From a virus, in the IMG/VR virus record IMGVR_UViG_3300034102_002514, positions 1 to 39,129 of that record: DNA of 39,129 nt, one strand, 5' to 3'. A program made the position numbers and the translations under genes. The notes under the pieces were generated by a model. The model worked only from the letters and a program-made list of their open reading frames with translations. It searched no databases and had not been told where the DNA came from. Below are positions 1 to 39,129 of the stretch, piece by piece (positions within the stretch are counted from its first letter, which is position 1; each line of letters starts with the position of its first letter).

Positions 1-464
1 AACGTGATGAAATTATTGAACGTGTGCGTGAGTTCAAGTACGAATTCAAAGAGCGACCAGGCTGGGAAAAAGGCTCACCCAAGCGTGTGAACAACTTGAC
101 CAAGTACGGCAAGGAAGAAGAACGCCTAGGCAAAGCCAACATGCCCGGACATGTACGTGCGGCATTGAACTGGAACAACTTGCGAAGAATGAACTCTGAC
201 AACTACAGTATGCAAATCGTTGATGGCATGAAGACCATTGTGTGCAAACTCAGAAGCAATGCTCTGGGCTGGACCAGCATTGGCTATCCCACAGATGAGA
301 TGCACCTGCCGCAGTGGTTCAAGGATTTGCCTTTTGCTGACACAGAAATGGAAGCCACTGTGGTAGATCAAAAGATTGACAACTTGCTGGGCGTGTTGGA
401 CTGGGACTTGGCTGCGGCCACCAACACAGAAAACACATTTACATCATTATTTTCTTTTGAATGA
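1..464 (+). CDS. gp43: T4 gp43-like DNA polymerase, C-terminal fragment
   Basis: The reading frame is open to the left edge of the window (first full codon at base 3), so only about the last 154 residues are present. The segment resembles the thumb and C-terminus of T4-like family B DNA polymerases, with a stretch reading SNALGWTSIGYPTDE followed by LDNLLGVLDWD-like residues. The final residues FTSLFSFE look like the C-terminal clamp-binding peptide of T4 gp43, whose end also carries a SLFxxF element. The sliding clamp gene lies just downstream, as expected for a replication module. The exonuclease and palm domains are outside the window. The stop overlaps the next start (ATGA). The assignment rests on recalled family similarity rather than a search. 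Confidence 0.8.
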   Translation, partial: RDEIIERVREFKYEFKERPGWEKGSPKRVNNLTKYGKEEERLGKANMPGHVRAALNWNNLRRMNSDNYSMQIVDGMKTIVCKLRSNALGWTSIGYPTDEMHLPQWFKDLPFADTEMEATVVDQKIDNLLGVLDWDLAAATNTENTFTSLFSFE

Positions 465-1399
465 AACTCAGCGAACTGGTTGGCTACTTGAACTTGTTGG
501 ACAGCAATGAACTTGCTCCTGACTATCATGCGGCTGTCAAAAAGTTTCATGAAATAGGCCATGTGATTGCAAATCATGCAGTGCAAGTTGATGAATATGG
601 CAGTGCATTTGTTGAAAAAATCAACGCTATTGCTCGTGAATTTCAACATGCACAATCTGCCTTGGATGATCTCAAAGCCAATGTGCGTGAACAAATCTCA
701 GCACTCGAACCTGCACAGTATCAAGCCAGTCAACGACTGTACGAAGAAGAGATGTGCTACGAAACCACGGAGTACATCCTAAATCGACGACTCAGCATTG
801 ATCCTGACAGCCGACTGTTACTCACTGGGCGACTGCTACAGTACACAGATTGGCGATTGCCCGGACTGATCATGCGTCCAGGGCGTGAAAAGTTCATCGA
901 AGACTTGGTACCATTGGATCCATTGTATCTTGTGGATCAACATGAAGAACTATTGGATCCTGCTGTGCAAGCATTTACAACAGAATATCAACGCCGTCTA
1001 AGACCATATGTTATCAACGATTATGAACATGCTGATGCATTATGGCAATTGCCTGTCAACCAGTATGGATTGATATTTGCCTACAACTACTTTAACTACA
1101 AACCCATAAAGGTGTTGCGTCATTATTTAGACAGCATGTTTGCTAGACTCAGACCCGGCGGTGTGGCCATATTCACCTACAACGACTGCGATTGGGCACA
1201 TGGTGTGGCCTTGGCTGAGAAGAATTTCATGTGCTATACGCCTGGAAGAGAAATACAGGCCTATTGCAATCAAATTGGTTTTGAAATCCTTTCAGTCAAT
1301 CGTGGCCAAGGCGATATTGCCTGGATGGAAATACGCCGACCTGGCGAAATTGAATCCCTTAGAGGCGGGCAGAGCCTGGCCAAAATAGTTGCACATTAG
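461..1399 (+). CDS. methyltransferase-like protein with N-terminal coiled coil
   Basis: A 312-residue protein. Residues up to about 100 are charged and helical (heptad-like, probable coiled coil). The C-terminal half has a Rossmann-like end: YGLIFAYNYFNY, then LRHYLDSMFARLRPGGVAIFTY, which matches the post-motif-III RPGG region of class I SAM-dependent methyltransferases, then a GFEILSV strand near the end. A clear glycine-rich SAM motif I (GxGxG) is not visible, so catalytic competence is uncertain. It is coupled to the polymerase gene by a 4-bp overlap and ends with a tandem TAG-TAA stop, followed by a promoter for the clamp. The substrate is unknown. Confidence 0.55.
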   Translation: MKLSELVGYLNLLDSNELAPDYHAAVKKFHEIGHVIANHAVQVDEYGSAFVEKINAIAREFQHAQSALDDLKANVREQISALEPAQYQASQRLYEEEMCYETTEYILNRRLSIDPDSRLLLTGRLLQYTDWRLPGLIMRPGREKFIEDLVPLDPLYLVDQHEELLDPAVQAFTTEYQRRLRPYVINDYEHADALWQLPVNQYGLIFAYNYFNYKPIKVLRHYLDSMFARLRPGGVAIFTYNDCDWAHGVALAEKNFMCYTPGREIQAYCNQIGFEILSVNRGQGDIAWMEIRRPGEIESLRGGQSLAKIVAH

Positions 1400-1417
1400 T
1401 AAAAAAATCTATATAAT
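1389..1417 (+). promoter_or_regulatory. sigma70-type promoter for the sliding clamp gene
   Basis: TTGCAC at 1389-1394 and TATAAT at 1412-1417 are separated by exactly 17 bases. The -10 box lies 20 bases upstream of the clamp ATG, and a TAGGAG ribosome binding site lies between. This gives the clamp its own transcript. Confidence 0.7.
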
Positions 1418-1437
1418 CATACAACATAGGAGTATAC

Positions 1438-2160
1438 ATGAGAGATTATCTTAAAGACTTGGTAGAACACACACACGATCTTGGCTGCATTGACTTGATC
1501 AAAATCACCGGAGACGACAAAAGCACAGCCATTGTGGGTGTGGCAGAAGACTTGAGTGTGGTATTAGAAGGTGAATTTAAAAATCCACACCCAGATTTTA
1601 TTGGCACATTTGGCATGCCCAACTTGAACAAACTAAAAATCTTGTTAAACTTGCAAGAGTACAAAGAGAATGCCAAACTCAAATTAACTAAAAAAGCCAC
1701 AGGTGCACCTGATGGTATTGAGTTTGAAAATGCCACTGGGGACTTCCGCAACACATATCGTTTCATGGCAGCAGAGATTGTAAACGACAAACTCAAAACA
1801 CCCAAGTTCAAAGGTGTGACCTGGCACATTGAATTCGAACCCACTGTGGCTGCTATTCAGCGACTGCGTATGCAAGCACAGGCCAATGCCGAAGAACCCA
1901 ACTTTCAAGCCAAAACTGAAAACGGCGATTTGAAGTTTTTCTTTGGTGACCACTCAACACACGCTGGTAACTTCGTTTTCCATTCAGGTGTCAACGGTCA
2001 ATTGAAACGTGCTTGGAGTTGGCCGGCCTCACAGTTCATGGCTATCATGGCATTGACTGGGGACAAAACCATTCGCATCTCAGATGATGGTGCTGCCAAG
2101 ATCACTGTGGATTCAGGCGTGGCTGTTTACAACTACATTTTACCAGCACAAAGCAAATGA
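1438..2160 (+). CDS. gp45: T4 gp45-like sliding clamp
   Basis: A 240-residue protein, close to the usual length of about 220-230 for T4 gp45-type trimeric clamps. It opens with MRDYLKDLVEHTHDLGCIDLIKI and has the repeated beta/alpha pattern of a clamp, including GTFGMPNLNKLKILL, which resembles the conserved region of T4-like clamps. It would tether the DNA polymerase to DNA, and in T4 the clamp also activates late transcription. It has a dedicated promoter and a good ribosome binding site (TAGGAG). Its position right after the polymerase tail supports the call. The stop overlaps the next ORF by 4 bp. Confidence 0.85.
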   Translation: MRDYLKDLVEHTHDLGCIDLIKITGDDKSTAIVGVAEDLSVVLEGEFKNPHPDFIGTFGMPNLNKLKILLNLQEYKENAKLKLTKKATGAPDGIEFENATGDFRNTYRFMAAEIVNDKLKTPKFKGVTWHIEFEPTVAAIQRLRMQAQANAEEPNFQAKTENGDLKFFFGDHSTHAGNFVFHSGVNGQLKRAWSWPASQFMAIMALTGDKTIRISDDGAAKITVDSGVAVYNYILPAQSK

Positions 2161-2381
2161 TAAAATCAAAATTGATGCGTAACATTAACTATCATTATTT
2201 CAATGATAGGTACACATCAGCTTGGACGTTGAGATTGAAATTTCTTTACTTTTCTCTGCGTCATGACAAAGTAACAAACACTTGGCATCACTGTGTTAAA
2301 TTTATAAATGATTTAGATATTTTAGGTTTGTATCATGAAATAGATTGGAACACCAAAACAAAAACTCAAAATGCAAGATAA
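2157..2381 (+). CDS. small hypothetical protein between clamp and dpdA
   Basis: A 74-residue basic protein rich in aromatic residues (NYHYFNDRY, TWHHCVKF). It starts inside the clamp stop (ATGA overlap) and its last 11 bases overlap the start of the next gene, which is the usual coupling here. Base composition is clearly more AT-rich than either neighbour, which suggests a recently acquired gene or one under weak constraint. I do not recognise a family. It could be a chance ORF, but without it there would be a gap of about 210 bases in an otherwise packed operon. Confidence 0.5.
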   Translation: MIKSKLMRNINYHYFNDRYTSAWTLRLKFLYFSLRHDKVTNTWHHCVKFINDLDILGLYHEIDWNTKTKTQNAR

Positions 2382-3966
2382 TCTAACCGCCAAGCAAAAT
2401 GATTACGCTGTGTTCTTACCGGCTATATCAGGTTTCTATGCCACGTTTGTGGGCAAGCAACGCAACGAGCCGTATGTGGATCCTGCAAGGTTTCCACAAG
2501 GCTTGACTGACATGGAACAGATGAACTGGCTCAACAGTCAGAAGGCATTGTTTCCGTACAAGTGGTCACTGTACTCTGGTGGTCATGCCAACTTGGATTT
2601 AACCAAGCAAGATTGGTCAGAGGACATGGTTCGCAATCGCGAGCCAGGCACTTTCATGCTTGGCGACTCTGGTGGATTTCAGATTGCCAAAGGCCTGTGG
2701 GAAGGCGACTGGAGAGCCAACTCGGGTTGTGCCAAGGCCGAAAAGAAACGCAGTAGTATTCTAAAGTGGTTGGACACTATCAGCGACTATGGTATGATTC
2801 TTGATATCCCTACCTGGGTTATTCATGACAAAAAAGCCAGCGATGCTTGCGGTATCAAGACACTGCAAGAAGCAGTGGATGCTACCAAGTACAACAATGA
2901 ATACTTTATGCGGCATCGCCGAGGCAAAGCCAATGGTGGTGCTAAGTTCTTGAATGTGTTACAAGGTGATAATCACACGTCGGCAGAAACATGGTACCAA
3001 ACCATGAAACAATACTGTGACCCTGTGCAGTATCCAGACACACACTTTGATGGTTGGGCCATGGGTGGTCAGAACATGTGTGATGTGCATTTGGTGCTGA
3101 AACGTTTGATCGCACTCAAGTATGATGGATTACTACAACCTGGCGTACATGATTGGATGCACTTCTTGGGCACATCAAAGTTGGAATGGGCTGTGCTACT
3201 CACCGTGATTCAAAGAGCAGTTAGAAAATACGCTAACCCCGAATTTACTATCTCCTTTGATTGTGCCAGTCCATTCCTCGCCACAGCCAATGGACAAGTG
3301 TACTTTGAAAATGTGTTTGAACATGATTCCAAATGGTCATATCGCATGGCACCGTCAGCAGATGACAAAAAGTATTCCACAGACACACGCAAGTGGTCAG
3401 ATGGTGTGGTAGCAGATGGCATCTACCCACGTTGGGAAGATTCACCACTCAGCAACATGCTCAAGATGAAAGACATCTGTATCTACAAGGCAGGTACACC
3501 CAAACCAGGTGTTGTGCTCACAGAAGAAAACTTCCGAGACCCTAACTTGTATGATGTGTTGCCAGATGTCAACAAAAATGGCAAGTGGGGCAAGACATCA
3601 TGGGATTCGTTCTCATATGCATTGCTGATGGGTCATAATGTTTGGATGCACTTGACTGCTGTGCAAGAAGCCAACCGTCGCTTTGATGCAGGAGAACATC
3701 CTGCTATGATGCGCCGTAGTACTGGTGACTATGCCAAGTTTGAAGACATTGTGGAGGCCATATTTGCCGCACCCACACGTGAAGATTCAGAAGCCATTAT
3801 TGAATATTATGATGACTACTGGATGGAAATCGTGGGCACACGTGGCTTCAAAGGCAAAAAAGCCAAGAACGCACGTACCCAATTCAATGCACTGTTTGAG
3901 TACGAACAAACCGAACAAGAAGATTTTGATTCCGGTAAACTTGATACATTAGAGGCCACAACATGA
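2371..3966 (+). CDS. dpdA: DpdA-like 7-deazaguanine DNA transglycosylase (TGT superfamily)
   Basis: A 531-residue protein with tRNA-guanine transglycosylase (TGT) hallmarks. D99-S-G-G-F-Q104 matches the substrate-binding Asp motif, NVLQGD resembles the TGT VQG motif, FDGWAMGG matches the G(Y/F)AIGG motif, and FD297CASPF matches the nucleophile region (DCxxPxR in classical TGT). The zinc site of bacterial tRNA TGT is not obvious, and the length exceeds Tgt (about 375). Phage DpdA proteins exchange guanine in DNA for a 7-deazaguanine made by FolE, QueD and QueE, all encoded in this window. The predicted role is DNA hypermodification that protects the genome from host restriction. A role on tRNA cannot be excluded from sequence alone. 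Confidence 0.82.
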   Translation: MQDNLTAKQNDYAVFLPAISGFYATFVGKQRNEPYVDPARFPQGLTDMEQMNWLNSQKALFPYKWSLYSGGHANLDLTKQDWSEDMVRNREPGTFMLGDSGGFQIAKGLWEGDWRANSGCAKAEKKRSSILKWLDTISDYGMILDIPTWVIHDKKASDACGIKTLQEAVDATKYNNEYFMRHRRGKANGGAKFLNVLQGDNHTSAETWYQTMKQYCDPVQYPDTHFDGWAMGGQNMCDVHLVLKRLIALKYDGLLQPGVHDWMHFLGTSKLEWAVLLTVIQRAVRKYANPEFTISFDCASPFLATANGQVYFENVFEHDSKWSYRMAPSADDKKYSTDTRKWSDGVVADGIYPRWEDSPLSNMLKMKDICIYKAGTPKPGVVLTEENFRDPNLYDVLPDVNKNGKWGKTSWDSFSYALLMGHNVWMHLTAVQEANRRFDAGEHPAMMRRSTGDYAKFEDIVEAIFAAPTREDSEAIIEYYDDYWMEIVGTRGFKGKKAKNARTQFNALFEYEQTEQEDFDSGKLDTLEATT

Positions 3967-4490
3967 ACAGAGCAGGACATGAAAACGTAGATTTTTTTGT
4001 AGGAACAGAAGTAGAACGCACACCAGCATTTGGTCGACGCACACTGTTTGTGGTGGGGGTGCAACCTATCCAAAACATTCAAGATTGGTTGGACGATTAT
4101 CATTCCTATGAAGATCGATCTTATCATATCGAACACGTTTTCTTTGGTGCCAATCACAGTTTTGATCCGCAACAAGCCGAAGAATGGGCACAGTGGGAAC
4201 GCATGATCACACACTTTTTGGCACGTGGTTATCTTTGCACTTTGGACATTCCCATTAGTGCAGTGGAAGAGTTCAATGATGGTTCACTTTGTGACTACCG
4301 CAACTTCGTTCCGCAGATTCGAGTAAGTGTACCGTATACAAAACTGTGGAATTATAATACAATGTTAAAAATAGATGACAAGGACTTTGACGCTACCAAT
4401 CCCGGCGTCTGGTGCCACAGTCTACACAGCCTAATGAGCCGTGAGACATTTACTTCATGGGATGATTACAAAGGTGATAAGAAACTATGA
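3963..4490 (+). CDS. conserved hypothetical protein next to dpdA
   Basis: A 175-residue acidic protein overlapping the dpdA stop by 4 bp (ATGA). It contains FVGTEVERTPAFGRRTLFVVG, FFGANHSFD and, near the end, GVWCHSLHSLM. The alternating hydrophobic strands suggest an alpha/beta domain. I recognise no catalytic motif; the ATP-pyrophosphatase SGGxDS motif of QueC is absent. Tight coupling to dpdA suggests a role in the same modification pathway, but that is inference from position only. Confidence 0.6.
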   Translation: MNRAGHENVDFFVGTEVERTPAFGRRTLFVVGVQPIQNIQDWLDDYHSYEDRSYHIEHVFFGANHSFDPQQAEEWAQWERMITHFLARGYLCTLDIPISAVEEFNDGSLCDYRNFVPQIRVSVPYTKLWNYNTMLKIDDKDFDATNPGVWCHSLHSLMSRETFTSWDDYKGDKKL

Positions 4491-4795
4491 AATGGTTAGA
4501 CAACTGGATATTGAAACGTGCCAAGTATCTTAGAAACCGCGATGATACAATGACATCAGTGAATCGTATACAAACCTCATTGAGCAGCGGTAATGACGAT
4601 CGACCCAGCATTGGCGGCAGCAAGCACAGAATGAATTTTACTGTGTATCGTGCCAATGGTGGCATGATGGTAGAATACAACCGATATGATGATCGCAAGG
4701 ATCAACATCACTGTGAACTGCACATTGTACATCCAGATCAAGACCTTGGTGAGGCACTGGGCAAGATTGTAACATTTGAAAGTTTGAAATCATGA
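4487..4795 (+). CDS. small hypothetical protein
   Basis: A 102-residue basic protein beginning MKWLDNWILKRAKYLRNRDD and containing FTVYRANGGMMVEYNRYDDR, a beta-hairpin-like stretch. Translationally coupled on both sides by 4-bp overlaps. Small phage proteins of this pattern (an amphipathic N-terminal helix, then a short beta domain) are common in T4-like marine phages, but I assign no function. Confidence 0.6.
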   Translation: MKWLDNWILKRAKYLRNRDDTMTSVNRIQTSLSSGNDDRPSIGGSKHRMNFTVYRANGGMMVEYNRYDDRKDQHHCELHIVHPDQDLGEALGKIVTFESLKS

Positions 4796-5241
4796 ACCAA
4801 GTCGAAAGAGATCGAGCAGAACGTGTGATGAGTGAAGCCAAGCGACAGATCTGGGTCACATGGCAAAAAGAAGGCATCCATAAATATCCTGCGGCCGCAA
4901 CTGATCCTGCATTGGCCACTGGAGATGAATATGATGTATCGTTTCTTGCTAGTCCTCATCGTCACATGTTTCATTTCCGGGTGTGGATTGATGTGTTCCA
5001 CAATGACCGGGACGTGGAATTCATCCAATTCAAACGCTGGTGCGAGTCGCTGTATAGCGGTCACGGTGCCGTTCTAAGTCTTGACTACAAAAGTTGTGAG
5101 ATGATGGCAGACGACCTATATATACAGATAGCAACACGCTATCCTGGTCGTGTTGTGCATATTGAAGTGTCGGAAGACGGCGAAAATGGTGCACTGATCC
5201 GATACGAATTAACCAAACCCAACCTCAACATTGTCATCTAA
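4792..5241 (+). CDS. hypothetical protein, possible T-fold (QueD/PTPS-like) relative
   Basis: A 149-residue protein. Residues around HRHMFHFRVWIDVFH, a middle segment LSLDYKSCEMMADDLY and the end VVHIEVSEDGENG follow the order of tunnelling-fold enzymes such as QueD: paired His on a strand, a D-x-K-S-C-E helix, and a final strand with a conserved Glu. This is pattern-level inference; identity to QueD is not obvious and a bona fide queD gene lies at 12919. It is coupled to the gene upstream and sits in the dpdA block. It could also be an unrelated small phage protein. Confidence 0.5.
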   Translation: MNQVERDRAERVMSEAKRQIWVTWQKEGIHKYPAAATDPALATGDEYDVSFLASPHRHMFHFRVWIDVFHNDRDVEFIQFKRWCESLYSGHGAVLSLDYKSCEMMADDLYIQIATRYPGRVVHIEVSEDGENGALIRYELTKPNLNIVI

Positions 5242-5251
5242 GGAGAACAAC

Positions 5252-5476
5252 ATGGCAAGACCTACCTTTAAACCCAACCCCAAAGTCACAGAGATCCAAG
5301 AGGATCTTGAAGTGTACCTGGAATTCTGCCAGGACTATGGCTATCGTTATAACGAGGCCGATTTGTATAACTTCAAGAGTTATGCATGGCAACAATTCAA
5401 CAAATGGCATCAAGGCAAGAATGCCAAGAACATGTGGGATGAGGACACTCGTCGCTTTGCAGGCCACCGTGTATGA
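5252..5476 (+). CDS. small hypothetical protein
   Basis: A 74-residue basic protein starting MARPTFKPNPKVTEIQEDL. I chose the ATG at 5252 because AAGGAGAAC lies at the correct spacing; an in-frame ATG at 5231 overlaps the gene upstream and lacks one. The middle is rich in Tyr and charged residues (CQDYGYRYNEADLYNFKSY). No family recognised. Confidence 0.65.
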   Translation: MARPTFKPNPKVTEIQEDLEVYLEFCQDYGYRYNEADLYNFKSYAWQQFNKWHQGKNAKNMWDEDTRRFAGHRV

Positions 5477-5524
5477 GCAGCGATGCTGCTGGAAATTAAA
5501 TACTTTATTAGAAAAATTATACAG

Positions 5525-6238
5525 ATGAAATTGTTAATTAGTGGATGTTCATTCTCGTCTGGATGGGGATTCAACGTTGACAACATTCATCAACATTGGC
5601 CTAATCAGATAGCAAAAAAACTAAACGCAGATTTGGTAAATGTAAGTGCTGCTGGGTATGACAATCAGGGTATTTTTTTAAACTTTATTAGAAAAATTGT
5701 TGAACTTGAGTTTGATCTGTGTTTGCTACAAGTTACCGATCTTACCCGAGTAGTGCTCAGTCCAAATGTTCATGGTTATAAATTAGTTAACCAAACTAAC
5801 ATATCTAATGATTTGCTAACTGACGCCGAGTACTGGGATTGGTATAAAAAATTTGCGATACTTAATCAAGGAATGGAGCACTGGGAACGATTTATTAATA
5901 TAGTTTGTACCATACAGGAATTGGTGAAACAAGGAAAAAAAATTAAATTCGTAAACGGATTGCTATCATGGGATCGGGAACTGTTTGAACAACCAACTAA
6001 ATCAAAATTTATACAAAGTACAATTGATTTTGACAACATCATTGATTCTGACATTGACAAATTTACAAAAATTATGTATAATCAAGCACAGACTATAGAT
6101 TTAGATTTATGGATCAATCCGTTTGTTCCTCTTAACAACTTGCAAGTTGATATGATTTCTATCAGCGATCCTCATCCTGGTTTAAAAAGTCAACAAATTT
6201 TTACTGATTTAATATATAAGGGTATTACTCATGCGTAA
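5525..6238 (+). CDS. SGNH/GDSL hydrolase-like protein 1
   Basis: A 237-residue protein. It opens MKLLISGCSFSSGWGFN, the block I Gly-x-Ser of SGNH hydrolases, has SAAGYDNQGI (the block II/III Gly and Asn region), and ends with SDPHPGLKSQQIFTDLI, the catalytic Asp-x-x-His block V. I chose the ATG at 5525 because the family motif follows at once; an earlier in-frame ATG (5483) only adds a poorly conserved leader. The gene is far more AT-rich than its neighbours, which suggests recent transfer. SGNH enzymes deacylate sugars or lipids. It sits beside glycosyltransferase-like genes, so editing of a glycan or acyl group is plausible. Confidence 0.7.
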   Translation: MKLLISGCSFSSGWGFNVDNIHQHWPNQIAKKLNADLVNVSAAGYDNQGIFLNFIRKIVELEFDLCLLQVTDLTRVVLSPNVHGYKLVNQTNISNDLLTDAEYWDWYKKFAILNQGMEHWERFINIVCTIQELVKQGKKIKFVNGLLSWDRELFEQPTKSKFIQSTIDFDNIIDSDIDKFTKIMYNQAQTIDLDLWINPFVPLNNLQVDMISISDPHPGLKSQQIFTDLIYKGITHA

Positions 6239-7445
6239 ACTATATTACATGGGCCTTGAAAGTTATGAGGCCCGTTACACACTGCAACTAACAGAGTGGA
6301 ATCGACGTGTGTTTGATCAGCGTGGCCTGGATGTGGTCTACGTGCCAGGCTCCACCATTGACAACACACAGAGCATCAGTGTTGGGCAGGTCTTGGACGC
6401 ACATGGTCGCAGTTACTTCTCCATGAGCCAAATGATGAACTTGGTTCAGCTGATGAAGAATGGTGCGGTCACTGCAGAAGATGTCATCTACTTTGAAGAC
6501 ATGTTTCAACCTGGCATTGAAAGTCTTGGTTATATCATGGACCAGATTCCCGCAGAACAGCGTCCTCGCATTTATGTACGCTGTCTAGCACAGGCCATTG
6601 ACCCCGATGACTTTGTGCATGTGTGGGGCATGGCCGGATGGATGAGTTTATATGAACAAATGGTCAATGAAATCGTATCTAAATCTAATGGTGGAGTTCT
6701 TGCCACCAACGAAGAAATGGTTGCACACATGCGTATTGCAGGTTGGACTGCTCCAATCTACAACATATCAGGCCTGGCGTTTGGCAAAGAGGAAGTGCTG
6801 GAACGAATTGGTGGTAGTGCAAACATTCGACCATTTGAAGATCGTCCAAGCCGTGTGGGATTTGCCGCACGTTTTGACCAAGAAAAACAACCTGGCTTCT
6901 TCATGGACCTGATTGACATGTTCTATGATCAATACCCAGTAGTTGTGGAGTTCTGTATCTATTCTGGTGGACCATTGCGTAGCAACAATCCTGAGTATGT
7001 GACTCGTGCCAGGGCTATGGAAGCAGAGGGCAAGTTAAAAATCTACGACAACATCACCAAGAACGAATACTATGCTCATCTCAATAATACTCGTGTCCTA
7101 TTTAATTGTGCTTTACAAGATTGGGTCTCAAACACAGTCAGTGAAGCCGATACTCTTGGTTGTAATGTGTTATATCCTGCTTATCGCAGCTTTCCAGAAA
7201 CTTTTGCCAATGATCCCAACAGGCTCTATGTTCCTTGGTCAATAGATGACGCTTACCACAAAATGCAAAACTTGCTACGAGCATCACATCACAACATGGG
7301 CTTGATCTCAGACTGGAACAATGGCACCGTGGATCGTGTGGTTGATATTATTACTGGTGGGGGTGAGCAATGGAATAGAGCAGGAGCACGATATCGTGAC
7401 CATACTGCTGAAGCCAAATATCATGTGGTAAAGGTTGAAAAATGA
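6231..7445 (+). CDS. GT-B glycosyltransferase-like protein
   Basis: A 404-residue protein that begins MRKLYYMGLESYEARYTLQL. The C-terminal half contains RVGFAARFDQEKQPGFFMDLI (start of the second Rossmann domain in family 1/4-type enzymes), KIYDNITKNEYYAHLNNTRV and a late SNTVSEADTLGCNVLYP segment corresponding to the E-x7-E-like donor site (Ser/Thr then EA..LGC). The size fits a GT-B enzyme. It overlaps the SGNH gene by 8 bp and the methyltransferase by 4 bp. Possible acceptors are DNA bases, a capsid glycan or a lipid; nothing in the sequence decides. Confidence 0.65.
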   Translation: MRKLYYMGLESYEARYTLQLTEWNRRVFDQRGLDVVYVPGSTIDNTQSISVGQVLDAHGRSYFSMSQMMNLVQLMKNGAVTAEDVIYFEDMFQPGIESLGYIMDQIPAEQRPRIYVRCLAQAIDPDDFVHVWGMAGWMSLYEQMVNEIVSKSNGGVLATNEEMVAHMRIAGWTAPIYNISGLAFGKEEVLERIGGSANIRPFEDRPSRVGFAARFDQEKQPGFFMDLIDMFYDQYPVVVEFCIYSGGPLRSNNPEYVTRARAMEAEGKLKIYDNITKNEYYAHLNNTRVLFNCALQDWVSNTVSEADTLGCNVLYPAYRSFPETFANDPNRLYVPWSIDDAYHKMQNLLRASHHNMGLISDWNNGTVDRVVDIITGGGEQWNRAGARYRDHTAEAKYHVVKVEK

Positions 7446-8182
7446 TTGTAAAAGGAAATGTAAATGGATATGACAAAGATCGATTTAAACTTGATTTTGC
7501 CAGTCATAATATTTACTTAGAAGGAATCAAAAAAGACAAATCGCTTAACAGTGCTACCTTACAATTTGATTCTTTTTTTCCTTTTAAAACAATGGTTGAC
7601 CCAAAAATGGACAATGATCTTAGTACTCCAAGATTGATAAACTTGCAATTAAACTCAAGTTTTTCAATGGCACCGTTGTATTACTTAGATCTTTTACTAA
7701 AACAAAACCCAACTTCTATTATAGACATTGGGTGCGGCGCAAATATGTTCAAACGTATAATACCATGTATTCATGGTATTGACCCTGTGCCCGACAATCC
7801 ACATGCTGATGAAGTTGGGTCTTTTGATAGTGAATTTTCCCGAGCACACAAAGACGAATACGAAAGTGTATTTGCAATAAATTCAGTGCATTTTGTTTCG
7901 TTGAGCAATTTTGAAAAAAGAATGTTAGAGTTTATTAACATTGTAAAACCTGGTGGTCGAGGATTTGTAACTTTTAATGCCACTAGAATGCTAGAACTTA
8001 CCAGCAAAGAAGAACTTGAACAGTTGTTTTCTACTCAAATAATAAACGGACCATTGGTAATTAATTACGTTAGAAATATAATACAAAATATATCAGTAAA
8101 ATTTTTAGTGATAGATTTATACATTGATAAAGAAATAAATGAAATAATGAATGGAAACATAAGATTGGTATTTGAAAAATGA
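7442..8182 (+). CDS. SAM-dependent methyltransferase
   Basis: A 246-residue class I methyltransferase. TSIIDIGCGANMFKRII is motif I (DIGCGxN); PCIHGIDPVPDNPHAD covers motif II; YESVFAINSVHFVSL is motif IV; and IVKPGGRGFVTFNA is the post-motif PGG region. The N-terminal 80 residues, rich in Lys and Asn, may form the acceptor-binding part. The gene is AT-rich like 5525-6238 while the GT gene between them is not, so this operon is compositionally a mosaic. The acceptor is unknown. Confidence 0.75.
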   Translation: MIVKGNVNGYDKDRFKLDFASHNIYLEGIKKDKSLNSATLQFDSFFPFKTMVDPKMDNDLSTPRLINLQLNSSFSMAPLYYLDLLLKQNPTSIIDIGCGANMFKRIIPCIHGIDPVPDNPHADEVGSFDSEFSRAHKDEYESVFAINSVHFVSLSNFEKRMLEFINIVKPGGRGFVTFNATRMLELTSKEELEQLFSTQIINGPLVINYVRNIIQNISVKFLVIDLYIDKEINEIMNGNIRLVFEK

Positions 8183-9141
8183 AAAAAACTATTGTTGTTA
8201 CAGGTGCTGCTGGTTACATTGGAGGACAAACTGCATTGATGTTGTCCGATTTGGGACATCGTGTTGTGGGCATTGACAAAAACAGATGCCCCAAGCGACT
8301 AAAGTCAGTGTTTCATGACTACATCGAAAAAGATTTCTCCCACAAAGACGCCTTGGTCAAACTGTTGATACACGAACCTAGTGCTATTGTTCACTGTGCC
8401 GCCACCAGTTTGGTTGGACCAAGCATCCGACATCCAGGTCGTTACTTTGAAAACAATGTGGTTAACACACTCACACTGTTGGATCAAGTACGCAGAAGCA
8501 TGCCCAAGACCAGAGTTATTTTCAGTAGCAGTGCCGCAGTGTATGGCGAGCCTATTATGACTCCATGCCATGAAGTAGATCCTTGTGAACCCATATCACC
8601 TTACGGTGACAGCAAACTCATGGTAGAAAAAATTCTATCAGCATATCACACAGCCTACAATTTGGATTATGTGGCATTTCGTTATTTCAATGCCTGTGGG
8701 GCTGATAGTCAAACCAGACACGGACAAACTGAAGATGCCACACACATCTTTGCTCGTGTGTTGGGTGCCATTAGAGATGATGCAGAATTTACATTAAACG
8801 GTGTAGACTTTGCCACACCAGATGGCACTTGTGTGCGTGACTATGTGCATGTGGAAGACATTGCTCGAGCACATGTCATGGCTCTAGATGAGGAGATTCC
8901 ATCAGGTGTATACAATCTAGGCTCCAACAACGGAACCAGCAATAGAGAAATCATTGCCGCAGCCGAACGTGTGACTGGAAAGAAATTAAAAGTTGTCATG
9001 GGTGCTGCTAGACCAGGAGATCCTGCTGTGCTCACAGCAAGTGCTGCCAAGTTTGGCATGGTTGGTGAAGGGTGGAGACAATTTGAATTAGACCACATGA
9101 TCCAACACGCATGGAACTGGTATGTTCGAAAAGATTCTTGA
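8179..9141 (+). CDS. galE: UDP-glucose 4-epimerase-like (extended SDR)
   Basis: A 320-residue protein with the complete extended-SDR signature: TG9AAG12YIG15 NAD-binding loop, the FSSSAAVYGEP segment with catalytic Ser, SPYGDSK with the catalytic YxxxK pair, and FRYFNACGAD typical of GalE. The length is close to GalE (about 338). Expected reaction: interconversion of UDP-glucose and UDP-galactose or related UDP-sugars. It overlaps the methyltransferase stop by 4 bp and the aminotransferase start by 20 bp. It may supply sugar donors for the glycosyltransferases around it. Confidence 0.85.
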   Translation: MKKTIVVTGAAGYIGGQTALMLSDLGHRVVGIDKNRCPKRLKSVFHDYIEKDFSHKDALVKLLIHEPSAIVHCAATSLVGPSIRHPGRYFENNVVNTLTLLDQVRRSMPKTRVIFSSSAAVYGEPIMTPCHEVDPCEPISPYGDSKLMVEKILSAYHTAYNLDYVAFRYFNACGADSQTRHGQTEDATHIFARVLGAIRDDAEFTLNGVDFATPDGTCVRDYVHVEDIARAHVMALDEEIPSGVYNLGSNNGTSNREIIAAAERVTGKKLKVVMGAARPGDPAVLTASAAKFGMVGEGWRQFELDHMIQHAWNWYVRKDS

Positions 9142-9712
9142 GTTTGAATCTCGGCTGGCCAAGTTCACTGGAGCCCCACGTGCTATAATGACTGATTGTT
9201 GTACCCATGCAATTGAACTTTGCATGCGGTATGACCGTGTGGAGTACTGTGCATTTACTCCATTTACCTATTTGAGCATACCCATGCTTATGCACAAGTT
9301 AGGCATCAAGTATCACTATGAAGTTGGTACACCTGCTCAATGGATAGGTGAATATCGATTTAGAAAAACAAGAATCTGGGACAGTGCCAGGCGACTAGAA
9401 CAAGACATGTATCGTCATGGACAAATACAATGCTTGAGTTTTGGGCACGACAAACCTTTGTCTATAGGACGTGGTGGTGCTATATTGCTGGACGACGAGG
9501 ATGCATATCAGGCTATTCTACGCATGCGATATGATGGACGCGATTTGACTGTCAAACCTTGGCCTGTACAAAAAGAGTTCCGTGTGGGATATCATTACAA
9601 GCCCACTGTTGAAGAAGCAGAACGTGGAATGAAACTACTAAAACGTTATGTCAGTGAGCCGCCACGCACTGTTGAATATCCTGACTGTAGACAAATACGC
9701 ATTGTTGAATGA
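9122..9712 (+). CDS. compact DegT/DnrJ/EryC1-type aminotransferase
   Basis: A 196-residue protein, roughly half the usual 370 or so for the DegT/DnrJ/EryC1/StrS family. Recognisable blocks are AIMTDCCTHAIELCMRY (PLP phosphate-binding region), IWDSARRLEQ (the Asp that contacts the PLP pyridine nitrogen) and CLSFGHDKPLSIGRGGAILLDD (candidate Schiff-base Lys in HDKPL). The middle and C-terminal domains are reduced. Such enzymes aminate nucleotide-linked keto sugars, which fits the GalE gene directly upstream (20-bp overlap). Whether so short a version is active is open; it is intact, with no frameshift. Confidence 0.7.
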   Translation: MFEKILEFESRLAKFTGAPRAIMTDCCTHAIELCMRYDRVEYCAFTPFTYLSIPMLMHKLGIKYHYEVGTPAQWIGEYRFRKTRIWDSARRLEQDMYRHGQIQCLSFGHDKPLSIGRGGAILLDDEDAYQAILRMRYDGRDLTVKPWPVQKEFRVGYHYKPTVEEAERGMKLLKRYVSEPPRTVEYPDCRQIRIVE

Positions 9713-10743
9713 GTTGCATAGTTCGCAATAGGCCAGGCATGTTGCAATATGGCGCGGCACATTACGTCACAGATCAAATGCACATGCCAGGCTATTGTGA
9801 ACAGCAGATTGTGGATGACTGCAACCGCAGTGGCATCAGTTCAGAAGAGTTTGCACAAAGCAAAATTGTACTGTCGTTCCTAGACGAAGGGTTTGGTCCT
9901 GCAGAAATACAGCCATTAACTAATATACTATTGCGAACACACCCTGGTAAATTTATAGTATTGTTCAACGCACATGTAGCAGTTGATCAATTGCCTTATA
10001 CAGCTAGATGTTTTACTGCCTGGTTGATCAATCGCAGTGAGTACAAGTTAGATCAACTCCGCTATGACTTTGGCATTGCTCTTGATCGCAAGTTTTTGTG
10101 TTTGTTGCGCAGGCCCACACTGAATCGAGCAAGACTTGCACGTTTCTTTTTAGACAACATAGGGTCGGACACAGTTAGATTAAGTTTTGGCAGTGGAGCA
10201 CAGGGCGGACTTGACCAATATCGAGATGTTGTGGGTGTAGATTTGCCCCTGCTGGTAGATGGTGTATTAACAGATCGTGTGCAAGAGTTTGATGTTACCA
10301 ACCCCATATTTCATTCATGTTTGTTTAACATAGTGGCAGAGACCAGCAGTCAAACTGAAGCAAACTGGCGCAGTGTGTTTCTTACTGAAAAGACTTGGAA
10401 GGCGGTCATGCAGCGTCAAATGCCCATATGGTATGGTGTACCAGGCCTAGTCGAACATGTTAGATCATTGGGGTTTGATACATTTGATGACATACTTGGC
10501 GGCCATCAATATGATGCTATCCAAGACGAAACCCAAAGACACCAATCCGTATTTGATCTAATACGCCAAATCAACAATCAATACAGTTTGACAGATTGCC
10601 AAACACTACGCCAACAACTACAACCAAGGTTTGAAGCCAACTTTGAACAACTGTTACACTACTTTCGAACAAACAGACGACAAGTTTTTAATGCTGTGTT
10701 AGAGTTTGATTATCAAACAGGCTTGACCACAAGATCTAAATAG
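9709..10743 (+). CDS. glycosyltransferase-like protein (fucosyltransferase/GT10-like C-terminus)
   Basis: A 344-residue protein. The C-terminal half carries VFLTEKTWKAVMQRQMPIWYG, then LVEHVRSLGFDTFDDI, then a loop with QYDAIQDETQRHQ. This [S/T]EKT(w/l)..-P(I/F)-LGFDxF arrangement recurs in fucosyltransferase-like phage proteins and also appears in the - strand gene at 22140-23075, so the two are distant paralogues. The N-terminal half is unassigned. It is coupled by 4 bp to the aminotransferase and is followed by the folE promoter, whose -35 box lies within its last codons. Confidence 0.55.
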   Translation: MSCIVRNRPGMLQYGAAHYVTDQMHMPGYCEQQIVDDCNRSGISSEEFAQSKIVLSFLDEGFGPAEIQPLTNILLRTHPGKFIVLFNAHVAVDQLPYTARCFTAWLINRSEYKLDQLRYDFGIALDRKFLCLLRRPTLNRARLARFFLDNIGSDTVRLSFGSGAQGGLDQYRDVVGVDLPLLVDGVLTDRVQEFDVTNPIFHSCLFNIVAETSSQTEANWRSVFLTEKTWKAVMQRQMPIWYGVPGLVEHVRSLGFDTFDDILGGHQYDAIQDETQRHQSVFDLIRQINNQYSLTDCQTLRQQLQPRFEANFEQLLHYFRTNRRQVFNAVLEFDYQTGLTTRSK

Positions 10744-10751
10744 TGTACAAT
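10723..10751 (+). promoter_or_regulatory. sigma70-type promoter for folE
   Basis: TTGACC at 10723-10728 and TACAAT at 10746-10751 with a 17-base spacer. The -10 box is 17 bases from the folE ATG, and a TGGAG ribosome binding site lies between. The -35 lies inside the end of the preceding gene. Confidence 0.7.
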
Positions 10752-10768
10752 CACACACTGGAGTAACA

Positions 10769-11464
10769 ATGCAAGAAAAAAATTTATCCCAAATACTTAG
10801 AGAACAAATGAAGACTCGAGGTCAACGCTTCTGGGCTGGCGATAATATCAGCGATTACATGAGCGATGCCATCAAAGAAAAACTCATTGACGAAGCCACA
10901 GTGGCATTTGAAGGTGTGTTGGATGCATTGCTGATTGATCGAGAAAACGATCCCAACAGCAAGGGCACAGCACGCCGCTTGGCCAAGATGTACTACAACG
11001 AAATAATGGCAGGAAGATATGAACCGGCACCAGACGCAACAGCATTTCCAAATGATTCAACAGATCGTTACGAAGGTATGCTTGTGGTACGTAGTGAGCT
11101 ACGAAGTATGTGTTCTCATCATCATCAGCCTGTCACTGGGGTTGCCTACATCGGTATTATTGCCGCTAATAAACTTATTGGTCTCAGCAAGTATACCAGA
11201 ATAGCACAGTGGTGCGCCCGTCGCGGTACACTACAGGAAGAACTCTGCATAGACATAGCCAATGAAATCATGGCAGCGACTGCGTCAAAGGACGTTGGTG
11301 TGTATATTCAAGCAGTGCATGGATGCTGTGAGAATCGTGGCATCATGGCACACTCCAGCCTAACACAGACCACTGTGTTGCGTGGTGCATTCAAAGATGA
11401 CGACAGTGTGAAAAAAGAGTTCATGGACAATATCAAATTACAACAGGAGTTTGCACCAAGATGA
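10769..11464 (+). CDS. folE: GTP cyclohydrolase I
   Basis: A 231-residue protein similar in length to E. coli FolE (222). C115-S-H-H118 in RSMCSHHHQPVTG and C186-C187-E-N-R-G in VHGCCENRG correspond to the zinc-binding Cys/His/Cys set. LSKYTRIAQWCARRGTLQEEL is the strongly conserved core helix. The reaction is GTP to dihydroneopterin triphosphate, the first step towards 7-deazaguanines. With queD, queE and dpdA in the same window the role is most likely DNA modification rather than folate. It has its own promoter. The last base of the stop is shared with the start of a small ORF. Confidence 0.92.
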   Translation: MQEKNLSQILREQMKTRGQRFWAGDNISDYMSDAIKEKLIDEATVAFEGVLDALLIDRENDPNSKGTARRLAKMYYNEIMAGRYEPAPDATAFPNDSTDRYEGMLVVRSELRSMCSHHHQPVTGVAYIGIIAANKLIGLSKYTRIAQWCARRGTLQEELCIDIANEIMAATASKDVGVYIQAVHGCCENRGIMAHSSLTQTTVLRGAFKDDDSVKKEFMDNIKLQQEFAPR

Positions 11465-11577
11465 TGTACATTACAAACATAACCGGTGAAATTAAATTGC
11501 CCTGGGAACCAGGGTTGTTGGAGTGGTTGCACGAAAATTATCCTGCAAGCAAATATAGAGTGGTAGAATTAACTTAA
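11464..11577 (+). CDS. 37-residue small protein after folE
   Basis: A short ORF coupled to the folE stop (ATGATG; the second ATG is 11464, the first 11461). It starts MYITNITGEIKLPWEPGLL and continues with EWLHENYPASKYRV, an amphipathic acidic helix then a basic strand. It ends immediately before the AAGGAGA ribosome binding site of the next gene. Codon use looks like the neighbours. Function unknown. Confidence 0.5.
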   Translation: MYITNITGEIKLPWEPGLLEWLHENYPASKYRVVELT

Positions 11578-11588
11578 GGAGAATGAGC

Positions 11589-11783
11589 ATGGCAAAGAAA
11601 TTAAGCAAACTGGACAAAGTAAACGAATCAATCACTGTGAACCGTTATGACAATGGCTTCATGGTGGAAGTAGGCGGACGTGACAAAGAAAACGACTGGA
11701 AAACCGCCAAAGTTCTTTGCAGCACAGAAGCAGAAATGCTTGACGTGGTCAAAGAGTGGAACTCAATGGAAATCGACTCTTAA
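11589..11783 (+). CDS. small hypothetical protein
   Basis: A 64-residue charged protein beginning MAKKLSKLDKVNESITVNRY. The ATG at 11589 is preferred over 11583 because the AAGGAGA site is properly spaced only for the later one. The segment YDNGFMVEVGGRDKENDWKT then a helix EAEMLDVVKEW suggests a small beta-beta-alpha domain like several other small T4-like phage proteins. No function assigned. Confidence 0.65.
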   Translation: MAKKLSKLDKVNESITVNRYDNGFMVEVGGRDKENDWKTAKVLCSTEAEMLDVVKEWNSMEIDS

Positions 11784-11792
11784 GGAACTGCT

Positions 11793-12440
11793 ATGGCTGT
11801 TTGGGAACTATCAACTGAATACAAAAAGAATGCCGTTGAAGTACAACTGTGGTACAAGGATGGTGTCACTATCAAGAAAATTGAAGGCTATCGTTGGGGC
11901 ACTTTCTATTGTGAAAGCGACGAGCGTCCTGACATTGACTTACGCAACCCCGACGGCTACGAACTAGCAGACTATGATTGGGAACTAGACAGCCTGGATG
12001 ATGGCTGCTGGAGTGAATGGCAATACCCTGATTCTGTGTCAGCAGAAGAACGTGAACAGATTGAAGCAGCCTGGGATGAAAACTGGTACGAAGGCATGGA
12101 AGACTTGGGTTGGAGCAACGATGACACCGAGTATCACTTTGAAGGTCCACTGAAGTTGGTAAACCGGGATACCGGTGAAGAGTTTTCAGTATTGGATGAA
12201 AATTTCAACATCATTCCTGAACCAGAATGGGATCCTGCGGCAGAACTTGACAAGCTCGAACTCCCATTGACTGAATGGTTTCCTTCGGACATTAATCCTG
12301 TACACGAAGGCCGCTACCAAATCAATGACAACAAAAATCCACAATGGCCATTCCCAACGTATGCAGACTGGGATGGCAACAAATGGAGTGAAGACAGCAT
12401 TGAGAAGTGGCGCGGCTTAGCCCAGGATCCTAACAAATGA
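11793..12440 (+). CDS. acidic hypothetical protein
   Basis: A 215-residue strongly acidic, tryptophan-rich protein (for example DWELDSLDDGCWSEW and NWYEGMEDLGWSNDD). An AAGGAACTGCT ribosome binding site precedes the start. The high negative charge is reminiscent of DNA-mimic proteins or of small phage-encoded inhibitors, but that is only a compositional impression. It overlaps the HIT gene by 4 bp. Confidence 0.65.
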   Translation: MAVWELSTEYKKNAVEVQLWYKDGVTIKKIEGYRWGTFYCESDERPDIDLRNPDGYELADYDWELDSLDDGCWSEWQYPDSVSAEEREQIEAAWDENWYEGMEDLGWSNDDTEYHFEGPLKLVNRDTGEEFSVLDENFNIIPEPEWDPAAELDKLELPLTEWFPSDINPVHEGRYQINDNKNPQWPFPTYADWDGNKWSEDSIEKWRGLAQDPNK

Positions 12441-12838
12441 AGTATGAAACATTAAAAGAAGCACAGACCGCAGGTGTAGCACCTTGGGACTTGGAAGTTG
12501 ATCGACTGTCAGATTTTCATGTGGCAGTTTTTCAAGACCGATATCCAGTGGCACAAGGCCACCTGTTGTTTGTACCACAATACAACACAGACGCTGTAAT
12601 CTCGGATTGTTTTGAGTCAGCCATGCGTGAAGGCCGCAGAATGGTTGATGCTGGTGAATGTGACGCATTCAACATAGGTATCAACATGGGTGCGGCTGCA
12701 GGACAAACTGTGATGTATCCACATGTGCATTTGATTCCCAGACAGCATGGCGACTGTGCTGATCCTGTGGGCGGCGTGCGTGGAGTAATCTTGGGACAAG
12801 CCAACTACAAAGCCAGCGGCTATCAACAGCCAACATAA
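12437..12838 (+). CDS. HIT-family nucleotide hydrolase/transferase
   Basis: A 133-residue protein of typical HIT length. The histidine triad is present as YPHVHLIPRQHGD (HxHxx with a following His region), preceded by GINMGAAAGQTVMYPH, the usual G..AGQ.V.H block, and QGHLLFVPQ near residue 40. HIT enzymes hydrolyse nucleoside phosphoramidates or dinucleoside polyphosphates, and GalT-like relatives transfer nucleotides. In this context it might clear adenylylated by-products, but no specific partner is shown. Confidence 0.85.
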   Translation: MKYETLKEAQTAGVAPWDLEVDRLSDFHVAVFQDRYPVAQGHLLFVPQYNTDAVISDCFESAMREGRRMVDAGECDAFNIGINMGAAAGQTVMYPHVHLIPRQHGDCADPVGGVRGVILGQANYKASGYQQPT

Positions 12839-12871
12839 GTACAGTTCAGCGGCCTTTGAGCATCATCCCGC

Positions 12872-12900
12872 TATACAAATTCTGCTGCCTATGCTAAAAT
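12872..12900 (+). promoter_or_regulatory. weak extended -10 promoter candidate for queD
   Basis: TATGCTAAAAT (extended -10, TAAAAT at 12895-12900) lies 18 bases upstream of the queD ATG and its TAGGAG site. The -35 at 12872-12877 (TATACA) is poor, so this promoter would depend on the extended -10. The 80-base gap holds no gene. Confidence 0.4.
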
Positions 12901-12918
12901 TAACATAGGAGAAAAAGC

Positions 12919-13452
12919 ATGTCACAAGATCAATACGAAACAGGACACCGTTGGTTGTCAGCAAGACAATACAAGTACACATCAACCAAAGAATATCACG
13001 ATGCATTTCCGTGTGCGTATCGCCAATGGCGAGCAGACAGCCATTGCAATTTGATTCATGGTTATAGTTTTAGCATGAAGTTCTATTTTGGCACAGACAA
13101 CTTGGACGCACGTAACTGGGCCGCTGACTATGGTGGTCTCAAAGAACTCAAGTCAGTGTTGGAAAGTCAATTTGATCATACATTGCTGGTGTCAGAAGAC
13201 GATCCTGAACTGGAACTGTATTTGGAAATGCAACGCAGAAACATTGCCAAACTAACTATATTACCCAAACTAGGATGTGAAGGACTGGCTGACCAACTGT
13301 ACAAGTATGTCAACGGTGTGTACATTCCTGACATGTGGGGTGTTGGAGAAGCAGAACGTCTTTGGTGTTATCGCGTGGAAGTACGTGAAACACAAAGCAA
13401 CATGGCTTTTAGAGAAGGCCATAGAGAATGGAATGAGGATTTATTTGCATGA
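12919..13452 (+). CDS. queD: QueD-like 6-carboxytetrahydropterin synthase
   Basis: A 177-residue T-fold enzyme. DSHCNLIHGYSFSMKFYF matches the catalytic Cys plus HGHxY block, WAADYGGLKELK matches the DFxxLK block, FDHTLLV matches LDHxxLN, and VEVRETQSN carries the conserved late Glu. Two canonical zinc-ligand His positions read differently: the N-terminal Fxx(A)H reads FPCAYRQ and HGH reads HGY. The expected reaction is dihydroneopterin triphosphate to 6-carboxy-tetrahydropterin, second step of the 7-deazaguanine pathway. The start is set by TAGGAG at good spacing. Confidence 0.85.
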   Translation: MSQDQYETGHRWLSARQYKYTSTKEYHDAFPCAYRQWRADSHCNLIHGYSFSMKFYFGTDNLDARNWAADYGGLKELKSVLESQFDHTLLVSEDDPELELYLEMQRRNIAKLTILPKLGCEGLADQLYKYVNGVYIPDMWGVGEAERLWCYRVEVRETQSNMAFREGHREWNEDLFA

Positions 13453-14282
13453 CACCTGAGTACGATATTGCAATGCTGTTGGCCACACGAGGTCGCACCG
13501 AAAGCCTGGGCCGCAGTGTTCGCAGCCTGATCAAATTTGCAGACCATCCCGAACGTTTGCAGTTGATGTTTGCGTTTGACAATGACGACTCAGCAGGTAC
13601 CGAATACTTCCGCACAGAACTACAACCGTGGTTGGATGAACAAGAACTCAGTTATACTGCCATGCAGTTTGAACGCCAAGGCTATCACCGCCTGCACATC
13701 TACAACAACAAACTGGCTGAGCATACAGATGCTCGCTGGCTGATGATCTGGAACGATGATGCTGTGATGGAGACCCAGAGTTGGGACACAGAGATCATGA
13801 ACCGTGAAGGCCAGTTCAAACTGCTGGCATTTCACACTCACCTGGATCATCCCTACAGCATTTTCCCAATCTTGCCACGCCGGTGGTATGAACTGTTGGG
13901 TTACATCTCCCCACATTCGGTGCAAGATGGCTGGCTGAGCCAGCAGGCTTACATGCTGGATATCTGGGAACGCATACCTGTGTGGGTGTTGCATGATCGT
14001 GCTGACATCACAGGCAACAACAATGATGCCACATTTCGAGAACGTGCATCACTGGAAGGTCGTCCATTTGACGAAGCAGATTTTCACAGTCGTACACAGA
14101 TTGAATTGCGTCATAGAGACTGTGCCAAGTTGGCCACCTACATGCGGGACAATGGTATCAGTACCGAGTTCTTTGAAAACATTTTCAAAGGCACACAAGA
14201 TCCTTGGGAGAAGTTGGCCAAGAATGATGTAAACAAGCAGATGGTACAGTTTGACAATCCACACAAGCACTTTGCCAAATGA
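13449..14282 (+). CDS. GT-A (family 2-like) glycosyltransferase
   Basis: A 277-residue protein opening with DIAMLLATRGRTESLGRSVRSL, the characteristic first strand and helix of family 2 glycosyltransferases (xxxTRxRxxxLxxxlxSL). MFAFDNDDSAG and LMIWNDDAVM supply candidate Asp residues of the DxD-type metal site. Overlaps queD by 4 bp. Glycosylation of a modified base, a virion protein or a surface glycan are all possible. The start is fixed by the overlap. Confidence 0.7.
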   Translation: MTPEYDIAMLLATRGRTESLGRSVRSLIKFADHPERLQLMFAFDNDDSAGTEYFRTELQPWLDEQELSYTAMQFERQGYHRLHIYNNKLAEHTDARWLMIWNDDAVMETQSWDTEIMNREGQFKLLAFHTHLDHPYSIFPILPRRWYELLGYISPHSVQDGWLSQQAYMLDIWERIPVWVLHDRADITGNNNDATFRERASLEGRPFDEADFHSRTQIELRHRDCAKLATYMRDNGISTEFFENIFKGTQDPWEKLAKNDVNKQMVQFDNPHKHFAK

Positions 14283-14293
14283 TTAAATACTAA

Positions 14294-16300
14294 ATGACAT
14301 ATAAACTAGCCTTTGTACAGCCCAACTTTCAACAAGGGCCAAAAGAATTCAATGCATATTACTTGCCATATTCAGCAGGTGTGGTATGGAGTTACAGCCT
14401 AGCAGATCCCTGGATACGTGACAATTTTGAAGTTACAGATTGGATATGGCGTAGAGACGCTGTGGAACCACTAGCACAACGCCTGGCCAAAAACGAAATT
14501 GTAACATTCAGCACGTATGTGTGGAATCATCGTTACAATTATGCTGTGGCCAAACGCATTAAGGAAATTAATCCAGGCGTGTTGACCATATTTGGTGGAC
14601 CAGAAGTTGCTATAACTGATCCTGATTTGTTTCGCAAAGAATCTTTTATGGATCTTGTGATTTGTTATGAAGGCGAGATTACTTTCAAACGTGTGCTGGA
14701 ACATTTTGAGACACAAGACTGGGAAACAGTACCTGGTTTGCTGATCAACAGAAATGGTGAAGCAGTAAAAACACAAGACGCTGAACGCATTGAAAGTCTG
14801 GAAGAAGTGCCCAGTCCTTACTTGTCAGGTATCTTTGACAAAATGATTGCGGAATATCCTGAAGTAACATGGCAAGGCACATTGGAAACCAATCGTGGTT
14901 GTCCGTTTGCTTGCACATTCTGTGACTGGGGCAGTCTAACCTACAACAAAGTCAAGAAGTTTGAACTGGAACGTGTGTTTGATGAACTGGAATGGATGGC
15001 CAAGCACAACTTTGATTGGATCAGTATAACTGATGCCAACTTTGGCATGTTCCCCGAACGTGATGGTATGATTGCAGACAAAATCATTGAGATGCAAGAA
15101 AAGTATGGTTCACCAAGAACGTTCAGTGTGGCCTGGGCCAAGAATCAAAAGAAAGAAGTCATAGACATTGTGAAGAAACTGCTGGACGCACGTGGTTTCA
15201 ATCAAGGACTCACCCTCTCAGTACAAAGTCTAGACTTGGATGTGTTGGAAAACATTCGTCGCAAGAACATGGAAATGAACAAACTCAACGAAGTGTTTGA
15301 ACTGTGCGACCAACGCAACATTCCTGCATACACAGAACTCATACTTGGCTTGCCTGGTGAGACACTGGAAACATGGAAAAAGAACTTCTATGCATTGTAT
15401 GACTTGAATCAGCACACTGGTATCACAGTGTTTCAAGCACAGTTGTTGGAAAATGCTGAAATGAATTTGTTGCAGAAGAAATTGTTCAAGATCACTAGCC
15501 AACCTGTTACAGATTATTTTGCTGGCAGTTACAGTGTGGAGCACATTGAAGAAAGCATTGATGTTATAACAGGCACCAAAGACATGCCCACTCCAGTGAT
15601 GTTGGATGCACAGATCTTTTCCTGGTTCCAGACCACATTTCACATCAATGGCTTTGCTACCATTGTGGCAAGATTCATCAACAAGTATTTGGGCATCAGT
15701 TACAACGACTACTACGAAGATTTGTTTGCATACGCAATGACCAACGACTGGTTGATAAAAGAAGAAGCCGAAACTAGACAATATTTTGCCAACTGGATGA
15801 TGACTGGCAAGATCAACCATCCCAAGATTGGTGTGGAAATACATGGCTGGAATATCATTCACAGAACCAGCATGAACATGCACCAAGAAGACCGTGTGGA
15901 TGAACTGTATGACGTGCTGGAAAAGTTTTTACAACGTTACAACTTACCTGAAGATTTAGTGGCCAGTTTGATGAAACTGCAAAGAAACTACTATATCAAG
16001 TACAACGATAGGAATCAGTATCCTATGAATCTTGACGTAGGGTACAACATTTGGGATTACCTCAGTTTCAATCAGCCCCTAGAAAAAACTGCCACAACTT
16101 ATCGACTAGACTTCCCCGAAGACAAGACCATGAGTTTGAATCGTTTTTTGGAACTTTTTTACTTTGCCCGACGACGAAACTTTGGCAAAGCCACAGTGGA
16201 TCGTATTGGCGTTGAAAATGCCAAAGGCACACGTCGAGGTGCAGGTGCTGCCAAAGCACAAGGCAGTTTCTCAGTGAAGAAAAAACAACTAGTGGCATAA
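14294..16300 (+). CDS. B12-binding-like/radical SAM protein 1
   Basis: A 668-residue protein. The first 180 residues look like a cobalamin-binding Rossmann domain (FGGPEVAITDPD and VICYEGE, typical of B12-binding radical SAM proteins), but the base-off DxHxxG motif is not seen. C203PFAC207TFC210 is the CxxxCxxC iron-sulfur motif. ELILGLPGETLETWKKNF is the usual LPGET element. Possible reactions are methylation or another radical modification; the substrate is unknown. It sits between queD and queE, so it may act on the 7-deazaguanine or on another decoration. A similar but distinct protein is encoded at 25017. Confidence 0.78.
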   Translation: MTYKLAFVQPNFQQGPKEFNAYYLPYSAGVVWSYSLADPWIRDNFEVTDWIWRRDAVEPLAQRLAKNEIVTFSTYVWNHRYNYAVAKRIKEINPGVLTIFGGPEVAITDPDLFRKESFMDLVICYEGEITFKRVLEHFETQDWETVPGLLINRNGEAVKTQDAERIESLEEVPSPYLSGIFDKMIAEYPEVTWQGTLETNRGCPFACTFCDWGSLTYNKVKKFELERVFDELEWMAKHNFDWISITDANFGMFPERDGMIADKIIEMQEKYGSPRTFSVAWAKNQKKEVIDIVKKLLDARGFNQGLTLSVQSLDLDVLENIRRKNMEMNKLNEVFELCDQRNIPAYTELILGLPGETLETWKKNFYALYDLNQHTGITVFQAQLLENAEMNLLQKKLFKITSQPVTDYFAGSYSVEHIEESIDVITGTKDMPTPVMLDAQIFSWFQTTFHINGFATIVARFINKYLGISYNDYYEDLFAYAMTNDWLIKEEAETRQYFANWMMTGKINHPKIGVEIHGWNIIHRTSMNMHQEDRVDELYDVLEKFLQRYNLPEDLVASLMKLQRNYYIKYNDRNQYPMNLDVGYNIWDYLSFNQPLEKTATTYRLDFPEDKTMSLNRFLELFYFARRRNFGKATVDRIGVENAKGTRRGAGAAKAQGSFSVKKKQLVA

Positions 16301-16989
16301 TGTCAAGATTGTTTGCATTTGGGTGTAGTTTTACCAACTATCGTTGGAGCACCTGGGCCGATTGTCTTGCACCAGAGTTTGACTATTTTGAAAACTGGGG
16401 GCAATCAGGTGCCGGCAATCACTATATTTTTAACAGCATAATGGAAGCAGATCAGCGTCACCATTTTGGCGCCGATGATACTGTGGTAGTGTGCTGGACC
16501 AATGTCATGCGAGAAGATCGTTACACTGATCGTTGGCAGACTCTGGGCAACATAACTACCTGTCCAATATATGATCCAGGGTATGTTCGAGATGCTATCA
16601 CTGAAAGAGGATGTTTGATACGCGACATTGCCTTGATCAAGGCCACTAGTAGTTTTTTGAATAACTGTGCTGGTGTTACTGCAAAGTTTTTGGCCATGTG
16701 CGACATAATGAATCCCCGACAGTTTGACTATTCGCCAGGCGATCAAGATATTTTTGATTTATATCAACCCGTTCTAAATAACATCATGCCCAGTTATCAA
16801 ACAGTGTTGTATCCCTCAGGATGGAAACACAGTGATGATCCGCACCCTACACCTGCTGAGCATTTGACCTATTTGGATGCAGTATTGCCAGGTTGGGTGA
16901 CAAATCAAGATACTCGTGTTAAAATGCATGAAGAAAGTATCAATCTAAATAAACATCGTACAGGAATGTCAAAGGTAACAAGATTATGA
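16300..16989 (+). CDS. SGNH/GDSL hydrolase-like protein 2
   Basis: A 229-residue protein opening MSRLFAFGCSFTNYRW (block I Gly-Cys-Ser), then NWGQSGAGNHYIF (block II/III Gly and Asn), and DDPHPTPAEHLTYLDAVL near the C-terminus (Asp-x-x-His block V). It shares the first base of its start with the last base of the radical SAM stop, and overlaps queE by 4 bp. Four proteins with this plan occur in the window. The last 30 residues after block V are basic and unassigned. Confidence 0.7.
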   Translation: MSRLFAFGCSFTNYRWSTWADCLAPEFDYFENWGQSGAGNHYIFNSIMEADQRHHFGADDTVVVCWTNVMREDRYTDRWQTLGNITTCPIYDPGYVRDAITERGCLIRDIALIKATSSFLNNCAGVTAKFLAMCDIMNPRQFDYSPGDQDIFDLYQPVLNNIMPSYQTVLYPSGWKHSDDPHPTPAEHLTYLDAVLPGWVTNQDTRVKMHEESINLNKHRTGMSKVTRL

Positions 16990-17831
16990 AATTAAAAGTA
17001 TCAGAATTATTTTATTCAGCACAAGGTGAAGGACGCTATGTTGGCGTGCCCAGTGTATTTTTGCGCATGTTTGGTTGTAACTTTACTTGCTCAGGGTTTG
17101 GTTGCAAGCCAGGCGAAAAAAGTACAGAAGCAGACGAAGTTGCAAAAACTGTTGGTCTGTACAAAACATTTGAAGAACTGCCACTGGTAAACACCGGCTG
17201 CGACAGTTATGCGTCATGGCATCCAGACTTCAAACACTTGAGCCCCACATACACAGTGGAAGAACTTGTGGACAAAATGACTGCACTGTTGCCCAATGGT
17301 AGCTGGCTGCAACCCAATGGCAATCCCGTGCATTTGGTGATCACAGGTGGCGAACCGCTGTTGGGTTGGCAACGTGCTTATCCTGAACTGCTGGATGTGT
17401 TGGCAGAACGTGGCCTGCGACACATCACATTTGAAACCAACGGCACCCAAGACTTGACTCGAGAGTTTAGAGATTATTTGCGTGACTGGTTTGGTGAGAT
17501 CACATTCAGTGTCAGTCCCAAACTAAGCGTGAGTGGCGAAAAATGGGCAGATGCCATCAAGCCCGACGTAGTCTGGGACTATGAAACACATGGTGTTACA
17601 TATCTCAAGTTTGTGGTGGAAAAGGTCGAGGACTTTGATGAGCTGGATCGTGCAGTGGCAGAATATCGCTTGCGTGAGTTTGGTGGTCCTGTGTTTGTGA
17701 TGCCTGTGGGCGGTGTGGTGTCAGTGTATGACGGCAACAGGATCAATGTTGCTGACGAAGCACTGAAACGTGGCTACTGGTACAGTCCACGATTACACGT
17801 TGACCTCTGGGGCAACGGGTGGGGTAAATGA
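16986..17831 (+). CDS. queE: QueE-like 7-carboxy-7-deazaguanine synthase (radical SAM)
   Basis: A 281-residue protein. SELFYSAQGEGRYVGVPSVF is the QueE signature start, FLRMFGC31NFTC35 gives two cluster Cys, and NTGC72DSYASW corresponds to the CDTxYAW region with the third Cys. C40 also lies in the expanded loop, so C31-x3-C35 is followed by an insertion of more than 30 residues instead of CxxxCxxC. VITGGEPLLGW is the radical SAM GGE motif and FETNGTQ the next block. It converts carboxytetrahydropterin to 7-carboxy-7-deazaguanine. Coupled to its neighbours by 4-bp overlaps. Confidence 0.88.
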   Translation: MKLKVSELFYSAQGEGRYVGVPSVFLRMFGCNFTCSGFGCKPGEKSTEADEVAKTVGLYKTFEELPLVNTGCDSYASWHPDFKHLSPTYTVEELVDKMTALLPNGSWLQPNGNPVHLVITGGEPLLGWQRAYPELLDVLAERGLRHITFETNGTQDLTREFRDYLRDWFGEITFSVSPKLSVSGEKWADAIKPDVVWDYETHGVTYLKFVVEKVEDFDELDRAVAEYRLREFGGPVFVMPVGGVVSVYDGNRINVADEALKRGYWYSPRLHVDLWGNGWGK

Positions 17832-18250
17832 TACTAGATGGAGCATTTGAAATGTGGGATTGGTTAACAAAAAAGAAAACGCCTCCTGTTAAAGAGGAAA
17901 AAGAAAAAGTTATCCGTGTGCCCAAGGCACCAGAAAAAACAGCCAAGCAGATTGCCACAGAAAACAACGAACCTTATGTGGCTATTGTGACCATGGATAT
18001 TGATCCCAACAACTTGCATCAAGGTGCATTTGAATTGGACTGGAATGAAATATTCATTGCCCGCTTGGTCAAAGCTGGCTACATGATGAAACCCACAGAT
18101 GCAGACTCAGACATTGTGGACCGCTGGTTCCAAAATGTGTGCAGACACGTTGTGATGGAAACATGGGAACAAGAACAAGCCATTCGTAACTCTGGAGCAC
18201 AGTATGTTCGCACTAGAGATATTGGCGACGGACGCACTGAGATTAGTTAA
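17828..18250 (+). CDS. conserved hypothetical phage protein
   Basis: A 140-residue protein. A Lys/Glu-rich, low-complexity linker (residues about 15-45) is followed by a compact domain VAIVTMDIDPNNLHQGAFELDWNEIF and LVKAGYM, ending in a helix with WFQNVCRHVVMETWEQEQ. The start overlaps the queE stop (ATGA); an alternative ATG at 17852 would give MWDWLTKKKTPP. Proteins like this occur in T4-like marine phages as uncharacterised. No enzymatic motif visible. Confidence 0.6.
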   Translation: MILDGAFEMWDWLTKKKTPPVKEEKEKVIRVPKAPEKTAKQIATENNEPYVAIVTMDIDPNNLHQGAFELDWNEIFIARLVKAGYMMKPTDADSDIVDRWFQNVCRHVVMETWEQEQAIRNSGAQYVRTRDIGDGRTEIS

Positions 18251-18260
18251 GGATATTGAT

Positions 18261-18752
18261 ATGATGGATGGAAGACGTGTGGGCTTTACTGCCTCAACAT
18301 TTGATTTATTACACGCTGGTCACATTGCCATGTTACGAGAAGCCAAGGAAGAATGCGATTACTTGATCTGTGCGTTGCAAAACGATCCCACTTTAGATCG
18401 TCCCAACAAGAATCGTCCAGTGCAAAGCATTGTGGAACGACAACTGCAACTCATAGGGTGCAAGTATGTGGATGAAGTTTGGGTGTACAACACAGAAAAA
18501 GATCTAGAAGACCTGTTGTTGATCCTGCCCATTGATGTTCGCATACTTGGTGTAGAGTACGAAGGTCGAGAATTTACTGGTCGTGAGATTTGTCACAAGC
18601 GTGATATTGAACTACACTTCAATGGACGTGATCATTCATTCAGCAGCAGTGAACTACGCCAGCGTGTGGCCACGGCTGAAGACTTGAAAAAGAAATTAGA
18701 AGAATGGGAACCAGTGGGTGCAGACGACACCGGTGGGCCCAGTCCACGATGA
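18261..18752 (+). CDS. cytidylyltransferase-family nucleotidyltransferase
   Basis: A 163-residue protein. RVGFTASTFDLLHAGHIAML is the GxFDxxHxGH nucleotide-binding signature, and SSSELRQRV near the end matches the (I/S)SSTxIR motif of the cytidylyltransferase superfamily. This fits glycerol-3-phosphate cytidylyltransferase-like or RfaE-type enzymes and makes CDP/ADP-activated small molecules. I chose the ATG at 18261 because AAGGAT precedes it. The next gene starts within its stop (ATGA). It may provide an activated alcohol or sugar for the decoration genes here. Confidence 0.8.
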   Translation: MMDGRRVGFTASTFDLLHAGHIAMLREAKEECDYLICALQNDPTLDRPNKNRPVQSIVERQLQLIGCKYVDEVWVYNTEKDLEDLLLILPIDVRILGVEYEGREFTGREICHKRDIELHFNGRDHSFSSSELRQRVATAEDLKKKLEEWEPVGADDTGGPSPR

Positions 18753-19471
18753 TACTGTACGCTAATGGTTGCAGTCATACTGCGGCTGCTGAAGCAGTTG
18801 TGCCAGATGGATTTGCCAAAGACAATGGTCGTGAAGGAATAGATCGACGTCCGCATCCGTTAAATCTAGCAGCCAGTTGGTGTACCCGACTTGCTGAGCA
18901 CTTGGGTGCTGAATTAGTTTGTGACGCAGAATCTGCTTCTAGTAATGATCGGATACTTAGGACTACACAGAAATGGCTTGATACTGCTACCGATCTTGCT
19001 GGTACGTTAGTTGTAATACAATGGACAACTTGGGAACGAGAAGAATGGTTGCACAATGGCACACATTACCAAGTCAACGCCAGCGGAGTTGACTGGGTGC
19101 CAAAAGATTTACGATTACGCTACAAAGAATATGTGGCCAATCACGACTACTGGGCAAAGACTCGAGAATGGTACAAAAAAATCTGGGACTTGCATGTTGA
19201 GCTTGCGGACAAAAAAGTAACACATTTGTTTTACAATGGTTGGAGCACATTCAGCGACATTCCGGATAAAAAAGATTTTGGTAAAAATTATCTTGGCCCG
19301 TACGATCGTAGTTTGAGTTACAATTCTGTACTTGTAAACAACGGATTTGAGTGGGTCACTCCAAATTCTTACCATTTTGATGCCAAAGGCCATTGCTTTT
19401 GGGCCAAGTATCTGTTACAATACATTAAACAACACAACTTGGTAACCACTGATGCGATATCTACTAATTGA
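18749..19471 (+). CDS. SGNH/GDSL hydrolase-like protein 3
   Basis: A 240-residue protein from the ATG overlapping the previous stop. MILYANGCSHTAAAEA is block I, and AESASSNDRILRTTQ provides the block II/III Ser-Asn region. The C-terminal block reads SYHFDAKGHCFWAKYLLQYI, where the Asp-x-x-His order is altered (His precedes Asp), so the triad may be unusual. An earlier in-frame ATG at 18704 is rejected because it lies in the preceding gene. Overlaps the nuclease gene by 20 bp. Confidence 0.65.
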   Translation: MILYANGCSHTAAAEAVVPDGFAKDNGREGIDRRPHPLNLAASWCTRLAEHLGAELVCDAESASSNDRILRTTQKWLDTATDLAGTLVVIQWTTWEREEWLHNGTHYQVNASGVDWVPKDLRLRYKEYVANHDYWAKTREWYKKIWDLHVELADKKVTHLFYNGWSTFSDIPDKKDFGKNYLGPYDRSLSYNSVLVNNGFEWVTPNSYHFDAKGHCFWAKYLLQYIKQHNLVTTDAISTN

Positions 19472-20510
19472 CACTAGCAACATGTTTTTCCGTGCCCGAC
19501 ACCAAGCACATCGTGCCGCGGACACATGGACCAAATTAGGATTTGCCCTGCATCTCACCTTGATGAGTGCAAACAAAGTAGCACGTGATCTGGGTGCTGA
19601 TCATGTGGTATTCGCACTAGAAGGTCGTAGCTGGCGTAAAGATCATTACAAGCCCTACAAAGCCAATCGGGCTGTGGCACGTGGGCAAATGAGCGAAACT
19701 GAAGCAGAAGAGGACAAACTGTTCTGGGAAACCTATGATGAGCTGACTAAATACTTGTCTACAAAAACCAACTGTAGTGTTGTTCGTTGTGCCACAGCAG
19801 AAGCAGATGATATCATTGCACGTTGGATTGCTTTACACCCCCAAGACGAACACGTTATTGTCAGTTCAGATTCCGACTTTGTGCAGTTGATTGCACCCAA
19901 TGTAAAATTGTACAATGGCATCAACGATCACTTGTTTAGTGTTGCTGGTGTTACAGACGCAAAAGGCAAAAACTTGGCATTCACTATTGAAAGCAACTCA
20001 AAGATCAAGGTTGGCAAAGCCGATGCTAACTTTGTGCCACCTGTGGATTATCAGAAGTGGGTGTTGTTTTTGAAGTGCATGCGTGGTGATCCTGGTGACA
20101 ATGTGTTTTCGGCTTACCCTGGTGTGCGTGTGAAAGGCACCAAGAATCAAGTGGGTCTTACGGAAGCATTTGAAGATCGTGATCGTCGAGGCTATGCCTG
20201 GAACAATCTCATGTTGCAACGTTGGTCTGATCATGAACAGGCCGAGCACAAGGTGTTGGAAGATTATGAACGCAATCGTACCCTGATTGATCTTACTGCA
20301 CAGCCCAATAGCATCAAAGCAACAGTAGATGAAGCCATACGTGAGCAGATTAGCCACAAAGATGTGGGCATGGTAGGTGCGCACTTTTTACGATTCTGTG
20401 GCAAATACGAACTCACCAAACTCAGCGACTATTCAGATGCAATTGGTCGCTGGTTGAATCAAACATACAAAGGAGTATTAGATGATCGAAGCCAAACCCA
20501 TAGTGGATAA
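19452..20510 (+). CDS. rnh: T4 RNase H-like 5'-3' exonuclease (FEN family)
   Basis: A 352-residue protein, with T4 Rnh at 305. It starts with MRYLLIDTSNMFFRA (first metal-binding Asp), has VFALEGRSWRKDHYKPYKANR (helical arch and the Lys/Arg that engage the 5' end), AEADDIIARW, VIVSSDSDFVQLI and FLKCMRGDPGDNV, which is the full set of FEN/5'-3' exonuclease acidic motifs. In T4 this enzyme removes RNA primers from lagging-strand fragments. It is the second replication gene in the window after the polymerase and clamp. Confidence 0.9.
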   Translation: MRYLLIDTSNMFFRARHQAHRAADTWTKLGFALHLTLMSANKVARDLGADHVVFALEGRSWRKDHYKPYKANRAVARGQMSETEAEEDKLFWETYDELTKYLSTKTNCSVVRCATAEADDIIARWIALHPQDEHVIVSSDSDFVQLIAPNVKLYNGINDHLFSVAGVTDAKGKNLAFTIESNSKIKVGKADANFVPPVDYQKWVLFLKCMRGDPGDNVFSAYPGVRVKGTKNQVGLTEAFEDRDRRGYAWNNLMLQRWSDHEQAEHKVLEDYERNRTLIDLTAQPNSIKATVDEAIREQISHKDVGMVGAHFLRFCGKYELTKLSDYSDAIGRWLNQTYKGVLDDRSQTHSG

Positions 20511-20931
20511 AAAGTATTGGATATTGAAACAAGATGATCGCAAGGTAGGTGTGGTAGAAGCCGCAGACGATGGCTACACTGTGCGTATCAATGATCAAGT
20601 TGGCAAATTCAAAACCATTCCCATGGTGCGTAAGAAAGTGGACATTGAATTTGTACCGCCAGAAAAGACCACCAAACCTGCACCAGATCAAGTGCATGGA
20701 TTCGAAACAGGATGCAGAGCATTCAATCCCATGTGGGACGTCAAACATCGATTACCATTGTTCACTAAAGAAAACAAAAGCAAATCATGGTACGCCGCAG
20801 GTTGGTATGCTGTGAAACAACATCGTAGTTGGAAACTGCTTCGCAACCCAAAATTAATTGTGTTGGAACGTTATCAATATCAAGGACCATTTCATACTCA
20901 GGAGGCAGCACGTGACAAATCCCTTTCGTGA
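20482..20931 (+). CDS. conserved hypothetical phage protein
   Basis: A 149-residue basic protein with an SH3-like beginning (residues 1-60: MIEAKPIVDKKYWILKQDDR, then strands ending in FKTIPMVRKKV) and a C-terminal half containing FETGCRAFNPMWDVKHRLPLF. A strong AAAGGAG site precedes the ATG, and the gene overlaps the nuclease by 29 bp. The N-terminal barrel-like part could bind nucleic acid, but no residue-level evidence supports a specific role. Confidence 0.65.
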   Translation: MIEAKPIVDKKYWILKQDDRKVGVVEAADDGYTVRINDQVGKFKTIPMVRKKVDIEFVPPEKTTKPAPDQVHGFETGCRAFNPMWDVKHRLPLFTKENKSKSWYAAGWYAVKQHRSWKLLRNPKLIVLERYQYQGPFHTQEAARDKSLS

Positions 20932-21274
20932 TCAAGAGAAGTTTATGCGGGCTTGCGACCAGTCGGTGGACGCAATGAATGAATCTCAGTACACTATGTA
21001 CAAGAGTTTGATTGAAGAAGAATTTCGTGAGTTGCAAGAAGCACACGACATGGAAGCAGAACTGGATGCATTGATTGATATCCTTGTGGTCACAATCGGT
21101 GCAATACACTCGGCAGGATTTGATGGCGAAGGTGCCTGGCGAGAAGTCATGAGCACCAACTTTGCTAAGATTGATAGAGAAACTGGCAAGGTCCGCAAGC
21201 GTGAGGATGGCAAAGTACTCAAGCCCACAGGTTGGCATCCGCCTGTACTGTATCCTTATCTACTTAAAAAATGA
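20912..21274 (+). CDS. MazG/PRA-PH-like nucleotide pyrophosphohydrolase
   Basis: A 120-residue all-alpha protein. EEEFRELQEA supplies the ExxE(E) pair and ELDALIDILVVTIGAI the ExxD pair that bind magnesium in MazG-type enzymes. I chose the GTG at 20912 because a near-perfect AGGAGG sits six bases upstream; the earlier ATG (20858) extends into the previous gene and lacks one. Phage MazG-like enzymes hydrolyse nucleotide pools, possibly (p)ppGpp or unmodified nucleotides. Pool adjustment is a plausible link to the DNA modification genes. Confidence 0.8.
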   Translation: MTNPFRDQEKFMRACDQSVDAMNESQYTMYKSLIEEEFRELQEAHDMEAELDALIDILVVTIGAIHSAGFDGEGAWREVMSTNFAKIDRETGKVRKREDGKVLKPTGWHPPVLYPYLLKK

Positions 21275-21483
21275 GTCTGCACATACATCGTTTTGTGGAC
21301 TCAATCAAGGCACACGAAGCACGTGGCCAAAAGGACTTCATGATGAGCATGCGTGATGCCAAAGACCTACACGCTGACATTACTAAACTGTTGATTACAT
21401 TGGAACAAATGCGAACACAGCAAACACGTGGCGCAGAAGTTGTAGAAGTGCAGATCACTGGAGGTAGTTTTAAATCTGCATAG
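21271..21483 (+). CDS. small conserved helical phage protein
   Basis: A 70-residue protein. FVDSIKAHEARGQKDFMMSM then RDAKDLHADITKLLITLEQM forms two amphipathic helices. The RDAKxLHxDITKLL segment is familiar from small proteins of T4-like marine phages. Coupled to the MazG gene by 4 bp. It ends with a TAG stop, with TAA three codons further in the same frame. No known activity. Confidence 0.6.
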   Translation: MSLHIHRFVDSIKAHEARGQKDFMMSMRDAKDLHADITKLLITLEQMRTQQTRGAEVVEVQITGGSFKSA

Positions 21484-21513
21484 TTATTGGCATAAATAAA
21501 CGCGGAGTTTAAT

Positions 21514-21810
21514 ATGTCAAGACCAAAGCCAACAGTGCTGATTGAGCACACCAACAAACAAACCTACAAGACAGAACAAGTACTGGCCTCAGAAGGTGTG
21601 TGGGCTGTGTTCTTTGACTCCAAGCCCATTAACTTAAAGACCAGCAACTTGCTCACACAGTTTCCTGGTCCCAAGTACAAAAAGGTATCGTTCTCCAACC
21701 CCGGACACGCTATCAATCTTGCCCGAAAACTCAACACACAATTCCGAACAGACAAGTTCTCAGTTGTGCTGTTAACGCAAGGGGATAAGATCTATCCCAA
21801 TGTTCAATAA
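21514..21810 (+). CDS. conserved hypothetical phage protein
   Basis: A 98-residue basic protein. It contains VWAVFFDSKPINLKTSNLLT and FSNPGHAINLARKLNTQF. The start follows a GGAGTTTA ribosome binding site, with a TAAATA element just upstream. Probably a small alpha/beta domain. Overlaps the next gene by 11 bp. Confidence 0.6.
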   Translation: MSRPKPTVLIEHTNKQTYKTEQVLASEGVWAVFFDSKPINLKTSNLLTQFPGPKYKKVSFSNPGHAINLARKLNTQFRTDKFSVVLLTQGDKIYPNVQ

Positions 21811-22159
21811 ACTTGCTCTCACGCAGGAACTGATAACACGCTATCCTGATGCACCGCCTCTTGATGAAGCCATGTCTACTTGGTGGCAGAACATCAGAGA
21901 TGATGGCGGGTTGAGACTTACCTACGAAGGTTTCTATGTGTTTGAAAACCTGCTGGAACTTAGCAGTTACACATTTGACCTGCCAGAGAAATTGCTCACA
22001 CCCAAAAACTTGATTGCACTAGATCGTCGTATGACCTGTCCATACTACATGGTCAACAACCGCAAACTCAACAAACTTGTGATGTTTGGCAGCAAAGAAG
22101 CCATGATGGCAGTGTTGCATGGGGACATGCAAAGATTCATCACAAGTTTAAGTTACTGA
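21800..22159 (+). CDS. conserved hypothetical phage protein
   Basis: A 119-residue protein. LRLTYEGFYVFENLLELSSY and KNLIALDRRMTCPYYM suggest a helix-rich globular domain; the segment around YEGFYVF is familiar from hypothetical proteins of T4-like phages, but I cannot name a function. Its end overlaps tail to tail, by 20 bp, the only minus-strand gene in the window. Confidence 0.6.
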   Translation: MFNKLALTQELITRYPDAPPLDEAMSTWWQNIRDDGGLRLTYEGFYVFENLLELSSYTFDLPEKLLTPKNLIALDRRMTCPYYMVNNRKLNKLVMFGSKEAMMAVLHGDMQRFITSLSY

Positions 22160-23075
22160 TATCACGCTGGAATCGCAGTTCCATTATGGTGGCAAAATCA
22201 TCTAACAAGAATTCACGTTGAGCACGTAGTCGTTCTTGATACGGTGCTAGATCAATTTTGCCCAGTATAAGATCTTGATTCAACCACACAGCCTGTTCTG
22301 CACGAACTTCATTGGGCATGTTGTCATAACTGACATCTACCAAGTCTGAGAACATGTCAAAGCCTAGTTCTCGACAGTGTTGCACAATGCCCTGATGCCC
22401 GACCAAGATAGGTATTTGTTCGGCGGCCATGGCCAACAAAGTTTTCTCTGATATGATTCCTGGTGCAGTGGCATACTCGGTTTCTGTCACAATGTTCACA
22501 GCTGAGGTGCTGTACACATACGCCAAGTTTATAAAGTTATCAACATTGTTGTAGGTATATTGAGTGTAGTCATGCTGTGGCAAGCGTATGCGATTGTGAT
22601 AACTCAACACACCATCTGACCAACCTTGCAAGGTTTGCACCACTCTGTTTCTGTGATCGCACATGCGTCCATTCAAACACTGCCAGGCTTGAGTTTTAGG
22701 TTGATTGATAATGTGCTGCCATTCCGGCCAACGTTGATACAACTGGTTGGCAAGATCGTAGTTGTGATTGCTGAACTCAACTAGTCGAATAGGGCCTGTG
22801 TATATTCGATCCAATCCGTGATTCCAATATGTCACAACCACACGGTCAGCACGTGATCCATAACGCTGTTCTATTTGTTCAAGTTCCAGCACACGACCGT
22901 GCTGTATGTTTACCAAGTCCTGAAAATGCAACAACAAGACGTCTGTGTCAAAGTCAGGCAATCGCAGACTCCACCCTGTGTGAGGCGAGCGGGCACTTTC
23001 AAAACAATGATAAACAGGGGTAAATGATACCCCTTTATTGGTCAACTGTTGGGCAAACAAAGCACTGTAATCCAT
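22140..23075 (-). CDS. glycosyltransferase-like protein (paralogue of 9709-10743)
   Basis: The only well-supported minus-strand gene. It is about 311 residues from the ATG at 23075 (MDYSALFAQQL); a GTG at 23159 would extend it through the promoter of the neighbouring gene and is less likely. Towards the C-terminus it carries ISEKTLLAMAAEQIPILVG then HCRELGFDMFSDLVDVSYD, the same EKT..P(I/F)..LGFDxF arrangement as the gene at 9709. Isolated orientation next to a GIY-YIG endonuclease-like gene suggests a cargo or moron-like insertion. Upstream lies a perfect 7-bp stem-loop (23099-23119). Confidence 0.6.
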   Translation of the reverse strand: MDYSALFAQQLTNKGVSFTPVYHCFESARSPHTGWSLRLPDFDTDVLLLHFQDLVNIQHGRVLELEQIEQRYGSRADRVVVTYWNHGLDRIYTGPIRLVEFSNHNYDLANQLYQRWPEWQHIINQPKTQAWQCLNGRMCDHRNRVVQTLQGWSDGVLSYHNRIRLPQHDYTQYTYNNVDNFINLAYVYSTSAVNIVTETEYATAPGIISEKTLLAMAAEQIPILVGHQGIVQHCRELGFDMFSDLVDVSYDNMPNEVRAEQAVWLNQDLILGKIDLAPYQERLRAQREFLLDDFATIMELRFQRDISNLNL

Positions 23076-23098
23076 GGCGTATTTACAACAGTCAAAAG

Positions 23099-23119
23099 GT
23101 AGTACTTTTGTAGTACTAC
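23099..23119. promoter_or_regulatory. perfect inverted repeat in the divergent intergenic region
   Basis: GTAGTAC at 23099-23105 and GTACTAC at 23113-23119 are perfect complements around a 7-base loop. They lie between the start of the minus-strand gene and the promoter of the plus-strand gene, where an operator or a terminator stem would be expected. No T-run follows on the minus strand; four T follow on the plus strand. Confidence 0.45.
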
Positions 23120-23126
23120 TTTTCGG

Positions 23127-23155
23127 TTGACCGAATATGCCCGAAATGCTATAAT
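23127..23155 (+). promoter_or_regulatory. sigma70-type promoter for the GIY-YIG gene
   Basis: TTGACC at 23127-23132 and TATAAT at 23150-23155, spacer 17 bases, with a TGC extended -10. The ATG is only 6 bases beyond the -10 box, so the transcript would begin at or next to the start codon (leaderless). Confidence 0.75.
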
Positions 23156-23161
23156 ACACAC

Positions 23162-23494
23162 ATGATGAGAAAGAAACGCACTGATCGAACCCACATTGTG
23201 TACATGATCCAAATTGGATTAGAGTACTACATTGGTATTACCGCTAAAACTCAGCGTACAATCAACATGTCTATTCGTAGCCGTGTAAACAAACACATCT
23301 ACCGTAGCCGCACTGAAGACAAGAGCTGGAACCTGTACGAAGCAATTCGTGCCGCAGGCGAAGCCGCTGTTAACTATGCAATCGTGGACATTGTGCGTGG
23401 CAAAGATGTTGCACACAAGTTAGAACGCGAGTTAATACAAAAGTACACACCTGCGTTGAACACTGATGTGCGTGTGAAATCGGTTGCCCAATAA
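23162..23494 (+). CDS. GIY-YIG domain protein
   Basis: A 110-residue protein. The GIY-YIG motif reads [17 protein letters not shown], a variant in which the first half is VYM; a basic helix with [11 protein letters not shown] follows, and [14 protein letters not shown] ends the domain with the conserved Glu. It is a single domain without a DNA-recognition tail, so it could be a free-standing homing nuclease remnant, a nickase or a repair protein. It has its own promoter, is apparently leaderless, and is divergent from the minus-strand gene. Confidence 0.75.
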
Positions 23495-23512
23495 TGGGTA
23501 AAGTGCTATAAT
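23484..23512 (+). promoter_or_regulatory. sigma70-type promoter for the small-gene cluster
   Basis: TTGCCC at 23484-23489 and TATAAT at 23507-23512, spacer 17 bases, again with a TGC extended -10. It overlaps the end of the GIY-YIG gene and lies 33 bases upstream of the next ATG, which has an AGGAG site. Confidence 0.7.
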
Positions 23513-23545
23513 AACCACATAGACAGCAACAAATAGGAGCCGAAT

Positions 23546-23917
23546 ATGGAAGCATTCAAAACCTGGGAAGAGATGACAGATCTTGAGCAAGCCCAATGCA
23601 CTTATTGGGACATGTACAAGGACGCATATGGTTATCGTCCTCGCGGTGTTGATACCAGTGCCTGGACCCTGGCAGACTTTGAACAGGAGTTTGCCAGCCT
23701 AGGCTCTGTTATCCAGCGTGAAGAAGCGGACCGCAAGACAGCCGAAGCTCACGCTATTGACAAGTTTGAAGATCGTATAGCCAGTCTCATGCACACTGGT
23801 GCCAACCGTGAGCGTGTGATTGCATGGCTCATGGATGCTGAACACGCCAACGGCGATCACGAGTATTTTTGTTTCACTCAGGGCTTGCCCTACGGTTATT
23901 TTAGAAAGGCAGCATGA
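23546..23917 (+). CDS. hypothetical protein
   Basis: A 123-residue protein with a helix-rich pattern: EMTDLEQAQCTYWDMYKDAY, then WTLADFEQEFASLG and ERVIAWLMDAEHANGDHEYF. The AGGAGCC ribosome binding site and own promoter make it clearly expressed. It lies first in a run of five overlapping small genes. No family recognised. Confidence 0.6.
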   Translation: MEAFKTWEEMTDLEQAQCTYWDMYKDAYGYRPRGVDTSAWTLADFEQEFASLGSVIQREEADRKTAEAHAIDKFEDRIASLMHTGANRERVIAWLMDAEHANGDHEYFCFTQGLPYGYFRKAA

Positions 23918-24135
23918 TGAAATTCACAGTTGAATGGAATGACCGAATGCTTCGTTGGGACGTGGTTCGTTGGGCTACCACTGCGGAAGGTGTGTATACA
24001 ATGTATACTGGCACCACAGTGGATCGATATGCTACACTAGACGAAGCAGAAGAAATCTGTGCATATCACACAGACATGATGAACCCTGCCCTGTGGGCAG
24101 ACGTTGGTTGTGAATTTGATCGGGAGTTAGCATAA
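23914..24135 (+). CDS. small hypothetical protein
   Basis: A 73-residue acidic protein. It opens MMKFTVEWNDRMLRWDVVRW and has VDRYATLDEAEEICAYHTDM, a beta-beta-beta-alpha pattern resembling small phage modifiers. Overlaps its neighbours by 1-4 bases. Function unknown. Confidence 0.55.
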   Translation: MMKFTVEWNDRMLRWDVVRWATTAEGVYTMYTGTTVDRYATLDEAEEICAYHTDMMNPALWADVGCEFDRELA

Positions 24136-24329
24136 TGTGGTCTTTAGTACTTTTTACTATTGTCCCAATGGAACCTTTGTTCATGCTTGGCGAGATTGGG
24201 CAATACAAAGCATTCAATCAATGTGTGTATGCTCAAAACATCACACAACCCACAGTTTCGTCAACAAATCCTGATGGTCTTTTGCTTTGCATCAAAGATT
24301 TTAAAAATACATATGGAGAAGAACAATGA
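24135..24329 (+). CDS. small protein with N-terminal hydrophobic segment
   Basis: A 64-residue protein beginning MWSLVLFTIVPMEPLFMLGE, a hydrophobic stretch consistent with a signal or membrane anchor, followed by a Cys-containing polar part (NQCVYAQN and LLLCIKDFK). The two cysteines could form a disulphide if it is exported. The start overlaps the preceding TAA. Possible envelope-located phage accessory protein; low certainty. Confidence 0.5.
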   Translation: MWSLVLFTIVPMEPLFMLGEIGQYKAFNQCVYAQNITQPTVSSTNPDGLLLCIKDFKNTYGEEQ

Positions 24330-24547
24330 CTACTGCAAAAAGTGCCAATGGTGTTGAAGGATGCTTGATACGCGGGCATGACGGAACATATTATTTCCGT
24401 GTGTACGATGCTGACCACAATTTTCGGGACTATGACGTGATGCACAGTGATCTGAGCATTACAATCACAGACCCCGATGCGTTCTTTTACACAGATGAAT
24501 ACAGTGATCGACTGGATCATGCTCCTGCCACACTGGGACTAGAATAA
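24326..24547 (+). CDS. small hypothetical protein
   Basis: A 73-residue acidic protein with beta-strand pattern (EGCLIRGHDGTYYFRVYDAD, then HSDLSITITDPDAFFY). GGAGAAGAAC ribosome binding site upstream. Overlaps the next gene by one base. No family recognised. Confidence 0.55.
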   Translation: MTTAKSANGVEGCLIRGHDGTYYFRVYDADHNFRDYDVMHSDLSITITDPDAFFYTDEYSDRLDHAPATLGLE

Positions 24548-24810
24548 TGGCCACAAAACACAACGATGATGATTTTGATTTTCCAGACCGGCCTGTGGAG
24601 CCTGATCCTTCACCAAAGGTAATTGTGCAAGCCGAAGATCTGCATCTTGGTGCTGCCACTGTGCGACCCGTGGGTCGTAGTTGGGCAGAACAGCATGGCC
24701 CACAACCCCCGGGTATAGGACTGCAAACTTTGGATTTCTTAATCATTGCCATGTTTGCTGGATCTGTGTTGTTGTTCATCAAAGCATGCACTTGGGCGTT
24801 GTTCAGTTAG
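24547..24810 (+). CDS. small single-pass membrane protein
   Basis: An 87-residue protein with an acidic N-terminal half (DDDFDFPDRPVEPDPSP) and a C-terminal hydrophobic helix (LDFLIIAMFAGSVLLFIKA) ending about six residues before the stop. This tail-anchored arrangement suggests inner-membrane insertion with the acidic part in the cytoplasm. A role in lysis timing or exclusion of other phages would be typical for such proteins, but nothing specific is shown. Confidence 0.6.
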   Translation: MATKHNDDDFDFPDRPVEPDPSPKVIVQAEDLHLGAATVRPVGRSWAEQHGPQPPGIGLQTLDFLIIAMFAGSVLLFIKACTWALFS

Positions 24811-24859
24811 GCAAAATTGCTCTAGCTAGGTTCCGGGGCTAAGGCGTTGTATATAGTAC

Positions 24860-24997
24860 ATGAAACGAGAACTTGTCAACCAAGTACGCGAACTGCTAGA
24901 ACGCAATCTCAGCACTGCCGAAATAGCACACAGAATGGGCATTGACATAGACTTGGTCAAAATAGCCACCAATCTCATCAATCAACTGCTGACTTAA
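24860..24997 (+). CDS. 45-residue helix-turn-helix-like protein
   Basis: A short basic ORF, MKRELVNQVRELLERNLS then TAEIAHRMGIDIDLVKIATNLI. The second part reads as a helix-turn-helix (helix TAEIAHRM, turn G, helix DIDLVKIATNLI) like minimal sigma-4 or resolvase-type DNA-binding units. No strong ribosome binding site is visible. It could be a small transcription factor; it is too short for a full repressor. Confidence 0.45.
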   Translation: MKRELVNQVRELLERNLSTAEIAHRMGIDIDLVKIATNLINQLLT

Positions 24998-25016
24998 CAG
25001 TGCATAAGTAATTGCG

Positions 25017-27071
25017 ATGTCAATTACTGATTCCAAAAAAATAATACCCATACAAACCACACAATATCCAACTGTGTCCTCGGTTGTGGTCAGCGATGAC
25101 ACACATGTAAAACTTTCTGAAATGTTTGTGGCCGCACAAAAAAGCCCAACTGAAAGTCGCAAACAAAAAAATCTCACCGAAGTTGCAATACATCACGAAA
25201 CAATTAGATCAAATCGCGTGGCCTTGATTGTCATGCCTGAGTGGAGCACCATTTCGCCACCATATGGTATTGCTAGAATGGCAGCACTGAGCAAGCATGC
25301 AGGCTTTGCTACCAAAACATGGGATATAAATGCTGTGTGTAAAAAACGAGCATCCTCAGAGTTGCTGCCGTACTGGAGCAGTTATGAAGATTGGAAATGG
25401 CAAGACCCCCATTACAGCAAAATATTGCACCCCATGCTTGAGCCAATGCTGACGCCATACATAGATGAGATTTTGTCTTGGCAGCCCACAGTATTGGGAT
25501 TCAGTTGTTGGTACACCAATGATGCATGTACCATGTGGATGATTGAACAATTCAAACGTCGATCACCTGATTTAAAAATCATCATTGGAGGTCCCAACAT
25601 CACCCAAATGAACAACGGTGATATTGTGGGATCAGATGGAGGCAGACCCGACAACCCTGCCATTGATCACTATGTGTCAGGCGAAGGAGAGATGTTGTGG
25701 TTACAGGTGTTGGAAAACATAGAAAACCCCACAGAAGATTTGCCAAAATTTTTAACTCAAAGCAAAGATGCACGTATAGATCTAGACAGCATGCCGCCAG
25801 CCGACTACAGTGACTTTGATATTTCGTTGTATGATTCTCGCGGCATCACCAGCGAATTCAGCCGAGGTTGCATTGCCAACTGTGTGTACTGCAACGAAAC
25901 AGTGTTCTGGAAATATCGTGCCAGACAAGGATCTCGTGTGTTGGAAGAAATTGAAATTGCCTATCGCAATCAACGCATACAAAGTGTAACGTTTATAGAC
26001 AGTTTGTTGAATGGAAATCTTCGTGAGCTACGAGCATTTGCTGAAGGGCTGATGGAAAGAAAAATACGTATCAGTTGGAGTGGGTACAGTCGAATTGATG
26101 GCAAAATGGATCGAGACTTTTGGGCGTTGTTGAAAAAATCAGGTGCCACAGGGTTTGCGTTTGGTGTGGAATCTGGATCACAGCGAGTGCTGGATTTGAT
26201 GAAAAAGAATTGTCGAGTAGAATGGATAGAACAAAATTTCAACGACATGGCCGAGATTGATTTTTGCAATCAATTTGCCACTTGGTTCACTGGCTTTCCA
26301 GGAGAAGAATTAACTGATGTTGCACAAACACAAACCTTGATGTGGCGATTGCGAAACTCAGGTATGGGCGCACAGAGTGCCGGCACCTGCGGCCTGGGAC
26401 ACAACACACCGTTAGATCTAGAAAGAGAACGATTTGGGGTAAGACGTATTGGATGGACTCACGGGTGGGCTACTCAAGATCTACGCAACACTGTGTTTCA
26501 CAGATTTGTCAGATTCAAACTTACCAATATACTGCTGGAACAATTCAGATTGCACGGTACCAAAAGACGTTATCATCCCCACTGTCAAGAACCTGATCTA
26601 AAAAATCAATATCAAATTGAATCTGATCCTGCAAATTGGGCAGATCTGATTCCTTGGGAAAAAGATTTTGATTACGAGATTATCAAAGTGGATATCAATC
26701 CCTTGGCCAACAGTTTGATCAATGAGATTTGGCCCTTGTTGCGAGTGTTTTGGTTGGCTATGGGTGCCTACCGGTTCCGTGTGGAGTTTGATCCAGAGCG
26801 AGATCTTAAGGAATTTGGCACAAGACGCTATCCAAAATATCCTGATCATTCAGGATCAGTGACAAAATTTGAATTTCGTGCTGTTTACAATTTTGAAATC
26901 AATGCTGACGGAGTGTGGCATGCAGATTTTGATATCAGTTTGCAAGCTGAACCCTATGATGACAACCCGGCTGCTGAACACCATGGAGAAGGCCGATCAT
27001 TGAATTTTGATTTTAAATGGGTTCACACAGATGTCTGGTCTAGGCCAACAGTCCTGCTTGACAATAAATAA
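25017..27071 (+). CDS. B12-binding-like/radical SAM protein 2
   Basis: A 684-residue protein. An N-terminal extension of about 70 residues precedes a B12-binding-like Rossmann region (VLGFSCWYTND, IIIGGPNITQM, HYVSGEGEMLW). C285IANC289VYC292 in the SRGC... block is the radical SAM cluster motif and ATWFTGFPGEELTDV the later conserved element. The C-terminal 200 residues (rich in Trp and Asp) are unassigned. The plan parallels the protein at 14294, but sequence similarity is low outside the core. It heads the metabolic island and is followed by tRNAs; the substrate is unknown. Confidence 0.75.
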   Translation: MSITDSKKIIPIQTTQYPTVSSVVVSDDTHVKLSEMFVAAQKSPTESRKQKNLTEVAIHHETIRSNRVALIVMPEWSTISPPYGIARMAALSKHAGFATKTWDINAVCKKRASSELLPYWSSYEDWKWQDPHYSKILHPMLEPMLTPYIDEILSWQPTVLGFSCWYTNDACTMWMIEQFKRRSPDLKIIIGGPNITQMNNGDIVGSDGGRPDNPAIDHYVSGEGEMLWLQVLENIENPTEDLPKFLTQSKDARIDLDSMPPADYSDFDISLYDSRGITSEFSRGCIANCVYCNETVFWKYRARQGSRVLEEIEIAYRNQRIQSVTFIDSLLNGNLRELRAFAEGLMERKIRISWSGYSRIDGKMDRDFWALLKKSGATGFAFGVESGSQRVLDLMKKNCRVEWIEQNFNDMAEIDFCNQFATWFTGFPGEELTDVAQTQTLMWRLRNSGMGAQSAGTCGLGHNTPLDLERERFGVRRIGWTHGWATQDLRNTVFHRFVRFKLTNILLEQFRLHGTKRRYHPHCQEPDLKNQYQIESDPANWADLIPWEKDFDYEIIKVDINPLANSLINEIWPLLRVFWLAMGAYRFRVEFDPERDLKEFGTRRYPKYPDHSGSVTKFEFRAVYNFEINADGVWHADFDISLQAEPYDDNPAAEHHGEGRSLNFDFKWVHTDVWSRPTVLLDNK

Positions 27072-27086
27072 CTTTCCTGTTACAAT
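27058..27086 (+). promoter_or_regulatory. sigma70-type promoter for the tRNA-Met/Arg/Leu trio
   Basis: TTGACA at 27058-27063 and TACAAT at 27081-27086 with a 17-base spacer, ending 9 bases before the first tRNA. The -35 box overlaps the end of the radical SAM gene. Confidence 0.75.
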
Positions 27087-27095
27087 ACACATGTA

Positions 27096-27172
27096 GGGCC
27101 GTTAGCTCATTAGGTTAGAGCAGTGGACTCATAATCCATTGGTGGAGTGTTCGAATCACTCACGGCCCACCA
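27096..27172 (+). tRNA. tRNA-Met(CAT), elongator type or Ile2
   Basis: A full cloverleaf with acceptor GGGCCGT/ACGGCCC, anticodon loop CTCATAA, T-loop TTCGAAT and encoded CCA. The first acceptor pair is G-C, so it is not an initiator. The CAT anticodon could also be read as Ile if C34 is lysidinylated. Confidence 0.9.
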
Positions 27173-27175
27173 ATT

Positions 27176-27250
27176 CTGGCGTTAGTATAATGGATAATAC
27201 AAAGAGCTTCTACCTCTTGAATGTGGGTTCGATTCCTGCACGCCGGACCA
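27176..27250 (+). tRNA. tRNA-Arg(TCT)
   Basis: Acceptor CTGGCGT/ACGCCGG, anticodon arm AAGAG-CTTCTAC-CTCTT, T-arm with TTCGATT, encoded CCA after discriminator A. It reads AGA/AGG, often rare codons in Gram-negative hosts. Three bases separate it from the Met tRNA. Confidence 0.9.
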
Positions 27251-27264
27251 GTAAATACAACCAT

Positions 27265-27349
27265 GCGAGTATGGGGGAATTGGTAGACCCAGTGGACTTA
27301 AAATCCACCGCTGTTAGGCGTACCGGTTCGACTCCGGTTACTCGTACCA
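27265..27349 (+). tRNA. tRNA-Leu(TAA)
   Basis: A type II tRNA with acceptor GCGAGTA/TACTCGT (one G-T pair), anticodon arm GTGGA-CTTAAAA-TCCAC, a long variable arm (CGCTGTTAGGCG), T-loop TTCGACT and encoded CCA. The next gene starts 12 bases later. Confidence 0.9.
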
Positions 27350-27360
27350 AAGGAACAACC

Positions 27361-28092
27361 ATGAGTGATGAATATCTCAACCCGCATTTGGAACACATAC
27401 AAAATCACCAGTGGTTTTGTTATGACTTTTCAACGGCTGTGGCATCACCGATCGATGGAGTTTGGGTGCTACAAGATTTCTTAACTGGGTCTGCATACAA
27501 CGCAGTAAAACACGATATTAGAATTAAACCAGCACAATGGCACAACAACTACGGAGGTCGGCACCTTAGCGAAAATGGCAATTATCCAGCAATAACCAAT
27601 TTAGGAGCCAGGTTAATTCCTTATTTAAATCGTCTATTGGGTGTTGATGTTAGACTGACAACTGTGCGTACCTACGTAGATTTCAGCAGCAGTTATTTTT
27701 ATCCTCACTTGGACGGCAAAGACTTTGCAGTAAATGTACAAATTTATATGACTGATTTAGATTACCCTGAATTAGGAACACAGTTTTGCATTGATCCTGT
27801 GATAAACGCTGAGTCAGAGTTGTTGAGTTCTAGTGAAATTATAGCAAGGTCTTACCGTGAAGAAGATTTCTTCACTGTCCCGTTTCGACAAAATTGGGGC
27901 TATATAAATGATAACCGGCAAAGAAAAATACACAAGACATTGCCAGTACCATTAGGTACCATACGTGAAAGCATTCACTTCAATTACATTCAAAAAAAAT
28001 ATCCAGAAGAATTAGGGTTAGAACTGCCTTGGTTCAAGGATGAAAAATGGCACAATCAATTTGTATCAACAGTAAATCAACAATATGAATAA
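27361..28092 (+). CDS. 2-oxoglutarate/Fe(II)-dependent oxygenase-like protein 1
   Basis: A 243-residue protein from the ATG after AAAGGAAC. FYPHLDGKDFAVNVQIYMTD has the HxD iron-binding pair, and RKIHKTLPVPLGTIRESIHF provides the distal His and an Arg that would bind 2-oxoglutarate. This HxD...H...R layout is the family signature. An in-frame extension upstream through the three tRNAs is an artefact. The likely activity is hydroxylation of a protein or small molecule. It is coupled by 8 bp to the gene after it. Confidence 0.7.
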   Translation: MSDEYLNPHLEHIQNHQWFCYDFSTAVASPIDGVWVLQDFLTGSAYNAVKHDIRIKPAQWHNNYGGRHLSENGNYPAITNLGARLIPYLNRLLGVDVRLTTVRTYVDFSSSYFYPHLDGKDFAVNVQIYMTDLDYPELGTQFCIDPVINAESELLSSSEIIARSYREEDFFTVPFRQNWGYINDNRQRKIHKTLPVPLGTIRESIHFNYIQKKYPEELGLELPWFKDEKWHNQFVSTVNQQYE

Positions 28093-28558
28093 ACCCATAA
28101 TTGAACCACATCACGAGAGCGAAGGCACCGACGATGACTTCTTTGATGACATAAGAGGCCGGTGGGCCCAAATGGAGGCCGAGCGGCGAGAATCTGATGA
28201 GTTCAAAGTCAACAACATGGAATATGACATGAGCCAGGCTGACTGGTTCCTAAGTAAAGTGCGTGGCAGCGACAACTATGCACAAAACTTGTATGCTGCC
28301 TTGTGCAACAATCAGTTTCAAAAGCAAGATGTTTGGCTGGTGCTGAAAGATGCCTACTGGAGTTGCAGTTGGCGTTATGCCGGTGGTGTTGTGGCTGACT
28401 TTAGAGACTGCAACGAAGACTACATGAACTGGTACTGCTCGGGCATTGGTCCCAAGGAAGACACTGAGTTTGTGGGCGAAGGCAACGTTACCGAGGAAAT
28501 TCGTGCAGATTTGGCACTCCTGGGCTGGCGTGTTGTTGAGGAACCTGACAGTGAATAG
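28085..28558 (+). CDS. acidic hypothetical protein
   Basis: A 157-residue acidic protein. The first 45 residues are highly charged and probably disordered (EGTDDDFFDD, EAERRESDEF). The rest has Trp/Tyr/Cys-rich blocks (WLVLKDAYWSCSWRYAGGVVAD, NEDYMNWYCSGIG). It overlaps the oxygenase gene by 8 bp and the next gene by 8 bp. Its base composition is richer in GC than the downstream genes. No family recognised. Confidence 0.6.
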   Translation: MNKPIIEPHHESEGTDDDFFDDIRGRWAQMEAERRESDEFKVNNMEYDMSQADWFLSKVRGSDNYAQNLYAALCNNQFQKQDVWLVLKDAYWSCSWRYAGGVVADFRDCNEDYMNWYCSGIGPKEDTEFVGEGNVTEEIRADLALLGWRVVEEPDSE

Positions 28559-29174
28559 CACACTAGTAAAATATCAAAGCACTGCACCGGACTGGTTGTA
28601 TCACCCAGCAAATTTAAATATGGATTTGCTGCCGGTGATTCAAAAAGAGTTAATTAAGTTATCTATTGTTACTAAAAAAGACAACCTTGTACCTTACACC
28701 AGCACGTTTGTAGAAATTAAAAATTTAAAACTGATTGAACAAGTTTGTCCTGTGCTGATACAAGAATTAAAAAAATTAAAATTGTACGATACGTTTGCAC
28801 TTATTGCCATAATTTCAGTGGACTGTTCCAAGGAGTTTCCTCCGCATGTGGATGTAGGTGACGACATTGCAATGAACATTCCAATGGTCAGATGCGAAGG
28901 AACCTACACTGTATGGTATGATGCCAAAATTGTCGATCAAGAATTGCCAACATACGCCATTGGTTCAGAAATAGTTAAAATTGCTCGTGTATGCGATCCT
29001 CGCACTGCTGTAGAAATTGGACGTTGTGATTCAAACATTCCACATTGGATCAATGTCAATGTACCGCATCGTCCTGAAACACACCATGATCAATTGCGAA
29101 TGGCTGCAAGTATTCGATTTTCTCCCAGCCCCATAGACCAATATGGCAATCTATTACCGCATCTGACATTTTAA
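28551..29174 (+). CDS. 2-oxoglutarate/Fe(II)-dependent oxygenase-like protein 2
   Basis: A 207-residue protein from the GTG at 28551, preceded by GAGGA; the longer frame from 28446 lies in the preceding gene. FPPHVDVGDDIAMNIPM has the HxD pair, and NVNVPHRPETHHDQLRMAASIRF the distal His plus Arg. It resembles aspartyl/asparaginyl hydroxylase-type cupins more than the first oxygenase. AT-rich (clearly so after 28558), matching the next two genes but not those before. Substrate unknown. Confidence 0.6.
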   Translation: MNSTLVKYQSTAPDWLYHPANLNMDLLPVIQKELIKLSIVTKKDNLVPYTSTFVEIKNLKLIEQVCPVLIQELKKLKLYDTFALIAIISVDCSKEFPPHVDVGDDIAMNIPMVRCEGTYTVWYDAKIVDQELPTYAIGSEIVKIARVCDPRTAVEIGRCDSNIPHWINVNVPHRPETHHDQLRMAASIRFSPSPIDQYGNLLPHLTF

Positions 29175-29175
29175 A

Positions 29176-29922
29176 ATGCCCGAGTTAACATTCCAAACAT
29201 CTGGAAATCACAGTATATCTGTGTGCTACGCCAGTGAATATGATGGAGGTGGTACAGTATTTGGCACAAGATATGTAGATGTAATTAAAAAAAAATATCC
29301 CAACCGGACTTTCAACAACTGCCTTGATTGGTGCTCTGGCCCAGGGTTCATTGGGTTCAACTTGCTTGATCATGATATTTGTAAAGAATTGCATTTGATA
29401 GACTCCCATCAACCAGCAATTGATTATGCAAAAAAAACAATAAGTAATCTGCCAAGTAAACTCAACAACAGTGTAAAAGTTTATCAAATTGACAATTTAA
29501 AATTTCTTCCCGCACACATAATGTTTGATTTAGTGGTTGCAAATCCTCCACATTTTCAAACTGAGTTGACACCAAAAATGCAATTGTTGAGTCGCCGTTA
29601 TGCTGATCAATTAAATGCTGAAGATAAAGAAGCAGTGTTAAAAAAATTCCCAGTCATAGACAACAAAAATTTTAGTAGAATTGCTGTAGACGCAGAGTGG
29701 CAAGCTCGTAAAAATTTTTATCAAACTATCAAGTCACATTTGTTGCCCAATGGGGTAATATTAATGCAAGAAAACGCTGCTGGATCCGCAGTAGAAGATT
29801 TTGAGTCAATGATTGATTCGTCGGGTCTAGAAATAACTGACGTATTTTTTGACAATGATTATGGAAATTTTATACCAACAATAAAAATTTATTACATAGA
29901 GATAAAACACAAACTGTCATGA
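29176..29922 (+). CDS. N5/N6-type methyltransferase (NPP motif)
   Basis: A 248-residue protein. CLDWCSGPGFIGFNLLDH is SAM motif I, ELHLIDSHQPAIDYA motif II, and DLVVANPPHF motif IV. NPP(Y/H) is typical of methyltransferases that act on amino groups, for example HemK-type glutamine or adenine methylases. The late segment PNGVILMQENAAGS is motif V-like. Only one base separates it from the preceding stop. AT-rich. The substrate could be a base, a protein glutamine or a small molecule. Confidence 0.75.
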   Translation: MPELTFQTSGNHSISVCYASEYDGGGTVFGTRYVDVIKKKYPNRTFNNCLDWCSGPGFIGFNLLDHDICKELHLIDSHQPAIDYAKKTISNLPSKLNNSVKVYQIDNLKFLPAHIMFDLVVANPPHFQTELTPKMQLLSRRYADQLNAEDKEAVLKKFPVIDNKNFSRIAVDAEWQARKNFYQTIKSHLLPNGVILMQENAAGSAVEDFESMIDSSGLEITDVFFDNDYGNFIPTIKIYYIEIKHKLS

Positions 29923-30875
29923 TTACTATATTTGTAGGAGATGTGCATCAATATCTAGCAGATCAGGCTCAGTTACATGATCCAGCGGCCAGATTGGTCA
30001 CAGAAAAAAACTATAAAAAAATATCAGTCGGGACCTGGTATTGCAGCATAGGAGATTTCAAAGATTTTAAAAAGTTTGTATGTGCGTTACGCCAAGCTGA
30101 TGAAATAATTTACGCCCCACCTGTTAAATGGTCAGATACAAATACGCAAGTCAACACAGAAAAATATCTATTAGATTTAAAAATACTTGAATTCAAAAAT
30201 GTAAAAAACACAGATAATTTAAAATGGCCAAAATTGAAAACTTTTTTAGCCTTGGCTGATGACAGAAAAACCGAAGACCCTCAACTGTGGGTTGCAGGAT
30301 GTAGTATATCGCATGGTATGGGCGTAACTGCTGATCAACGGTATGGGCAATTGATTGCCAATCATCTAAACTTGTCGGTTAGTTTTTTAACTTGTCCGGG
30401 GAGTTCAGTTATGTGGGCCGCAGATCAACTCCTTAGATCAGACATCCGGCCTGGAGACACTGTGATCTGGGGTATTACTTCTTTTGAAAGATTTTGCTAT
30501 TATATTGAAAACCAGTATATTGACAACGTCAGTAAAGATAACCTCCTTACGCATGTTGGCCGGTCTCATTACATGCAAAATCCAAAATTTAATTCAATTG
30601 TGCCATTGGATGAATTATTCAGTCAAAATCAAATTTATCAGGCTATTACCAAAATTTATCAAGTTTTAAATTTTTGCGAAAAAATAAAAGTCAAATGTAT
30701 ATTGGCCGGGTTGTTGACAGACCTAACACATTACAGTATAATTGATGATCGTTATATATGTTTAACACAAGAATACAAATGCTATCCACAAGATATGACA
30801 AATCGTGATCTTCATCCAGACTCTGCTACACATCAACAATATGCTAGTCAAATACTCAAGAAATTAAATTGCTAA
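29919..30875 (+). CDS. SGNH/GDSL hydrolase-like protein 4 with N-terminal extension
   Basis: A 318-residue protein. The first 120 residues form an additional domain. Then LWVAGCSISHGMGVTADQRY gives SGNH block I, CPGSSVMWAADQLL blocks II/III, and MTNRDLHPDSATHQQYASQIL block V with Asp-x-His. It is AT-rich and coupled by 4 bp to the methyltransferase. The N-terminal part is unassigned. Proteins of this sort can remove acyl groups, and this one sits next to an acyl-adenylate ligase and an acyltransferase. Confidence 0.7.
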   Translation: MITIFVGDVHQYLADQAQLHDPAARLVTEKNYKKISVGTWYCSIGDFKDFKKFVCALRQADEIIYAPPVKWSDTNTQVNTEKYLLDLKILEFKNVKNTDNLKWPKLKTFLALADDRKTEDPQLWVAGCSISHGMGVTADQRYGQLIANHLNLSVSFLTCPGSSVMWAADQLLRSDIRPGDTVIWGITSFERFCYYIENQYIDNVSKDNLLTHVGRSHYMQNPKFNSIVPLDELFSQNQIYQAITKIYQVLNFCEKIKVKCILAGLLTDLTHYSIIDDRYICLTQEYKCYPQDMTNRDLHPDSATHQQYASQILKKLNC

Positions 30876-31579
30876 ACAACACAAAACTACCGTTGATTCT
30901 TCTTGGTTCCAACCACAACATACACTGGTTGGTAGATGTTGCTGTTCGTGCAGGATATGACGTTGTTGGCATTATTGATGACGACTATCACGGGCAAAAA
31001 CAATTTCAAGATATCCCTGTTGTGGCCACACAAGATGATTTGATCTCTAATCGCCGGATCTACGATGGGTACCAATTTTTTTGTGCTACCAATTGGCAAC
31101 CTGATGATGTTTTGATTCCAGCACAATCTCGTAACAGACAAAAACGTTTTGAGCTAATCAACCTGCTGGAATCACAGCAATTGAATGTAGCAACAATAAT
31201 CAGCCCCAGTGCCGAAGTCAGTACCTATCAAGTCAGCATTGGACGTGGCACGTTTATAGATTCTTTTTGTGTGGTATCGCCCATGGACAAAATTGGAAAT
31301 TATACCAATGTGTACAGTCATGCCAACATTGGAGAAAACACTGTGGTTGGCGATCATTGTGTATTACAACGCCATGTGCAATTGGCAGGCGGAGTTACTC
31401 TAGGCAATACAGTTTACATGGGATTCTATAGCCTGGCCAATCGCGCCGGTATGCACATTGCTGATGACACATTTGTGCATCCAAGCATGACTGTGATGCG
31501 AGATACGGTGCCGGGAGAAGTGATTAGTCTGGCTGGCCGAGATCTAAGAAAAATTTACAATCGAGTGGTCGAACAGTGA
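30869..31579 (+). CDS. NeuD-like sugar O-acyltransferase (hexapeptide repeat)
   Basis: A 236-residue protein starting at a TTG that overlaps the preceding stop; no ribosome binding site is clear. The N-terminal part (LILLGSNHNIHWLVDVAVRA, then DDDYHG) is the pyruvyl/nucleotide-fold cap of NeuD-like proteins. The C-terminal part is a left-handed beta helix of hexapeptide repeats (IGNYTNVYSHANIGENTV, then VGDHCVLQRHV). Expected reaction: transfer of an acyl group from acyl-CoA to a sugar or nucleotide-sugar. The next gene, an acyl-activating ligase, could provide the donor. Confidence 0.8.
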   Translation: MLNNTKLPLILLGSNHNIHWLVDVAVRAGYDVVGIIDDDYHGQKQFQDIPVVATQDDLISNRRIYDGYQFFCATNWQPDDVLIPAQSRNRQKRFELINLLESQQLNVATIISPSAEVSTYQVSIGRGTFIDSFCVVSPMDKIGNYTNVYSHANIGENTVVGDHCVLQRHVQLAGGVTLGNTVYMGFYSLANRAGMHIADDTFVHPSMTVMRDTVPGEVISLAGRDLRKIYNRVVEQ

Positions 31580-32994
31580 CCAACCTGGCACAAATACTGT
31601 TTGAAAAAAACGCTGCCAATGCTGACCGTGTGGTGTTTGAAGACAATGAAGAAACTGTTACCTATGCTGAACTAGAGCATCGTGCTCGTCGCTTGGCCAC
31701 TTGGTTGATCAATCAAGGTATTCAACCAGGCAATCGTGTGAACATTGTGTTGTTGGACAAAATAAACACTGTGGCTGTGTTTTTGGCTGTGACCTTGATC
31801 GGAGCCGTGGCTGTGATGAACAATCCTCGCAGTCGCAGAGACAATTTGTTGCAACGTCTTGACTTTGTGGATTGTGCGTTGATCCTGGCAGAACCTGACT
31901 TGAACATTGAACATGCTGTAAGTGTAGAACAGGCAGTGGAGGTCAGTGCTGAATTGATACCACTCACAGGATACCACCGCAGTGACTTGAACGACATGGC
32001 TTTTATGTTGTGGACATCCGGCACAACAGGACATGCCAAGGCAGTGATGCACACACATCGCAGTTTTCTGCGAAACGTAGAAACAAACTGTGCAAGTTAT
32101 CCTACCTTGAGCACAGACAAGATAATGTGTACCAGCAAATTGTTTTTTGCATTTGGTATTAACTATTCCTTTATGACCACAATGTGGGTTGGGGCACAGG
32201 CATTGTTGGAATCAGGGCTCACGGTGCCCAGTACTGTGCGAGAAAACATTCGACGCTATCAACCCACCAAAATTTACAGTGTGCCTTTTGTGTACAGTCA
32301 ATTGGTGTCGGACCGGCAGCCTGTTGAAGTGCATGCAAAATGTTTTGCTGCAGGTGATCGCTTACCTCTGGTGCTGATAGATCGCTGGGAAGCCATGACC
32401 GGACAACGCATCTACAATATGTTGGGCACCAGTGAAGTGTTAAATTCTATTCTTTACAACCCCAAAGGAACCAGCAGCCTAGGACAAGCCACTCCGGGCA
32501 ATCGTGTGCGAGTAGTCGATGCAGATGGCATCCTGGCCTCTGTGGGCGAAACAGGATATCTCGAAGTACAGGCACCCACCATTGCCCTGGGCTACTACAA
32601 AGACCCTGAATGGACTGGTAAAATTTTCAAAGACTGGGTGGCCACTGGAGATGTTGCATACCAAGATGCCACTGGAGATTTCTATCATCAAGGCCGTGCC
32701 ACAGACATTATTAAAATTCGTGGACAATATGTAAATCCCGGAGACATTGAAGAAAGTTTGCAGGCTTATCCGGGTGTGTCGCAATCGGCTGTGGTCAGCA
32801 GACTGGGCATAAACGACATTGCTATTGTTGAAGCATACGTAGTAGCAGATGGTACAGTGACCCCAAAAGATTTACGAAAATGGATCTTGTCCAAACACGA
32901 GAGATACATGTGCCCAAAGATTTTCTATCTAGTTGAAGAACTGCCCAGAACTGACACTGGAAAAGTCCAACGATATCTATTGAGAAAGCAATAG
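31576..32994 (+). CDS. AMP-dependent acyl-adenylate/CoA ligase
   Basis: A 472-residue protein of the ANL superfamily. LWTSGTTGHAKAVMHTHRS is the A3 phosphate-binding loop, YNMLGTSEV the A5 motif, DWVATGDVAYQD A7, GRATDIIKIRGQYVNPGDI the A8 hinge, and RTDTGKVQRYLLRK the A10 Lys. All core residues are present, so it should be active. It activates a carboxylic acid as acyl-AMP. Aromatic acids are plausible because short benzoate-CoA ligase-like members have this layout. It starts at a GTG overlapping the NeuD-like stop. Such an enzyme is unusual in a phage. Ends in tandem TAG-TAA. Confidence 0.88.
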   Translation: MTNLAQILFEKNAANADRVVFEDNEETVTYAELEHRARRLATWLINQGIQPGNRVNIVLLDKINTVAVFLAVTLIGAVAVMNNPRSRRDNLLQRLDFVDCALILAEPDLNIEHAVSVEQAVEVSAELIPLTGYHRSDLNDMAFMLWTSGTTGHAKAVMHTHRSFLRNVETNCASYPTLSTDKIMCTSKLFFAFGINYSFMTTMWVGAQALLESGLTVPSTVRENIRRYQPTKIYSVPFVYSQLVSDRQPVEVHAKCFAAGDRLPLVLIDRWEAMTGQRIYNMLGTSEVLNSILYNPKGTSSLGQATPGNRVRVVDADGILASVGETGYLEVQAPTIALGYYKDPEWTGKIFKDWVATGDVAYQDATGDFYHQGRATDIIKIRGQYVNPGDIEESLQAYPGVSQSAVVSRLGINDIAIVEAYVVADGTVTPKDLRKWILSKHERYMCPKIFYLVEELPRTDTGKVQRYLLRKQ

Positions 32995-33019
32995 TAAATA
33001 AAATCAAAAGGAGACTGCT

Positions 33020-33184
33020 ATGGAACTAGTCAGATACAGAGACGCAGGTATGGCAGCATACACTTGGTTTTATATAAATGAAAACAAGCACATGGTCAGT
33101 CCGTTTTTTGATACAGAGCAAGATGCAAAGGTTTGGTTCAACCAAGTTTTTGAAGGTGAATCGGAGCCCAACATCACTGCTTGA
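33020..33184 (+). CDS. 54-residue small protein
   Basis: A small ORF after AAAAGGAGA, MELVRYRDAGMAAYTWFYIN then FFDTEQDAKVWFNQVFEGES. The aromatic-rich strand followed by an amphipathic helix resembles other tiny phage proteins. The stop is TGA. It lies alone in the gap between the ligase and the amidoligase-like gene. Function unknown. Confidence 0.55.
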   Translation: MELVRYRDAGMAAYTWFYINENKHMVSPFFDTEQDAKVWFNQVFEGESEPNITA

Positions 33185-33202
33185 TTAGTGCTAAATAATC
33201 TT

Positions 33203-35140
33203 ATGAGATTTAGCGAATTCCACCCCGTTGACGAAGCAGCCATGAACCCTGCAGCCTTTGCACAGGCTATTGAGCAGGGCCAAGCCAAGGGCGTGTTGGT
33301 GGGATTTGAATTTGAAGTTTGCATACCACGTGCCACATTTGCTCAAAACAAAAGCACAGAGCACACCGCAGACACAGTGGCCAATACTATACGGTCATAC
33401 CGTGTGTTAATTGACATCAATTTTCAGCAAGTCACCCCTGAAGCATGGGATCAAGTGTTTCATTTGCGACAGCCTGTGAACAATTTCTCTAGCATGACCG
33501 AAGCCTATCAAGGTTATCAAAACGGTTATCTGGATCGATTACGAGAATTGTATAACAAAATTCCTGAAAAACAACGGTTGAAATACAGTGATAACATACT
33601 TGGAATTGCCAAGGACAAAGTAAAAAGACAAGGCTTGAAAAAAACCGATCCTGGTTATGAACTTGCCATACAAAGCGAGTTTGCTGAACTCATGGGACGA
33701 ACAGTTTACTCAAACAACAACAACAACGCCGCAGAACGTGCAGGACGGGCATTACTGGACGCCAGTCGTCAAGATTGGCGAGGTTTGCTGGAATATACAC
33801 TGGGTCAGCCAATTAAAGAAATTGAGAAAAATTTTAACCAGTTGTTTGATTACGATGCTGATCAAGCCTATCGGTTGTTGCAGTTAGAAGATTGGGAAGA
33901 CGACGAATATGGTCAAGAGGTTGAATACCAACAGGCCGCTGAATTTCTAAAACCCATGGTTGAACAGACCATGAGCGCACCGGTACACATATTTCAGGAC
34001 TATCATCAACATCGTAAAAATCTCACTGACTGGTATATCGAACCCGATGGCAGTTTAAATGCCAACGACGACTACGATGCCACGGCAGAGATTGTGAGCC
34101 CACCACTGCCGGCTGCACAGGCTGTGGATGCACTGAAACGTTTTTATGCCATGGCTGGTCAATTGAACTTGTATACCAACAGTTCCACTGGCCTGCACAT
34201 CAATGTCAGCATACCCGACAAGTTAGACGTGTTGAAATTGGCTGTGTTCACTGGTGATCAACATGTGCTACAGCAGTTTGGTAGACAAGACAGTGACTAT
34301 GCGGTGAGTAGTCAGCAGGCCATTGCTGGTAGAGTAGCCGGCGGCTCTCCAGTGTTGAAAACCAAGACAGCAAAAACACCAGGGGTTGTAGGGCAACCAA
34401 AAACACAAACTACCCTGGATGTCAAATCTCTGCAACGAATTGCACAAGATGCCACAGGTGATCACACCGCATCAATCAGCAACAACGGCAAATACATCAG
34501 TTTCCGTCATGCCGGCGGCGATTATCTGCAAGACTACACCAGTGTTTTCAATGTAGTGGGACGTTTTATTCGTGCCATGATCATTGCCTCGGACCCCGCG
34601 ATGTATGCACAGGAATACCAAACCAAGTTGGCCAAGTTGGCCGGCACCAGTCCTGCTGTGTCACAGAGCACAGTGCCTGCAATGGTACAATATATCCGCA
34701 CCAATGGCATGCCTGTGATACAGTTGGATGTCATGCGATTTGGCAAGAAAAGAACCCCGTTGAATCTTGCCATGGACGCCATGGATGGTTATAGTGCCAT
34801 TGCCAACAACAGTGTGATCGTAACTGGTGGCGGCGATGCTACAAGATCTGTGTTGGCCAGCAAAGTACAACGTGAAGAAAGAAAGAAGCAAATTGCAAAG
34901 GCACCGGCAGACAGTTTCTTTTCCATGTTGGTGCTGCCACAGAATTTACGTGAAGTTGAGACGTTTTTAAAGATACAGATCAGACGCAATCCAGACACTA
35001 TTGAAAAACGCGATAGTTGGGAAGATTCGGGTTTGGCTTACTATACCAAGACCACACTGCCTATCACAGATCCCAGAACCCTGGCATTCTTGAAGAGAAT
35101 CTGGGCTGAACATCAACGCTCAAAACCACAACCAAGGTAA
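33203..35140 (+). CDS. amidoligase-like protein (glutamine synthetase/ATP-grasp-like fold)
   Basis: A 645-residue protein from the ATG at 33203; a GTG at 33188 is possible and no ribosome binding site decides between them. GVLVGFEFEVCIP near residue 40 is the ExE strand that binds ATP in amidoligases. DWYIEPDGSL, ATAEIVSPPL, then NSSTGLHINVSIP are the successive conserved blocks of the amidoligase (COOH-NH2 ligase) family. About 150 residues of charged helical sequence are inserted early. It would form an amide bond, on a peptide or small molecule. Larger than typical family members, so another virion-associated role is possible. Confidence 0.65.
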   Translation: MRFSEFHPVDEAAMNPAAFAQAIEQGQAKGVLVGFEFEVCIPRATFAQNKSTEHTADTVANTIRSYRVLIDINFQQVTPEAWDQVFHLRQPVNNFSSMTEAYQGYQNGYLDRLRELYNKIPEKQRLKYSDNILGIAKDKVKRQGLKKTDPGYELAIQSEFAELMGRTVYSNNNNNAAERAGRALLDASRQDWRGLLEYTLGQPIKEIEKNFNQLFDYDADQAYRLLQLEDWEDDEYGQEVEYQQAAEFLKPMVEQTMSAPVHIFQDYHQHRKNLTDWYIEPDGSLNANDDYDATAEIVSPPLPAAQAVDALKRFYAMAGQLNLYTNSSTGLHINVSIPDKLDVLKLAVFTGDQHVLQQFGRQDSDYAVSSQQAIAGRVAGGSPVLKTKTAKTPGVVGQPKTQTTLDVKSLQRIAQDATGDHTASISNNGKYISFRHAGGDYLQDYTSVFNVVGRFIRAMIIASDPAMYAQEYQTKLAKLAGTSPAVSQSTVPAMVQYIRTNGMPVIQLDVMRFGKKRTPLNLAMDAMDGYSAIANNSVIVTGGGDATRSVLASKVQREERKKQIAKAPADSFFSMLVLPQNLREVETFLKIQIRRNPDTIEKRDSWEDSGLAYYTKTTLPITDPRTLAFLKRIWAEHQRSKPQPR

Positions 35141-35156
35141 ATTGATTGCCTCTTGG

Positions 35157-35185
35157 TTGACAACCGCTACAAATAAATATATACT
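35157..35185 (+). promoter_or_regulatory. sigma70-type promoter for the tmRNA
   Basis: TTGACA at 35157-35162 and TATACT at 35180-35185 with a 17-base spacer. Transcription would begin about 35192, at the 5' end of the tmRNA acceptor piece. The promoter lies in the gap after the amidoligase-like gene. Confidence 0.8.
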
Positions 35186-35189
35186 GCAA

Positions 35190-35256
35190 GTTATTGCTGT
35201 ATGAAGCCGAGAGAAAAGTGTTCTGGACGGGGGTGCGAATCCCCCCAGGTCCACCA
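35190..35256 (+). ncRNA. ssrA: circularly permuted tmRNA, acceptor piece (3' tRNA-like part)
   Basis: The T-arm GGGGG-TGCGAAT-CCCCC (35229-35245), acceptor strand CAGGTCC (35246-35252), discriminator A and encoded CCA (35254-35256) form the 3' end of a tmRNA. The acceptor strand pairs with GGGCCTG at 35364-35370, 7 bp with the G3-U70 wobble that marks alanine identity. TGCTGT at 35195-35200 is complementary to ACAGCA at 35405-35410 in the coding piece (helix P2). The 5' end is estimated from the promoter. Confidence 0.85.
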
Positions 35257-35267
35257 AAAGGATAATT

Positions 35268-35375
35268 ATGAAACATAGATATACCGCATTGTGTCCAACC
35301 TGTTTTATTAGATTTGAATGGGTGAAGGACAAAGGGTTAACAAAACATAAGTGTCTTTCTGATGGGCCTGCATAG
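35268..35375 (+). CDS. 35-residue CxxC/HxC mini-protein inside the tmRNA intervening segment
   Basis: ATG at 35268 with AAAAGGATAATT upstream; stop TAG at 35373-35375. It reads MKHRYTALCPTCFIRFEWVK and then ends DKGLTKHKCLSDGPA. C9, C12 and the late H/C pair (HKC) form a possible zinc-knuckle. The last four codons overlap the first bases of the tmRNA coding piece (35364 onward). It may be translated before processing or be a chance ORF in a spacer that otherwise has no known content. Confidence 0.5.
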   Translation: MKHRYTALCPTCFIRFEWVKDKGLTKHKCLSDGPA

Positions 35376-35500
35376 TTTCGACAGGGCAACAAGTAACAGA
35401 GTGGACAGCACGGTAGGCGATGACCGTTAATCAAGCAAAAAACGTAAACGCAAACGACGAACTGTTCGCATTGGCAGCCTAAACACTGCCTAGGGTAAGA
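35364..35500 (+). ncRNA. ssrA: circularly permuted tmRNA, coding piece
   Basis: It begins with the acceptor strand GGGCCTG and the conserved TTTCGACAGG region. Hairpin CGGT-ACCG (35411-35425) resembles pseudoknot 1. The tag frame at 35450-35482 reads Ala-Asn-Asp-Glu-Leu-Phe-Ala-Leu-Ala-Ala-stop, so the full tag is probably AANDELFALAA with the charged Ala. GGCAG/CTGCC (35474-35490) encloses the stop codon as helix 5. It rescues stalled ribosomes; the ALAA end targets tagged peptides to ClpXP. The gene order acceptor-intervening-coding defines permutation. The 3' end is approximate. Confidence 0.88.
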
Positions 35501-35523
35501 CATACCTCGTAACAGAAACTCAG

Positions 35524-35548
35524 AACCCGCTTCGGCGGGTTTCTCTTC
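35524..35548 (+). terminator. intrinsic terminator after tmRNA
   Basis: AACCCGC (35524-35530), loop TTCG, GCGGGTT (35535-35541), then TCTCTTC. The stem is strong with a stable TTCG loop; the T-run is weak, so termination may be partial. Confidence 0.65.
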
Positions 35549-35561
35549 AATAAATATCTCA

Positions 35562-36158
35562 ATGATAGTTTACATACACGGTGCGTCAGCCACAGCAGAA
35601 AGTTTCACACACATTAGACAGTTTGTGCGAGATCACACAGAAGAATCCGATGTTGCATTAGAATACAACAGCGAAGCAGGATTTGAACACAACCTGGCTG
35701 CAATGAAAGGCCAGTTGGACGATGAGGAACGACTGTTCTTTGTGAGTCACAGTCTGGGCGGTATCTATGCCCTGCACCTGGCCAACTATTACAGTGAAAC
35801 CACAGTGGGCGGTGTGAGCCTGAGCACACCCTATGGTGGCAGCAAACAAGCAGACTATGCACGTTACTTCTTGCCGTTCAATCGGCTGATGAAAGACATT
35901 GGACCTGCAAGTCGTCCCATGGCCGACGCCAAAAAGTTACCAGCACCCCCAAACTGGACACAAGTTGTCACAACCCGTGGTGCCAGTCCCTGGATACAAG
36001 AGCCCAATGATGGTGTGGTCACAATAGAAAGTCAACAATATCGTACGGACTTTGAACTGGTGGAACTTCCGCTAAACCACTACGAAGTTGTGATCAGTAA
36101 CACCGTGGTCGAAATCATCTTGGATCGCATTGGGCAAGTGCTTGGAAAAAAGTCTTGA
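35562..36158 (+). CDS. alpha/beta hydrolase
   Basis: A 198-residue protein beginning MIVYIHGASATAESFTHIRQF (HG oxyanion region). LFFVSHSLGGIYALHLANYY holds the nucleophile elbow SHSLGG with Ser in a variant of GxSxG. QEPNDGVVTIES gives a candidate Asp and LNHYEVVISN the catalytic His. It resembles short lipase/esterase proteins. It follows the tmRNA terminator, and no clear ribosome binding site is visible upstream of the ATG. A role in lysis or lipid ester cleavage cannot be decided. Confidence 0.8.
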   Translation: MIVYIHGASATAESFTHIRQFVRDHTEESDVALEYNSEAGFEHNLAAMKGQLDDEERLFFVSHSLGGIYALHLANYYSETTVGGVSLSTPYGGSKQADYARYFLPFNRLMKDIGPASRPMADAKKLPAPPNWTQVVTTRGASPWIQEPNDGVVTIESQQYRTDFELVELPLNHYEVVISNTVVEIILDRIGQVLGKKS

Positions 36159-36183
36159 CACCTTGTCAACAATAATATATACT
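36155..36183 (+). promoter_or_regulatory. sigma70-type promoter for the tRNA-CTA segment
   Basis: TTGACA at 36155-36160 and TATACT at 36178-36183, spacer 17 bases. The -35 overlaps the end of the hydrolase gene. The transcript would carry the 29-residue membrane ORF, the CTA tRNA and the downstream amber-containing gene. Confidence 0.8.
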
Positions 36184-36200
36184 ACACACAAGGAACAACA

Positions 36201-36290
36201 ATGGAAATTGCAATACTTTTACTGTCAGTGGTGTTTGGCGGCGCTATCTTAGTAGCCGGTGCAGCATTCATTATTGCAGTATTAAAATAA
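36201..36290 (+). CDS. 29-residue membrane peptide
   Basis: A tiny ORF, MEIAILLLSVVFGGAILVAG ending in AAFIIAVLK, almost entirely one transmembrane helix with a positive C-terminal end. It has AAGGAACAAC before the ATG and its own promoter. It may be a small membrane effector of the kind found in phages (lysis or entry related); no homologue is recognised. Confidence 0.5.
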   Translation: MEIAILLLSVVFGGAILVAGAAFIIAVLK

Positions 36291-36297
36291 TACACCG

Positions 36298-36374
36298 GCG
36301 ATGGTAGCCCATAAGGTAAGGGCGGTTGCCTCTAAAACAATCGGTAGTGGGTTCGATTCCCATCCATCGCACCA
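36298..36374 (+). tRNA. tRNA with CTA anticodon (amber suppressor)
   Basis: A complete cloverleaf with acceptor GCGATGG/CCATCGC, D-stem GCCC/GGGC, anticodon arm GTTGC-CTCTAAA-ACAAT (one C31-A39 mismatch), T-arm with TTCGATT, discriminator A and encoded CCA. U33 is followed by CTA, which reads UAG. No sense codon is read by CUA. The amino acid is unknown; Gln is one-base related but the body does not settle it. It lies upstream of a gene with an in-frame TAG (36614). Confidence 0.8.
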
Positions 36375-36389
36375 AATTAGGAAATAGAG

Positions 36390-36581
36390 ATGAGCAAAGG
36401 TACAAGACCCAGACCCAGCGTGGTCAGCCAACAAGAACTGGCTGCACGCCATGAAGCAATTTTTGGCAAGAAGCCACCAAAGGAACGCTATGTTCCGCCG
36501 CCCTTGCCCGCAGAATTGGCAGGACCCAGTTCTTTTGAACAGCAGTTGGGTGTGGCCAAACTTCCACCTGGAAGAACTTGA
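36390..36581 (+). CDS. small hypothetical protein
   Basis: A 63-residue basic, proline-rich protein, MSKGTRPRPSVVSQQELAAR and then EAIFGKKPPKERYVPPPLP. Probably disordered. It has a TAGGAAATAG site before the ATG. It lies between the CTA tRNA and the amber-containing gene. No function assigned. Confidence 0.6.
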   Translation: MSKGTRPRPSVVSQQELAARHEAIFGKKPPKERYVPPPLPAELAGPSSFEQQLGVAKLPPGRT

Positions 36582-36607
36582 GTAAATATTTTAAAGGAGA
36601 TAGTAAA

Positions 36608-37162
36608 ATGAAATAGATTGAATATGCATGTAAAGACTTGGTGTTTCACTTCAACAAAGGACACCTAGCCGATGAGACCATACCAATGTGGGTCGTTAAA
36701 GCACATGGCGTCACGTTCTACGTCAATCACGTCACAGCAGATATGCCTTGGAGCACCAAGGAAACCCCTGGCAATGAAAAGACCAAGGGCAGTATCAAAT
36801 TTAAAAAGTGTAAGTTAACCATTGATCCAGACAACAATGCCACGATCTCACGGTTAGGCATTGCTGATGCTTGGCTGAAGCATCCTGAACGGCGTGCTGG
36901 TCGTATCATATTCCCATATGGTGGTAAGATGCATCGTGCATTGAGTGAGGGCGAGTTTGAGCACAGCAAATTCAAGAACGTGGAGGGCAGTTGTGGCAGT
37001 TCATTTGTCATCTGTGATTTACGCGACGAGCGTGAACTCACATTTGCTGGTATCAAGTATGCCACCTATTTTCGAATCCTTGCCGCCAACGAGCATTACT
37101 ATCAAGCCTATGACAGTGACAACACAATTTGGGAACAAGATGAGGAAGAATTGGATGAATAA
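36608..37162 (+). CDS. conserved phage protein with in-frame amber codon at position 3
   Basis: AAAGGAGA at ideal spacing precedes ATG AAA TAG; the same frame then continues open as IEYACKDLVFHFNKGH and on to the TAA at 37162, a 184-residue product if TAG is read. The body (for example MWVVKAHGVTFYVNHV and TKGSIKFKKCKLTIDPD) resembles a conserved hypothetical protein of T4-like marine phages. Without readthrough, initiation would need TTG at 36638, GTG at 36641 or ATG at 36686, none with a good ribosome binding site. Alternatively ATG-AAA-TAG is a two-codon minigene or a sequence error. Function unknown. Confidence 0.65.
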
Positions 37163-37175
37163 CGCCAGAAAAATG

Positions 37176-37204
37176 TTGACTTTTTCTTCACTGTCATATA
37201 TAAT
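37176..37204 (+). promoter_or_regulatory. sigma70-type promoter, leaderless layout
   Basis: TTGACT at 37176-37181 and TATAAT at 37199-37204 with a 17-base spacer. The next ATG (37210) is only 5 bases beyond, so the transcript should start at or beside the start codon. The same layout occurs at 23127-23162. Confidence 0.75.
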
Positions 37205-37209
37205 ACACT

Positions 37210-37308
37210 ATGAACAAGCAACTCGCCCAACTGTCCTTTGAGATACCCTCACATGATTATCGTGAGGCGCTGGCCTATATCTTAAACAGCGGGAGCAGTG
37301 GTACCTAA
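37210..37308 (+). CDS. 32-residue leaderless mini-ORF
   Basis: MNKQLAQLSFEIPSHDYREA followed by LAYILNSGSSGT. It is placed directly at the predicted transcription start of a consensus promoter and ends 23 bases before an intrinsic terminator, so it occupies its own short transcript of about 150 bases. The transcript could equally act as a small regulatory RNA. No homologue recognised. Confidence 0.45.
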   Translation: MNKQLAQLSFEIPSHDYREALAYILNSGSSGT

Positions 37309-37331
37309 AACAAAAGTACTACTCAAGCAAA

Positions 37332-37360
37332 AACCCGCTTTCTAGGCGGGTTTTTCTTTT
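37332..37360 (+). terminator. intrinsic terminator
   Basis: AACCCGC (37332-37338), 7-base loop, GCGGGTT (37346-37352), then a T-rich tract to 37360. It separates the amber-gene/mini-ORF transcript from the tRNA array. The stem sequence is the same as in the tmRNA terminator. Confidence 0.85.
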
Positions 37361-37365
37361 TGTGC

Positions 37366-37394
37366 TAGACCAATAATGGGATAGATGTTATACT
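37366..37394 (+). promoter_or_regulatory. promoter for the tRNA array
   Basis: TAGACC (37366-37371) and TATACT (37389-37394) with a 17-base spacer, directly after the terminator. Downstream lie two copies of GAGACTAGTT (37395-37404 and 37425-37434) before the first structured RNA. Confidence 0.6.
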
Positions 37395-37461
37395 AGAGAC
37401 TAGTTAGAAAACAGCACAGTCGATCGAGACTAGTTGTAAGGTTCGTTAAAAAGATAATTGT

Positions 37462-37497
37462 CATATAGCCCCTGTTTAAGTTACAGGGTACTATATG
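37462..37497 (+). ncRNA. leader hairpin of the tRNA array
   Basis: CATATAG (37462-37468) pairs perfectly with CTATATG (37491-37497), and CCCTG/CAGGG form an inner stem. The 3' arm CTATATG can pair instead with CATATAG at 37568-37574, so this hairpin competes with the next element. Confidence 0.55.
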
Positions 37498-37574
37498 TAA
37501 ACACGCTTCAGCGGGATAGCCCGTGATGGATAGTTCACTGTTTAGTACAGTATCCGAAGTGTGTTTTCATATAG
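37491..37574 (+). ncRNA. structured spacer RNA 1 (three-way junction)
   Basis: An outer stem of CTATATG/CATATAG plus AAACACGCTTC/GAAGTGTGTTT (one G-T) encloses two hairpins, CGGG-ATAG-CCCG and GGATA...TATCC with inner CTGT/ACAG. It ends six bases before tRNA-Glu. I recognise no known RNA family, and it lacks hammerhead core sequences. Confidence 0.55.
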
Positions 37575-37580
37575 TAATTT

Positions 37581-37655
37581 GCACGATTCGTCTATCGGTT
37601 AGGACGCTGCCCTTTCAAGGCGGAAAGACGAGTTCGATTCTCGTATCGTGTACCA
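37581..37655 (+). tRNA. tRNA-Glu(TTC)
   Basis: Acceptor GCACGAT/ATCGTGT (first pair G-T), anticodon arm CTGCC-CTTTCAA-GGCGG, T-loop TTCGATT, encoded CCA. First canonical tRNA of the array. Confidence 0.9.
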
Positions 37656-37782
37656 TATAAAAACACACTTTCAATCTGAATTGACAGATACAAACAACCA
37701 AGGGGATCCGCTGGGTTCATTCCAGGTGCATCCTGAATTGACAGGAACAAGGTTGTAAGGGGAGCCGAGTGTGTTTCTATAT
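37656..37782 (+). ncRNA. structured spacer RNA 2 (multi-branch)
   Basis: AAACACACT (37661-37669) pairs with AGTGTGTTT (37768-37776), the same closing-stem motif as spacer RNA 1, and ATATA/TATAT extends it. Inside are ACAACC/GGTTGT and two hairpins with the identical core CTGAATTGACAG (37676-37687 and 37733-37744). It fills the spacer between tRNA-Glu and tRNA-Tyr. Function unknown. Confidence 0.55.
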
Positions 37783-37792
37783 AGTAAGTTTT

Positions 37793-37878
37793 GGAGACGT
37801 GGCAGAGTGGTTGATTGCACCAGACTGTAAATCTGGCCCCTAAAAAGCGCGGTGGTTCGAATCCATCCGTCTCCACCA
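37793..37878 (+). tRNA. tRNA-Tyr(GTA)
   Basis: A type II tRNA: acceptor GGAGACG/CGTCTCC, anticodon arm CCAGA-CTGTAAA-TCTGG, long variable arm, T-loop TTCGAAT, discriminator A, encoded CCA. Confidence 0.92.
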
Positions 37879-37885
37879 ATTTTGA

Positions 37886-38036
37886 TGTTATAGCCAAGCA
37901 CCGATAAGGTATCGTGTGTGGACGCACATACTATTCGGGTCCAAGCAGCCGGCGACGGATCCTGACATAACTGCATCGGCTTTGACTGGGAAGCACCCAA
38001 CGTCTAAATTAGCGTTCTCGGTGCTTGGCTATAACA
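37886..38036 (+). ncRNA. structured spacer RNA 3 closed by a 19-bp perfect stem
   Basis: TGTTATAGCCAAGCACCGA (37886-37904) is perfectly complementary to 38018-38036, with A-T and G-T pairs beyond. Internal helices include GTGTG/CGCAC, GGGTCC/GGATCC, TGGG/CCCA and AACG/CGTT. It fills the spacer between tRNA-Tyr and tRNA-Asp and has no credible ORF. The length and perfection of the stem argue for a stable processed RNA. Confidence 0.6.
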
Positions 38037-38041
38037 TTTTA

Positions 38042-38116
38042 GGTCTCAAGGTGTTCACGGACGCACACATGCCTGTCACGCATGAGGAGGGGGATCGTTA
38101 CCCCCTGGGACCGCCA
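38042..38116 (+). tRNA. tRNA-Asp(GTC)
   Basis: Acceptor GGTCTCA/TGGGACC, anticodon arm CATGC-CTGTCAC-GCATG, discriminator G (expected for Asp) and encoded CCA. The T-loop is ATCGTTA instead of the canonical TTCRANY, which is unusual. Confidence 0.8.
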
Positions 38117-38122
38117 AGTTTT

Positions 38123-38201
38123 TGCAGACAGTGGAGAGGCGGGCATCTATTGTGCCTAATACTAGTTGCCGCAGAGGTTCGACTCCTCTGGTCTGCACCC
38201 A
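38123..38201 (+). tRNA. tRNA-like unit A1 (no normal anticodon arm)
   Basis: Acceptor TGCAGAC/GTCTGCA and T-arm AGAGG-TTCGACT-CCTCT are canonical. The core is not: a hairpin GGGCA-TCTATTG-TGCCT lies between GGC and AATACTAGTTGCC, leaving no clear D-arm and no U33. The 3' 46 bases are identical to those of unit A2 (38460-38540). The last bases are CCCA. It may be a degenerate tRNA or a tRNA-like RNA. Confidence 0.5.
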
Positions 38202-38205
38202 ATAT

Positions 38206-38276
38206 GCGCTAGATTGATATTGCGAGTTGGATTTGAAGCCAAACGCAGACAGGTTTGATTCCTGTTAGGTGCACCA
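38206..38276 (+). tRNA. divergent tRNA-like unit, possibly Gln(TTG)
   Basis: T-arm ACAGG-TTTGATT-CCTGT and an encoded CCA are clear. The acceptor GCGCTAG/TAGGTGC has an A-A mismatch. The anticodon arm TTGG-ATTTGAAG-CCAA has an 8-base loop, so the anticodon is uncertain (TTG if two bases precede it). The D-arm is short. Confidence 0.4.
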
Positions 38277-38283
38277 AGTTTAT

Positions 38284-38453
38284 GTCTAGTTGGAAATGAA
38301 CGCTAGTAGTGAAACAACACCTTGAACAAGTGTTGCGGAGTGAATGCAAGTAGTTGTCCTGACTGTTCAACCCAAGAGGTGTCAAACCCGTAGATTAAGT
38401 TCCTACGCTCTCGCTCAAGGGATGTTGCTGTGTCGCAACAGCACTAGACTCCA
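38284..38453 (+). ncRNA. structured spacer RNA 4, ending in CCA
   Basis: GTCTAGT (38284-38290) pairs with ACTAGAC (38443-38449), followed by T and CCA, like a tRNA acceptor end. Inside are hairpins CAACAC/GTGTTG, CGTAG/CTACG and TGTTGC/GCAACA. No T-arm is next to the acceptor. At 170 bases it is too long for a plain tRNA and too short for a tRNA plus group I intron. Unidentified. Confidence 0.5.
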
Positions 38454-38459
38454 AGTTTT

Positions 38460-38540
38460 GCAGACAATAGATAGGGCGGGCGCCCGCAAGAGCGTCTAAT
38501 ACTAGTTGCCGCAGAGGTTCGACTCCTCTGGTCTGCACCA
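38460..38540 (+). tRNA. tRNA-like unit A2 (second copy of A1)
   Basis: Shares the acceptor, T-arm and the segment CTAATACTAGTTGCC with unit A1, including the same AAGTTTT leader. Only the central hairpin differs: here GGGCGC/GCGTCT with loop CCGCAAGA. It ends with discriminator A and CCA. No U33-containing anticodon loop is apparent. Confidence 0.5.
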
Positions 38541-38543
38541 AGT

Positions 38544-38764
38544 TTTGAGAGTGTCAGCAAGTGAAGTCACGCTGTCTAGGTTTCTTCGAAGGACCAAAAC
38601 AGTAAAAGGCAAATGGGTTCAACTCCCAGCCACTCGGAAGGGTGGTGTCCGTAACGGGGACTACGCTGGACGGATCCCAAGTGATATCCATCGTGCTCGA
38701 GGTCAGGCTAGGCGGCCGGTAAGTCCTGAATAAATCTACGATAAACGCGACGTAGGCTCTCAAA
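38544..38764 (+). ncRNA. structured spacer RNA 5 with T-arm-like hairpin
   Basis: TTTGAGAG (38544-38551) pairs with CTCTCAAA (38757-38764), and CTACG/CGTAG (38736-38755) forms the last hairpin. Inside is a T-arm-like stem TGGG-TTCAACT-CCCA (38614-38628) followed by CACTC, which can pair with GAGTG at 38549-38553, giving an alternative tRNA-like fold without CCA. An ORF of 75 codons here is probably not coding. Confidence 0.45.
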
Positions 38765-38773
38765 TTCAACAAT

Positions 38774-38848
38774 ACCGCTTTCGTATAATGAATAATACAC
38801 TAGGCTACGAACCTTGGAATAGGAGTTTGATTCTCTTAGGCGGTACCA
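38774..38848 (+). tRNA. tRNA-Arg(ACG)
   Basis: Acceptor ACCGCTT/AGGCGGT, anticodon arm CTAGG-CTACGAA-CCTTG (one T-T mismatch), T-loop TTTGATT, discriminator A, encoded CCA. A34 would need editing to inosine by the host TadA. Confidence 0.75.
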
Positions 38849-38944
38849 TGTAAAAACACTCTCGACTGGACGCAGGATCTGTGAAGGTTGAAAGTGGGTT
38901 GATCACCACCAGTAAGCTGGAGATCGAGAGTGTTCCTATATGGT
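38845..38944 (+). ncRNA. structured spacer RNA 6 bridging tRNA-Arg and tRNA-His
   Basis: AACACTCTCGA (38855-38865) pairs perfectly with TCGAGAGTGTT (38924-38934). ACCATGTA (38845-38852, including the CCA of tRNA-Arg) also pairs with TATATGGT (38937-38944, including the first bases of tRNA-His). Inner hairpins include CCAG/CTGG and GTGG/CCAC. Same closing motif class as spacer RNAs 1 and 2. Confidence 0.55.
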
Positions 38945-39016
38945 GCAGTTAGTTTAGTGGTAAAACCGCGGGTTGTGATTCCGCTATCACCAGTTCGATC
39001 CTGGTACCGCACCCCA
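38942..39016 (+). tRNA. tRNA-His(GTG)
   Basis: Acceptor GTGCAGT/ACCGCAC (one A-C mismatch) with an extra 5' G (G-1) facing C73, the hallmark of His tRNA. Anticodon arm GCGGG-TTGTGAT-TCCGC, encoded CCA. Confidence 0.88.
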
Positions 39017-39021
39017 GATAT

Positions 39022-39122
39022 GGGAGAGTTGCTAATATTGGCCTAAGGGCTGGACTTATACACCAGTAAGCACCGTCTAGATAAGGCGGCGAATGTGGGT
39101 TCGATTCCCACCTCTCCTACCA
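39022..39122 (+). tRNA. long tRNA with TAT anticodon and long variable arm
   Basis: Acceptor GGGAGAG/CTCTCCT, T-arm GTGGG-TTCGATT-CCCAC, encoded CCA. The anticodon loop is CTTATAC in CTGGA...ACCAG (A-A at 31/39), giving TAT (Ile, AUA). The 5-bp variable arm CCGTC/GGCGG is not expected in Ile. At 101 bases it is longer than normal class II tRNAs, so the identity is uncertain. Confidence 0.55.
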
Positions 39123-39129
39123 AGTTAAA

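Follow-up and report, generated by a model that had tools for sequence, protein, structure and literature searches.

Amber-recoding phages such as the Lak and crAss-like phages use genetic code 15 and recode their whole genome (e.g., PMC9523058). Apart from these, suppressor tRNAs have been described in several giant phages. For XacN1, such a tRNA was reported and an in-silico read-through by the authors yielded no target (PMC5852040), while the study of Atu_ph07 reports a UCA suppressor and supposes several targets (PMC6102473). The CUA suppressor of RsoM2USA (PMC8504454) and the tRNA-Pyl(CUA) of AP-J-162 (PMC11242549) have no identified target either. Here, we describe a phage locus which resembles the amber-recoding phages in that a phage-encoded CTA suppressor tRNA is combined with an in-frame TAG read, in our interpretation, as an amino acid. 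In contrast to those phages, TAG stays a normal stop codon, and the exception is confined to one small module, where it lies almost always within the first few codons. A dedicated lock on a single module was not described in the literature searched, although most subscription papers and bioRxiv preprints were outside the scope of this search.

The window, i.e., the whole stretch of DNA that was analyzed, is a virus record of 39,129 bases. The putative transcription unit within it (Table 1) runs from the promoter-like site at 36155 to the hairpin at 37329 and contains a 29-codon ORF, the CTA tRNA, a 63-aa ORF without a PHROG match and the gene carrying the early TAG, here called the locked gene. 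The original prediction, made from the sequence alone, was that a well-formed tRNA with anticodon CTA is followed after about 240 bases by a gene with an ideal ribosome binding site, which begins ATG-AAA-TAG and continues as an open frame of 181 codons. Both the tRNA and the gene were confirmed. The Shine-Dalgarno sequence lies eight bases 5' of the ATG (36608-36610), 181 sense codons separate the TAG from a TAA at 37160-37162 and the distance from the 3' end of the tRNA to the ATG is 234 bases. It had also been proposed that tRNA and gene share one transcript from the promoter at 36155, which is likely but not shown.

Table 1. Features of the window locus and of the internal stop codon in related phages.
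Feature	Position	Strand	Evidence
Permuted tmRNA, phage-encoded, beta-proteobacterial type	35144..35573	+	Rfam RF04321 140 bits, RF01850 139 bits; ARAGORN tag ANDELFALAA
Sigma-70-like promoter, TTGACA-17-TATACT	36155..36183	+	Consensus scan, 11/12 matches; match is not evidence of function
29-codon ORF, hydrophobic product, first in putative transcript	36201..36290	+	Read from sequence
Amber suppressor tRNA, anticodon CTA, encoded CCA end, discriminator A	36298..36374	+	ARAGORN; Rfam tRNA 60.1 bits; aligned with 45 other CTA tRNAs
63-aa ORF between CTA tRNA and locked gene	36390..36581	+	ORF list
Shine-Dalgarno sequence, AAAGGAG	36593..36599	+	Sequence; spacing to ATG retained in nearly all homologues
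Locked gene, FHFN family, ATG-AAA-TAG-ATT-GAA, 184 codons if TAG is read	36608..37162	+	Homologues L002-L106 and RHph_I1_18
In-frame amber codon, codon 3 of locked gene, proposed lock	36614..36616	+	TAG in 63/68 distinct loci
Downstream in-frame ATG (MWVVKA), rejected as true start	36686..36688	+	Purifying selection on codons 5' of it
Terminator-like hairpin, closes putative unit	37329..37355	+	Consensus scan
Internal TAG of RaK2-like HD gene	L317:2950-2952, L318:2953-2955, L319:3058-3060; also L366-L373		

Near this locus the window also encodes a permuted tmRNA, as do RHph_I1_18 and the L074 group. Its type points to a beta-proteobacterium as host of the window phage, and a functional relation to the module is possible. 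As a separate observation, the translations of four further window genes (2371-3966, 10769-11464, 12919-13452, and 16986-17831), judged by eye, resemble a transglycosylase (TGT-like), GTP cyclohydrolase I, QueD and QueE, which would constitute a 7-deazaguanine pathway.

Homologues of the locked gene were collected from IMG/VR. A search of this database returned 22 relatives, and an alignment search matched 377 sequences, of which the best 80 were kept. The counts for this gene rest on 68 distinct phage loci encoding the FHFN family, which form 36 clusters at 80% core identity; the number of independent evolutionary events is smaller than the number of sequences counted. In 63 of the 68 loci, a Shine-Dalgarno sequence, an ATG and a few codons are followed by TAG directly 5' of the conserved frame, always in the frame of the ATG. 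The Shine-Dalgarno sequence is present at nearly all of these loci and weak in L062, L070, L075, L086 and L106. No early TAA or TGA occurs at this site among the 68 loci. The base after the TAG is A in 57 of 63 cases, and UAG followed by A is a context known to favor suppression. The codon after the TAG is mostly ATT or ATC, but AAC, ACT, GTA, AAA and CAA occur as well; due to this variation, ATT as an unusual start codon was rejected. The variable sequence before and after the TAG further suggests that the identity of the inserted residue is unimportant.

An indication of readthrough comes from the codons between the TAG and the downstream MW. Over these 23 codons pN/pS is 0.23, compared to 0.18 for the codons after MW. 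They evolve as coding sequence, which implies that the ribosome must pass the TAG; thus, readthrough at this site is supported by the comparison. An in-frame ATG at MW is present in all 44 aligned sequences, and no homologue was found that begins only there. The same arrangement is seen in a cultured Rhizobium phage, RHph_I1_18, whose FHFN gene reads ATG AGT GAG TTC ATG TAG AAC GAA TCG TGC with a tRNA-Pyl(cta) just 3' of it. In this genome, the gene is unannotated and no CDS is placed there. (The RHph_I1_18 row of alignment A2 lacks its TAG and served solely as a search query.)

With these data the remaining claims of the original prediction can be judged. The expectation of a glutamine codon CAG at the third position of homologues failed, since homologues keep the TAG and the few exceptions start with a plain ATG. 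Homologues starting at MWVVKA only, which had been named as a refutation, are excluded by the conserved upstream codons. The concern that a sense codon is hidden by a sequencing error is contradicted by a TAG shared between 63 loci, many samples and isolates. That this is regulated readthrough rather than wholesale recoding is supported by the comparative data, where regulation in time is likely but not shown. The restriction to one gene, however, was too narrow, since in other phages the early stop is found on Pth2 or HD-Pth2 genes, sometimes on two genes.

A scan for early stops (Shine-Dalgarno sequence, ATG, at most nine codons, stop, open frame) over 654,744 bases, i.e., the 68 loci and the whole RHph_I1_18 genome, returned 65 TAG, one TAA and one TGA, 58 of these at the FHFN gene, which exceeds what chance would give. 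Whole-genome scans of this kind also return unconvincing TAA and TGA candidates. Additional early-TAG genes in L060, L065 and L089, and one with TAA in L018, were rejected as independent cases. In each of them a homing endonuclease gene (NUMOD3 or HNH_3) has inserted into the ATG-TAG-ATT lock (L060:2329-2985, L089:2313-2975, L065:2220-2975, L018:1585-2253), and every insert has a residual 5' end, which in L018 contains TAA.

A CTA tRNA was found within about 3 kb of the FHFN gene in 59 of the 68 loci. Even in genomes of 350-520 kb, most of these tRNAs share the strand of the gene and precede it by 30-2000 nt, and often no other tRNA is near the gene. Several that ARAGORN missed were found with the covariance model R1; this is a general tRNA model which matches ordinary tRNAs as well, and the CTA calls were therefore checked by anticodon. 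For L027, L066, L081, L083 and L102, which lack a nearby CTA tRNA, a search of the whole record located one. In the 150-kb fragment of L031 none was found, and L005, L030 and L056 lie on contigs that are truncated or not long enough for a judgment. Conversely, L068 has a plain ATG start despite a nearby CTA tRNA.

In an alignment of 46 CTA tRNAs the bodies are diverse, whereas the loop CTAA is invariant and G18/G19 and TTC-A show little or no variation. The discriminator is A73 in most and G73 in some, and the isotype is not clear. The inserted amino acid is consequently a matter of inference; lysine or glutamine would be a guess from known amber suppressors. A classification as tRNA-Pyl was rejected, as the shape criterion is not met and "Pyl" is merely the ARAGORN label for the anticodon CTA. 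In RAS14, ARAGORN also calls a tRNA with anticodon TTA, which reads TAA, beside the CTA tRNA (L313:2428-2502).

In L011, L036, L081, L085 and Phosso, the FHFN gene starts with a plain ATG. In the first four, the linked upstream gene, encoding a Pth2-type peptidyl-tRNA hydrolase, has the early TAG instead. The Pfam match to Pth2 is strong in L036 and weak in L011, L081 and L085, which nevertheless align with the confirmed Pth2 group. In Phosso, pth2 begins ATG AAG TAT TAG and the FHFN domain is fused further down the operon, while the L075 and L106 records have an early TAG in both pth2 and FHFN genes. An HD-Pth2 fusion of XacN1 and RAS14 begins ATG AAG TAG ACC; in XacN1 it is annotated as ORF364 with a later start. 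Standard annotation thus truncates or misses early-stop genes of this module. Furthermore, a methionine, one or two residues and the TAG open the Pth2 genes of ME3, XbC2, CBB, Serratia BF, Salmonella Arash, Tenacibaculum pT24 and the uncultured LR745206. Of these phages, CBB, BF, XbC2 and pT24 have a confirmed CTA tRNA; ME3 and Arash have one that is annotated or was found, and CTA tRNAs also occur in XacN1 and RAS14. For LR745206 a suppressor tRNA is unproven, since one of two candidates is a tRNA-Arg and the other is not called by ARAGORN.

Single-sequence scans returned few Pth2 loci, and an alignment scan with the Pth2 group of the module yielded 39. Here, 29 have an early TAG (26 from a scripted tally plus L368, L369 and the fusion L398, which were read individually), one has an early TGA and nine have no early stop. 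L362, L384, L394 and L399, like L068 above, show a plain ATG despite a nearby CTA tRNA; either some lineages can do without the lock or it resides on an unseen gene. Where Pth2 genes stand apart from the module (phiM19, XacN1 ORF295, SCTP-2), their annotated starts are ordinary. The 39-kb window itself yielded no pth2. The HD gene of RaK2-like phages contains a conserved second, internal in-frame TAG (ISELD[TS]G-TAG-GD) in all eight loci scanned, which may be a second readthrough site, as inferred from sequence alone. In the record of L037, a Pth2-like ORF on the minus strand (L153) has a frame also preceded by TAG (ATGTGGGTAT-TAG), and an internal methionine makes this case ambiguous.

Evidence that the early stop and a dedicated tRNA belong together also comes from lineages with a different stop codon. 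In Atu_ph07, the orthologous pth2 reads ATG ATT GGC GAA CAC TTT TGA ATT, and the genome encodes a well-formed 75-nt tRNA with anticodon TCA (60 bits), which ARAGORN detected, whereas it detected no CTA tRNA. Between this Pth2 and that of Phosso, where TAG occurs with CTA, identity is 72%. Independent of Atu_ph07, the IMG/VR phage L374 reads ATG GAA TCG TGA GTG, about 180 bases downstream of a 77-nt tRNA with anticodon TCA (72.8 bits). Both TCA tRNAs are of canonical shape and not long tRNA-Sec (≥90 nt). Mismatched pairings, with a TCA tRNA alone for an early TAG or the reverse, did not occur among the loci examined. Lineages with TGA carry a TCA tRNA and most of those with TAG a CTA tRNA, i.e., stop codon and anticodon covary, and the pairing of both is supported by the comparison. 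Candidate targets are thereby newly identified for the suppressor tRNAs of XacN1 (HD-Pth2) and Atu_ph07 (pth2 of the FHFN operon).

Elsewhere in these genomes TAG is an ordinary stop. The original prediction counted at least six other genes ending in TAG, and six such ORFs are present in the window (461-1399, 9709-10743, 21271-21483, 24547-24810, 28085-28558, and 31576-32994), whose read-through extensions are short. In two of them TAA is the next codon (1397-1402 and 32992-32997), as if a backup against readthrough. TAG ends 6-15% of the genes in RHph_I1_18, Phosso, Atu_ph07 and the L007, L075 and L106 records. One convincing early-TAG gene each was found in RHph_I1_18 and in the 374-kb L007 record, and convincing early TAGs are limited to the FHFN/Pth2/HD module. 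The comparison therefore supports a restriction to one module and not wholesale recoding.

No PHROG, Pfam (including PF01981) or PDB sequence match was obtained for the window protein, which without the PF01981 match is not regarded as a Pth2, and searches of bacterial and archaeal genomes returned no relatives. BFVD holds one uncharacterized relative (160 aa, 61%). The model of the full-length protein gave only weak ferredoxin-like matches in its C-terminal part. The 79-aa FHFN core is predicted to be mostly beta at a pLDDT of 93, and comparison with known structures revealed no recognized relative (best Foldseek E 1.1, best Z 2.4). Any function of the window protein is thus inferred.

Taken together, suppressor-tRNA-dependent readthrough at the early TAG is very likely. 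This rests on comparative data, and no protein, ribosome-profiling or charging data are available. Mechanistically, the CTA tRNA would decode the in-frame UAG at codon 3 of the locked gene. Without the charged phage tRNA, RF1 would end translation after two residues, and full protein would be made only once the tRNA has been transcribed, processed and charged and then competes with RF1. Since a host without its own suppressor cannot read UAG, the early stop would lock the gene, and the phage tRNA would be the key to it. The purpose may be timing, in that the phage delays a small module connected with translation until its tRNAs have accumulated. Such timed expression is inferred, and whether the lock really serves as a checkpoint could be argued equally well either way. 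The biochemical role of the module is likewise inferred. It may deal with peptidyl-tRNAs and overrun or stalled ribosomes arising from suppression itself, as Pth2 hydrolyses peptidyl-tRNA; alternatively, its substrates may be host tRNAs, once those of the phage are available.

Of the rival explanations, the one surviving best shares the readthrough step and differs in purpose. Here, readthrough would be a feedback sensor of UAG termination, whose product alters RF1 or suppressor activity, comparable to prfB sensing RF2. A very early stop with a strong Shine-Dalgarno sequence would give a sharp on/off response, and the module includes a peptidyl-tRNA hydrolase, a translation-quality enzyme. However, the FHFN protein showed no similarity to release factors or their regulators, and the TGA/UCA lineages would need to sense RF2. 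We consider this rival unlikely.

Even less probable, and in our view very unlikely, is that the TAG is the real stop of a tiny leader ORF, followed by re-initiation at ATT, GTG/TTG or the MW ATG, with the CTA tRNA being unrelated. Mini-ORFs of two to six codons can control downstream re-initiation, and the invariable in-frame ATG at MW would fit. On the contrary, the codon after the TAG varies too much for a start, GTA or GTC frequently takes the place of the GTG at codon 9, and protein-level conservation extends over the 23 codons preceding MW. Furthermore, the stop is specifically TAG, not TAA or TGA, and covaries with the tRNA anticodon.

Wholesale amber recoding, with the locked gene as one of many, is all but excluded. 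The CTA tRNA and the internal TAG of the RaK2-like HD gene speak for it; against it stand the share of genes ending in TAG in the six genomes checked, the single convincing early-TAG gene in RHph_I1_18 and in the L007 record and the short extensions on the TAG-ending window genes. A decaying pseudogene or sequencing error, to which the mis-started or skipped annotation in isolates might point, can be practically dismissed, since TAG recurs in loci and isolates, the protein is conserved and the cognate tRNA is paired with it.

If suppressor-dependent readthrough is accepted, a bolder reading suggests itself, toward which we lean slightly. In large phages that otherwise use the standard code, a widespread and so far unrecognized class of switches may exist, in which a stop-codon lock on Pth2, HD or FHFN genes is opened only by a dedicated suppressor tRNA (UAG/CUA or UGA/UCA) and acts as a checkpoint on the pool of phage tRNAs. 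The conserved target module would give a purpose to suppressor tRNAs of giant phages which previously had no known target. No bench test has been performed, and the question becomes testable in isolates already available.

Among known systems, Pth2 (PF01981) occurs as a linked partner gene in related phages, with matches above the Pfam cut-off in several of them. The pyrrolysine and selenocysteine systems are similar in that a dedicated tRNA reads a stop codon in few genes. In contrast, the phage tRNAs are canonical in size (73-78 nt) with the usual D- and T-loop bases, and there is no sign that a special amino acid is required. The autoregulatory frameshift of prfB (RF2) likewise ties synthesis to the state of the termination machinery via an early in-frame stop, whereas here the stop would be read in the zero frame by a phage tRNA and no frameshift is involved. 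What is described here would be a gene-specific, tRNA-dependent translational control in phages that keep the standard code.
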